64,000 nucleotides of DNA from Spinacia oleracea (taxonomy: Eukaryota > Streptophyta > Magnoliopsida > Caryophyllales > Amaranthaceae): contig NC_079487.1 in the NCBI RefSeq assembly GCF_020520425.1, positions 113,928,141-113,992,140 on the forward strand. Direction: 5' to 3'. The notes below the pieces were generated by a model. It was not told where the DNA came from, searched no databases, and saw nothing but the letters and a program-made list of their open reading frames with translations. Positions 1 through 64,000 of the stretch are shown here, one piece after another. The stretch's first letter is position 1, and each line of letters opens with the position of its first letter. The position numbers and the translations under genes are program-made.

Positions 1-276
1 GCCATGTTCATGATAAGAACGGTGCACTTGTTTTTTTTTTTTTTTGGGTTTTGTTGTTCTGTTCTTTTATGTTTATTAGATATAAATCTTAATGTTCTTT
101 TATGTTTGTTCTTTTTTCAAAAGTACAATATTGAAGAGCAAAGGAAGCTTTTACTTGACCCGCAACAAATGATGTTAAATCTTCAAAAACAGCTGAAAGA
201 ACAAGAAGAAAGGCTGAATAAACAGAGCAATTCCTCAAAAGAACAAAAGGAGGATGAACCTAAAAGAACATTATAA
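1..276 (+). pseudogene. Possible 3' end of an unidentified coding sequence (coiled-coil tail)
   Basis: A short reading frame runs off the left edge of the window and ends with a stop at 274-276. The part from about 121 to 276 encodes a charged, Glu/Gln/Lys-rich stretch (around LNLQKQLKEQEERLNKQ) that looks like a coiled coil. It is preceded by a pyrimidine-rich stretch and AAAAG, which could be a splice acceptor. The rest of the frame (4-120) is low-complexity T-rich DNA and is probably an intron. The coiled-coil tail resembles C-termini of transposase-derived plant proteins, but I do not recognise the family. It could be a last exon of a gene lying left of the window, or a fragment inside a repeat. 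Confidence 0.25.
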
Positions 277-1310
277 ATAAAGAAAAAGAACATTATAAAT
301 ACAGAAAAGAACATATCATGTAGAACACTTAGTTTAACCATGTAAAACAACATTACCAATAAAAAAACGAACAACAACATAGCATAAAAGAACATAATAA
401 AGTAAAGAAAAAGAACATTAAAAATAGCAGAAAAGAACATATCATGTAGAACACTTATTTTAACCATGTGAAAAAAGAACAAAAAAAAAAAAAAAAACAA
501 CAAAAATGGTAAAAGAACAATTTGATCTGAAGTGTGTAATATCAAAAGAACAACAAGTTAAAGCAAAAAAGAACAAAGAACAACAACCTAAAGCAAAAAA
601 GAACAACATGTTCAATAATTACTTTCTGTATTATTACAATCTCTTAATACATATATGAGAACCAATATATAAAAGAACAAAAGATAAGACTAAAAGAACA
701 TATAAAATCGAAAAAAGAACAGAAATCAAAATCATCAGAAATATATAATCAAGATACATTAATCATCAAAATTATCAAAATATAGAATCAAAATACATTA
801 ATCAAGTTTATTGAGAAATGCAGAAATCGAAATGATCAAAAAAATCAAAATAAATTGAAATGATGAAAATAATGAACATGGAAATCAAAATCATCATAAA
901 TAAGTAATTCGTTTTAAAAAATTGAAAAATTACCTTCACAAATCGGATTATCAGCAGAGGAATTCAAATTTGAAGAAGAAGAATCAATAGAATTTGATAT
1001 TGAAGTAGAAAAATCAACCAATATCTGAGAATTTTCCATTACTTTCTCTCTCCTCTTCACAGTTTCTCTCTCATTTCCATAGTTTTTCTCTCCCCTCTTC
1101 ACAAATTCTGATTTGAAAATTATAAAAAAGAAGGTATATATACCAGAAAAATAGAGTGAAAAACAAAAGAACGAAAAAAAAAGGGACAGAGCAGTCATTG
1201 TTCTTTTTTTTAACAAAAGAACAACGTTTGTTTTTTTTTTTAACAAAAGAACAACGTTTGTTCTTTTTTTATCAAAAAAACAACGTTTGTTCTTTTCTTC
1301 TCCGGATTCA
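230..1310. repeat. AAAGAACA-rich degenerate repeat region with short tandem arrays
   Basis: The motif AAAGAACA (or its complement TGTTCTTT) recurs dozens of times. A unit holding AGAAAAAGAACATTA, then AGAACATATCATGTAGAACA, then TTAACCATGT occurs near 280-345 and again near 411-475, giving a period of about 130 bp. At 1198-1295 a roughly 30-bp unit, GTTCTTTTTTTAACAAAAGAAC plus AACGTTT, is repeated three times. Each unit is itself an inverted repeat. On the minus strand a frame with an ATG at about 1038 runs to a GT at about 931 and could be a first exon. I could not identify its product. Confidence 0.6.
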
Positions 1311-1904
1311 ACAAGATATCCGCGTTTTATATTTATTGCATGTCGTTTGGGCACCAGTGCACCAAGAGCACTGTGCACACCCCTGCACCATCATATTTGC
1401 GACGAAGTACTAGTTAAATTAATTTTTCAATTTATCAAATATACACCACATCCGTTTCAAAATGATATTTACTTAATCCATAATTTATTATTTCTAATTA
1501 TATTTTAATATTTGTGCAAATAATAAAGGTAATTTTTTTTATAAAACGGAGGTAATACTATGTAAGACCTTAAATTTTCAATACCATATAGTAGCATCAA
1601 ACTATGGTAACATAAATTCATAATAGTCTAAGGAATCCATTGCCTAAAGAAAACAACATTCTGAGAACTTAAAAATGTTGAAGAACATTAACTAAAGAAA
1701 GATTTTTCGGGATTTTTTTTATAGTAAACTGATAATATATTTGTCGGGATTGACTTCGACAAATATAGTTGCCTGGCTCGGGTCCTGATATACCAAAACA
1801 CCTGGGAAAAAAATATTATATACAGATCGAATATTACTTATTTTAATTATAAAATTAATTTATTGACAAAAAGTCATATGTATACGAAACGTTACCTTAA
1901 ACCT

Positions 1905-4900
1905 TTAGAGATCTACAATAACAACTCCGATCTTCTCCCATCGATCCAATAGTTCATACTTGGCTTTGTACTGGCAACCATCAGGATCATAATAGTACTA
2001 TTTAAAAAAAAAAAGAAAAAAAAAAGAAAAAGGTTAGCAGAAAAAAAGGGAGATTGTTGCATTAGTAACGAGACGTACTAAATGGCGTTTCCTTCCTCTC
2101 TAACGATAGGTTTTGTTTGACTTATTTTAATTTATTTCATAAAATATGGGTTCAGATAATTTCATATAATTTAAGTTAAAAAAAAAAAAATCAAACTTTT
2201 TCTCAAATGATTAAGTTTATTTCATTCAAAATAAGTTTTTTTCCAGCTAAAATAAGTTAATATAAGTTCAGATAATATAAGGTTCCGTTCTATATGACTT
2301 ATTTTGACTGAACTTATATTATCTGAACTTATCTGAACTTAACTAAACTTATCTTAACTTATTTTATATGAAAAAACTTGTTTTGTCTGAAATAAACTTA
2401 TTTGTGTGTTAAAATGTCTGGAAAAAACTTATTTTTGCTGAACTTATATTATATGAATTGTTATCTGAACTTATTTTATCTGAAATAAGTCAAAATAAGT
2501 CGAACAGAACAGAGCCGAGTTCAGACAAAATAAGTCGAATAGAACAAAGGCTAAGAGTACGCCTAATGGTGGGCAATTGGTTAAAGCAATAAGAGAGAGA
2601 TTGAATACTAAATTACTAATAGAGGATACTGATAATATACTGGTAATTGTACTACTGTATGATATTATTACATAATTCGTGTATGAGTCTCATACACCCG
2701 TGAAGCTCTTTTGTGATAATGTTTCTGCATCCATCTAGCGGTCAATCCGGTGCAATATGATCGTCAAAAACATATCAAAATAAATTATCATTTCTTTCGT
2801 GTGCGTTATGTCCCTACTACGTTACAAATCGTTTGATATTTTTACGAAAGGTTTGCCAGCTCATTGTTTTGAGTTTTGAAGGTTCAATCTATGGTTCGCC
2901 CTACACAGACTGAGGGGGTGTAATAAAGGATACTAAGGGTATACTCGTAATTGTACCACTGTATGATATTATTATATATGAGTTTCAGACCCTAAATATT
3001 GCGTCTTAGAAAACTAATAATTTGACTAACTTACTCCTTTTACAATAGGAAAAAATAATCAATTAATTAGAATTATGTCTATGTACAATTTATTTTCAAT
3101 TTTTTTTAATACACTTAGCCTACTTATTGAATTTTAAAAAATCGCTATAATAGTATAAAAAAAGTTATGTGTTACTATATGTCCATACCCAAACAAGAGT
3201 TTTTTTTGTCTTTCTAAAGTTGTTTTTATAGTATTGGAAATTTTGAGAGACTTTGTATTGTGTTTTATTACATTATATGCATTTAAACAAAGGATAAAAA
3301 GTGGGTTCAACAAATTATCTAAAAATCCGAAACATAATCATATATGCGGTCTAATATCATGTATCGGATTAGATTTGACGTTGATGTTGATCTTGATAAT
3401 CTTTTTTCTTCTTTATTTCCATCTTAAATATTTTTATCGAAATCGAACTTATACTTATAAAATAGTACTCCTTACTCGTCACTTTGTAATTCTAATTAAT
3501 AACTGGTAATTTTCTCTTATTATGCAATTAACAATTGACAAAATCTATTTTTATTTCACTTAATGAAAAAAAATACTTTTTAATATATTAGTAGGAAGGA
3601 AAAATAAACAAAATATTTATTAAAATCCGTGCGTTTGCACGGGACTTAACCTAGTTATATATATGAGTTTCAGACCCGTATTGGGATAAACCGTATCATT
3701 ATATTTACATATACATTTAATTTTAAAAAATATGGACATAGAAGAAAATGTCAAGAATAAAGCAATATATTGGTCATGCTCATTATCAAAACATCAATTT
3801 GGGCATTTGTTGGCATCGTGCCACGTGTTCCAATTCTTTTTTTTCTTCTTTTGTTTATCATATAGTGTGTGACCCTGTCAATGCATGTCCCGGTAGCTAC
3901 ATTCAATAATTAAAATTTTAAATTTTTTTTTGAGCTTAATATTTGACCACCAAAATACTTGTATTCTATAGAATGAAAAATATTCGTTAAGTTCGTCAAC
4001 TACACAGACACGTTGCGTCATTTATCAATTTTTTGTCAAGCATATCATCTTACAATTTGTATAATTTATTTTCTCGTGGAACTAAGTGCGTCAAATTAAT
4101 AAACACAAAATTAGATATATATGTAGCTATGTAGAGCAATTCTATAGTTGATGCTTACGAGAATTATGACATCATTTTTCTTCATGGTTGTCATAATGTT
4201 TTAATTTATTTTTTCCCCAAAATAGTAGTCCATAGAAATTAAAATGTCATATAATTTGTTTTTTTTGTGTGTTTAGACTTTATGTTAACATTTATTTATA
4301 AATTAATGTGAAAATATAATCTTTTGTTGAATGAATTCGTTTTGATCAAAGTATATATGTTAGAGTTAATATTACGTTCATTAGTACATACTTCATATTA
4401 TTGTTTATTGTGTAGGGTATTATGGTCGTTGTTTGAGAGTCGTAGCCAGAGACTCGAAGGGAGTGTTGTTTGCTGCCAACAGTTATGCTTTCTTTTTTAA
4501 CAAGTTAAAAATTTTAGTACTAATTAAGCACTTGGTTCATTGATTCTTATCAATTATGTACATGAATAATTCTCCATATTAATCAAGGTTTAAGTTCGTA
4601 ACAAACTATCATACTCTAGTTTACTACGGAATATTTAGTATGTGTGAATCTTTCAATTTAACATAGCTTTAGTGTTGTTCATTAGTTCATTAAGATACAT
4701 GTTTATATGAGATTGTCGTATAAAGAGGTGAGTTGCAGTGAGAATTTGAAACATCAAGGCTTATCTTATATAAGTGATTCTTTTTTAACAAATTACATGT
4801 TGTCAACCTTGAGAAATCAACTCAAAAATTAATAATTCTATGGACTACTCTTTTAAAATGGAATAAAACTTTTTAAATAGAATCTATAAAAAATAGCCTC

Positions 4901-7900
4901 CATCGTTTATTATTCATCTCATCAAGATTAAACTAAAGATAAAGTTAGTAAATTTTACTCAACAAATTTTTGTTAGATAAGATATAGTTTATATTTATCT
5001 ATTGCATCAAGTTTTTAGATAGGATAGATTTCACAATTGTGGTTAAAAGTTAAAGTGGTAAAAAATAAATATCCTCCATCCCATCCGCCCTCTCAAAAAA
5101 AAAAAAAAAAAAAAAAAAAATCAAAGAAAAATATGGTTAAAAATAAAAAGATAGAATTGATCATGATATAAAATTTAATTAGATGTCTACCTTAAGTCGT
5201 CTATATTATGTTATACTTATTGTTACTGAATACATAAAAAGAAACAATCCCGTACCATTTAATTTGACATTTTCAAAACACATAAACCTTATGATTGAAT
5301 AATATTAGGCTTTAAATGAGCCAATAATAAAATCCGGCTGCAATAATAAAACACAAAGAAAAAATAATAAAGTTAACCCGTGCATTGCAGTATTGCACGA
5401 GTTTCAAATCTAGTAATTTTGACACGAGAGTATAATAGAAATTTTAAAAAAGATACAAAGTCTTTAAGAATTTCCTGCCTTCATAATGTATTTAAACAAT
5501 TAAGGTTTACTCATATATACGACTATACGAGTGTACATGTACTCATAGTCTCATAATAAATACACTAAACCGGAAAATGATTTATTAGCAAGCAATTAAG
5601 ATTTACTCATTCTAGTTGTTTACTGGTAACGAATCTCCAATTCAAGGAAAGTAGGGGTATTTCTATACTCTGGACTATGGAGGACATTAATCAAGAAGGT
5701 TCACAAATTCAGAGATTGCATGATTCTAAAACTGCTAACTTTTGTCGTACTAGTTTATTTGCTTTTTCTAATGTTTTGCATTTGTTGTTATGTTTAGCTA
5801 TTGCAAAAAAAGAAGAAGAAAAAAAAAAGATACGCATGCAATAATACACTTGAATCAATAAACTAGGTGAATCGAATCGATTGAAATATATTCAGTTTTA
5901 CTTCAAAAATAAATTAGATTGATCAACCCCCTTATGAAAAATTGTGTTTAGCGATGGATATGAGTAGATCCTAGCTAAACCTCGTTCAACACACCCCTTT
6001 TAAGGTTACGGGGCATTTATGTAATACCTATCGGTTGGATCTGGAGCAAATCTGAGTCCAAATCCAGACTCGAACCAGATTAGATCCCTGGACCTTGTCA
6101 ATCATTTAACTATTTAAGATCCGTGATGTCACGAAAACCATGATCATAATAAAATATATATGATGTCACGAAAACCATGATGATGATATTAATATATTAT
6201 GACAGGGAAAATCGGATATGGTCTGAACTATCGACTATTAACTCGTAGAAAAATCACATTTCAAACCAGAAAATGATTTATTTTCATTTAATTATCTTAC
6301 CAAACTATCAGAATTTCCAACTACTCACAAGACATTAACCATTGAAATTTTCAACTATTTGAAAATATTAATCATCAAAATTGTCTAACATTATATTACT
6401 TCTCCGTCTTTTCTTGTTGGATGATTATATCATTTAATGATTAATGATTAATATTGTTAGAAAATATGATGATTAATAATTTTGAAACTTTTTTTTTTAT
6501 CATGAAATTACTTTGAAAAATGGAAAGAAATCAATTTTTTGGTTTGAAATGATATTATATATTCTAAACATAGATGAATTATTTTAATTTTTCATTTAAA
6601 TAAATTTAACATGTTAAGAGTACATAAAACATAAATGGGCACATAATACAATTCCTTAAGAGTTTCCTACACAACAGAGATTTTTCTCAAAACTAAGCAA
6701 CATTAGTGGAGTCTGAACTTAAGACTTTCACATTAACTTTTTATTTATTTTTATTCAATTTTTTTCCAAGACTTGTGAAAATAATAATAAAAAACAATCG
6801 GATATTCCAAAATTTCCTACCGGTAAAATTCAGTATGAAAGAATCGGGGTATTCAATATGAATAAATGATTGTAGAACACCTGATCAGATACCCAATTTT
6901 TTTTTAATGGTGATGATATCTAGGGGTTTTTTCTTCTTCTTTTCTAACTGAAAAATCTGATGTTTTGGTTGAATATCAGAAAATTTTAAAATCCGATATA
7001 AAATATCTTAATGGAGAAAACTAGATCGGATATTCGTTTTCTCGGATCGAGTCGATCACGTCAAATCTTTTTGCCCAACCCCTTAGATGATACAAAGGAC
7101 TAATAGATGTGAGCTTTGTCTTTGTGGATTGTTGTGACTTTCTTATATGTGAAACAAACAAAAAAAAGTTAGGAACATAAAACATTGAAAATCAATTCGA
7201 TATCATTTAAGACCCAAGATCCACCATATCTAATGGATTTGGATAAAGGTCTGAAAAATTCAGACCCTGTGAATTTGATTCCAAATAAATATTATAGGTC
7301 TCACTAAATCTCCAGAACCGCCCCCATAACATCCCTACTTATATCAAACAACGATTTTATAGTACATAGATATGTTAGATCTCGTCATCCACCACAACGG
7401 ATTTGTTATGTATAATTTTACTTGATCCAATTTGACATTATGTATTTGTTACTATCAACATAATTTAAAATGTAAGTTAATTTTTTTATTACTTTAATTT
7501 ATTTTAATTAAAAAAATCTACTTTGTAATTTCTTCTTCCAAGATAATCTATTTCATTTTAACTATCTCTTTTTTTTTTTGACATACGGAGTAGCATTTTA
7601 ACTATCTCGTTGGCTTAAAAATCAATGCTGGTAATTACCCTCATTAAAATATCGCTCTTGTTGTAATTCTATTGCCTTTTACAGCTCATTTACACTAAAA
7701 ATAATTTAAAATTAAAATACTGCCCTTGCGACTTTGTGAGTCGATTCACAATTTTTATATTTTTATTTTAAAAAAGGTGGTAATTAGCACACGTCTACTA
7801 GGACTATAATTTGGTAATGCATTTTAATTAAGATATAGTAGTAGTAAGTATCAAATAAATGAATAATGGAGATGAAATAGTAAAAATGAAAAGAGAAAAG

Positions 7901-8147
7901 AAATTACCTTGTACAATCTGCCACTAGCAACAACTCGTTCCTCAGCAATCCATCCGGGAAGAAGCCAAGCATAAGCAGGGGAAGTATTGTCATGGAAATA
8001 GGAATCCGAACCACGTTCGAGCCTGTTCGAAGTCCGATAGGCTCGTTGGCTCATATTTCTCAAGGTCGACATTGTCATCCTTGACTTTGAATTGTAATGG
8101 TCTTCCTTTGAGCCTGAACTGCATGAGTAACATGGTCTCCTTGCCAT
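1905..8147 (-). CDS. Methyl-CpG-binding-domain (MBD)-like protein, two exons
   Basis: Exon 1 is 8147-7908 (ATG to AAG, followed by a GTAATT donor) and exon 2 is 1997-1905 (after a T-rich tract and TAG acceptor, ending in TAA). Both junctions are phase 0, giving about 110 residues. The first 60 residues are basic and Ser/Arg-rich. Residues about 61-105 (LLPGWIAEERV, then GRLYK joined to YYYDPDG and YKAKYELLDRW) match the plant MBD fold: the LPPGW-type start, the K-YYY-P core across the splice site, and the sheet/helix continuation. MBD proteins bind methylated CpG DNA in the nucleus, and some plant members have lost methyl binding. The protein is short and the domain is C-terminal. Further 3' exons (a candidate acceptor lies near 1810) or a missed middle exon cannot be excluded. 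A TATA-like CTATATATA lies about 85 bp upstream of the ATG (8231-8239). The intron is 5.9 kb of transposon debris. Confidence 0.6.
2108..2550. mobile_element. Nested MITE pair (GGNTC-GTTCT...GACTTATTTTGAC ends)
   Basis: An inner element at 2281-2516 has inverted ends: left GGTTCCGTTCTATATGACTT and the complement of right GTCGAACAGAACAGAGCC. It sits inside a similar outer element whose ends are GGTTTTGTTTGACTTATTTT near 2108 and GTCGAATAGAACAAAGG near 2549. The interior is built from repeats of TCTGAACTTAT. A matching left end (GGCTCTGTTCTGTTCGATTT) occurs again at about 35638. This is a non-autonomous DNA transposon family lying in the intron of the MBD-like gene. Confidence 0.6.
2600..3720 (+). 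mobile_element. Copia-type LTR retrotransposon fragment (fossil)
   Basis: The stretch 2800-2885 resembles the far C-terminal end of a Copia polyprotein (RNase H tail, around DIFTKGLPAHCFE). It is followed by a purine-rich tract (GACTGAGGGGG) and the start of an LTR at about 2917. LTR-like sequence (ACTGTATGATATTATTA) occurs both near 2655 and near 2957. The LTR is interrupted at about 2991 by other DNA and resumes near 3656. The fragment is clearly broken and old. Confidence 0.5.
2992..3654 (+). mobile_element. Helitron-like insertion, 3' end recognisable
   Basis: The segment ends with a GC-rich hairpin (CCGTGCGTTTGCACGGG, 3627-3643) followed about 7 nt later by CTAG and then T, which is the plant Helitron 3' terminus arrangement. 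It interrupts an LTR. The LTR sequence TATATATGAGTTTCAGACCC is present on both sides (about 2972-2991 and 3659-3678). That is not expected of a simple Helitron insertion, so the left boundary is uncertain. Confidence 0.4.
3655..7907. other. Intron of the MBD-like gene: AT-rich decayed repeats
   Basis: No gene is visible in this part of the intron. It contains a second Helitron-like 3' end at 5375-5413 (hairpin CCCGTGCATTGCAGTATTGCACGAG, then ATCTAGT), a poly(A) tract at 5095-5120, and a short duplication of GATGTCACGAAAACCATGAT at about 6126 and 6161. The rest is featureless AT-rich DNA. Confidence 0.4.
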
Positions 8148-8230
8148 CCTTAATTAGTTTCCTCGATCTCTTTTAAAACTTGATAATATAATGAAAATGA
8201 TATGTCATATGTCATATGTGTATACGTATG

Positions 8231-8239
8231 TATATATAG
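8231..8239 (-). promoter_or_regulatory. TATA-like box of the MBD-like gene
   Basis: On the minus strand the sequence reads CTATATATA, about 85 bp before the start codon at 8147. The spacing fits a core promoter with a short 5' UTR. Confidence 0.4.
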
Positions 8240-10434
8240 TTGGGGAGTTTGTTTATTTTTTTTATTTTTATGGCCGTTTTAATTATTCGAAATTGCATTT
8301 GTAGGGAAGTACCTTTTTAAAATTTTATTTAAAGGGCAGTACCTTTTTTTTTATTTTCAATCAGGACACTCTCTTTTGTTTTTTCATTCCTATATGTATG
8401 TATTAATGAATGAATATTAATGAAATTTTATTTAAAGGGAAGTACATATGTATTAATGAATATACGTTCGTATTTTCAATTTTGGTACAATGTTTAAAGA
8501 GTCACAAACGATAAATAATGTAAAGTATATTTCTAAATTACTACGTACTTGATAGTTTGATATCCAGTGTTACGTGTACTACTGATGCATGCAAATTAAA
8601 ACCGTAGAAGGATTACCGTGATCACGTGTTAAATGAAAAATGCATTCCTTATAACCCGGATTAGTTATTAAATTATTTTAACTCTAATATAGAAGGTGAT
8701 CAATGTAAAATAGTTATATCAAACGGTAATTACGGTTTTTATATTTTTTCAGTACAATATTTATTTCAGTACATACTTTAGCTACTACAGAGTATCTTTT
8801 TACTGAAATAATTAAAGAAGAACACGCTCATTTTCATTTTAAAAAAATAAAATACAAATACACTGATTAAAATGACAAATTTTGACAAATGCTCAAGTAG
8901 ATCGAGTTGGATGTTTAGTGTTTAGAACCTCATAAGAGCTGTACATAAAAGTTGGTACGTACACCCAATGTTTTCTCCGGTCTATATATGCTCGTATAGG
9001 GTCCGAATTGAAATTATTTACTCAAGTAGTCCTTACAAGATTGGAATTTACAAAAAAGAAATTGAAATCGGGCTGAGGATGCAATGGTAAATTAAACAAT
9101 TAATCAAGTTACAAAGGGTTATTAGTAATTTGTTTCCTATAGTGGAATATATTCTACCATTTTAGTGCAAACCGTAATCAGAAAAGAAATCACCAAGAAA
9201 CGGAAATCCAGTCAGATTTCCTTGTTAGAATCCAAAATAGGAATAACGGTTTAACTGCACCCAAATTCAAAAGAAAAAAAAAGGAAATTAAAATAATTGG
9301 TGTAACAGTCATTAGTTTTATCTTAAGTTTATAGTCACGCCGATCTTGCTTGTTAAGAATGCTGTTTAGCATTTTAGGAGTGAAATAGGGACAAAGTTTG
9401 TTTGAATGGTCAATCGCCATGCATAATCAATTTATTCAAAACTTTACCAATGAGATTTTAGCCTATTAGTTAAGATTGAGGGCATATGTACAATAGTCTC
9501 AGGTTCAATTTCACCCACCTCTATTTCTATTTTTAATTAGTCCGTTCCTTAATGATCTTTATACACATTTATTTTATTTATCCTTAGATAAAGCACTAGC
9601 CTTAGGATCCATATACTGATATACAAAGGACCAGAGTTCAATTTCAGATACAAGGCTGACCCAAGTTTAACGAGCCAAAGGCAAATACCCAAAACAACAA
9701 AGTCGAGGAGAATCACCAAGAAACGAAGCGTGCACGTACGAGCAGGAGCAGAGAAGCGTGGAATATCCTCGTGATTTAATGTTTTTCTAGTTTTATTTCC
9801 ATATCAATCAATGATATTTTAAGCCTTGTTTGTTGTTAAACTTACACATTTCATATCTCATCTTTATTAATTACTTGTTTGGTTCAATTGGCAATTCTCT
9901 TGAAATTACTCGTTCATAAGCGAGATATGCATTCAATCGTAAAAGGTCAACCACCCTAAAGCATATCTATAGGCACCTTGATCACCCTACAAGATAATGT
10001 GTTATTGCTTATTTTATTTTAGCATCAACAATGATCAACCCGCTGAATGTATACGGAGTACTATTGTTTCTAGGAAAGTTTTTATCAAAAAAAATACGAA
10101 GTATATAATTATGGATAGGCTGGTAGGTATAAGGAAAAAATAGAGGATAAAGTGAGATCGTTTTATGTTTACCATACTTCCACTTAATTATTTCAGATCA
10201 AATAAGTTCAAAATAAATGTGCATAACAAAGTACTGGTTTTACAACAAAAATAATCTATAATAAGTTCCGATAAAATCGGTTAGGTTTTGGAAAGTGGTA
10301 ATCACATGAAATACTCAGTATAATGTATTTTATTATTTTGCCGCGTAGGACTCCGTACAACCTTACTACTATATCCCATCTTGCTTTTTTAATATATCAT
10401 CACGACAACCTTACTCTGTGCACCGTGTACCTTC
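8240..10434. other. Intergenic region, no gene seen
   Basis: No coding region is supported. Near 9461-9520 a tRNA-like promoter remnant is visible (TAGCCTATTAGTTAAGATTG followed by AGGTTCAATTTC), probably a decayed tRNA-derived SINE. The rest is AT-rich with no clear structure. Confidence 0.35.
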
Positions 10435-10470
10435 TCACATTTTCTCCTTACATGTGAGGAGAAAATGTGA
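10435..10470. repeat. Perfect 14-bp hairpin
   Basis: TCACATTTTCTCCT (10435-10448) is followed by an 8-nt loop and its exact reverse complement AGGAGAAAATGTGA (10457-10470). The loop TACATGTG itself contains the palindrome ACATGT. There is no T-run beyond it and no adjacent gene, so a role is unknown. Confidence 0.7.
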
Positions 10471-10839
10471 TAGAAACCACCAATAGACATAAAAATACCA
10501 TTGCGTGCATGATACAATTGGATGCACCTAATAATTTTCAATCCAGAACCGATAACTGGAAAAAACAATCGCAAAAAACAATCAGATCACACTAGATCAT
10601 AAAAATCAAGATCAAGCCATAAACAATCAGATCAGAATAAAAACTCAAAGCATTAGACCAGATCAGGGGAGAAAACAGATCATAATTTGGAGGTACACGT
10701 ACACCAACCAATTTTCACTCATGACTCATGACTCATGAGTAGTTAGAACTAAATTATTAAGTACGTCACTTACGTCATTACGTCTATTATCGTCGAGTTT
10801 AACAGGAAAAAAGGTAGGAGTAGTTCGTAGTTGTTGGTT

Positions 10840-12551
10840 TCTTTCAGGTAAATCTAACGGAGTCGTTTCCCGTTCTCCCGAACTCCATTTCTTCCCCCGG
10901 AATGGAGTGAATCCCAGGTAAATTCTTAAAACGATTTTTTTAAAAAAATTTCTAATTTGTTCAATACTTATGAAATTTAGTACATTTCCCAGTAGATTGT
11001 TTGATTAAATCATGACTTTTTCTGGCATAATTTTGTTATTTGGTGTGTTTTTCATTGAATATAATGTAATTCTTCGTAATAATTTTCCGAAACTACAAAG
11101 TTTTAGAGATATAAATTGCAGCCCTAGAAATTGATTTTTCTGCTAATTGATTCCTGATTCAATTAAGGTTGTTGGTTATAAAAAAGAAGCAATTCCTTTT
11201 CAGATATTATGGGGAAATTTGATTATTTGAAGTTTAATTGTGAGATTGGTGATAATTTCGATTTTCGAGAAAGAGTGAACTGAGTAATTCAGAACTGAGA
11301 TTCGGGCGATGAGAGTCTGATCACTTATTTGGTTAATGTTAATTATTCAGTAGAATAGCACAAGAAGTAAAAGTGTCTCTTCAAAGGTGAACCTAAATTT
11401 TAAGCTGCATTGTGAATTTGTTACTGAAGGGGAGTTATTTGCAACTGTAAGAGCCGAATGTGTTTGAATTCGTTTCTTATTGAATGTTTGGAGACTGAAA
11501 TGTGTCTTCTTGATTTATGAGTGCAAGGTTTATTTCTGGATTCCAGACATTATTACTCCATGTGTTTTCTTGTAATGAGCCAATGAGGTCTTAGTAGTGA
11601 TAATACCATGAGATTCGTTGTGGTTTTTGTGGTGAGACTTCTTATTGCATCTGGCAAATTATGTACACATTACAGATGCTTACAGGGGAACTAGGTTCAG
11701 CATAAGGTCACTCTTGGCTATCTATATTATTGTCATATTCCTGGGTGGTTGTTTATAGGCATTCTTATGGTCTGTGTTTCGTAGATTACTTTTACCCAGA
11801 AAAGATTCAGGATCATGAAAAGTTTTTGCCCCTTGCTTCACAACTTAGTCAGGCGTCTGAGGATATAGACGAGGTCATAAGATATTGCTGTTTATTACTC
11901 TACTTCGTAAATTATAACTGTGGGCGGCTACCTCGCCAGTTGAACTGCAATGAAGAACAAATAGATTTGAACATTTTGTGTCCTTTATTGTTTGACTTTC
12001 ACTTCTTTAACTCAGGATATGTTTTGGGCAACTCCCTATTGCGCCTGTCTGTTTTTCATCAAGTATGTTACATTTAGTTGCAGGAAATGCTTTTGGATAG
12101 AGATAACAATGGGAAGTTTGCATATTGATAGATTGTAGAACTGGTATTTTATATCAAGTGAGATAATTCTCTAAGCTATACTGGTATATCAGTTTACCTT
12201 TTACTGAATGGAATAATCGTAGAAGGGCTATCGGTCTCACATTAACTTATCATCGTAGGGCCTGGGTGACTTTTATTTTTATTTTTAGGGTTGAATTTTA
12301 TTTTTTTGGGGTAGTTTTGGATGATTCACAAGTCACAAGTGAGAGCTAGTCTTACCCAAGACTTGTTCAAACTGAATTCACCAGCTCTTTTAGGCTTTAA
12401 TGTTATACAGCTTATTATACCTGAGGGATTTTCTGTATAGAGTTATCATCAAAAGCTAGTTTTCTGTATGCGGCCATTGTATATGTTGTTTTCCAGTATT
12501 ATATGTTTTTTATGCGATATCAACAACTTTTGACCGTCTCTTTGAATTTCA
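10840..12551 (+). other. 5' UTR exon and 5' UTR intron of the Myb/SANT-like gene (inferred)
   Basis: A CT-rich exon-like stretch (about 10850-10917, ending ATCCCAG) is followed by GTAAAT. A good acceptor (TTGAATTTCAG, ending 12551) stands 22 bp before the start codon at 12574. This suggests a leader intron of about 1.6 kb. Inside it, 11800-11870 looks exon-like: an open frame around EKIQDHEKFLPLASQLSQ ends at GAG followed by GT. That could be an alternative leader exon. Confidence 0.45.
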
Positions 12552-12573
12552 GGGAATCGAGTGGACTGATAGA

Positions 12574-13594
12574 ATGGCAGACTCAAACCAGGATTTTGCT
12601 GACGATGAAACACTGAAAATTGATGGAGTAGAAGTCCTTTGGACTGAAAGGCTTGAATCTTATTTTGTTTACATAATGGCAGAAGAAGTAGCAAAGGGAA
12701 ACATGCAATCAGCTACCTTTGCCAATGCAGCATGGAGAGGTATTGCAGAGGCTCTGAGACAAAGAACAGGGAAGGAGTACACATATTTGCAGTTGAAGAA
12801 TAAATATCATAACTTAAGGGCTCGATGGAGTGACTTCAGTAACCTGTTACGGGAGAAGGACATTGCTTACGACTCGATAACTGGAGAAGTAGTTGCGAGA
12901 GACGATATATGGAGAAAATTGGCCACGGTATGATTTTGAATCTTTTCCTGCCTTTGTAGTTGAAGATTGGTTATTTATGAGCATGAGCATATAATGTTTT
13001 AATAAGTTGATGAGGGAATTGTACGATGAACTTATTTCTCGAACCATATGTTGTGAACTCTCGATTACCTTTAACCACTAATTTAGATACGGAGTATAAG
13101 ATTTCCATTTTTGTATTGATGAAATGCAGAAATATAGGCGAGCAAAAAGCTTCAGAAAGAAAGGATTGAAAGATTATGACAAACTGTGCGTGATATTTGG
13201 TCATGCAGAAATCCAATCCATTAGGGGAGATTCCAGTGAAGGAGATGTAGATACTTGTAGAGTCAAGAAAGCTGAGAAACTTCGAACTCTAGAGAACCCA
13301 TGTAAAGATATAATGGTAGAAAAGTTTAATGCTTCAAAGAAGCAAAAGTTGGGGAAGAAGTATAGCTTTACACCTTCGTTGGATTCAGTTGCTGATAGTG
13401 GTGATGGTTGTGGATACCAATCTGGGCAAATCCAGGATGTTGTTAGATGTATGGAGGCGCTGAATTCGCTAGAAGGAATAGATGGAGCATCGTATGTTAA
13501 GGTAACGAGATATATTCATGATGATCCCCTTTGGCGAAAGATGTTTCTTTGTATGCCAGATGAAAGGAAGAAAGACTGGGTGCTCAACATTTGA
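12574..13594 (+). CDS. Myb/SANT-like DNA-binding domain protein
   Basis: Exon 1 is 12574-12927 (GTATGA donor) and exon 2 is 13130-13594 (acceptor GAAATGCAG, stop TGA), with a phase-0 junction and 272 residues. Residues about 18-118 carry the plant Myb/SANT-like (Myb_DNA-bind_3, trihelix-related) domain. Its marks are the VLWTERLESYFV start, the FANAAWRGIAEAL helix, the YTYLQLKNKYHNLRARW helix and the DDIWRKLAT end. It is followed by a basic segment (KYRRAKSFRKKGLKDYDKL). The C-terminus (MEALNSLEGIDGASYVKV, then RKMFLCMP) is the helical tail seen in L10-interacting MYB-type proteins. This family shares ancestry with Harbinger-transposon Myb-like proteins, and most members are presumed nuclear DNA-binding factors. 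The start codon follows a clear 5' UTR splice acceptor by 22 bp. The reading frames are intact and there is no sign of decay. Confidence 0.85.
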
Positions 13595-13834
13595 AAATTT
13601 TGTGATTTTTACTTGGCTAAATTTGTGAAATTTGTTATGTTCTGCTGCCCACTAATGGCCACTCGGGCAGACTTGTAAATGTTCTGGATTTACACTAACA
13701 CTTTTGATGATGGATTGGTAATATACTAATATATATATACTCCAGTATGTTAGAAAACCTAATATGTTTCTGAGATGTGACTAATAATTCTGAACGGACA
13801 GTATATTCCCTATTTGTATGTCCGTATCTGTATG
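13595..13834 (+). other. 3' UTR/flank of the Myb/SANT-like gene
   Basis: This is AT-rich non-coding sequence between the stop codon and the LTR element that begins at 13835. There is no other gene. Confidence 0.4.
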
Positions 13835-16800
13835 TGAAGAAAGTTTACACTTTCAAGTTTCTGTTTAGATAATCAATTTAGAGAGTGGGTTTGGTTGGGA
13901 ATGAAACCCAGATTTTTTTGTATTGATGTTTGAGGGATGCCCCTCTTTGTTTATGTTTTACAATTCTAACACTGTCTTCCCCTAATGGAAACAATTCTAC
14001 ATATATATAAAGCTACAACCAATGAGAGAGGAACAACAAGGCAACTAAGAAAACTTTACAGAAATATACAAAACCACTAGCTGACAAAATGGGGGGTTTA
14101 TCTCAGTGAGGCTTTACCATGTTCCTCAAGGAACTCAACCAGTAATATGAGGACAAGAATTTAACCATTTCTTCACAGGAACTCAACCATGTTCCTCCTC
14201 ATATCTCTTCACCCCCTCTTCAAGTTGGACTTGGGTGGAACAAACAAGACCTAACTTGACAGACAAATAGTGATGTTGTCTTGTTGATAGAAATGTATGT
14301 CAGCTATCTGTTGAGCTGATCTAATGAACTCAGTGGATAGGAACTCATCCACTATATGATCCTTCACATAGTGGCAGTCCACATTCAAATGTTTGGTCCT
14401 CTCATGGAACACTGGATTGTGGGCTATGTAATGGGTTGCCTTGTTCTCACAATAAAGAGGAATGGGTTTGGGAATGGAACAAAGTAAAACTTCTAACACC
14501 CCATCTTTCAATACAAGTTGAGATGTAGTTTGAGACATACATCTGTACTCTGATTCAGTGGAGGACTTGGAGACAGTCTTATGTTTTTGTCTTCCAAGAA
14601 ACTAGACATCCTAAAAATATACACAGTGATCTTGCACTAAAGGTACAAACACCCCAATATGCATCACAAAAAGTTGTGGTGCTCTATTCACCATCAGAGG
14701 GATAGAATAATCCCAAACCAATTGTTTCTTCCAGGTACCTTAACGCAGGAAGAGCTGCATTTAACGTGGCATCCTAGGACAACTCGTGAACCGACATAAT
14801 AGCACAGTGAGTAAGATATGTCAGGTCTTCTCAAGTTCAGATAGAGCAACCTGCCAACCAGTCTCCTATATGATTCTGCATCCTCCATGATCACTCCTTG
14901 ATCAGTTAATAATTTGACATGTTGAGGAAAAGGAGATTTGCATTCTCTGCAGTTTTCCAGCCTGCATCCCTCACTATGTCCATCACATACTTCCTCTAAT
15001 TAAGCATTGTTCCTTTTCCCGTCCTAGAAACTTCAAGCCCTAAGGAAAAACTCTTTTCTCCTAGATCCTTGGTAGTGAATTCATCATCCATTTCCTTCTT
15101 CGTTTTTTCTATGAATTCAACATCATCACACGTGACTAGTAAATCATCAATATACACTAGAACTGCACACATCTCCCCATTCTCTTCTTTACAGAAAAGA
15201 GAATAATCTCTCTTGGACAGACTGAAGTTTCTGTTCTTAAGGAACTTTGTCAGTTCAATGTTTCATTGTCTTGAAGCCTTCTTAAGACCTATAGGCTTCT
15301 CTTCAATTTGCATACCTTCCCTTTAGAAACATTCTTACATCCCCTGAGGTGCCTTTATGTATACATCTTCCTCTAGAATATCAATGCATGAATGCATTGT
15401 TGATATCTAGTTGATGTACTTTCCAGTTCCTCAATGTAGCCAAAGCTACCAACATTCTCACTGTGGAAAAATTTGCTACAGGTGAGAAAGTATGTTTATA
15501 ATATTTTTCCTTCATCTGTCTATCTCCCCTGGCCACAAGTCTGGCCTTCAATCTCTCAAGAAAACCATCTTTGTTAAGATTTACTTTGTAAACCCACTTA
15601 CTGTCAATGGCCTTCTTATCTGGTGGTAAAACCACCCATTCCCATATTTCATTCTTCTCTAGGGCATCGAATTCTTCAGCCATTTTCATTCTCCAGCCTT
15701 AATCTTTCTTTACTTGCTTGAAACCAGTTGGTTCTCTAGTTTCAGTGCATTGTTTAAGGAGATTAAGTAGTCAGGGGAGTAATATTCCATGTCCGACAAG
15801 AGATGAGCAACAAAAGAGGGTGAGGTTCTATGTTGTTTGCACGTGTATTTCCAGGAATCTTATACTGAAATCCTTTCAGCTTTGAAGAAACTTGCCTTTC
15901 TCTGCTTGACTTTCTTACACTCCTTTCAACAATTTCTTCATTTCTTTCTTCCAAATTTGGTCCATTGGTTTCTTCTCCCTCTCAATGTTTCATTTTGTTC
16001 TCCCTCTACATCATCTGATTCCTCCATTTCTTCAATCTCAATAGGTTCTTCTTCTCTCCTTTCTCTTTGTTCCTATATGTTATGTTCCACTAAAGGAACT
16101 TCATTCATTACCATTTTCATGTGATTTTCTTCACAAGGTTTCAATAATAAAGGAAATATATGTTCCTTAAACACCACATCCCTGCTTACATAAGTTCTCT
16201 TCTTCTCTAAGTCATAGAGTTTGTAACCCTTCTGACCATATGGGTACCCCAACATAATACTTCTGATTCCTTCCCCTTCAAACTTATCTCCCTTCTTTTC
16301 ATTCCCACTTCCATATCATAAGCATCCTATAGTTCTCAGATGGTCATAGCTTGGTTCTTTCTTCATTAATCTCTCATATGGAGTCTTCCATCCCACAACA
16401 GCACTTGACAACAGGTTTATCAAGTGTGTTGCTGCTAAAATGCATTTCTTCCCATCTTCAGTCAGTTCCTTGCTTGTACAACTTCAAAGTTTGAATCTTT
16501 AAATTCAAAACTAATTATTTCCACCAAGATCTTATCAACCTTGTTGCTCTGATGCCAAGAAGAAAGTTTCAACTTTCAAGTTACTGCTTAGATAATCAAT
16601 TTAGTGAGTGAGTTTGGTTGGGAATAAAACCTAGATTTTCTGTATTGATGTTTGAGGGCTGCACCTCTTTATTTCTGTTTTACAATTCTAACACCCTGCC
16701 TTACCCTAATGAAAATAATGCTACAAAGTACATATTTACAAAGCTACAACCAATGAGAGAGGAACAACTAGACAACTAAAGAAACTTTATAGAAATATAC

Positions 16801-16947
16801 AAAACTGCTAGCAGATAAAATGGCTGCAAAGATAGTGGGTTCTAGTCACTGTCATCTCACATGATCCTAGAAGGGTACATGTGAGGGCTTTATCTCAGGT
16901 GAGAAGAATAACAAGAACTCAACCATATTCCTCCTCATATTTCCTCA
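13835..16947 (-). mobile_element. Copia-type LTR retrotransposon, minus strand (fossil)
   Basis: Direct repeats at 13835-14211 and 16559-16947 are the LTRs. The element is flanked by the 5-bp duplication GTATG (13830-13834 and 16948-16952). Read on the minus strand, a tRNA-Met-type primer site (TGGCATCAGAGC) lies next to the LTR at about 16558, and a purine tract (GAAGAGGGGG) precedes the other LTR at about 14212. Recognisable parts are the end of the integrase region (about 16255-16075), reverse transcriptase (around EIWEWVVLPPDKKAIDSKWV, about 15660) and RNase H (about 14540-14250). The order is Copia-type. The element is broken with several breaks and a shortened interior. Its LTRs differ by visible substitutions and indels, so it is not recent. 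Confidence 0.85.
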
Positions 16948-17551
16948 GTATGTGCAAGTATGGAATACAAAATCAAATTCAATAAGAACTTCAAACAATT
17001 CTGAATTCCTATCTTCCATACAAGTAAAATCCTAAACCCTTCTAAAAGCAAGAAGTTCCTCTTTAGAATATTAGATTGACGGTCTAGCCCCTCAAATCCT
17101 TTTTTTAAAATATTAAACTTTCCTTAAGGATAGTGTATTGACCGCTTAACTCTTGCACTACAATTACAACTCTGCGCACTATATTTGACACCTTCTTTGC
17201 CACTTTTATTAGGGAACCTACTTTTGTTTACCCTCCCTTGGTTAGTTATGACAACGGGTCAGACTCGGGTCGGACGTTGACAATTCCGAATCCGATTCAA
17301 TTACTAATCCGACTCAAGATTCGAAATCATCAAATCCGACTCCGCATCCATCGCACTCTGTCAAGTCTGAGTCCAACTACGAAACCGGTCTGAATCGTTT
17401 CTTGATTTATTAAAAAATTTATATTCACTTAATTTTAATTTGACAAAAAATTTCTCATACACTAATAAGCGCATAAATTACAAGGAATTTGGACTAGAGA
17501 ATTAAACTATATAATCCAATAAAATTAATACCCTATAAAAATAAAAATATA
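16948..17551. other. Intergenic, no gene seen
   Basis: No coding potential is supported. A stretch near 17250-17400 is rich in repeats of AATCCGACTC-like sequence of unknown origin, and similar sequence (GACTCGGGTCGGA) recurs at 18411. Confidence 0.3.
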
Positions 17552-17875
17552 CTCCCTCCGTATTTATTTAAGAGATACACTTGGCTGGACACGAGTATTA
17601 AGAAAAAGAATTGAATGAAATAAAGTAATAAAACAAGTGGGGTTGGTAGATATTTTAATAAGTAAAACAAGTGGGGACCATGTTATTTTAGGGGGTAGGG
17701 GGTGGGGTGTAGTTATGAAATTATTAGTTTAATAGGGTGGTGGGACATAGAATATATTAGTTAAATTATTTAATTAGATGGTGGAGTTGATAAATTACTA
17801 AAAATGGCAAGTGTATCTCTTAAATAAATACGGCCGGAAAAGGCAAGTGTATCCCTTAAATAAATACGGAGGGAG
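17552..17875. mobile_element. Stowaway-like MITE
   Basis: The terminal inverted repeats CTCCCTCCGTATTTATTTAA and its complement are flanked by TA on both sides (17550-17551 and 17876-17877), as expected of Tc1/mariner-derived Stowaway MITEs. The right end is duplicated: CAAGTGTATCTCTTAAATAA at about 17810 and again at about 17842. No coding capacity is present. Confidence 0.85.
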
Positions 17876-19913
17876 TACTATGAAGTACTTTTTCTAAGAA
17901 AATCCAACAAACATAAATTTTCTTTTGAGGAACGAAATATAAACACTTACTGATTAAAAAATACAGTAACTAAGTTTTAGATCTAGAAAAAACAAACTCA
18001 ACCCACTAACTAATGAAATCAAAGAGACAAAGACTGTGCTCTTAGTTCTAGAAATGAAATCTATGGAGATTAATGACATTTGATGGTGACATTTTTGAAT
18101 CTTGGTTCCTCTATATAGAGTTGTTTGTACAAAGTACAAACTATAGAGTTGTAGCCGTTAATTATTTTTTTGGTTGGTGCTTCTAAAGTTGTTGGAGAGA
18201 GAAACGAGAGCGGAGGTGAATGAGTTGTAAAGAAAATTATACTGGTAACTTTGAATTTGGAAAGTACAAGATTAAACAGAAGAAGAGGTAGCAGATGAAA
18301 GAGGAGAGTGAGTAAGAGGAAATGAGTGACAGGGGATTTTGAGACATAGAGTTTGGCTTTTATATTATTCACAAACATAACGAAAATATGAACTAAAGAG
18401 CGACGGGTAGGACTCGGGTCGGATACCAAGCGCTAATATTAATATTAAGAAGATCTGCTTTTAAATTTGGCACATCTTATGTAGCACATGCAGGTCTTTA
18501 CTTTGACAAGAAAGACAAGCAGATATTATGATAATTATCATGTTTAATAATTTTATCTTTTTGTATGACGTCTTTTTGTAAAGAAAGATTATATGTAGGT
18601 GTTTTAATCTACTCCTTATTAGTTATTGAGTTATGAAACTTTGTCGTAATTGATCGTGTATAGTTGTGTTTGCATGAATGTTGATTCAAGTATCATGCAT
18701 TCTAAAGGTTTATACTGATTCCAATTACATGCACAAAGTTTTGTAACATTATTATTATCGGCAAGGTTTGAAATAACGATTTGATCTGCATATCAATATC
18801 TATTGTAGGGAGTTGTAGATAGTTGTTTCTCGAACCCAACTGTAGTACATGATATAGTTTGTTATCATCAACTAAATGATTATATGATTACTCGTACATT
18901 CAACTAACTGCTTTTGCTATATGTTAGAAGATTGGGTGTGCAAGTACTTTGTGTTTTTAGGCCTTCTGCTAGGAAATATTTTAATTGTTGCATAATTTGA
19001 ATCAAATGTTATATATTAGTGATTAATGAGTTAGAGTCACGACTTTTTAAATGAATTGAGAAAAATCACATTGATAAATGCCCTTCAATTTATATTGCAT
19101 TTAGAAGCTTTTTTTAATTACTACATACAGGGTATCTATGTCCATGTATTAGAAAATATACTAAGTTTCTCGATCTTCTCAACCTATTATACAAATTACT
19201 AGCATTTTCTTTTTGCTTATTTTTTAACACCTTAAAAAACCGCGTGCTAAACCACAAAACTATATCCAAAACACTTGTTCAAACTATTAAAACAAAACCA
19301 TTCATAAACAAACAAATATCCACAGATAACGTAAACTTCTATATCTTATGATAACACATGAACAAAAGCAAAAAACTTTAAAACCATTAACCCAATTAAC
19401 ACTAATGATGCTTTATCCTAACCTATCTAGCATGATACATAAACAAAATAATAATGTAAACAAAATGAAGCATAAAACTTTAAAGTGTGGTTCAAATGTA
19501 AGTGGAAAGAAAAGCAACAAAAACCAAATCAAATCAGAATCAATGACGATAATCTGTTAACAATACTATATAATATCATCCGCTAACTGGACGTAGTTGT
19601 CTTGCAACATTGCTGCGCCGGGACATCGCACTTATATTATTTTATAGGCACACTATGCCTGTATGTACTCAATACGTGCTAGTATTTGTAAATATGAGAG
19701 AATGGATATACAGGTACGCAGAAACAGTTAGATGAAGCAAACTTTCCGTCCCAATAAACGCAAAATTCACAAAATGTACTTCAAAGATCCTAAAACCTAC
19801 TTACGGAGTACTTCTTAATCATACTACTAATCACAAATTGTGCAATTATTAAAAGAAACGGAGGATTTAACAAAAAAAACTTCACTTTTATGTTTTCAGA
19901 TGTCTATAACTTC
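17876..19913. other. Intergenic, no gene seen
   Basis: This is AT-rich sequence. The open frames here are short and show no recognisable domain. Nothing else is supported. Confidence 0.3.
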
Positions 19914-22032
19914 TTAATCAGTCAAATCCAGACGAGCAAGCAAATCATCTAAGTCGTGCTTCTGAGCATCATCGCCGTCCTCCAATGACAAATTGAACAT
20001 CGCTGCAGGATTCTTCTCTAAATCTACCAAAAACTTTTCATAATCTGGACTTGCATTCTTCTGAGGAACACTGTGTCGTAGCTTTGCTAAAGCTACATAT
20101 TTCTTCTTGATCAAAACAACATCAGGCAGCATATCCTCGCAGTTCATTACCACAGCTCCAACCAAGTCGTAACCAAGAGCATAATCACCAGCCTTCAAAG
20201 TGTTACCAAGATGAGTTTCCACCATAAAACTTGTATCATTCTTACCAAAATCTGACACCCGAGCAACACGAGCTTTTCCTAAAGAATTAAGCGGTCCACT
20301 CAAAACAATCTCTATATCCAACACTATATATTCCACAAGTTCCTGACTCACTTTCAGAGGCTCAAAAGGATCTCTCCAATAATTATTGGAATTTATCCAA
20401 CATTCATTCAGCTTCAAGGGATCTATAAAAGTTATGTTTCTAGAGACTTTGGTACAAATAACCAAAGGCCCCATGTATTCTATTCCTAAAGCTGCAAACA
20501 CCTTTTTAGGCAGATAAACTAGATCATCCCTGGAAATAGGACATACAGTAACTCTAATGCAACTTTGACAAATCGCGGTATTGTCAATCATTGTATCAGT
20601 TGACACAATATTCTCAATGATTGGATCAGTTTTAACCGGTGCTTCAACTTTGAGAAAGTAGTTCAATTTCCTGGCACCATGCTCACTGTCAAAAAAGAAA
20701 TCCATCCCATTATCCGTATGCTTGATCTTCTTAATATTGAAGAATGTTGGTCGCTTCTGAAGGACGCGTAAGTGTAACAAATCAAGAATTTGGTTGCTAC
20801 AACTGTACAGTCTAAGTTGCAAAACTGAGCTCAGTTGAGTTTCATCAATTAAATCTGAACAGGAAGGGCATTTCAGATAACCAAGATTATATCTAACAGT
20901 GCTTATTTTTGTATGTCTGGAGCCATCAGCAGCTTCATATTGGAGGTTTAAGGCGACCCGGACTGTCGAATCAAAACCATTATCATGTTCCATAAAATGA
21001 GCACTGATCAACCACAGTTGAAGTTTGCGAATATGGAAACTGACCCTCCGGAGAAGAAATCTAAGTAAGGTTAATGAATTTGGGTCAAATTTATGCCAAA
21101 CACTTCTTCCTGTATATGAATAGCTCTGACAACCTTCACAGTACATGATAACAACAGATTTTGGTAATTCTCTTGTAGGATCTTCTTCTAGGGGCAGACT
21201 CGAATTGTAGTTACTCATGTTAGGAAGTTGGAGTACATGTTGTTCGAGACCTTCAATTAAAAGGGGCATACTCAAATTGTCGTGAAAGAAGCGCAATTCA
21301 TCATTCAAGGGGTGTTTTAGAAAGAAGTGTTGTTCGAGTATATGTTTCATACTACGTTGCTTGCTGATCTTCTGCATACTCAAACAGAGGAACTTATCAG
21401 AGAAGTGCCATAACAAAATAGTTCTTACAAATTATATTATTATTAAAAAAAATTGAATTCAAGGGTGTTGCAAAGTGAAGCAATCTGACGGATCTTGATC
21501 GATTGGCGACAATATCGCAGCCTGATTATTCCCAAAAAGTTCCATTAACAATTTAATTTAAACTTTATTCGCAACGGATTTCGAAACCAATTCTATCCGA
21601 AACCCTAATAAATTGATTAGCAAGGATTCAAAGAAATTAGGGCACAAACTTCACGATTCCTTATTAAAACAATCAAATTATAATCATATACTCACACGAA
21701 CAATGAATTAAAAGATCGAATTGTAATTTGTTTACGCCCGATTCTAAGAAAATCAATTAGTTATGCAAAATAAGAAAAAGAATCACATAATCAGAAGTTG
21801 AAAATTGACGATGATCAATGCTTTAAGAAGATTTATTAAAAATAAAAGTATAAAAATCGAATACCGTCATCATATTAGAAGAAATTGGAGATGCCCTCCT
21901 CCTCCTCTTCATGATCGTTGTTGCTTCGAGGCGTCTTAATTGTCTTTGTCTTTCCCATCGTCTTATGGCTGCGAATGTGATTTCATTGTTTGACGTCGAG
22001 GATTCGACGGCATCGTTGCTTGTATCTTCCAT
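19914..22032 (-). CDS. NMD3-like 60S ribosomal subunit export protein, divergent N-terminus
   Basis: The main exon, 21371-19914, encodes about 485 residues that match NMD3, the adapter carrying pre-60S ribosomal subunits through nuclear pores. Visible family marks are MYCEGCQSY, CPSCSDL, the FFFDSEHGARKLNYFL segment, CQSCIRVTVCPISRDDLVYLP, the GPLVICTKVSRNITFIDP strand, the eIF5A-like DPFEPL to GDYALGYDLVGA region, and the acidic YEKFLVDLEKNPAAMFNLSL tail. A likely first exon (22032-21865, MEDTSNDAVE, donor GTATTC) joins in phase 0 to the acceptor TATGCAG at 21372, giving about 541 residues. If translation instead starts in the main exon, the ATG at 21377 is the first. In either case the first CxxC...CxxC pair that opens normal NMD3 is absent and is replaced by unrelated sequence. 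The frames are intact, so this may be a functional paralogue. The basic C-terminal stretch of canonical NMD3 is also short. Confidence 0.8.
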
Positions 22033-22140
22033 TGATGGGTGTGGAACGAGTAATTCAGATGAAGTTTTGGATTCCTTTTGAGGGTGCAACTATTTCAGAT
22101 AAATGATGATCGAGGTGAAACTCAGATGAAAAAATAGGAA

Positions 22141-22162
22141 TTAGGGTTAATGGGTTATATAA
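22141..22162 (-). promoter_or_regulatory. Telo-box and TATA-like element of the NMD3-like gene
   Basis: On the minus strand AACCCTAA (22148-22141) lies about 110 bp before the start codon at 22032, and TTATATAA (22155-22162) lies just upstream. Telo-boxes are common in promoters of plant ribosome-biogenesis genes, which fits the product. Confidence 0.45.
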
Positions 22163-22204
22163 TCGTATTCACCCCAGTTTCATTTATTTATCACTACTCT
22201 GCGC

Positions 22205-22860
22205 CCGTGTTAGGCTCTGTTTCTTTCCCTTATTTTTACACATTTTCTATCTAATAAGATAAAATAAAATAAAATAAAATAAATACCAATAAGCTCAGAT
22301 AAGATAAGATTAGATAAATTCTGATAAGATAAGATTAGATAAATTCTGATAAGATAAGATAAAGATAAGTTCATGGATAATAAGATGAGATAAGATAATA
22401 AGTTCAAGAACTTCAACTATCGACATTTTTCATTACGCACAACAATCGATAGATATATGGCTCGGTAAAAAATAACAAATGATATATAGTTGTCACTCGG
22501 AAATGTCGTAGAGGAAGAAAAAAATAACATGGAAGAAGACAAAGGAGAAGGAGAAGAAGAAGATTGAGTAGGATGAAAATGACACGTTTTGTTGTTACGG
22601 TCATAGTAAGAAAAAATTGTCAAGAAGAAAATAAAAATTTATTATGACGGAAATTTTCCTTTGACAATGGATAACATTATCTAAAAAAATTGTAAACTGT
22701 TTAATTTTAATATTATAATTATTAAAATGAAATTATGGTAATAAAGTTCTAACTAAAATAAAAGTCAAATAAAAATTTTATAAGTACCAATAAGATAAGA
22801 AAAGATAAGAGTCAATACGTTCAAATAAGATAAGACAATAATACAAAAAAGCTCAAGTGA
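22205..22860. repeat. GATAAGATAAGA-type repeats (degenerate MITE-like)
   Basis: Short units based on GATAAGATAAGATTAGATAA are repeated between 22250 and 22400, and the same motif returns at 22790-22850. The stretch starts with TAGGCTCTGTTTC, like the ends of the 2281 MITE family, so it is probably a decayed member. There is no gene. Confidence 0.4.
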
Positions 22861-23397
22861 GGGAAAATGCTAAGTATAAAATTAGGGGAAGTTTCGTCAA
22901 CCAGGTTGTTGATGTTTTTCCATACAAAAGGACAAACGTAAACTGGCTCGAGGGAGTTCCCGAGAAAACCCTCCCTAACGCTCAAGTCAGTTCTTGTGGA
23001 GAGAGAAAGTAGTCAGAGAGTAAGTTTGGGAATAATTGCCCACCTGGGCAATGATTAGGTGGGTCATATCTATAGTAATACTGGAAGACATTGCTAGTAA
23101 ATATGAGCTATTGTAGGGGTATGAAACCTTGGGCCTGCTAGAGGTTGAGATATGGGCCTCGAGATTCTGGTCTGATCCCAATAGAGGATTTGAGTTCGGG
23201 AGTATTTGAGTAATTTCCCTTAGAAGGGATATTTTGGTAATTTTCTTGTGATAGTGGGTCCCACTGAGGGGCCTGAACAATCATGAATTCTCATTAAGCT
23301 ATAAGAATAATGTCACCTAAGGTCTTGTTATATTCGATTCAATGCAAATTTAGAATATTAACTTTTTATAATTTTTGCGCGCAGATAATTGGGATAA

Positions 23398-23654
23398 CTC
23401 CCTCTGTCCCAAAATTCTTACACTGTTTTGACTTTTTGCACTATTCACTTTGACATTATTTTATTTCTATAGAGTAGTATATGAAAACAAATGTTAGTAT
23501 ATAATATATAGTTGACTTCATTTTAATATATATTTTCAAAACATTAATATTTTAAAAGTTTTTATAATATGTAGTTGAATATATTGGTGGTCAAAGTTGT
23601 ACATTAGCAAGCATGTCTAGTCAAAACAGTGCGAGTATTCTAAGACATATGGAG
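23398..23654. mobile_element. Stowaway-like MITE
   Basis: The left end CTCCCTCTGTCCCAAAATTC and the complement of the right end (AGTCAAAACAGTGCGAGTAT, then TTCTAAGACATATGGAG) form inverted repeats of about 35 bp. No coding capacity is present. Confidence 0.7.
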
Positions 23655-24078
23655 TACGTTTTTAAGTCTCGACTTGGAGACTGTGAAAAGCCAAATAAGA
23701 CAAACATTTAAAGACATATGGAGTATCTATTAGGGAGTAGCAACTGAACCCTGTATGATAGAAGTGTAATCAAGGCTATTTCTTTACTTATGTGACAATA
23801 TTCATACATTTTATTGCCAACCGCAAGCTTGCTGTAAGACCTCAAAAGGACAATACAAATTACAAATATGGCGAGGATTTCGAACCTAATACATATCATA
23901 CACCGACTTTCAATCTTAACTACTAGGTCAAAGCTTCCCAAATTTTTCACTTTATTATTATGACTTATTACTTATTCTTATAAAATCAGACTAGACCATA
24001 AAAGTTCATACTAGAATCCGACATTTTTCTTTTCGTTTTATTATTGCCATATATCTAAACTTTTGAATTTGTAAATGA

Positions 24079-24506
24079 GGATAATTTTCCAAATACAACC
24101 TAATAAAGTTCTCTATTTGCCAATTACAACCTCAAATTTCTAATTTTGCCAATTACAACCTTAAACTTGTACATCTATTTTAAATTACAACTGAAACCAT
24201 TTTTCGGCAAAAATCACCGGAAGATGATGTCATAACCTTATCAAAAAAAATTACGAAGTACATCATATCTATATTTAAAATTATTTTTTCGATAATTTTA
24301 ATTATTTTTTGTTTAATTTTATTTAACGGCTTAATTTTTTTATAGAAAATATGTAATTTTTTTTTATAATAACATTATGACATCAACTTCCCGTGATTTT
24401 TGCCAAAAAATAATTTCGGGTTGTAACTTAAAATGAATGTATAAGAAATTTGAGGTTGTAATTAGCAAATAAAGAACTTTATTAGGTTGTATTTGACAAA
24501 TTTTCC
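24079..24506. mobile_element. Long-TIR MITE (MULE-like)
   Basis: The two ends are inverted copies of each other for about 150 bp. Both read CAAATACAACCTAATAAAGTTCT inward on their own strands, continuing through AATTACAACCTCAAATTTC-type repeats to ATTTTTGCC. The outermost base pairs are GGA...TCC. A clean target duplication is not visible, so the class is inferred from the TIR style only. Confidence 0.6.
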
Positions 24507-24629
24507 TAATTATGAAAAAACACTTCATATAAGAACCTGACAAGACTCCTCTTGATAATGTTTTTTTTTTTTGTATTAACTTACAAACACATTCAAGCTT
24601 TAGTCAAATTAGATATCAGACAACCAATA

Positions 24630-24750
24630 AAGTATTTGGCCTAGTGGTAAGATCGAGGGTTTGTGTACAATAAGTTTCATGTTCGAATCACCTCTTCCAT
24701 TTGTAATTTATTACAGAGTATTATCTTTATGGCTCATTTGCCAAAAAGAT
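24630..24750 (+). repeat. tRNA-derived SINE remnant
   Basis: A tRNA-like A box (TGGCCTAGTGGTAAG) and B box (TGTTCGAATC) are spaced about 33 bp apart, and an A/T-rich tail follows. It does not fold into a full tRNA, so it is probably a decayed SINE. Confidence 0.4.
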
Positions 24751-24790
24751 TTTTTTTTTTAAATCATAAAAAATCAAACGTTACGGAGTA

Positions 24791-26003
24791 CTCCCTCCGT
24801 TTCGAATTAATAAGAACACTTTGACTTTTGATATTATGGAGTATTCACATATTTCAATTTGACTGTCATGTGTGATTTATAGGTAAAAAAAATATATTCG
24901 TGTGGGGTCTTGTCTGATTCATCTAGATATGTATTTTTGAAATATTAGAGCATGAATAAAGGGAGGCTCTTAGGTGTCTCTTAAGGAGAGAGAAAAAAAA
25001 ATTAAGAGCTAGCTCTTAGGTGAGAAATGGGAGACTCTTAATTAGAGTTTGTAAGTAAAAATTCTGAAATAAGAGAGAGAATAAGAGGTAGTGTTAAGAG
25101 TTAGCCCATTTCTACAATTTTTGGGAGGAGACTCTTATTTGGAGTTGATGCTTAGGTGGCATAAGAAAGAGAGTAAGAGCCCCCTAAATAAGAGTCTCCC
25201 CTTATTGTTGCTCTTAGAGCATCAATTGTGGCTTACTCTTAGCCCACTCTTAAAGAGAGAGAAAATTTAAGAGTTACCTCTTAAAAAATAAGAGCTAACT
25301 CTTAACTACCTCTTATTTAGAGGTTGATTGTGACTTCCTCTAAATAAGAGGTAGCTCTTAAAAATAAGAGTGGGGATGAGGTGGAAGAATTTGATGTATT
25401 TTGGTTGCTTCTTATATTAAAAATAAAATTAAAAATATTAAAAAACTATATAAAAGGTAGTGTTTAAAAGATAGTCTATTTCTTGGTGTTTTTGGTAGCT
25501 AACTCTTGTTAAGAGGGGGTGATGAGGTGTACAAGGAGAGAGACTAAGAGAGAGCAAATTAGGAGTGAGTCTACAATTGATGCTCTTAGTCCCCTCTTAA
25601 GAAGAGAGAAAATTTAAGAGCTAACTCTTAGCAAATAAGATGTAACTCTTAGCTCCCTCTTATTTAGAGATTGATTATGACATCTCTAAATAAGAAGTTT
25701 CTCTTAGAAAATAAGAGGGGGTGAGGTGGAATATTGTGGGGGCATTGTGCTTATTTTTGATATTTTTGCATTAAAAGTAAAATAAAAAAATAGGAAAAAG
25801 TTACCTAAGAGATAGTGTATAAGAGTGGTGATGAGGTGGATGAAAAGAGAGACTAAGAGGGAGCAAATAAGAGATAACACTACCATTAATGTTCTTAGCC
25901 TTTTATAATTTTTATGAATACAAAATTAAAAATATTAATATCCAAATATTTACAGACAAATATGAAAAAGTAATATATGCCCAATATTTTAAAACGGAGG
26001 AAA
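24791..26003. mobile_element. Stowaway-like MITE interrupted by other elements
   Basis: The left end CTCCCTCCGTTTCGAATTAA (after TA) pairs with the right end AAAACGGAGGAAA (before TA) about 1.2 kb away. The interior is expanded by the Harbinger-like cluster at 24948-25894. Confidence 0.6.
24948..25894. mobile_element. Cluster of three PIF/Harbinger-like MITE copies
   Basis: Related units with ends GAGCAT... and ...ATGCTC (or TTGCTC, TGTTC) abut one another at TTA triplets: 24948-25213, 25217-25585 and 25589-25894, with TTA at 24945, 25214, 25586 and 25895. Interiors share TTAAGAG and CTCTTA repeats and GAGAGAGAAAATTTAAGAG. The TTA 3-bp duplications are typical of PIF/Harbinger elements. The third copy lacks an obvious left end, suggesting self-insertion. 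Confidence 0.6.
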
Positions 26004-26033
26004 TATTAGACATGAGAAGACCTTTATTTCAAA

Positions 26034-27196
26034 GGAAAAATTACTTTAAATAATCCAACCTTACGGCGATTTTCCGTTAATAATCCAACCTTTGGATTAT
26101 TATTTAATAATCCAATCTTTATGCCCCATTAACTTTTATTGCACCCAATCGGTCACCAACCTGATACAACAGGTAACCTATACACGTGTCATGCACCTAT
26201 TCGTTAAATATTTTTTTTAAAAATAATTTCTTTTTCTTTTTCTTTTTCTTTTTTCTTTTCATTCCTTCCTTATGGTTTTATTTGTTTTACGATTGTCTTG
26301 GTTTTATTTATTTTATTTCAATTCCTCCTTCCTTCTTCATTATCTTGTAATTTTGAACATCATCTTGTTCATCCTCACCAGCCCTTTTCTATCTCCCCTT
26401 TCCCTGTCTCCTTCTTCATCGTCAATTTCAATTCAATTGCTTCCATCTTTCTTCTCTCCATTAATGACGGTAAGAAGAAATCAGCAGTTGGAGATGGAAG
26501 ATAACAAGATCTTCAACAACAAGATTTCTCGATCTCCTTCTTTTTCTCCTTTGTTATTGTAATTGCCTAATTTTGAAGTTTAATTTCGAAATTTGTGGCG
26601 GTTGATTTCAGCAAATTATTTTTGTTTTATTTATTTTGTTTTTGCGGTGCACCAATGGTTCCAATGACGATGTTTCAAGGATTAGGATTTTCCTGGGCAT
26701 GTGGGTTTCCTTGATTTTCTTTAATTTGTGCTAATTTGAAAAGGTGGTAAAATTTAATTGGGATTTTGTAGTCTCAAATGCAGTAGTAATCATTCGTACC
26801 CACTTCAAGCACATCAATAAATTTGTTGTTTTTTAGGAGTATAATTTTGCAAAGAAAAGGTGTTAACTATCGTTAATTGATTCTTAGTGTAAGAGAAAAT
26901 GTTGGTTGAAGTTTCATAAACTTGTAGAAAAGGGGAGAACTTATGGAGGAAGAAGAAAGCTTCGAATAAGCTAGATTTGAAGGAAGAGAGAGAAATAAAG
27001 GAGAGGCTATAAATTGAACATTAAAAAATAATAATAAAAGATAAATAAAAAAAATTGACCTTCTTGACCGGTTGCCGGTCAGATGGGTGCAATAAAAATT
27101 AATGGGTATAAAGGTTGGATTATTAGATAATAATTCAAATGTTGGATTATTAACAGGAAATCGTCGAAAGGTTGGATTATTTAAAGTAATTTTTCC
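26034..27196. mobile_element. Mutator-like element (long TIR, 9-bp TSD)
   Basis: The outer ends GGAAAAATTACTTTAAATAA and the matching inverted copy extend as TIRs of about 100-130 bp with the unit TAATCCAACCTT repeated. The perfect 9-bp duplication TATTTCAAA flanks it at 26025-26033 and 27197-27205, which is diagnostic of Mutator-type insertion. The interior (about 26270-26560) is CT-rich with an open frame of 96 codons that I cannot assign. It may be captured host DNA. No transposase is visible. Confidence 0.85.
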
Positions 27197-27205
27197 TATT
27201 TCAAA

Positions 27206-28307
27206 TATAGTCATTAAATTATTCAAGCAGCCTCGCCAACGGTTTAAAACGAATACGCAGGCCCACCAATTTTATTTTACTCCGTAGTTAATTTACTATT
27301 TGGAGTCAGATGTTAAGAACATCGAAGTGATCCAACAGACAAGAGTCCGCCACTTTCGACGGGCAAGTCGGAGTATTTGTCAACACGTCACACGGAGATC
27401 TAGTTTTTTACACTTCTTATTGGTGGACCCCAGTAAACGAGTACGTGGTCCATCAAATTAATTAAAGTAAAGAGTTTATCACCAAATTTTCCAGTTTATT
27501 GTCCCAACAAAGTGTATTTCATTTCATGTGAGGTCGGTTAAACTTCTCTCGTATTTATAAATTTATTATGTTCAGTTGTTCATCCTTCTTTTCTGTGAAT
27601 TTCTTTTTCGTTATAAAACATTTCACGCATTCATTTTCAAAGATTTGTTTCCTCGTGCTGTGTAGTGTGTACTCGTATAATTCAATATTAGTCCCTGTTT
27701 AAATCTTGATACTATTTACAATTGAATAGAATATTTTAATTTCTTTCCAATATGTACTTCAAAACATATTCACGTGACATCTTATTTTATTCGTCTTAAT
27801 GTGTAATTTAATAATATTAAATTTTTATATTTTTCTAACATACACATTTAGAGATATTAACGTTTAAATATTGAGTTGAAACGAGTTAAGAAGTCAAAAC
27901 ATTACTAATATTTAAGAACGGAGGGAGTATCCAATATATGTAATTCCCAAAATTGAATTAGAATAAATAATAAGATTGAGACGAATATAATAAAATTACG
28001 ATTGTATAATAAAGAAATTAAAAAATAAACGGAGAAGTAATGACATAGGATTCCATAAGAGAGAATAAATGAGAAAAATACGGAGTAGTAATAAAATGGT
28101 AAAAATGAAAAAGGACAAGAAAAAAGTCGACAGCTAAAACAAGTTGGGTGTTTCCACCTTGATTCCCTCTCAGCCTCTTTCTACTCGGCTAGTCAAAATA
28201 TATTTATACACGTTCCCTTATCTCACATGATCATTTTACTCCCAACGTTTAAATTATCATCTATCATATCATATCATATCATATCATAACCAATCAATTA
28301 AAAAGCC
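27206..28307. other. Upstream region of the GH17 gene
   Basis: A degenerate MITE end (AAGAACGGAGGGAGTAT) lies at about 27912-27928. A TATA-like TATTTATA (28201-28208) lies about 100 bp upstream of the start codon. A five-fold ATATC microsatellite (about 28263-28287) lies in the presumed 5' UTR. There is no other gene. Confidence 0.45.
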
Positions 28308-31300
28308 ATGGCTTCTCTGATAATCAATCTCCTCCTAATTTTCTCTCTAATTCAACTTCTTCACCCCGGTGTCGCCGCCGCATGGAGCGTCGGGGTGAAT
28401 TACGGTACACTAGGGGACAACCTTCCGCCACCAGCTCAGGTGGCGGAATTCCTCAAAACAAAAACATCAATAAACAGGATAAAACTGTTTGATGCTAACC
28501 CGGACATCGTACGGGCTTTTGCAAACTCCGGTATAGCCGTGACAATAACCGTAGCGAACGGGGAGATTCCGAATCTTGTTCAGCTCTCAGGGGCTCAGCA
28601 ATGGGTGGCTACTCATGTTAGTCCTTTTGTTCCACAGACAAGGATTATAAGAGTGCTTGTTGGTAATGAGGTTCTTCATTGGGGCCCTCAAAATCTGATT
28701 GATAACCTTGTTGCTTCCATGCGTACCCTTCATCAAGCCCTTCAGCAGGCTGGTCACAGGCACATTCAGGTACTATTTTATTTTTATTTATTATTGGGAA
28801 ATTCTTAATCATTAAGTTTTTGATTTGGAATAATTATTGCTTGTTTAAATGAATAATTGAGATTAGTTCAAAGGTATCAAAGATGATTCACTTTCACTTT
28901 CTCTTTCTCTATATATATTGAATAAATAATGTATTTATATCTGTAACCTTGTGGAGTAATGAAATCCTGAAGTCAAATCTGGAATCTTAATTTATGAGCG
29001 AAAAACACGGTTACTCATCTATAACTTAAGTTCAGACTTCAATTCAGATTATACCAGATAGCTCCAGATTAAACTTTCTTTTTTCCGTTTAATCTGTTTA
29101 TTGCCGTCAAGCTTTAATTTTCCATTTTTAAAAATGATTGAAAGTTGGATACGAGTATTTGAAACTTACAGATTTAAGAATCTAACAAGGCCCACTTGAT
29201 TGATAATGTACCTTCTTACGAATACTCCCTGTGTCCCTAACATTTGCCCCCTTTTCTTAAAAAAAAAAAAATTATTTTAACTTACTTTCTCTCTCTTTGT
29301 TTAAGAGTTCATGTTACCGTCTCATGTGGACATTTACGCCAAAATAATAAAAATAAAGATGATTTTATAGGACAATCTTTTAAGGACATGTAATATTAAC
29401 ATATAAACATGGTCAAACTTTAGTTAATTTGTGATATAGGATCAGATTAAAAACATTCAGACCAAACGATAAATTTAAATCATACTAGATTACTAGGTCA
29501 GGTAAATAGAACAAAATCTTATAAAAGACGGTAATTAGTACTCCGTAGTCTGTACATCGTATTGGGTCATAAACTCATAACGCGTTTGTATGGACTTTTT
29601 TCCCCCCTAATGTATTGCCTGTTCGTTTCCGTTAAAGTCATACTCATATCCTTATTTTCAAAGAGATGGGGTCGGCTGGGTCAACTTTTTTTTTTGGGAG
29701 GGTCAATTACTTTCATTAAAAAGTTGACTATATGCTAATTTGTGGGCTCTGTGGAGGACTGGAGGTGTTTAAATGGGGAGGTATAGCTTTTTCCAAGGGC
29801 CATACAATTCAAATGTGAAGCACTTTTTGCAGGGAAAAACAGACCCCCTGGCCCGTCCCCTTGTTACCTTGTATGATGTATAATTGCTTGAATTCTATAC
29901 ATACTGAATTTAGTGGGTGAATTTGCACCACAATTTTACTTGCATTTTCTCTGCAGTCTTGATTGCCCCTAAGATTGCTAAACGTCAAGTGTCTTGTGAC
30001 CAATTGGACAAAGTCACCCCAATACAACTACTTTTAATACGGAGTATGTCAGTACCAATAAAGCAAATGACTCATATCGGTATACAATACCACACTAGTC
30101 TCAATACCAATATCAAATTAATGGTACCAATAAGAGTCACTTGCGTTTATTTTAAACATAAGCCACTTGAGACTTAAAGTTCCTCTCCCCAACCGGAAAT
30201 AATAGTCATGCGTACAAAATTTCGTCACCTTACCAAAAATAAGGGTCGAGTTTATGTTTGGATTTTCGTATAACGCAGTAATACAATTGACAGAACCAAC
30301 TATTGCAAAATACAATTGTTTTTTACTTGTAAACTGCTCCATCCGTCCCAGAATACTTGAACCGGTTTGACCGACATAGAGTTTAATACAAAGTAATTAA
30401 CCTATTATTTAATTAGATGTTAGTTGACAGCGGGGTATGTTTGAATGTAGATAGGGATATGTGTCAACTTTTAAATGGGTAAGGGGTAGGGGTAGGGGGA
30501 ACAAAATGACTTGTGAGGGGGTAGTTGATATAATATTAATAAAAGTTTACCATTTATAGAAACGGTGCAAGTAATCCGGGACGGCTTTATGAGGAAAGCG
30601 GTGCAAGTATTCTGGGACGGAGGGAGTATGTCATATCTTTAATTACTACCGGGATTAAGGAGTATGTCTGTATGTGACAAACTAACATAATATAATTGAT
30701 TCCAGATCGAGGCATTAGTAATTAACATTAACTACTGTAATTCAGGCTTTCAGCCAATTGTTGTAACTTCTGTTGTTGAGTTCCTAGTGAAAATGGATGG
30801 CATGAAACTCATTTAATTCTGTGGTTTGAACAACAGGTATCTTCTCCTCATTCTTTGGCCATCCTAGCCAGGTCACAACCCCCAAGCACAGGCCGTTTTC
30901 GACCTGGATGGGACAAGGGTGTGTTAGCTCCAATGCTCCAATTCCTACGCGAAAGCAAGTCTCCTTTCGTCGTAAACCCCTACCCATACTTTAATGTTTA
31001 TCCCAAGAACGTCAACTTCTGCCTCTTTAAAAGAAATAGAGGACAATTTGATAGGTGGACCAAGAAGATGTACTACAACATGTTTGAGTCTCAAATGGAT
31101 GCTGTCTATTCTGCCATGAAGGCCTTGGGCTACGCAGATGTTGACATTGTGATCGGCGAGACAGGTTGGCCTACGGTTGGTGAGTCTTTCCAGACTTGGG
31201 TCAACCCCGCGGATGCTCAGACATTTAACTCGAGGCTAGTTATGGCAGTCAACTCGGGCAAAGGAACTCCTTTGATGCCTGGCAGGAAGTTTGAGACTTA

Positions 31301-31967
31301 CATTTTCGGGCTGTTTACTGAAAATCAAAAGCCTGGACCTGTTGCGGAGAGGAACTTTGGGTTGTTTAGGCCCGACTTCACCCCTGTCTACGACATTGGC
31401 GTCCTCAGAGGTGGACAAAAGGTAAATCACCTTCATCACTTCATCACTATTCACTAGTGATTTCTTCATAGTATCTGATATTGACTTGCATGATCTAATT
31501 CTGTGTTGTTTCCTTGACTTGCAGCCTCAGGCCCGTCCTAGCCCTACTCCAGCCCTACCTGGCCCAGCTAAGCCTAGCCCAAGCAATAACTGGTGTGTGC
31601 CAAAAGCACAGGCCACTGATGCCCAATTGCAGTCCAATATCAACTATGTCTGCAGCCAAGGAGTTGATTGCAAGCCTATCCAACCCGGCGGTGCATGTTT
31701 CAACCCAGACAATGTTAGGGCTCATGCCACCTATGCAATGAACACGTTTTACCAGACCAAGGGTCGCCAGCCCTTCCAATGCGATTTCTCTCAGACTGCT
31801 GTTCTCACCAATCGTAATCCAAGTAAGTATATAAGTATTGTATTCCTCTCTTCATAAGTTCATATATATATATATACATCCTTCCTGCTTAAGATCTTGC
31901 TTTACTAATCTGGTTTCTATATCTATCTGTTCTTTTTTCTCCAGGTTCCGGTACATGTAGATTTTAA
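28308..31967 (+). CDS. Glucan endo-1,3-beta-glucosidase (GH17) with X8/CBM43 domain
   Basis: There are four exons: 28308-28769, 30837-31421, 31525-31822 and 31945-31967, giving 455 residues with consistent GT/AG junctions. Residues 1-25 form a signal peptide ending VAAA. The GH17 barrel follows (about 27-345), starting VGVNYG. The general acid is Glu121 in VGNEV and the nucleophile is Glu262 in the signature [10 protein letters not shown] Pro-rich linker (about 350-368) leads to an X8 (CBM43) domain with its conserved cysteines, from NNWCVPK to GTCRF at the extreme C-terminus. There is no hydrophobic tail for a GPI anchor. Such enzymes hydrolyse beta-1,3-glucans such as callose in the cell wall or apoplast. 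The first intron is 2 kb and holds a Stowaway-like MITE (30337-30626). The last exon supplies only seven full codons plus the stop. The gene looks intact. Confidence 0.93.
30337..30626. mobile_element. Stowaway-like MITE in GH17 intron 1
   Basis: The left end CTCCATCCGTCCCAGAATAC and the right end GTATTCTGGGACGGAGGGAG are inverted repeats. The right TIR motif is partly duplicated (GTGCAAGTAATCCGGGACGG before it). It lies wholly in the intron. Confidence 0.75.
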
Positions 31968-33433
31968 ACTGTAGGCTGAAAATTGGAAGTCAGGATTCAG
32001 GAGTTAAGGACTAGCTAGGAGGCTGGTCCCACCGACAAAATTATTTATTCTTGATCCATTAACATAATAATTGTGTAGTTTAGCACTCTAGTTGATGGTC
32101 ACTAATTAGCATTATGGTGTATCTTTTTCAGTGTGTAAATTTAGAAAAAAGGAGCTGGAATATAAGCATAATGGAATTTTTCATTCATGAGAATAAATTC
32201 ACTCTTTTTTGTTTGGGCTTTTTCGTGATTGTTTCTTTGAGCTTCTTTTCACTCCTTTCTTGGTATGGTTTACGAACTACGTACAACCTCGGTGGGGGTG
32301 GGGCGGGGATGTAGTTTTTTTTGGGGGGGGGGGGGGGGGGGGGCAAAGGCTAGTAATGGGCATATTACACAGAGATTACAATAACACCCGAATACCCAAG
32401 CTTCAAACCTAGTTAAGCTCACCAGGCCATACATAAGTCAATACCCCACAAGAGAAGGGACTGACTACATACCACGAAGTATAAGTCTGACGGTTCCATC
32501 CTAAGACTAATTTCGTGATAGCTGAAGTAGTCCACCAATCTTATATGTTAATCAATCTAACTCTAGCTTTTCCATGTGTAACAATTAGTCTTAACTCACA
32601 TGTGGATTAGTGTTCTCAACACTTAAACATCAAACCTTAGTACTCGTACAACATAAGCGAAGTCTTTAAACTTTGGCTGTCCTAACTTTAATCTTGAAGA
32701 AAGAGGAGAGATCAGAGGCCAGATGGGATTGGGTGGGGGATTATTTTTAATACCAAATTGCAAGATTAGTACGTATAAGTGATTAAATTAATAGGATGGA
32801 GATGTGTAAACAATCTTGAACAGACAGAAAATCTTCCATATAAATCAAGATTCGAAAAAATAAATGGTTGATTGAAGGCAACAGAAGCTTCACCTTCAGG
32901 GCAAACATGTTCTCTTAAAGGGTTGTACGCTAATTAATTGTGGAGATAGTACTAATTGAAATTGCTTTTGTCTCAAACAAGGATTAGCTACTTTCAACAT
33001 ACTTTTGTTTGCGTGCTCTTTGACAAACCAGGCTGTTGTAAGTTTGTAACATACCCTATAACAATGTGTTTGAATAGACCGAACTTCATGTATAAATCTA
33101 AAATGTGCTCTCACTGTGTTATATGTGTGTTAGCTAGACACACATCACTGTCACATGTGATGTAACGACTAACGAGTGTATACGATGTATACAGAGTGTA
33201 TATTTGTCGAATGCGCGCATTTGTTTATTGGTGTAGAGAGAGTCATAAAAGGCAAGACGACAAATGGTGTACACAAGATTCGATCTCGGGTCTTAGTTAT
33301 TAACCCTGAACACTTTACCAACTAATTTACTTGACATCCACAAACTCATCTCATTTGTTATATTACTGTGTTGCCTTGTTTGTGTGTGTCTTTCTAGCTA
33401 CTAAAGAATTTGTGCGGTTGAACTAAACTTAAA
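31968..33433. other. 3' UTR of GH17 gene and intergenic DNA
   Basis: After the stop codon there is no supported gene. A run of 21 consecutive G occurs at 32323-32343, preceded by other G-rich sequence from 32291. The rest shows no structure I can name. Confidence 0.35.
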
Positions 33434-33605
33434 TCAATTGTCTGTTGGTTTAGAGGTTATTGAGACTTAACTTGGTAGGGAGGACCGCGTGTCCGATCCC
33501 CACAACAATAATTGGGAGGGAACTAGAACCTATCCACCCATAACTTAAACCTAAATTCCGATTAGCCCTAAGGGTGAACCGGGTGGTAACAATAAAAAAA
33601 ACATT
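33434..33605 (+). mobile_element. tRNA-derived SINE
   Basis: The sequence starts with a tRNA-like A box (TTGGTTTAGAGG), has a B-box-like GTGTCCGATCCCC about 35 bp on, and ends in an A-rich tail. The direct repeat TAAACTTA stands on both sides, suggesting a target duplication. Confidence 0.5.
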
Positions 33606-34754
33606 AAACTTATTTAATGTGGACTATTAACCTTATTTTAACATTTATAAATATCTTGTCAAAAAAAAAAACATTTATAAGTATAAAATAACTTAATTTG
33701 TCTGTTGGACAACTAATTTCTATTACAATCTCTACTAATTTAAACTAAATGATTGATTTTTTCCCCTCAAGGTGATTGCAACATGGATGCAGTTCATGTG
33801 TGTTTTTTTTAAAGGATAATTAATTTATTAATAAATAGTCATATAACATTTACAAAACAAATATAGATCTAACAAATACTTCGTACATGCCAAATTAGAA
33901 ATCATCCCCGCGGCTACAACAAATCTTTATAATGGCTACATGTTCCAGCGTTATATTAAGGGAGACGTTCTACAGTGCAAATCTATTCAACGACCGTAAA
34001 TTTGATAAAGAAAACCTTTATTTGATGTAGTTCATGTGTTTACTAAACCTAGTTGATTCTCTCTCTTTCTCCACCAAATCGACAATCATTACCATTCGGG
34101 TTAATGACTTGTATATGAAATGTCACATGTTCAAATTCCTTCTCCGTATATAATGTCTAGTGGCTCATTCAAACCAGGTAAGAGGGGAAAAAATTCATTA
34201 CCATCCAATATTCAACAATCAAGATCAAATCCATGATTTCATAAACCACCTTAATGAATTTCATTTCATAAATGTAGTTATCATACTCCCTTTGTTCAAT
34301 TTATTTACTCATATTTTTGTTACGTGATTTTCCGACTGTTATAGATTTTGTTTAAATAGATTATCAATTCCAGTCTCTACTAAATTAAACTAATTAAATT
34401 TTCCTCAACATAATAGTAAATATTGTCTCTATTAATCTATTTAATTATTTCTTTTTCTCCACCAAATCAACAATTATCACCATTTAGATCGAGGATTTGT
34501 GTACAATATACCACCCCATTTGGTAATGGCTCATTCGGACTAAAAGAAAACCATCATTACCATCCAATAATCAACAACTAAGATCATAATTGCTTCATAC
34601 AATTCTTAAAATAAAAGTAAAAAAAGGTCCCACTTGAATACTTAACTTAACCAATTGAATCCTATTTTGTCGATCAACCACTCACCAAAATCAAACCCCT
34701 CATTTCCCTCACCCACTTCATTCCACTCACCAAAATCAAACTCCAAAAAAAAAT
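33606..34754. other. Upstream region of the unknown plant protein gene, with a local duplication
   Basis: Segments at about 34060-34230 and 34445-34600 are diverged copies of each other: CTCCACCAAATC, then ATGGCTCATTC or GTGGCTCATTC, then CATTACCATCCAATA, then TCAACAA. A partial MITE end (ACTCCCTTTGTTCAATTTAT) lies between them at 34285. There is no gene. Confidence 0.4.
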
Positions 34755-35507
34755 ATGCAAGAAACTAAAAACCCCACCAAAAATTACACTCACAAAAAAC
34801 ACAAACACAAACATCCTAACTACGTCCACCCTCAATCGGAAACCGCCGCAGAAAACACCACCCCAACCTCAACCACCACCACCACCACCACCGCTTCAAC
34901 TGCCCCAAACATCTCTTTCAAGCGCAACACCGACGTAAAAGGCCTAAAATTCGGCGGCCAATTCATCGTAAAATCCTTCACCGTCCGTCGCTGCCGCCCT
35001 CAAGAACTCTCACTCCTCCTCAATCTCTCTCCTCCACAAGCACTCCCTTCCACCATCGCCTTCCTCCCTTCAAACTTCACCATCTTAGCTCACCATGCTT
35101 GGCACACCTTAACCCTTGGCTTGGGCACCAAGAAATCCAAGGTCATCATCTTTGTTTTTGACACCGTGGCTGCTAAATCCAACGCCGATCTGACGTGGCC
35201 TCACGAGATCCCTTTGGGTGACGTCAATAAACGGTTGATTCGCGGGATGAACAGCTGGGATTTTGCGAGGTTTAAGTTTAGGAAAGGGTGTATAACTTTT
35301 TATGTGTTCGGTGTTAGAAAGAGTGGTGATAGAGGAGGGTTCCAGTGTGGTGACGACTTGCGGTGTATCCTGCACTCTGTTGTTGCTCTTAAGGATTTTC
35401 TTGATCATACGGCTATGCTTGCTTTGCCCAATCAAAGGTCCCTCGACCATTCTTCCATTAATAATAACAGGAGTAGTTACAATCATCGTTCTGTTGCTGC
35501 TCATTAA
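34755..35507 (+). CDS. Conserved plant protein of unknown function
   Basis: This is a single-exon frame of 250 residues starting at the first ATG after a CA-rich leader. Residues 1-50 are low complexity: His/Lys-rich, then a run of Thr from an ACC trinucleotide repeat (34864-34893). The rest is a compact globular region with segments that I recognise as conserved among flowering plants: FKRNTDVKGLKFGGQFIVKS, FTILAHHAWHTLTLGLGTKK, WPHEIPLGDVNKRLIRGM, ARFKFRKGCITFYV and ALKDFLDHTAMLALPNQRS. No signal peptide, membrane segment or enzymatic motif is seen. Base composition (C-rich codons in the core) is clearly coding and unlike the flanks. I cannot give a function. Confidence 0.85.
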   Translation: MQETKNPTKNYTHKKHKHKHPNYVHPQSETAAENTTPTSTTTTTTTASTAPNISFKRNTDVKGLKFGGQFIVKSFTVRRCRPQELSLLLNLSPPQALPSTIAFLPSNFTILAHHAWHTLTLGLGTKKSKVIIFVFDTVAAKSNADLTWPHEIPLGDVNKRLIRGMNSWDFARFKFRKGCITFYVFGVRKSGDRGGFQCGDDLRCILHSVVALKDFLDHTAMLALPNQRSLDHSSINNNRSSYNHRSVAAH

Positions 35508-35806
35508 TTTTTTTATTTTTTAATGTAGTTCTTATTTTTGGAGGGAATTCATTTATTTTCTTTGTTGTTGGGTTTCTATCTTCGGTGTATATGTAATTTT
35601 GTTCCACCAATGATCATCGATAAGTATTGGTAATTTAGGCTCTGTTCTGTTCGATTTATTTTCGACTTATTTTTCAAGGAGTCACATATGACCGACACAA
35701 ATACAGAGTATTAAGTAAGCATAGTTGAATTTTGAAATAATGCAAGTGGAGTAGTTGACTATAAAAACACAAGGGATGTAAAGGTTAACAAAAGTGAAAT
35801 TATTTA

Positions 35807-36062
35807 CTCCCTATGTCTCTTAATACTCGCACTGTTTTGATTGGACACGTTTGTCAATGCACGACCATCAATATTTTTAACTACATATTATAAAACTTAT
35901 GAAAATATTAATATTTTGAAAATATATATTAAGATGAAGCCAACAATATATTATATACTACTAACATTTGTTTCATATATTAGAAATAAAATAGGGTCAA
36001 AAAGTGAATTATGTAAATAGTGCAAAAAGTCAAACGATATGAGTATTAAGGGACAGAGGGAG
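35807..36062. mobile_element. Stowaway-like MITE
   Basis: The left end CTCCCTATGTCTCTTAATAC and the right end GTATTAAGGGACAGAGGGAG are inverted repeats with TA on both sides (35805-35806, 36063-36064). It lies about 300 bp downstream of the gene ending at 35507. Confidence 0.8.
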
Positions 36063-36785
36063 TATAATTTTAGTGGGCTCATAAGAAAGTAAAAAATAAT
36101 AAACAATAAAAGTGTGAGTGTAAAAGTTATCAAAAATGAAATTGTAATTCCTAAAAAGTTACGGCCGGAAGTAGTAATTGTAACTTAATTTTGAAAAAAT
36201 ACGGAGGAAGTACTTTTTAATTTCTATTGACGTGGTACTCTGTTAAATTACAATATACTTCATATTTCATCCGTTATTTTAAATGTGGAACCTTTTAGTT
36301 GTAACATATTGACTTTTAGTATTTTTTACATGATCAATTTTGACTTATATTATCTACATATGCATAATGAAATGGAAACTAGTTATGTTGAGTCTTGTTA
36401 AATTTCTCTCGAAACATGTACTTTCTCTTTAACAAACCAAATTTGAACAAAAAAAGGGTCAATTAGAAGTAGGGATAACACATTGCAAATATGAATGTGG
36501 TGACATTTTTTTCTTGGAGCATTTAGGCATGTATAGGAGATTGACATGTTGCTTAAGTTGAACTCAAGAGGGTGATTTGATGGATGATGTATATGCTTGC
36601 AATCACTGCACCTTATAATCCATGAAAATTTGTTGTTTTCTACTAGTACTACGTATTTGCTTATAGGAATTTATGTAGGATGCACCATGCTATTAGTGGA
36701 ATAAAAATTAGTTTTGTCAAACACGTCGCGTCATACAGTACACTCTGCGGGATTATAAAATTTACAATGTAAGAGTATATGTATA
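36063..36785. other. Intergenic, no gene seen
   Basis: AT-rich sequence with decayed MITE ends (for example CGGAGGAAGTAC near 36201). Nothing coding is supported. Confidence 0.3.
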
Positions 36786-37050
36786 CTTCCTCCATTTTTT
36801 TTTATTATTGCACCATCTACATTGGGCACAAGAATTAAGAAATGAGGTAAAAGGTGAGAGATTGACAAAAATACCCATGTAATTTAGTACAAATTTTGAT
36901 GTAAAAAACAAGTGGGGTTTGGTCCCCACCACACATATAAGGATAGAAATGTCATTTCATGGGGTAAACTTACTAAAAAAGGAAATGGTGCAATTAATAT
37001 GCAACTTCCGAATAAGGAAAATGGTGCAATAATAAAAAAAATGGAGGAAA
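36786..37050. mobile_element. Stowaway-like MITE
   Basis: CTTCCTCCATTTTTTTTTAT and the inverted end AATAAAAAAAATGGAGGAAA are paired, with TA duplications at 36784-36785 and 37051-37052. TTGCACCAT and ATGGTGCAA extend the pairing. Confidence 0.75.
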
Positions 37051-37343
37051 TATATATTTTTTAATATAGGTAAAAACTGGTAAAGTAAAAGCCTTTAACG
37101 AATTGGAATCTTGCACAGTTCAGCACAACCCGGCTAAGTCGGCAATGTCCTTAAAGATTAGAGAGAATAGTAGGAAATTCTCACCTTAAACAGCCCCTAG
37201 TGGGATTTAATATATCTCACGAACACAAGGTTGCAAGATACAAACTTTCATGCTCCATACTAGATAGATGGTACAAGATATGAAAAGAAATTAAAGGAAT
37301 GCAACACTCAAGGAGAAAAGAGAAACAATGAAAATACGAAAAT

Positions 37344-37671
37344 GATAAAGGTCGCAACATGCGACCTTTAAGCCGTGTCACAATGATGATATGGCATGAT
37401 TATGTGTCATGATTTAAATTGGAAACTAAAATATTTAACTTATATAACTTATTATACATGTTAAAAAAATGTAGGAAAATCTTAATATTCTAATTTGTTT
37501 CCTTCTTTACATCAACTATCTTATTTACATATTTTCATAGTAAAAATATTGCATTGATATTAAAAATATTATGATGACGCATAACCTACGTGGCGCCTAT
37601 ATGTACCAATTAAATTCCGACACATAAGATTGCGATAACTAAATGTTGTCGCAACTTGCGACCTTTATCAT
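37344..37671. mobile_element. Small TIR element with GGTCGCAA...TTGCGACC ends
   Basis: The left end GATAAAGGTCGCAACATGCGACC and the right end GTCGCAACTTGCGACCTTTATC are inverted. Each end is also internally palindromic (GGTCGCA/TGCGACC). The interior is AT-rich and non-coding. The class is unknown. Confidence 0.5.
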
Positions 37672-38956
37672 CACCCATGAAAATAATTTTGAGAGTGATA
37701 GGTTAGTCACTCAGTCTATAAAATGACATATGGTTCCTATAAATTTTGTGTAGTGGAAAATAGTTGAAAATTCCTATTCTGAATGTACATGATCTTGATT
37801 CTTACTCCATAGTTCTTATTGCATAATTAAGATATTTACCACCAAAACAAATATTGTTATTAAATTTATGAATAAACATGATGTTCTGGAATGGTTGCAA
37901 TTTTTAATAGCCATTGAAAAATCTTTCTATAAAATAAACTAGTTAGTTATTAACAAAGAATTTTGGAAGGAGTATTAAAGCTTCGAGAAATCGAACACTA
38001 AACATCTATCTATAACTATACTAAAAGAGAAGTCCCTAAAACCTAAGATGACACATGTCGCTCTGTCGTTAAAAAATTTCCCGCTATTTTCCCTTTCCCT
38101 AAATAAATTAACTTAATTAAATAAATTATATACGCCGGTAAGTTTGCACGCAAGAATACAATAATTTAGTTATTACCTAAGTTAAAGAATAATAATTTAG
38201 TATTGCACGTTATTCTATACAGACATATAATTTACTTAAAGCTAAAACTATATGAAGATGGTAAGGCTACGCAACATCACCCATATAATAAAGATGCTAA
38301 GTCTTAACATGTTACTAAATTTAACATGTATACATAATTATACGTTAATAGCTATGTGCTTAATTACGCTTAATCAGATTTGATTGATTAAATATATAAG
38401 CTGACAATAAATATATTTACTATAAGTTGAAGATTTGTGCATATCAAAGAAAATATCGCACCATGGTTGATTTTTACTTTGACCCTTAATATCTCTAATC
38501 GTGTGCAAGTAAAAATTATAAAAAAATAATATTTAGAAAATATATATCCGATATGAATCTAACATGACCCCGCATGACTAAAATTTCCTTACGGACGAAT
38601 CACAAAAAATTGACAAAGTCGTAATGTGAATAGTGTAAAAAATAAATGGTGCGATATTTTCGGGACGGAGGAAGTACTTACTATACGTCAAAGATTTCTA
38701 CACTAAAAAGAAAATATACGGAAATTAATTAAATATAGACATATATATTTTTACGTATACTTAAAATCTAAATATTCTTACGTATATATGTCTATATTTG
38801 TTACAGATTCAGATAATATGATTTTAGGGCCGTGTAATAATAAATTATTGTCGGACAATACTAAATTATACGGAGTATGATTTAGTTATTATTAACTAAG
38901 TTAAAGAATAATTTAATATTGCACGTTATTCTATATAGACATATAAAGCGCTAAAA

Positions 38957-39754
38957 GCCGCCCCACATTACTTAAAACCGCGCCCACTATTTTACTTTAA
39001 TATCCTTATATAATGAAACTTTTCTCCCAAATTAATTACCCCATCTATTTTGAAGAGAGAAAGTATCTTCATCCAAACCACCACCATACACCCATAAAAA
39101 AAATTATTTAAACCAAGCAATTTTATTTGTCAATAAGTACATTAATCAATAAATTAAAAAAATACTAATTTAATTTTGATTCCACAAACTTATGCATTTT
39201 AAGTTTACACCATGGTAGCGACTTATGCATTTTAAGCTCACACCATGGCATAGACTTATGCATTTTAAGCTCCTGCCATGGTACGAGCTTAAAATTCATA
39301 AGTCTGTACCATGGTACAAGCTTAAGATGCATAAGTCTCTTAATCTTTTCTCCGAAACAAATTACATCAAATTCAACAACAAATCAAAACATTAAATAGT
39401 ATAGACTTATGAGTTTTGAGCTCCGACCATGGTATAGACTTATGTAGTTTAAGCTCCTTCCATGGTACAGGCTTAAACTTCATAAGTCTGTACCATGGTA
39501 CAAACTAGAAATGCATAAGTTTTTGAATATTTTTTTCCGAAAAAAAGTCCTCTTGTGAATTTGATGTTCCACCGGTAGTCTCGGCCATGTAAAAATTATT
39601 TCACATTATGTTTAGGGTGGGCGGTAAAAAGGAAAAGGTAAAGGATAATGGTTAATGCTAAAATGAGGGGGTAAATAAAGGGGGTATATGGGTAAAATAT
39701 TAGGGCGATTTTGAGTAATATGGGCCGATAAATAGTAAGCCCCTTTAGTTACTT
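38957..39754. mobile_element. MULE-like non-autonomous element nested in the Helitron
   Basis: The motif CGCTAAAA occurs at 38949-38956 and 39755-39762 as a probable target duplication. The unoccupied counterpart of the site survives in the other copy of the Helitron duplication near 38245. The left end has ACATTACTTAAAACCGCGCC, and the complement of the right end has ATATTACTCAAAATCGCCCT, giving imperfect TIRs of about 50 bp. The interior carries the palindromic arrays at 39187-39522. Confidence 0.55.
39187..39522. repeat. CCATGG-centred palindromic repeat arrays
   Basis: A unit of about 32 bp, GACTTATGCATTTTAAGCTC plus CCATGGTA, is repeated three times forward and then twice inverted at 39187-39339. 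A second cluster, two forward and two inverted, lies at 39413-39522. CCATGG separates successive units and is the symmetry centre. Each cluster can fold into a long hairpin. Confidence 0.85.
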
Positions 39755-40280
39755 CGCTAAAACTATATGAAGATGGTAAGTCTTAACGCAACATTACCCA
39801 TAATATGAATGTTACTAAATTCTATATATATAAACAATTATACGTTAATACCTAGACATATTACAAATTCTTATTTACATGGGGTGTGCGATAAATATTG
39901 TACACCGAGGTTAAAGTTAACGTAAAATGTTTAAAAGTTACACTTATATACGTAAAAGTTATCTATTTTTTACTGATAAAATATTTCATTTTAATAAAAT
40001 ATATTTCTTCAAAATCACTAATAATGTATAAAATTTATCATTTAGTCTTTCAAATGTTTATCTATCAATTTTTTTTAATAATATAAAAGTTAGAGAAAAA
40101 TGGGGAAAAGTTAGAGAAAAATGGGTAAAAGTTATCGTACAAGACCTTTTATAGACATATATAGACAATTTGCACGGGTATCGTACGTTTTATATATGTA
40201 GAACAATAATCTATCGTATATAAGTCATCTAAGACACAATATAATCATACATTCAAAAAGTTATAAAAGCATAATTAATA

Positions 40281-40538
40281 CTTCCTTCGTTCCTAAATAG
40301 TTGCACCACTTTGACTTTTGACACTATTCACTTGTCTTGCTTTAACCTCAATTTTCTACTAATAAATAAAATTAAAAATTATTATACAAAGTATTATTAG
40401 GGTTGTCTTAATATATATTTTAAATATATCAATTTTTTATAATTTTTACTAATATATAATTATAATTATTGATGGTAAAACTTATGCGTTGACAAACATG
40501 AAAGTCAAAACGGTGCAACTATTTAGAAACGGAGGAAG
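40281..40538. mobile_element. Stowaway-like MITE
   Basis: The left end CTTCCTTCGTTCCTAAATAG and the right end CTATTTAGAAACGGAGGAAG are inverted repeats, extended by GTTGCACC and GGTGCAAC. It ends 20 bp before the surviving start of the RPA1-like pseudogene. Confidence 0.75.
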
Positions 40539-40557
40539 GATGTCTCATTCAATAAAT

Positions 40558-41270
40558 ATGATTAGTGATATAACTCCGCTTAAGGAGAATTGGAAAATAA
40601 AGTCAAAATTTTACGGCTTTGGGAAAAACCAGATTACTACAAAAATGCTGAAATTAAGGCCATTGAAATGGTCTTGGTTGATGAAAAGGTATTTTTAATT
40701 AATTCTTATATGGCAAAGTATCTTGGTTGTAGGTTTTTGATGTTGTTTATTATCATTATCATAATCCTTTTTTATTTTTTGGGTGTCACAGGGGTCTAAC
40801 ATTCAAGCCATCATAAAAAAAATCTCTTATTGATAAATTTAAGAATCTTATGAAAGAAGGATCTTCGCGCATTATTGCTAATTTTGGAGTAGAATCAAAT
40901 TTGGGCAAACATAGACCAACTATCCATACCTATAGGATTAATTTCTTTTACAAGACTATAGTCAAAGAGTGTGGAGATGATGCACGTACTCCCCTTACAT
41001 GGTTTGAAACTTGTCTCTTTTGACAAAATACTTCAAAATGAAATTGATGACACCATTTTAGTTGGTATCATTTTTAACTTATTTTTTTTCGCATATATAT
41101 TTTTTGAAAGGATTTTTTCGCATATATATTTCATTTTGTTTGATTATTTAATCCTCATATTTATATGTTTACAGATGTAATTGGAGAAGTTGCCGGAATC
41201 GGTGATATGGTAAATAAATCAACCACCAACATCCCAAACTGGTTTTTGCCACTTAAAATTGAAGATACGA
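40558..41270 (+). pseudogene. RPA1-like (replication protein A large subunit) pseudogene
   Basis: Family segments appear in order: ISDITPLKENWKIK, then ILRLWEKPDYYKNAEIKAIE with MVLVDEK (exon ending 40688, GT donor), then GSNIQAIIKK (from 40792), LIDKFKNLMKEGSSRIIANF, HTYRINFFYKT, then VSFDKILQNEIDDTILV (to 41064) and DVIGEVAGIGDM (from 41175). These are the OB-fold DNA-binding domains found in RPA70 and Helitron-encoded RPA-like proteins. Splice sites are still canonical. Reading frame is lost at about 40600 (between WKIK and ILRLW), in the A-run near 40820, and again near 40990. The C-terminal domains are missing. It is a relic. Confidence 0.75.
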
Positions 41271-41945
41271 AGTAAACAATTTAATTACCGTAAATTCCAA
41301 ATTGATATATTTATATATATTTTTTTTATTTATATATGACAATCTCTTTAATCTTTTACCGAACATATATGTGGGCTTTTAATTTTGTGATAAACTCTAA
41401 CTTGGTCATTTTTCTATTTCTATCTTTTCTTAACAACAGACTCTTATTTTAACATGTGTTCATGCTTTAGAATGGTATCCCAATAGAAAAAATTGAATTT
41501 AGTCATAAACTCTACGCGTATAACTTTCGGCTTTATGTTGACTTAAGGTCTTCAGACAGTAGAATAATCGTTCATAGACGTATACAGGACGTAAGGTACG
41601 ACACAAATATACAAAATAATATTAGTTGCATTATCAATTTCATATATGAAGTATCAAATACTTCAAACACACATATATTACCTAAGAAAATAAAAATAAA
41701 ACATATACATAATGTGTGACAGGGAAAAAAAATTAGAGTAAATACGGTCTTTGAAATAGTAAAACGTGTAAGATTAACAATGCGTGTTGCAAAGAGTCAT
41801 AAAAACTATAATTTGATAATTAATTACTCATTTACTCCGTATGATTTGCACAATCCGAACTTTTACCATCACTCATTTAAATGATTTTATTAAAAATATC
41901 AGTACAAACTTATAAAACCGTGTAATTGCACGGGTTCTATACTAG

Positions 41946-42927
41946 TACTTAGATATTTGTTAAGAGAACTTATCCTTGTATCAGGTCCGATCCGATTTAG
42001 AATCCTAATGAGGTAAAACAAATGAAAAATACGTCCCTTACTATTTTGGGGGAAAGTTTTTGTCCAACATTAAAAGGGAAATGAAGTTGTTCCTTGTTTA
42101 AATAGTAAAGTAAGGTTTATATTGTTTGAAGTGTTATCCGGCCTACCCCTAGTGTTGTGGGTTAGAAAGAGACATTCCCTCGTGTGTCGCCGCCGTCCGG
42201 CCGATTCGAGCTTGTAACTGGCAGTCAAGAACTTATGAGACTGATTGGTTACGAAATCCACTTCACAATCTTAAATAATTTTATCACAGTTTTGCATACA
42301 AATGAATTATTCGGCCAACATTTATATAACCATTTTGAACCTTTGCACTAAACTTTCTTAACACATACTCCGTACTAATACTCTAATAATCGTAGAATAA
42401 GTTTCCGACAATATCACTGTTTTCTTGTGAGTAGTGAATGACGAGATCTGAGTGCTCTTCTTTCGAATTCCAAAGCTTAACACATGACATTGTAACACAT
42501 TCCAAGCTACCTCTACAAATCTGCAACACGACCCACGGCTTCAATCTTCAAAATTCTCTTTCTTTTAGGTGATGGAATACTCTGTATGCATGCGTTGACA
42601 GGTGATCTTCAACGATTTAATTAACCAGCAAGACGATGGAAAAATTCAGCAATATATGATCTACACAAATTTAAGGTTACATTGAAAATACACTATGAAA
42701 TCTTCCGCTAGGAGCCTATATGTACTCCATATTATTACTTGTAATAGAGACCCTCTTCTAAGAAAAGGACACACACGTCCATTTCCTACAAGAATAATAT
42801 TTTTGAACATAAGAATTATTGTTACAACGCGTCTCCTGTGTGACTCGCATTCGCAACTTTCTCGCGCGCAACTACTATATAAAAGGTTATTGACTGATGT
42901 TACTTGACTTTCTATGTTGGTGTTACT
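41946..42927. other. Intergenic, no gene seen
   Basis: No coding region is supported. A GC-richer patch at 42170-42220 has no clear identity. Confidence 0.3.
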
Positions 42928-43101
42928 TTTTTTTTTTTTGGTTCTACTACGAGGAGTTCCCACAGTCTTCGACGAGGTAATCTCGCGTGGGAGTTTGCAT
43001 GGGTACCTCGATGGGCAGCATCCCTCCCAGTTGAGATTTTTTCCATTCCCAAGGCTCGAACCCGAGACCTTGGTTAAGGAGCAAGAGACCCTTAACCACT
43101 C
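42928..43101 (-). mobile_element. tRNA-derived SINE with target duplication
   Basis: Read on the minus strand, a tRNA-like head (TGGTTAAGGGTCTCTTGCTC) and a B box (GGGTTCGAGCC) are followed by about 100 bp of body and a poly(A) tail at 42939-42928. The duplication ATG[TC]TGGTGTTACT flanks it at 42914-42927 and 43102-43115 (13 of 14 bases match). Confidence 0.8.
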
Positions 43102-43115
43102 ATGCTGGTGTTACT

Positions 43116-45339
43116 TATTCATTGTATTCGAAATTACTTTTCTTGTTTTATTGCAGTTTCTTCAATTTTACCTGAGAAGGGAGTGGCTACCTACTGGAGC
43201 TTCGACCAACCACTACCGGTCAATTCCGCTTTGGGGCCGAAATTGTTATTATTTACCAAGAATAAACAGTACAACCAAGCACCAAAACACCTAGGCTAAA
43301 TGGTAAATTATGTTAGAGGTTTCTTATATAGACATGTGTTACTTTATTTTCTTTGCTGATGTTATTTTTAGGTTTTGTTAACCAACGCGTTGAACTTATT
43401 TATAAGTGTGAACGCATCACACTATCAAGTTGATGGTGTAATATATTAAAAGGCGTTCTTAAGAACGTATACATGTCATGTATACCTGGTCTTTTTACGC
43501 CGCGTCACCACTAATCAACATAATGACATGTCATTGACAACCAAAAAACATGTAAGTAAGGATCGAACACCAGACCTCTTTGATAAAAGTTCAACATCCA
43601 ACCATCTTAACCAACTACAACTTGTGTTATATATTCTATATAAACATTTATGATCTTTTTACAATAAATAACAAATTGAATAGAAGTGAATGCAAAAAAA
43701 GGGAATAATTATTCAATTTATAAATGTACAATTATTAGTTTTCTAGATTAAGCCTAAAAAAAAAACTCAAGGTAATAGAACTGAATAACGAGTAAGTGGT
43801 TGAATAATTATAAAACATATTACATGCACTCGGGGTAATAGAGCGTGGAGTTTCAGCTTGGGAAGATTGTTAATCGACAGCTAATCTTGTGTGTAACCCC
43901 ATAATTCTATGACGACCCATCATATACATGGACACATATTTACAATAAATAAATCCGAATAAAAGTCAAAATCCGGTGCAACACCCGGACCACACACTAG
44001 TTATTTTATTATTATATGCGTACCACGTTTTTTTTTATTTTGAAGGTAAGATAAAGGGGACCCTTTTAAAGAGGAGATAAGGAAAATCCTTCAAATGAGT
44101 ATCAATGTACCATGAGATTTGATTCCTAAATCATATGGATTTGAGGTTGAAAGCGATACCACTACCACACTACTCCGCTACGTCAATCTCTATAGTCGTA
44201 CGTACCACATGATGAGGATTTTGAATATAGTAGCTAATACTCCATATAAAAATACACTGCACTTGAACCGGACCAATGATTATCTAATTAAACAGTGATG
44301 CAAACACATTCTAAGAAGTTCTACTCAAATTTCATGCAACATGAAATGCAATTAAAAGTCGTGAATTTCTCATCATATACCACCATTTTAATACACAAAT
44401 GCACATTCTCCCTATGTAATTGCTAATCTATCCTAACCCTATATTATATTTCAAGATTGTCAACCATAAAAAAGAATACATATTATAAATGCAGAAGGGA
44501 ACAAGAAAGCAATAGTAATAATTATATTGAAAGAAATAAGATGGAAAAATAAAAGTTGATGAATGATGGCATAGTGCGTAGGACAGATGGGCGTGATGAT
44601 GATAATTAAAGAGCTGAATTGCAAAAAATCATTTTTTTTTAATTAATTTTTTTTCCAGTCTTCTATCTCACACTTTGTGTCATATTTGTATGTCACGTCC
44701 TCCTCCTCCTATTAATTGGTATTTGTATGTCAACTAATTTTTTCTTCTAATTTGGAAGATCAAAAGTGACCATAAAATGATATACAAATTGTACTCTTAG
44801 TGATATCTTGATTTAGTGGTTAAAATAAAGGGATTATGTATGATAAGTCATGATTCATATCCCCTATTTGTAACATTCATTTACATAAAAAACAGAAGTA
44901 GTAATGCACAAATGGTATGACCGAAGATTTTAATCCGGTGGATAAAGATGGGCCTATGTATACTTTATTTGTCACTGAAACAATTTGATATCGAACTGCA
45001 AAGGGGTCGGATGATGGGCCAATATTACACATTTACAACCATAGCTCATAGCTTTATGGTCTGGAAAAAAGTGTTTTATACAAATGAATTTCTTCTTTTC
45101 TTTTTCTTCTCTTTAATTTGGTGTCACCCTCAAGCTTTAATTAATCAATGCTACATATCAGAATGCCCCCACCACTACAGCGCTTTCACATGAGGAATTT
45201 GTACTAGCTTATGTTTAAAACCTTTCCTAAATTAAGCCATTGATGGAGGAAGATCATGTACTGAAACTCCCACGTCCGAGTTCGAGTTCGAGTTCGAGTT
45301 CGAGAATGAGAGAGGATTAAACCACCTTTATAACATGCG
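43116..45339. other. Intergenic, no gene seen
   Basis: AT-rich sequence. A hexanucleotide repeat of GAGTTC (about five units) occurs at 45275-45304. No gene or intact element is recognised. Confidence 0.35.
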
Positions 45340-48300
45340 TGAGAATAATGCCTTGTATCGGTCAAGCCTCTTACTGCAACGTCCAATTACGTATCTGTTA
45401 TTCTGGACTAGTGTTATCTGTTTTGAGCCTATTTTCTGGACTTTTCTGCATCTGTCTAGAGAGTACTAATAACCTAGTTGTATTCTGTATATGTACTCCT
45501 CAAGATCAATAAAACTTTCTCCCCCTCTGCCTGTGGACGTACCTAACACATTAGTAGACGATTATGTTGTGTCTTGTTGACGATATCATCACCAAGGTCG
45601 CGGAGGAGGAAACCGCGCAAGGTATGTGGATTAAGCTCGAGGGTCTGTATATGACAAAGTCCTTAACCAATCAGTTGCTTCTGAAGCAACGTCTGTTCAG
45701 TCTGCGAATGCAGGAAGGTATGCCTTAGGTGCAGATAATCAGGTTGTTGGGTTAGTAGCCAGTGGGAGTTATGGACATGGAAATTCGGGGAAGAAGAAAT
45801 TCAAGAAACCAGTTTCTAAGGGTCCTAATAACGATTTCCGTAATTACTGTAAGGAGAAGGGACACTGGAAATCTGATTGTCCCAAGAAGAAGAGCCAACA
45901 GGATAAATCGTCTGGTACTATTGCGGTAGCTGATACCAATTCTGAAGAAGATATTTCTCTAGTTGCTGATGAGCACACACATCACAATGATGGGTGGATC
46001 CTTGATTCTGGAGCGTCTTACCATATATGTCCACGCGTGGAGTGGTTTACAACCTACGAGCAAGTAGACGGTGGAAATATTTCTATGGATAATAGTTATA
46101 TTTGTAAGGCGGCTGGAGTAGGCTTGAGTAAAATTCGGACACATGATGGTAAATTTTGCACATTGAATGATGTTAGGCATGTTTAACTTATGGCAAAGAA
46201 TTTGATATTTTTGAGTATGTTAGACAACAAGGGTTTCAGTTTTCAAGGTGAAGGTGGAGTTTTACATGTCTGCAAGGATTTGAATGTGGTTCTGAAAGGT
46301 GTAAACTTGGTAACTTGTATTTTCTTCAAGGTTCTACGTTATCAGGTTCTGTTGTTGTTGCATCCTTGGAGATGGATAAGGAAAACATGTTATGGCATAT
46401 GAGGCTTAGGTCACATGAGTGCAAGAGAGATGCAAATTCTGTCAAAAGAGGATCTTATTTGTGCTCACAAGGTCATAGATCTTGATTCTGTGAACATTGT
46501 ATTTTTGGAAAGCTACAACACATCAAGTTTCCTAAAGCTATACACAAAACAAAAGGCACACTTGATACTTCCATTCTGATTGTTGGGGTCCTTCCCGGGT
46601 GGAGTCTTTAGGGGTCACATATATTTTGTGACAATGATTGATGATTTCTCAAGGATGACTTGGATATTCATTATGAAGAATAAAAGTGAAGCCTTTAAGA
46701 ATTTCAGGCAGTGGAAGACATTAGTGGAGAATTAAACAGGGAAGAAGATCAAAAGGTTGCGAACTGATAATGGTATGGAATTTTGCTGGTCTAAGTTCGA
46801 CGAGGTCTGTAAGAATCTGGTTCCCATCTGAAAAGAGGGTTATACTAAGTAGAAATGTAGTCTTTGATGAAAATTTCATGTTTAACCCTACTGTGAAGTT
46901 TATTGTTGTGTCAGAAAGTGGTAGTGTTGAGAAACAGGTGGAGCAGCAAATCAATATAGATGAGAGTGAACCACAACATGAAGGTCGACAACCATAGTCA
47001 GAATCAGAACCATCAGGTTCTTCATTACCAGTAGCAAATCAGCAAAGTTTGGCTCTTGATCGATCAAAGATATCTAATTATGGGATTCCTCCCAAGATAT
47101 ATGGTTTTGAAGATATGGTGGCCTATGCACTACAGGTTGCTGAAGAAGTGGATCCTGACTCTCATGAGCCATCCACCTACAAATAAGCAGTTACATGTAT
47201 AGAATCTACCCAGTGACTTGCTACAATGGGAGATGAGATGGAGTCAGTTCATAAGAATCAGACTTGGCAGTTAACCAAGAGACCTCGAGAGATAAAGATT
47301 GTAACCTGTAAATGGGTCTACAAGAAAAAGGAAGGAGAAACATCTTTTGAGGGTATCAAGTATAAAGCTCGAGTAGTTGAATACAATGAGATTTTTTCAC
47401 CAGTGGCTAGACACACTTCCATCAAGGTGCTACTAGAAATGGTCGCACATCAGGATCTGGAGCTTGAACAACTAGATGTGAAGACAACTTAACTTTTCTG
47501 CATGGAGAGCTGGAAGACGAGATATACATGACTCAACCAGATGTTTTCAGGTTCCTGGTAAGGAAGACTATGTTTGCAAGTTGATGAAGTCCTTGTATGG
47601 ACTAAAGCAGTCTCTGAGGTAGTGGTATAAGAGATTCGACAGCTATATATAGAGATTGGCTACACCAGGAATCCGTATGATTATTGTGTTTACTATAGCA
47701 AGGCAATAAATGTTTCATTGATCTATCTGGTCCTATAAGTAGATGATATGTTGTTAGCTGCAGCGAACAAATCTGATGTTCAAAAGTTAAAGGATCTCCT
47801 TAGTGCTGAGTTTGAGATGAAAGATTTGGGTGCGGCTCGGAAAATTCTGGGGATGGAGATTTATAGGGATAGAAGCGAAAATAATCTCTTCTTATCACAA
47901 AAGGGATACATTCAGAAGATTTTGTCAAGATTTGGCATGTCTACAACAAAGCCCATAGATACTCCTAGTGCTGCAAATGCACACATGTCTGTTGCTTTTA
48001 CACCTAAGTCTGTTGAGGAGAAGGAGTATATGTCTCGAGTTCCCTATGCTAGTTCAGTAGGAAGCTTGATGTATGCAATGGTATGCACTAGACCCGATCT
48101 TGCACAATTTGTTAGTGTTGTTAGTAGGTTTATGGGTGAACCGGGCAAGGAGCATTGGCAAGTTGTGAAGAGGATTTTTTGGTACCTAAAAGGTAATTCT
48201 GACGTTGGTCTTATTTATGGAGGTGATACAGGAGTGTTTGGTGACAGAGTTTTCAGACTCTGATTATGCTGGAGATGTTGACAGTAGAAGATCTATGACT

Positions 48301-49040
48301 GGTTATGCTTTCACTATTGGTGGTTTAGTTGTCAGTTGGAAAGCTAATTTGCAACCTACAGTGACTTTGTCTAATACAGAAACAGAGTATATGGCATTGA
48401 CAGAAGCAACAAAAGAGGGAACATGGTTGAAAATATTAGTCAATAATTTGGGTCTACATCATGATTAAGCTATAGTGTACTGTGCAAGTCTTAGTGCAAT
48501 CTGTTTAGCTAAGGATCAAGTCCATCATGAGAGGACTAATCACATCGATGTAAGGTATTATTTTATGAGAAGTGAGAAGAGAATTAAGGTGAATAAAGTG
48601 GGTACTGCTGATAACCCAGCCGATATGTTCACCAAGCCGGTTCCACATGGCAAGTTTCAACATTGTTTGGACTTGCTAAATTTTGGGAGTTTTTGATTTC
48701 CCTTTTGAGGGAAAATTCTGAAGCAAAGGAGTTTCTGGTAAATCTGGCAGTATAATGGTGCATCTGGTACATCGGTTATTTGTGAGAGGATTCAAGTCAA
48801 GGTGGAGATTATTAGAATAATACCTTGAATCGGTCAAGCCCCTTACTGCAACGCCCCAACACGTATATATTATTTTGGACTAGGGTTATTTGTTTTGGGC
48901 CTATTTTCTTGGCCTTTCCGCATCTGTCTAGAGAGTACTATATAAACTCTTTAGGTCATAACCAAGTTGTATTCTATAATCTGTACTCCTTAAGATCAAT
49001 AAAGCCGTCCTCTCCTCTGCATGTGGACGTAGCTAACACA
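45340..49040 (+). mobile_element. Copia-type LTR retrotransposon, plus strand (fossil)
   Basis: LTRs are at about 45340-45550 and 48811-49040, sharing ATCGGTCAAGC, CTTACTGCAACG, GCATCTGTCTAGAGAGTACT and the end CTAACACA. The order inside is Copia-type: gag zinc knuckle (about 45845-45890), protease (WILDSGASYHIC, about 45995), integrase, reverse transcriptase (about 47230-47760) and RNase H (about 48260-48690), and a purine tract before the right LTR. It is broken with many breaks. The right LTR holds a segment of about 25 bp absent from the left. No clean target duplication is visible. Confidence 0.9.
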
Positions 49041-52000
49041 TTGTTAGTGAACCACGTTAAATATCTGCGTTCTGTATTTACGTTATTTAATCTTTCTTTG
49101 CTTCCGTTATAACAACATGTTTACTATCGTTTCGTAGTTTCAGTTTTTTGTTTTTCACTAATTAAAAACCAAAGTGTGAAAATAATAAAAGTAATTTCCA
49201 ATTTTTTTTGTAAGGTTTCGAAATCAACATGATTATTATTTCTTGTCAGGAAAAAAAACATAATTGTTATAAGTATCGCTATTTTTAATTCATAATTCAA
49301 TCTAAATTATTTGATTTTCAAAACACACAAATCAATGCAACGTGGGCTTGGCGTCGCACAAGACGCATGCCGCAAGGCCCACGACTCGCACAAAACAACA
49401 TTAGCACACAGGCACGCAAGCGCGCCCATGTGCACGAGAAATGGTCATCTTTTCCCATGTTGCTTCGATGCGATTGGCCAGCGCACGCTGGCACGCCAAC
49501 TCCCTCGCTAGTGCCGCGTTGCTGTGCCTTGCGTGTTGCGTGCATGAAGCTCGCCCGTACGCTTCGCTCAGCCCTCACACACTACCGCCCACATGCAGGC
49601 GGCAAGCCATGCCCATGCGCATGCCAGCGTTGGCTCGCTACCCCTGCCCCTTGTCTCGCTGCTTGCGCGCGCCATAGCCATGGCACGAGGCCATGTTATG
49701 CACACCGCACACACACGAACAACATCCATCGCCCTCGTGCGAGTGGCTTACTCGTCCAGTCGAATATAAAAATCCAATTCAATGCTACGAAACAAAATTT
49801 TCACGATTTAAAATTTTCATAATTTCAACAATTTCAATCATTATTAATTACGAAAAATAATTGAAGTGGGTGATTTATTAAAATTTCAAATAACCCAATT
49901 TATGAAATTTATAAAGCTAGGATAATAATTATTCAAATTTAACGAATGATTATTATCAACAAAAAATTTGAATACTTTAGATAAATCAATCCAAACATTT
50001 AAATCGTTCTAAACATTTAAATTTTAGATTTTTATCAAATTTGGTTTAGGTGATCGATTAAAGTCAACGAATGTAGTCAAAATGTTAATCCTTGAATTTT
50101 TAAATGATCCATTTAAACATGAAATTATATTCCCTTATTGGCCTTATCAAATTTTCAGATCCAACCGATTAATAAAATTAATTTCGATCGTAAAATCATT
50201 AATTTAGGGTTTTCGGAATTAGGATTTATAATTAAAATTTATGAACGAATTAAAACTTCATAATAATTATAAAAATTCAGTAGGACAAGTTTAAATTAAT
50301 TATAAGTCGAGTAGAAATTATAATTAATTTTTAAAGTCTGTAATTATTCACGTTTTAATTGATTAAACACGAAAAACGCCAAAAAAATCATTCTTTGAGG
50401 CTGAATTTCGCAAATCTGAGCTCTTGAGTTCAACTTAGAACGTCGATTCCAATGGATTTAGACTCAGAAAAATTCAAAATCCGACACTTTTCGAAAACAA
50501 TAGTTTTTCACGATTCATCTAATAATCCGGAAAAATAAATTCCGAAAGAAATAAAATTTAAGAAAATTTCGACCACATTCAAAACATGAATTTAATACTA
50601 AATTATACTTTAATACATGAAACTCATGATACCACTATGGGGATTTACAATTAATCTGATTAACAAAGCGGAAACAAATCCCTATGTCAGGATCCATGTA
50701 AAAGTATAGATTAAGCATTACTTACGTTCAATGCGTGAACTTCCTTTTAGTCTACAAACACGAACGAGAACTCTACTTGTATTTCCTCTACAATCGTCCA
50801 TCGACACGTGCGGATCCTGATGCCTTGAATCCGATAGCTTAGATCTTTAATCAAGGTTGTAAGCTTTCGTTTTAATAGAAAAACTCAGTTTGGAGGCACA
50901 AAGAGAATTAGGGTTCTCTAGGTGTCTAGGGTTGAGTGTATGATTAGTTGTGTGTGAAAACGTAGGTATCAGGTTATTAAAATAACCTAGGAAGCATACT
51001 AGACTAGCCGACCAAAAGGCACAAGGCCTTGTGACCGGCCAGCCTTGCGAGCAAGCCCACACACGGACAACACCATAACACTGGTCCATGGGTCGCTCTT
51101 GTGTGGCTGCTGCTCCTGCTGTCCCTGCGCCCACACACAGCCGCAAGGCCATGGACCTGCGCGCTGCTGTGTTGCCGCTGATGTGCCTCGCGCCCATGGG
51201 CCTTGAGTGTTATGCGCACTCGACTTGTCTTTCGGCCAATGTTTTATCATATAGTACTCAATGTCGTAAGATACAATTATTCGTTTCGCCTAGCTTACGA
51301 ATATACACAATACGATATACGATTCCGACCCAACCTTTTATAGTATATTTATGTTTTCCTAACTAATGTCCCCAAAAGACATTAAATGAGCTTCCGATTC
51401 ATTTAATCTGGCGATCTATTTTATGCCATTGTTGTGACCTTGTAGGCTCAGTCAAGAGTAAGATATGAGCCTAGTAAGGTTGATAACTCACTGATTGAAA
51501 GCAATGCTCCAGCTAGCTGTTCCCGATCACTTGATCTCACTGAATTAATTATTCCGTAATTAATCTGAACCTTAGTTCCTTTAAGAACAAAATTATTAAT
51601 TTGGATAAATATATCCAGTTCCATTAAAAAAAAAAACTCAGGCGAGTCATAAGCGGATTTTAGCATCCAATTACGATAAGGACAAAATCCTTAGGCGATT
51701 TATTAGCGGATTTTAAAATCCGATTCCGATAAGAATAAGAATTCTTAAGCAATATATTAGCGGATTTAAAATGCTTAATTTGTCATGCTAAAAAAGAATT
51801 ACGGTAAATTGGTAATGGGTCAAATGGTAGCCCAATATGAGGAATCAAGCCCAATAAGAATTCTTAAGCAATATATTGGCGGATTTAAAATGCTCAATTT
51901 GTTATGCTAAAAAGAATTACGACAAATTGGTAATGGGTCAAATGGTAGCCCGATATGAGGAATTCAACCCATAATAAACCAAAGAGTTTTTCTACGGCGT
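49041..52000 (-). mobile_element. LTR and leader fragment of another LTR retrotransposon (fossil)
   Basis: Read on the minus strand, a TATA-like ACTATAAAAGG (about 51340) lies in a region that ends near 50645, followed by TGGTATCATGAG, which resembles a tRNA-Met primer site. This suggests an LTR of about 1.3 kb (50645 to about 51980) and part of an untranslated leader. Two GC-rich islands (about 49330-49740 and 51000-51220) contrast sharply with the AT-rich surroundings. No protein domain is recognised. The element is a partial, broken copy of unknown family. Confidence 0.4.
51734..51971. repeat. Tandem duplication, about 119 bp period
   Basis: Two copies start AATAAGAATTCTTAAGCAAT and run through GCGGATTTAAAATGCT, GAATTACG and GGTAATGGGTCAAATGGTAG, at 51734 and 51853. 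They differ at a few positions. A further partial unit built on GCGGATTTTA lies just upstream (about 51650-51720). Confidence 0.8.
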
Positions 52001-52461
52001 ACACTTAGATTTCTTTGATTTCTACGTTGTATCCTTGGATTTAAAATCTTCCAAATTGTACCCCTATACTTGTAAAATATAGTCAAAATATAATTATCCT
52101 TGTTGTTAATCTAACGTTTAAAAATTTAAAATATAGTCAACATTATCTTTGTTGCTAATCTAACGCTTAAAAATTTCGTTACTTTTTAACCAAATTAAGG
52201 TTTTTTAATATTATAATTAATCAACATTATGCTTGTTGTGAACCCAATGTTAATGTAGAAAAATCTTGAATTGTTAAAAATATAACCGAACTTGTTAGCA
52301 TTGAGTTGGCTATAAGGATAAAAATGGTTAAAGTGTGCAACTATATGAGTACAATGTGTAAAATTTAAAACGTTTGTGTACAACATAGAAATCAATGAAA
52401 TTAAAGGGTACAACATAGAAAAACCTTAAACCAAAATTGAATGGTAAAACAAATGTGTAAA

Positions 52462-52534
52462 CGCCCACCGTGGGGCTCGAACCCACGACCACAAGGTTAA
52501 GAGCCTTGCGCTCTACCAACTGAGCTAGACGGGC
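52462..52534 (-). tRNA. tRNA-Lys (anticodon CUU)
   Basis: On the minus strand the 73-nt sequence begins GCCCGTCTAGCTCAGTTGG and ends GGTGGGCG. The acceptor stem GCCCGTC pairs with GGTGGGC. The D arm (GCTCAGTTGGTAGAGC), the anticodon loop CTCTTAA with CTT, and the T arm (GTGGGTTCGAGCCCCAC) are all present. A and B boxes are intact, no CCA is encoded, and there is no intron. It looks functional. No clear T-run terminator is seen in the first bases downstream. Confidence 0.95.
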
Positions 52535-53752
52535 TTGGTTGATTATAAAATGTTTTATCTATCAATTTAATGCACTGTATTTTGTTTTTTGGAAAAAAAT
52601 AACACAGATGTGAAAGAAGTTTGGAAAATTGCCAAAAAAAACTGGAGACTTCCCCTCAATGTTTAACTTTTCATGATTAGGTTACCATTCGAGCTTAATA
52701 TAAAGTGCAACATTTTATTTATTTATAAATATTTATTATCACTGTTATTATATTGTTACAGAGTAGTTATATTTTTTCCAAGTTACAACTTTATGGAATT
52801 ATAGTAATTTTGATAAATAAATTTATTGTTACCAAATAATTCAGGCTCGTAAAAGGTCATGTTTTGTTCACCGAAAAATAAGTTCAGTTAAGTTTAAATA
52901 AATTTATAAAAGATAAGTTCATGAAAAATAAAGATCGCTCGAGTACAATGTATAACTAAAATAATTGAAGTTCTGATAATTCCAGCTCAAGTTAGTCAGA
53001 TAAGATTAGTTCAAAAAAAATAAGTGAAGACAGGTGAAAAAAGCACACCTCAAATCTATGTAATACTACAAATAAGGAATACGAAATTCCTCTAAAGAGT
53101 ACGAGACTCGAATATAAATGGTGACAACATTTTATCAAGAGTTCATGTAACGAAGAATTTGGGATCGGAACATAATACGAATATGTAGCCCAAATAATAT
53201 TGATGGTGATACAATGGTTGTAAGTTTGTAACTGGATTTCATCCCTTTCCCTCTTTTCCTTTCTCCTTGGCAGACCTGTCTTTGAGGGAGCATAAACAAC
53301 CCTGCTGTACATGATCCCTTTATAGGGACCCCAAACCAAGAAAGTCCACTTTATATAAGTATTAGATTTTTTTGTTACACATGATTGTTTTTTTTTTTGG
53401 ATGATCGTATATAGAGTATATATTTGTCGTGAATCATATATTCATACTATATTTGTCGTTGATCATATATTCATATTTAGGGGCCAAAATTTTGTATCTG
53501 TACGGGCATCCGAAAATTTAAGATGGCCCTGCTCCCTAGTTAAATTAATTTGTTAGGTGTTTGGCAAGAGTTTCGTTTTCGGCTCTTTAAGACAAGCTTG
53601 TTTAGTCTTTTTGCTTGGTTTGGCCTTGCGTTTAGTTGGTGGGTTTCCTCTGTTTAAGTTGGTGTTGATAGTTCCTTAGCCTTTAGCCAGGTCCTTTTAG
53701 AGTCGTTCTCACATGGGGGTAAATGAAAGAGTTTTATGTGTTGTGTGTTCTA
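52535..53752. other. Intergenic, no gene seen
   Basis: AT-rich sequence. A stretch at 52860-53040 repeats AAGTTCA and AATAAGTTCA motifs like the MITE family at 2281, and is probably a decayed copy. Confidence 0.3.
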
Positions 53753-53994
53753 TTTGTTCAACGGATTTTTCATGAAATACCCCTCAATTTTCACGAAATT
53801 TACCAAATGCCCCTCGACTTTTAGAAATTCACCAAATGCCCCTCACAAACGACTTAATACCCAGAGTACCCTTACACTTAACGGACGTTAAGTCTCCGTT
53901 AGCATGACTTTACTATTTTGCCCTTATTCCATGACACATTTCAATTCGCATTCTCTCTCTTCTACTTTTAACTCCCCAAACTCTCTCACGAAGT

Positions 53995-54300
53995 AGAAGA
54001 AGGCCGCCGCCGCCGAGAAAGATCCGACTGAGAAGAAGCCAAAGGCCGTCAAGAAGAAGAAGAAGGAAGGAGAAGAAGGTTGTCTCCGTCGCCGAGAAAG
54101 GTCTGACTGAGAAGAAGCCAAAGGCCGACAAGAAGAAGAAGAAGAAGAAGAAGAAGAAGAAGAAGAAGGGAGGAGAAGAAGGTCACCGCCGAGAAAGCCT
54201 GCCGAGAAGAAGCCTGCGGAGATGAAGAAGGCCGCCGTTGGAGACAAGAAGAGCGTCGATACTTGCAATTAAGATCTAAATCTTCAAGGTTCTTAAGCAT
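53995..54300 (+). pseudogene. Captured histone H2B N-terminal fragment
   Basis: The sequence encodes the Lys/Ala/Pro-rich tail typical of plant H2B (AEKDPTEKKPKA, repeated as AEK, LTEKKPKAD), followed by the start of the histone fold. GTCGATACTTGCAA, then AAGATCTAAATCTTCAAGG and TTCTTAAGCA correspond to the H2B region V-E/D-T-Y-K-I-Y-I-F-K-V-L-K. A GAA/AAG trinucleotide run (54129-54170) has expanded within the tail. A 2-bp insertion and an in-frame stop break the fold part, and the rest of H2B is missing. After it, ACATAGATTGAAAATTTCAA is tandemly repeated twice (54298-54360). Confidence 0.75.
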
Positions 54301-54599
54301 AGATTGAAAATTTCAATTGGGTATTTTTCCAACATAGATTGAAAATTTCAATTGGGTATTTTTGAAAACCAATATTGTTGGTTTAATCTGTTCAATATTG
54401 TTGTCTTGTGAGGTAAATTAGTTAAAAAATCGCGTGTTTCATTGAATTTAACTCTTCTTTTGTTAATGGGTTTGCTATAATATCTTTGAATTATGACGGG
54501 AAGCAGACGGATGGCGATGTTTAGGCACAATGTAAAGTCATCAGTTGTGAAGTCTGGAGTACGTACACTGCTGCAACATATACACAGCTTCGAAACTAG

Positions 54600-55100
54600 G
54601 AAAATTCACTACCTTTATAGCAATTTTTTGGTATCACTTGCAGTTCGGACTGATAAATTGATCATCATATTCTGCAATAACTCTGCAAAATGTTCATGGT
54701 TCCTAGTTATGTTTAGCCTATTTTCAATGACAAGTTTTGGCGAGTCTTCCATTTTTCCGCCGAAGGACTCATCGGAGTATCTTACTATGCACTCGTTCTA
54801 CCATATCAAAGCCACTTTCTTCCAAGGACAGTATGATCGATCGTTGTAAAGCCACAATGGCAGCAACCACACAATCTTTGCAGGATGTCGAGTTTAAGTC
54901 CCCGCGACATAGAAAAATACTGTAGACAGTATCATGTGCCTTGTGGCCGTCCATATACGAAGTAATAGTTAAAATTGTTACTACTTATGGAAGCAGTTGA
55001 GGCGAGAGAAACAAATAGTGCCTTGAGATTCATCTCGAATGAGCTATTTGGAAGATACTTTGTTTTACTTGGACATATACTATTTAAATAGATTGGGGCA
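54600..55100 (-). pseudogene. Captured DUF26 (Gnk2-type) cysteine-rich receptor-like kinase fragment
   Basis: On the minus strand, SFEMNLKALFVSLASTAS (about 55040) and then DTVYSIFLCRGD, SCKDCVVAAI (54930-54860) match the DUF26 pattern of N-x-x-F-x-x-NL-x-x-L followed by YGLFLCRGD and C-x-x-C. Further on, NECIVRYSDESF (about 54800) and HFAELLQNMMINL (about 54660) match the end of one domain and the start of the second. The frame changes at least twice (near 54945 and near 54800), so it cannot make a protein. It is a fragment of a CRK ectodomain. Confidence 0.75.
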
Positions 55101-56977
55101 GCTTTAATTTTTTTTTTTTTTTTTTTGGTAAGGAAAGAAAACCCAGGCGGACTACCTGACACCATCCTTTCGAATGGGTGAATTACAATGACTTCGAGCT
55201 AATAACATACTTCTTGTAAAATCGAACGTACAATGAAACTACGCTCTAGCCTCGTACTACCCCAGCCCCAGTTCCAAGAAAACTTGGTGAAAAGACTTTT
55301 CAAAGATATACGATTAGCCGAACGGTATATGATGACGCTCCATCCTCCGGAAGAATACAAACCCGAAGCCAAAGAAAGTACACTAAAAAAATAAATTAAA
55401 AAAAAAAAACTAACTGCACAGCTAACAAAGAAAGTACACTAAAAACTACAAAAAACTAAAAAATGAGGTAATTACAAATACACAAAGTAACTTAGAAACT
55501 CCACGATCCGAAGCAGAGTTGAGTGAAGTATTAATTACTTGTCTGCCAATTATCTAGATGGATCAACTCCATGATTTTGGGAGGTGAATTTACCAAACAA
55601 CTGTAGAGATAATTAAGAAATCCAAAGCTCGAAGGTATCAAGCAATAAAAGTCAGAAGCTCTTTTATTAGTGGAAAGAAAATAGACTGGTAGTGCTCTAT
55701 TTATATTTGTCTTTGAATCCCTCCTAAAACCAGTGATTATTGACATATCAACTTTGTAATTTTGTTGATTACACCACTTCATTGAACAAAGTTATCCTAA
55801 TTGAGTTTTAAAAATCCTGGTTATAACAGATTCAACGAGTATGAATTTAAGGCTTAATGACCTTACCAATACTACTCTTGTTAGGTTGGCCATAAAACTT
55901 GAAGTAATCAGTTAAATGACAGAGATAACAATGAAATAGCAGGACTATAATATGCGACTGAAATGGCGGAACACCCAGAGAACACCCAAAGGTAATTTTT
56001 AGATTTGGGCATTTGGTGAATTATGTTTTAATTTAGGGGTATTTGGTGAAATAATTTACAATATAGGGGCATTTGATGAATTAGAAAGTAGGCTAACGGA
56101 GGACTACACGACGCATCATTAGTAAGGGTAGTTTGGGTATTATGTTAAAGGTGAGGGGCATTTGGTGAATTTCTGAAAGTCGAGAGGCAATTGGTGAATT
56201 TCGTGAAAATTGAGGGGGTATTTCATGAAAAATCCGTTTGTTCAATTGTTGTGTTGGAGGTGAAGTGTGTAATGCAAGAGTGTGTAGCACAAAGGGAGTA
56301 TAATATTCACGTCGCTAGTAAAGAATCCCCGCGTCTTTCTCATGGTTTATGAACAATCAGGTTCTCCCAATTCTCCCAGTTCAGCAAAAGGTTTAAAAAA
56401 AATTCTTACAAGTTTAATCAAGCGCTTATTGCTTTCTAGTGAGTTGGTTTGAAGGAGCTTCTAAAGCTCAATGTAGTAGTGTTTCATACTTTATTTCTAG
56501 TTTGTAATTTTGTTCGTTTAATCTTGTGTGAAAAAAAAATCCCCTTTTATCATCAATTGCGTAGAACACATGAATATTGTCATTCACAAGAACTAAGTTT
56601 GTACAGGCGTACAATCGATGAAGAAATCCTCTATACGTATCTTCTTTTACAGACTACAAAAGATGCGTCATCATGTTTTATCTTATTATCTTAATCACTT
56701 GCAAAAATAACAAAAGAACTATCGGTACAATAACAAACACAAAATTATGCTTAAGACAACACATGCGTTTATATTTAAATTGTCCGTTGATAAATTTTAT
56801 AAACAAAAAATTATACTCCTTAACACTTTCATGATTTCCCATTAGCTCACTGATTTTTGTGTTGACATGTAACATTGTTAATAAATGTCGTGTTAGTTGA
56901 AATTTAGTAAATTGAATTTATTAATACGATGTCAATGTACTTTGAAATTATCATAAACTAATATAATGATCCATTCT

Positions 56978-57170
56978 TTTTTTTTAAGCATAGTACACCC
57001 GGTTCACCGGAGCTTAGCTCCGACTACATCCGGATCCGATCCGTGTCGCACATCTTGCTTGTGGTGGGTGAGTCTCCCAACAAGAGTTTTTGCATACGAC
57101 GAGACTCGAACCCGAGATCTCCCTTAAGCGACATCAAACTGCTTACCACTTGAGCCAACTCTATGTTGGT
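56978..57170 (-). mobile_element. tRNA-derived SINE with 16-bp target duplication
   Basis: Read on the minus strand it begins near TAGAGTTGGCTCAAGTGGTA, has the B box GGGTTCGAGTC, and ends GGTGTACTATGCTTAAAAAA. The duplication TATAATGAT[CT]CATTCT flanks it at 56962-56977 and 57171-57186 with one mismatch. The tail and body differ from the SINE at 42928, so this is another family or subfamily. Confidence 0.85.
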
Positions 57171-57187
57171 TATAATGATTCATTCTA

Positions 57188-58667
57188 CGGATTTTTCATG
57201 AAATACCCCTGAATTTTTGCAAAATTCACCAAATGCCCCTCGACTTTCAGAAATTCACCAAATGCCCTCCACTTTTTAACAAATGCACAAGATACCCTTA
57301 TTCATAAACTTAATACACAATATGCCATTAATGAAGATTTTCCGTCAGCTCCGTTAACTTTTCCGTTAACTTTTTTCTTAACTAAACTAATTAACTCCTA
57401 ATTAATCTAATTTACTATTAAAAAAAATCAACTGCCAACCCACCACTAACCTTCCTCCTCGCCCCTTTTATCTTCCCTTTCTCTTTCTTCCATGGATCTT
57501 CCCTTTCTCCTTCTTCCATGGATGTCTAATCCCTGCCACACCATCGATATGTCTACTGTCGTCTCCTACCTCGCATGTGCCTGCCTCTGCAACTTCTCTG
57601 ATTTTCTGAGCTTCCTCTCCTCTTTCCCTTACAAATTTTGGGGAAAAAAAATCAAACAAACCCTCACAAGTTCAGGGAACATATGGAGAGAGAACTAAAA
57701 TTCTGGAAATTAAATCAACCATAAATACAATTGGAGAGGAGGAGTGCAATTGGGTTACTTCAACTAATTAATTTACCCTTGGTCCCTTTCAATAACACTG
57801 ACAAAATCCCTCTCATCAATTCCACAGACATTCGAGAATTTCATCTCCAAATTAATCTTCCAAGATATACCTTCACAATAATTGATTTTGATTTCTTGAA
57901 ATTAATGAAGAGGTGATTGAAGCAACAACAACTCATACCGACAACCAACCTGCTGCGGCGGTGCCGAAAAATTGAGAAGGAGAGGAGGTGCATCGGCGGA
58001 AAAAGCAGGGGAAGACGAAAATCGATCGGAGCACAGCCGTAACAGCCGCGGCAAGCGGGTCTTCAATGCAGCCCCACCTCCAATTTTAGTATCACTGTTA
58101 CAGTTTCTGGCAACATATTCACCACCGCAAACTTATAAGCAACAACCATGAAAACAACAACATATGGAAATTCACGATTAACGATGGTGATGATACAATC
58201 AGAGGGATGAAGACCTTGTTTGATGGAGTTGTGATGCACCAGATCAAATCCCGTATATAAGGCTCTGCGAATTGGGTCTGTTTATTTTCATAGGTTGGTG
58301 AAGGGGAGAGGAATAGGAATAGGGGTAGTGAAGGGGATGAGGAGAGAGAAAGGGGATGACCATGGTGGTGACTGCCATGGCTGCCATGGTTTTCATTTGG
58401 GAAAGAGAATGAACGGTAGAGAGAGAGAAAAACACAAGGGATTTTTTATTTTTTATTTTTAATTTAATTAGGATAATTAGATAAGTTAGGAATAATAGAG
58501 TTAATTAGGGGTAAAGTTGACGGTAATCTAACAGAATTGACAGAAAATGCTCATTAAGGGTATCTTGTGTATTTGTTAAAAAGTGGAGGGCATTTGGTGA
58601 ATTTCTGAAAGTCGAGGGGCATTTGGTGAATTTTGCAAAAATTCAGGGGTATTTCATGAAAAATCCG
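57188..58667. mobile_element. MULE of the same family as the Pack-MULE
   Basis: The ends CGGATTTTTCATGAAATACC and its inverted copy are identical to those of the element at 53762. The 9-bp duplication TTCATTCTA lies at 57179-57187 and 58668-58676. TIRs run about 120 bp or more. The interior (about 57420-58440) has CT-rich and GA-rich stretches with short open frames (for example 57468-57659 minus and 58244-58435 minus) that could be captured DNA, but I recognise no gene. No transposase is seen. Confidence 0.88.
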
Positions 58668-58676
58668 TTCATTCTA

Positions 58677-59591
58677 TTCATGCCACCTTTATACATGAAC
58701 AGCAAAAAAAAAAAAAAATTAATTTTAATTTTGTATACGGAGTAATTCATATGTTACTACCTTAAAACTTTGAGCAAGTTAATTTAACTTTTATATCATT
58801 TGTAATCATACTGACCTAATGAGATATTCTCCTACCACAAACTTTTCAGAAAGACCGATCTACGATAATATATTCTGTGGCGGCTTAAAAGAGGAAGGTT
58901 ATCCACACCTGTTCTGTTATTTTAGTTACCCTTATTGATGTTATAAGTTTTCTTTATTGTAGTTATAAGTTACCTTATTTGATCAAATGGTAGAGCAATG
59001 TATTATATTGTACATGGTGTGGGGTCAAACACTACGTAACCTACTACCTATATTACACCTATGTATTGGTATATATTTTCATTGTTGGTGTTGTATTGGT
59101 CATAGTTATAACTTGTAACAAGCATATCACTTTTGATCATGTCACTTCATTGTTCATTGTTAGGGTTGCATTTTTCAATGGTTAGGGTCACATTTATCCT
59201 TGAGTGAGGTAACTTTAGTCCTCGAATAAGGTCACTTATCTTTGGCCTGGTTCACTTTTATATTTGGATGTACAGTAAAATACCGTAGATCGGGGGCACA
59301 CAATTTTTTTTTCCTCCTACTGATTAGTAAGACTGTACAAAGTCTTTATACAATACGGAGTAGGATTCATGTTCGAATCCCCTCCATATTTGATTTGTTA
59401 TCTCATTAAATGCAAGCGCTCTACCTTAGATTCCAAGTTACTCTTATTTTTAATTACCTCTAGTAGTGACGTTGCTTTTTTTATTTGGGAAAAAATAAAT
59501 CAGTGTAAGAAAAAGAAAAAAAAGAGTTAATAAAAGTTCGTTGGGCAGGAGTCAAATTCTGTGAAACAGGGAAGATAGAGAGACGGCGGAG
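58677..59591. other. Upstream region of ALG5
   Basis: No gene is seen. A tRNA-like stretch at about 58978-59035 (TTGATCAAATGGTAGAGC then GTGGGGTCAAACAC) may be a decayed SINE. The last 100 bp before the ATG are purine-rich and plausible as a 5' UTR. Confidence 0.35.
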
Positions 59592-62500
59592 ATGGGCGGA
59601 GGAGGGTTGTGGACGGTGGTGGAGCTGTTGGGCGGCGTCGCCCTACTTCTCTTCATTGCCATTGCTTCTATCATCTTATTCGAAGTTTACAATCGCCGAT
59701 TTAACAACGCGTATGTGATTAATTTTCTATCTTCCCCTAATTTTGGGTTTTTTCCAGATTAATTTTCTTCACTTTTCCAGTCTTAATTTTTCGATGATTG
59801 TGATTTTTCCAGTCATGTTGAAGGTGAAGCGATTTTCGAAGATCCAAATTCACTTAAAAAGGTAAACTCTTTAATCGATTTTAACTTATTTTTCACTTAA
59901 TTATTTTATGTCTCGTTGTTTTGAATCAATCGAGCTGGATTTTGAAAATTGGATTTATTCTAGGGTTTCTAAAGTTCGGGATTTATTTTCGTTGTGTAAT
60001 TTGTTTGTTAATCTTGTTGAATTTGTTGGTTCAATGTGCTTATGTTGGGATGATGTATGTAAATTCGCCAGACCTGTTTGAAAGATAGGAAATTTAACCA
60101 AAGGAATTAACATTGTCATTGGAAGTTTTGGTGAAGACCGGATACTTCCTTTCATGTACCATACTTATGATTCACGGTGTTCTTCTGGGAATTAATTGGC
60201 TCTTTGAGTACCTAGAAAGTGATAATATACATTGCACTTTGGCTCCGTTTGGTAGGGTGTTAAACGTTTTATGTTGTTTGTTTGGCAAGGTATGGAAAAC
60301 AATTTTCCATAACTCGCTTAAAGGTGGAAAACCCTTTTTCATTTGAAAGGGAGGGAAACCCCTTTTTCACCTTTCCTCCTTTCCTCTTTACCTCCCTCTC
60401 CCTTCTTCCCCACAATCTTTACCATCTTCTTCGCTTTCTTTTAAGGAACCAAACATAGGAAAACTAGTAAAATGTTTTCCTTGGAAAATCATTTTGCACT
60501 AAAACGTCTTACACCAAACCAAACGGAGCCTTTGAGAATATTCCTTCAACTATTGGAAGAACGAAGGGAAATTAGACTTTCTTATCTGATCGAAAGGTGC
60601 TTTGTCTATGCACCAACCTCTTATTATTAAGTTAGTACTGTATAATGGAGGCGAATTGAAAAGCTAGTTAGTTAAGATTTTAATTTTGATGCTTGTATGA
60701 AATATTTCGATTTGTTTATCATGGGTTTTTAGGTTATTTTCATGAACACCTTAGAACTTGTAGATTTTCTTTTTGGCTAGTCGTACACATTTTATTGATA
60801 TCAAGATCTGACAAGTGGATATCTCTGGCCAAGCTACACTTAAACACGATTCTTGAAGTTTCTATCATGGTTGCATTTTTAGTAAGTTTTCCTGTCCATG
60901 TTACAAGGTGCAACTAGTATGATGTGTGTGGATGCAGTATGAACTGTTGGAATTGTAACCATCCTCTTTAAACTTGAAGTCATTACTTGGTCAGTTAGTA
61001 TGGATGAGTGTCAACCTTCATCTTGCTTTTAATTTCAGCATCCAGTAAGTTAGATCGTTGTTTGATGCCTTTGGGCTTGCTCCTCTGCTGGTAAATATAT
61101 CTGCACAGTTGTTCTATATTTGCTGACTTTGATTTTGCAATTTTGCCGTCTTATTTTGCTTAGCCTGCTGCCATCCTAGCATTCTAAATTAGTAACGAAA
61201 AATATCAGCAATTTGGCAACCATCTCATCTACAAATTAGATTTGGTCTTAGTTGATAAAAGTTAATAGTTTTAAACGCATACAATTTTTGTTGCTGAACC
61301 TTCTTTGGTATGCCGTGCATCTTTTCAGAAAAGTGTTCGAAGAGGGCACTTATTCGCTTGAAGTTGACACATTTAAATCTAGGTTTATGGTGTGTTGGAA
61401 CACATTTGCATTTGAGATCTGCTATATATATTTTCTACTCAACCAAGTTATTGAGCATTGCTTTAGGACACTTGTCATCAATATATCATCATCTTAAATG
61501 TTGACTTTGTTGGAATAAATTTTCTCAGGTTCCATGCCCTTCTATATTTGATCCCGCAGAGAAGTATATGTCTTTGATCATTCCCGCATTTAACGAGGAG
61601 CATAGACTTCCAAGTGCACTTGATGAAACTATTAAGTAAGCTTGTCTATAGTTCTATACTGGCATTTAGAACCTTTAATATTCTCGGTCTTTCTGTAATC
61701 TCTTCTTTAATGTTAGTGCTTTCAAGACAACACAACACCCTGATATTGACTATGTTCTGAAGAACTTGTCTGCTCCTGAAAAGATAGCAGCTACTATTCT
61801 ATGTCTTTCTTGATGCTGTATTAGTGTATGCTTTGGTGACAAATTATATCATACGAAGTATTAGTTATTTGCGTATTGAATCTTTAGAATTCAGGAGAAA
61901 ATATTATTTTTAGGTTTTATAAATTGTAGTAAAGCTTAACATATGAACAATTAGGGTATAATTTGATCCGGCCTTGATGTTTTTAACTGATGTGAGAAAT
62001 TTGATACTCGGTAATAAAGAAAGAGAGGACTGGGGAGTGGTGTGCTGCGCTGATTATCTGGCACAATCTGTGAAGTTTCATGTTTGACAAATGGGATAGT
62101 CATGATATTTTAATTGCAGGATGTAGCAAACATGTAGATTTACACGGGAAAAAAAAAATCTTACTTCGTATTACACAATTTGAAAAGATTTCAGCTATTT
62201 TTCTCAAGCTCTCTAATTATTTCACATTCTTCATGCTTGCATAAAGCAGATGCTTAAATCTAAATGTTGACCTTCATATTGTGATAATGCTCAAGTAGAT
62301 GATCCATATTTTGAAGGCATGGTCAGCCTCATCATATATAAGTAATATCATTATAGTTATGTCACCAACTTGATGACCTTATCTTGTCTTATTGTCAGCA
62401 ATCTGCTACCATAGGGAAGGACCTAATTAAGTATATCCATATCTTGTCTTATTTTCAGCTATTTACAACAACGTGGAGAGAAGGATAAATCATTTACTTA

Positions 62501-62726
62501 TGAGGTACACAGTGTAACCTAACCTGCATTAGCATTTGACACATATTTAGTGCATTTTATTACACAGAAACACCATGTTTCATTTTTTGGTTTAAACTAT
62601 TATTTTGAAGGAAAGCTGTTTTTATTCGTATAGATCTTCTAATGAAAATATAAAACAAATTGGGCTATTTCCTTTTCAAAGGAAATAATTGGATTCACAT
62701 GCTTTTTCATTTATTTTCTTAAATTG

Positions 62727-62775
<49 letters not shown>

Positions 62776-64000
62776 CGAGATTAAATAATTATAACTCAAA
62801 CAATTCACTGATTATGTGGTTTTGTTTCGATTTAATAATATCTTCCAGTAGAAAAGAAATAGAAGTTAATATTGCTCTTTCGTTCAGTCGATTACTTTCG
62901 GATGCATTGTAATAATTGTATTACTCTTCATATACTTATTACTTAACTTAGGCATTGACAAATGACATGGATTTTGATGTTAGGACATTTAATTTTATTT
63001 TTATTGCAATGGTTTAGGGAATTTTCTTAGGCTTTTATGGTTGATTTATCCTGGTTTGTTTAAGTTCTCCTTTTTGTCAAAATACACTTAACTACTTAAG
63101 CACGGAGTCTGCAACTCTGTAAATTCTATGGTTAATGGAATAAATCAAAATGGCTCTCAAAACCTCTTCGCTTCCTTTCCATGAAGTAGAAGATGGTCGT
63201 CCCGTCCTGTTATCACTTTTGGGTCAATTGAGAACAACCTCTCGGCAATTGCAGGGGTAAGGTTGTGTACGTCCGGCCCCCCCTTACCCCGCTTGTTGTG
63301 GGAGCCTCTTTGAAGCCAATGGGGTAATGATAATGATGAGGAAGTAGAGTCCGCAGCAATTTTGAAGTATACACTGATGTAAAGTCATTTTATGTGGTCA
63401 TTAACAATCACAAACTGTTATTTTGTTAGGTGGTCATTGTGGATGATGGAAGTGTTGATGGAACAAAAAAGGTAGCTTTTGACTTCGTCAAAAAGTACAA
63501 GGTGGAAAATGTCAGGGTTCTTCTTCTGGGAAGAAATTATGGGAAGGGAGAAGCTATTAGAAAAGTGAGTAAATTCAAGTTAGTCAGCAACTTTTTTCTT
63601 GGAAGTATTTCTAGATGCTTCCCAAGGATGTGTGTTGTATGCATCCCAATGTTATAATGCCTGTCTGCGATTCTTTTCTTATGTGAACGCATTGTGACAC
63701 AGGGAATGCTTCATTCACGTGGTGAATTACTTCTCATGCTGGATGCGGATGGAGCAACCAAGGTCTATGACTTGGAGAAACTTGAAGCTCAGGTTGGTGC
63801 CATTTATCTCATTCATGAAGTTCACAAGATGCATAGAAATAGAGGATGGTGGAAAACATATATTGTATCAGTTATCTTGGGAGTATATATACCATATATG
63901 CATGCTTGTTCATACAGTGTATTGCCCATTAGATTCGTACAGTTGCTGGAAAGGAGATAAACGTGGATGGTGGTGGTGATTCGAGTTTTGGTATACATGA
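59592..64000 (+). CDS. ALG5: Dolichyl-phosphate beta-glucosyltransferase (ALG5), 5' part
   Basis: Seven exons fit in frame: 59592-59710, 59813-59861, 61529-61635, 62459-62504, 63430-63564, 63703-63792 and 63933 to the window edge. The N-terminus has one membrane segment (about residues 7-30, ELLGGVALLLFIAIASIILF) as expected for this ER protein. The GT2 glycosyltransferase domain follows: LIIPAFNEEHRLPSALDETI, the nucleotide-binding VVIVDDGSVDGT, RVLLLGRNYGKGEAIRK, and the metal-binding LMLDADGATKVYDLEKLE. These match eukaryotic ALG5 closely. ALG5 transfers glucose from UDP-glucose to dolichyl phosphate on the cytosolic face of the ER, supplying the donor for N-glycan glucosylation. All visible splice sites are canonical. 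The C-terminal half lies beyond the window. Intron 2 (1.67 kb) holds a MITE, and the intron before the fifth exon holds a GT microsatellite. Confidence 0.93.
60241..60530. mobile_element. MITE in ALG5 intron 2
   Basis: The ends GGCTCCGTTTGGT and ACCAAACGGAGCC are inverted repeats extended by TTAAACGTTTTA and AAAACGTCTTA. TTT stands on both sides (60238-60240, 60531-60533), a possible 3-bp duplication as in Tourist/Harbinger-type MITEs. The class is not certain. Confidence 0.7.
62731..62774. repeat. (GT)22 microsatellite
   Basis: There are twenty-two uninterrupted GT units in an ALG5 intron. This is likely length-polymorphic. Confidence 0.95.

Follow-up and report, generated by a model that had tools for sequence, protein, structure and literature searches.

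The 2,475-bp element located at positions 53762-56236 of the 64-kb stretch of spinach DNA analyzed here (the window; C1:113928141-113992140) is very probably a non-autonomous Pack-MULE in whose family a histone H2B gene was captured early and amplified in trans, a piece of a cysteine-rich receptor-like kinase (CRK) gene and then a third gene end (X) were added within one lineage, and the captured pieces are non-coding. The structure of the element, its likely donors, the nested distribution of the cargo and the copies at different sites were observed in the genome assembly searched (894,210,420 bases in 242 contigs, C1-C6 being the large ones).

The same 9-mer, TTTGTTCAA, flanks the element on both sides (53753-53761 and 56237-56245), a perfect target site duplication (TSD) of 9/9 bases. 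The left terminal inverted repeat (TIR; 53762-53918, plus strand), delimited by alignment of the ends and by TIR matches, pairs with the reverse complement of 56079-56236 over a gapped homology of about 157 bp, and the 22 outermost bases are without any difference. Both features are those of Mutator-like elements (MULEs), for which long TIRs, commonly of hundreds of bp, and TSDs of 8-11 bp are described in PMC6446971. No transposase gene was found in the element: the longest stop-to-stop frame is 119 aa long and runs antisense to the CRK piece, and the Pfam scan covered five stretches of the window. These results bear out the earlier note on this DNA, which had described a Pack-MULE with long TIRs, a perfect 9-bp TSD and no transposase.

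Between the TIRs, the element is a mosaic. The H2B-derived stretch (53925-54299, plus strand), delimited by comparison with the donor gene L053, is followed by a segment common to family copies, named Z (54302-54490, plus strand), by a fragment of CRK exon 1 from the DUF26 region with several frame-breaking indels (54489-55114, minus strand), and by a separate dispersed repeat (55115-55645, minus strand) with 93-95% identity to its three best other copies. After 14 further bases (55646-55659) comes the family core (55660-55982), about 90% identical to a group of relatives, the L012 group, and then the right end of the element (55988-56236), which includes the right TIR; about 290 bp of the L012-group interior are absent between these two parts. 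The repeat has a poly(A) at one end and ends before the point where the copies L004 and L007 go on, a comparison from which L005, in the opposite orientation, was left out. A retro-insertion with TSD was considered for 55115-55645 and rejected, since no clear TSD was seen by eye around it. The earlier note had overlooked both this truncated repeat and the sharing of the H2B piece with relatives. Neither gene piece holds the intact reading frame of a functional H2B or CRK gene, stops and frame-breaking indels being present in both; they are taken as non-coding, and a protein role is therefore unlikely.

The terminal pattern CGGATTTTTCATGAAATACCC was found, with at most one mismatch, 1337 times in forward and 1325 times in reverse orientation in the whole genome, and its reversed control was found 0 times in either, which places the element ends in a large MULE family. 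Forty loci were examined, 36 of them picked because they match the element or its H2B piece, the other four (L068-L071) by TIR position, and the counts given for them are not genome frequencies. A perfect 9-bp TSD was present in 23/40, a poorer one in 8/40, and no scorable end pair in 9/40. One of these loci, L070 (C1:20790150-20795180), is a 4,981-bp element with the same TIRs and the TSD TATTTAATA, and encodes the domains PF03108, PF10551 and PF04434 (MuDR DNA-binding, MULE and SWIM) across two separate frames. These frames are broken, so that L070 is not an intact autonomous copy; a transposase of the L070 kind would move the non-autonomous copies in trans. Movement after capture was demonstrated by the copies L009 and L010, both of which carry the H2B, CRK and third-gene pieces: they are nearly identical (9 substitutions in 2135 sites), and their TSDs differ (TTTATGTAT and TTTGTTTTA). 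Eight other copies (L012-L018 and L023, the L012 group) contain H2B scraps and a second cargo that is 99-100% identical among them and matches C5:1844030-1845006. A recent burst of this group is suggested by K values of 0.0036-0.0094 among the six copies compared.

The H2B piece was traced to L053, a gene at C6:109681862-109682305 (Pfam Histone, 7.3e-23). The two are collinear, with matches at 53925-54135 (70%, 5'UTR and tail), 53989-54056 (92.6%, tail) and 54241-54299 (84.7%, KVLK region), and two more short tail stretches match as well. The piece in the window starts at about -91 in the 5'UTR, runs through the N-terminal tail, which contains internal duplications, and reaches about codon 70 (KVLK); the window copy retains mostly the H2B tail. 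It has no ATG at the H2B start, its frame is broken, and no Pfam histone match was obtained in the two frames scanned. The H2B gene matches nowhere else in the 64-kb window, and the piece is absent from the flanks of the element. When L053 and its 5'UTR were searched against the genome (best 40 of 55 candidates), many family copies matched from -91 and the other H2B genes only from the start codon or further in, which indicates L053 as the likely donor. Among 21 matches of the H2B protein, nine were gene-type by the analyst's reading; identity was 99-100% for five genes, 84-93% for two, 83% for one match with a stop and 45% for another, and the other 12 matches were shorter or partial.

H2B similarity was detected in 34/40 loci examined, 33 of them with family TIR sequence and one (L056) without TIR, and was absent from L068-L071, L024 and L027. 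As none of the four family copies picked by TIR position has H2B, the H2B carriers may be a minority of the family. In L060-L062, L053 is matched at 81-82% over 367 bp (-85 to codon 94) and at 88-89% over 274 bp (+4 to +276 past the stop), and H2B codons 95-149 are absent. The founding capture probably covered nearly the whole H2B gene and was cut down later. A single capture of H2B is suggested by the shared breakpoint; the tree of the left ends, in which the H2B label needs at least three changes, does not show one capture. Additionally, one H2B-bearing copy, L052 (C6:109484000-109487500), lies within a region of H2B genes, about 2 kb from the one at C6:109481600-109482043.

The CRK piece (54489-55114) is 90% identical over about 620 bp (54489-55108) to C6:11312286-11312894 (L028), a locus where a reading frame containing two DUF26 stretches begins (PF01657, 1.9e-33); the captured part falls inside exon 1 of this gene. 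The comparison of the window piece with the donor gave 48 substitutions in 611 sites and 19 gap columns (K 0.083). One stretch of the piece, 54772-54984 (minus strand), matches PF01657 with an E value of 3.9e-07, a second reached only 0.012 and misses the cut-off, and a third has no match. When the donor exon was searched in the whole genome (all 5 candidates scored), it matched itself, the window copy, L009, L010 and a weak 69% stretch at C6:11223926. In the comparison of the 64-kb window with L028, the CRK piece did not extend into the flanks of the element, and positions 5001-9901 of L028 gave four matches elsewhere in the window, none of which falls in exon 1: three are short, and the fourth is a repeat at 37332-37676 with 90% identity. 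The donor locus is interrupted downstream, at L028 6866-7792, by an insert whose ends are of the CAGGGCCGGCCC type and which shows what looks like an 8-bp duplication, TGTATATG. By these ends we take the insert to be hAT-like, and because of it the donor CRK gene may itself be broken. The search in the same genome that the earlier note proposed has thus yielded a likely donor for each of its two host gene pieces, which do lie in opposite orientation (H2B on the plus strand, CRK on the minus strand), and neither piece runs past the TIRs in the window, so the capture it described was not refuted by the flanks.

The order in which the pieces were acquired can be read at the Z segment. Of the 17 places with Z, 16 are at loci counted as family (L056, among these, shows no TIR), and the one outside the family is a 79% match at C4:185883001-185883117. 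Its boundary continues uninterrupted and without CRK in 12/16 copies read (L022, L044-L052, L056 and L063), and CRK begins there in the window copy (L001), L009, L010 and L011; in the 12 relatives, the interior before the CRK capture is visible. At this junction, 4 bp (AATT) are common to the family sequence and the donor. Of 200,000 random pairs of breakpoints, 2.7% have at least four common bases. This one microhomology is weak evidence for template switching. The third gene end, which matches C2:103930321-103930986 (L066) at 80%, sits in L009 and L010 between two parts of the CRK piece, and in L011 the same CRK junction is followed by 13 donor-identical CRK bases and then directly by X. From the nested layout and the junction in L011, it is most likely that CRK came once and that X was copied into the CRK piece afterwards. 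The CRK lineage hence consists of four copies, three of which also carry X, with the truncated repeat being present in the window copy, where it hides the far CRK breakpoint. The earlier note had the element combining H2B and CRK; both are indeed present, but not as two fresh captures, the H2B piece being common to many copies and CRK a later gain of this four-copy lineage.

In the left-end tree, the four CRK rows form one group (97/93; 98% of 200 bootstrap trees). The right-end tree, with 33 of the 39 rows (6 missing) and 7/29 inner branches well supported, leaves the four CRK copies ungrouped, with 2 changes. A separate CRK capture in each of the four copies was rejected because of the shared junction in L011 and the grouping in the left-end tree. 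No match to X was found in Pfam or in the PDB; it may be a BRAHMA-like C-terminus. In L011, the third-gene piece itself contains an insert whose inverted ends (element positions 1036-1199 and 1832-1995) are 93% identical. At a plant substitution rate of about 7e-9 per site per year, the CRK capture would, on a rough reckoning, be several million years old and the split between L009 and L010 would date from a few hundred thousand years ago.

The mechanism of copying, the mobilization in trans and the order of events that we infer from these data can be outlined as follows. A MULE with these TIRs would first have copied the H2B gene, beginning close to the transcription start and ending about 276 bp beyond the stop. 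The H2B-bearing element would then have been amplified in trans by a MULE transposase, with the H2B piece eroding differently in each lineage. One lineage would have gained the CRK exon in antisense, probably by repair synthesis with a template switch at AATT, the donor staying in place, and a sub-lineage would later have received the third gene end, copied into the CRK piece. Separately, the window copy would have acquired the truncated repeat and lost about 290 bp, and its insertion where it now lies would have produced the 9-bp duplication.

How Pack-MULEs take up genes is still disputed. Gap repair with template switching is one proposed route, in an account that calls the mechanism worth exploring (PMC8277862), and co-mobilized neighbors are the competing model, which PMC8903248 puts forward for the Pack-TYPE elements of maize and rice. 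Under this second model, two MULEs would flank each donor gene and later move as one unit, and close pairs of elements do occur, a second element (57188-58667) lying only 951 bp downstream of the first. Against it, the stretches of the donor loci that were compared (9.9 kb for L028, 3.7 kb for L066 and 3.0 kb for L053) gave no family TIR match, and the TIR matches within the window fall on both element ends, on a subterminal stretch (56007-56080) and on the second element, with none beside the CRK piece. Moreover, CRK joins the family interior directly, and X lies inside the CRK piece in L009 and L010. Capture by neighboring insertions is accordingly considered unlikely here, and repair synthesis with template switching likelier, because the donors are in place, their loci are without TIR match and pieces are nested in pieces.

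Capture of the H2B piece from an mRNA copy (cDNA) instead of the gene is a still less probable variant of the first step. The captured stretch starts at -91 to -85, near the expected transcription start, with a TATATAA (located by eye) whose first base lies about 25-31 bp further up, as would suit a cDNA. However, no poly(A) run is present in the roughly 30 bases after the captured 3' part of L060-L062, and the donor H2B gene is one uninterrupted frame, so that the sequence cannot discriminate between the two sources; with the CRK piece also lying within one exon, introns are uninformative on capture.

A present function of the element, through putative antisense or hairpin transcripts giving rise to small RNAs against H2B or CRK genes, is regarded as improbable. 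The two gene pieces do lie on opposite strands, and captured genes are presented as siRNA reservoirs in maize in a review (PMC13317346), but the divergence of the CRK piece from its donor and the shortness of the H2B matches limit perfect 21-24-nt pairing. Elsewhere in the family, ATG-started chimeric frames with the same end were found in L051 (2344-2706, 121 aa) and on the minus strand of L052 (104 aa). They fuse residues of the H2B tail to a frameshifted stretch rich in arginine, the H2B sequence TYKIYIFKVLK and residues from Z. It is conceivable, though highly improbable, that the H2B-bearing family is not passive, and that L051 and L052 might encode a small basic peptide that binds chromatin or, if transcribed in antisense, be a small-RNA source tuning H2B dose. 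Finally, the idea that the H2B-like stretch is a mere low-complexity AAG/lysine-rich repeat, prompted by its AAG-rich central part and by the two frames without histone match, can be dismissed, since the 5'UTR, the tail and the KVLK region of one gene match collinearly and the sister copies L060-L062 match it, also past the stop, over the lengths given above.

A Pack-MULE with gene scraps is by itself ordinary, and the kind of element is not new, each feature tested being that of a Pack-MULE: the long TIRs, the 9-bp TSD, TIRs in common with an element encoding MULE transposase domains, host gene fragments with identifiable donors and mobility after capture. As in other plant Pack-MULEs, a transposase is lacking, copies lie at different sites, and the source loci are unlinked to the element, as PMC8277862 describes. 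The spinach family differs from them in keeping a visible series of captures, with a histone gene as the oldest cargo seen. In tomato, the PM-ZIBP family is likewise a multi-copy Pack-MULE family of a dicot with an amplified gene fragment, reported in 13 copies with a putative parental gene; it has tandem TIRs and one cargo gene, unlike the spinach lineage with its two to three (PMC3310237). A fungal hAT element, according to PMC6710886, also captured and amplified a core histone gene while the original gene remained, but there the gene is H3 and its hundreds of copies were inactivated by RIP, whereas here a MULE carries H2B. Cluster #18 of the maize Zm-Pack-PIF elements shares with the spinach lineage a second gene piece in a subgroup already carrying a first; it belongs to the PIF superfamily, and its 163-bp and 58-bp pieces are ascribed in PMC8903248 to fusion of neighboring insertions. 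In the open-access literature, no paper was found that joins a Pack-MULE with histone H2B, nor a spinach MULE transposon with H2B. What makes the family useful is that the successive capture steps are preserved together with the donors. One genome keeps H2B only, H2B with CRK, H2B with CRK and the third gene end, the pre-CRK interior and the donors, so breakpoints can be read, and the rival models can be put to the test in spinach and in wild relatives of it. The family is also a case of a core histone gene amplified as cargo of a plant transposon, with 33 TIR-bearing copies among the 40 loci examined versus 9 gene-type matches among the 21 of the H2B protein.

The second element in the window has the same terminal motif as the first, with 113-bp TIRs at 99% identity and the TSD TTCATTCTA. 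When it was compared with 24 other elements, the three best matches listed for each fell in the ends only, and for its interior at least 10 further full-length matches, all nearly identical, were found in the genome (best 40 of 173 candidates).
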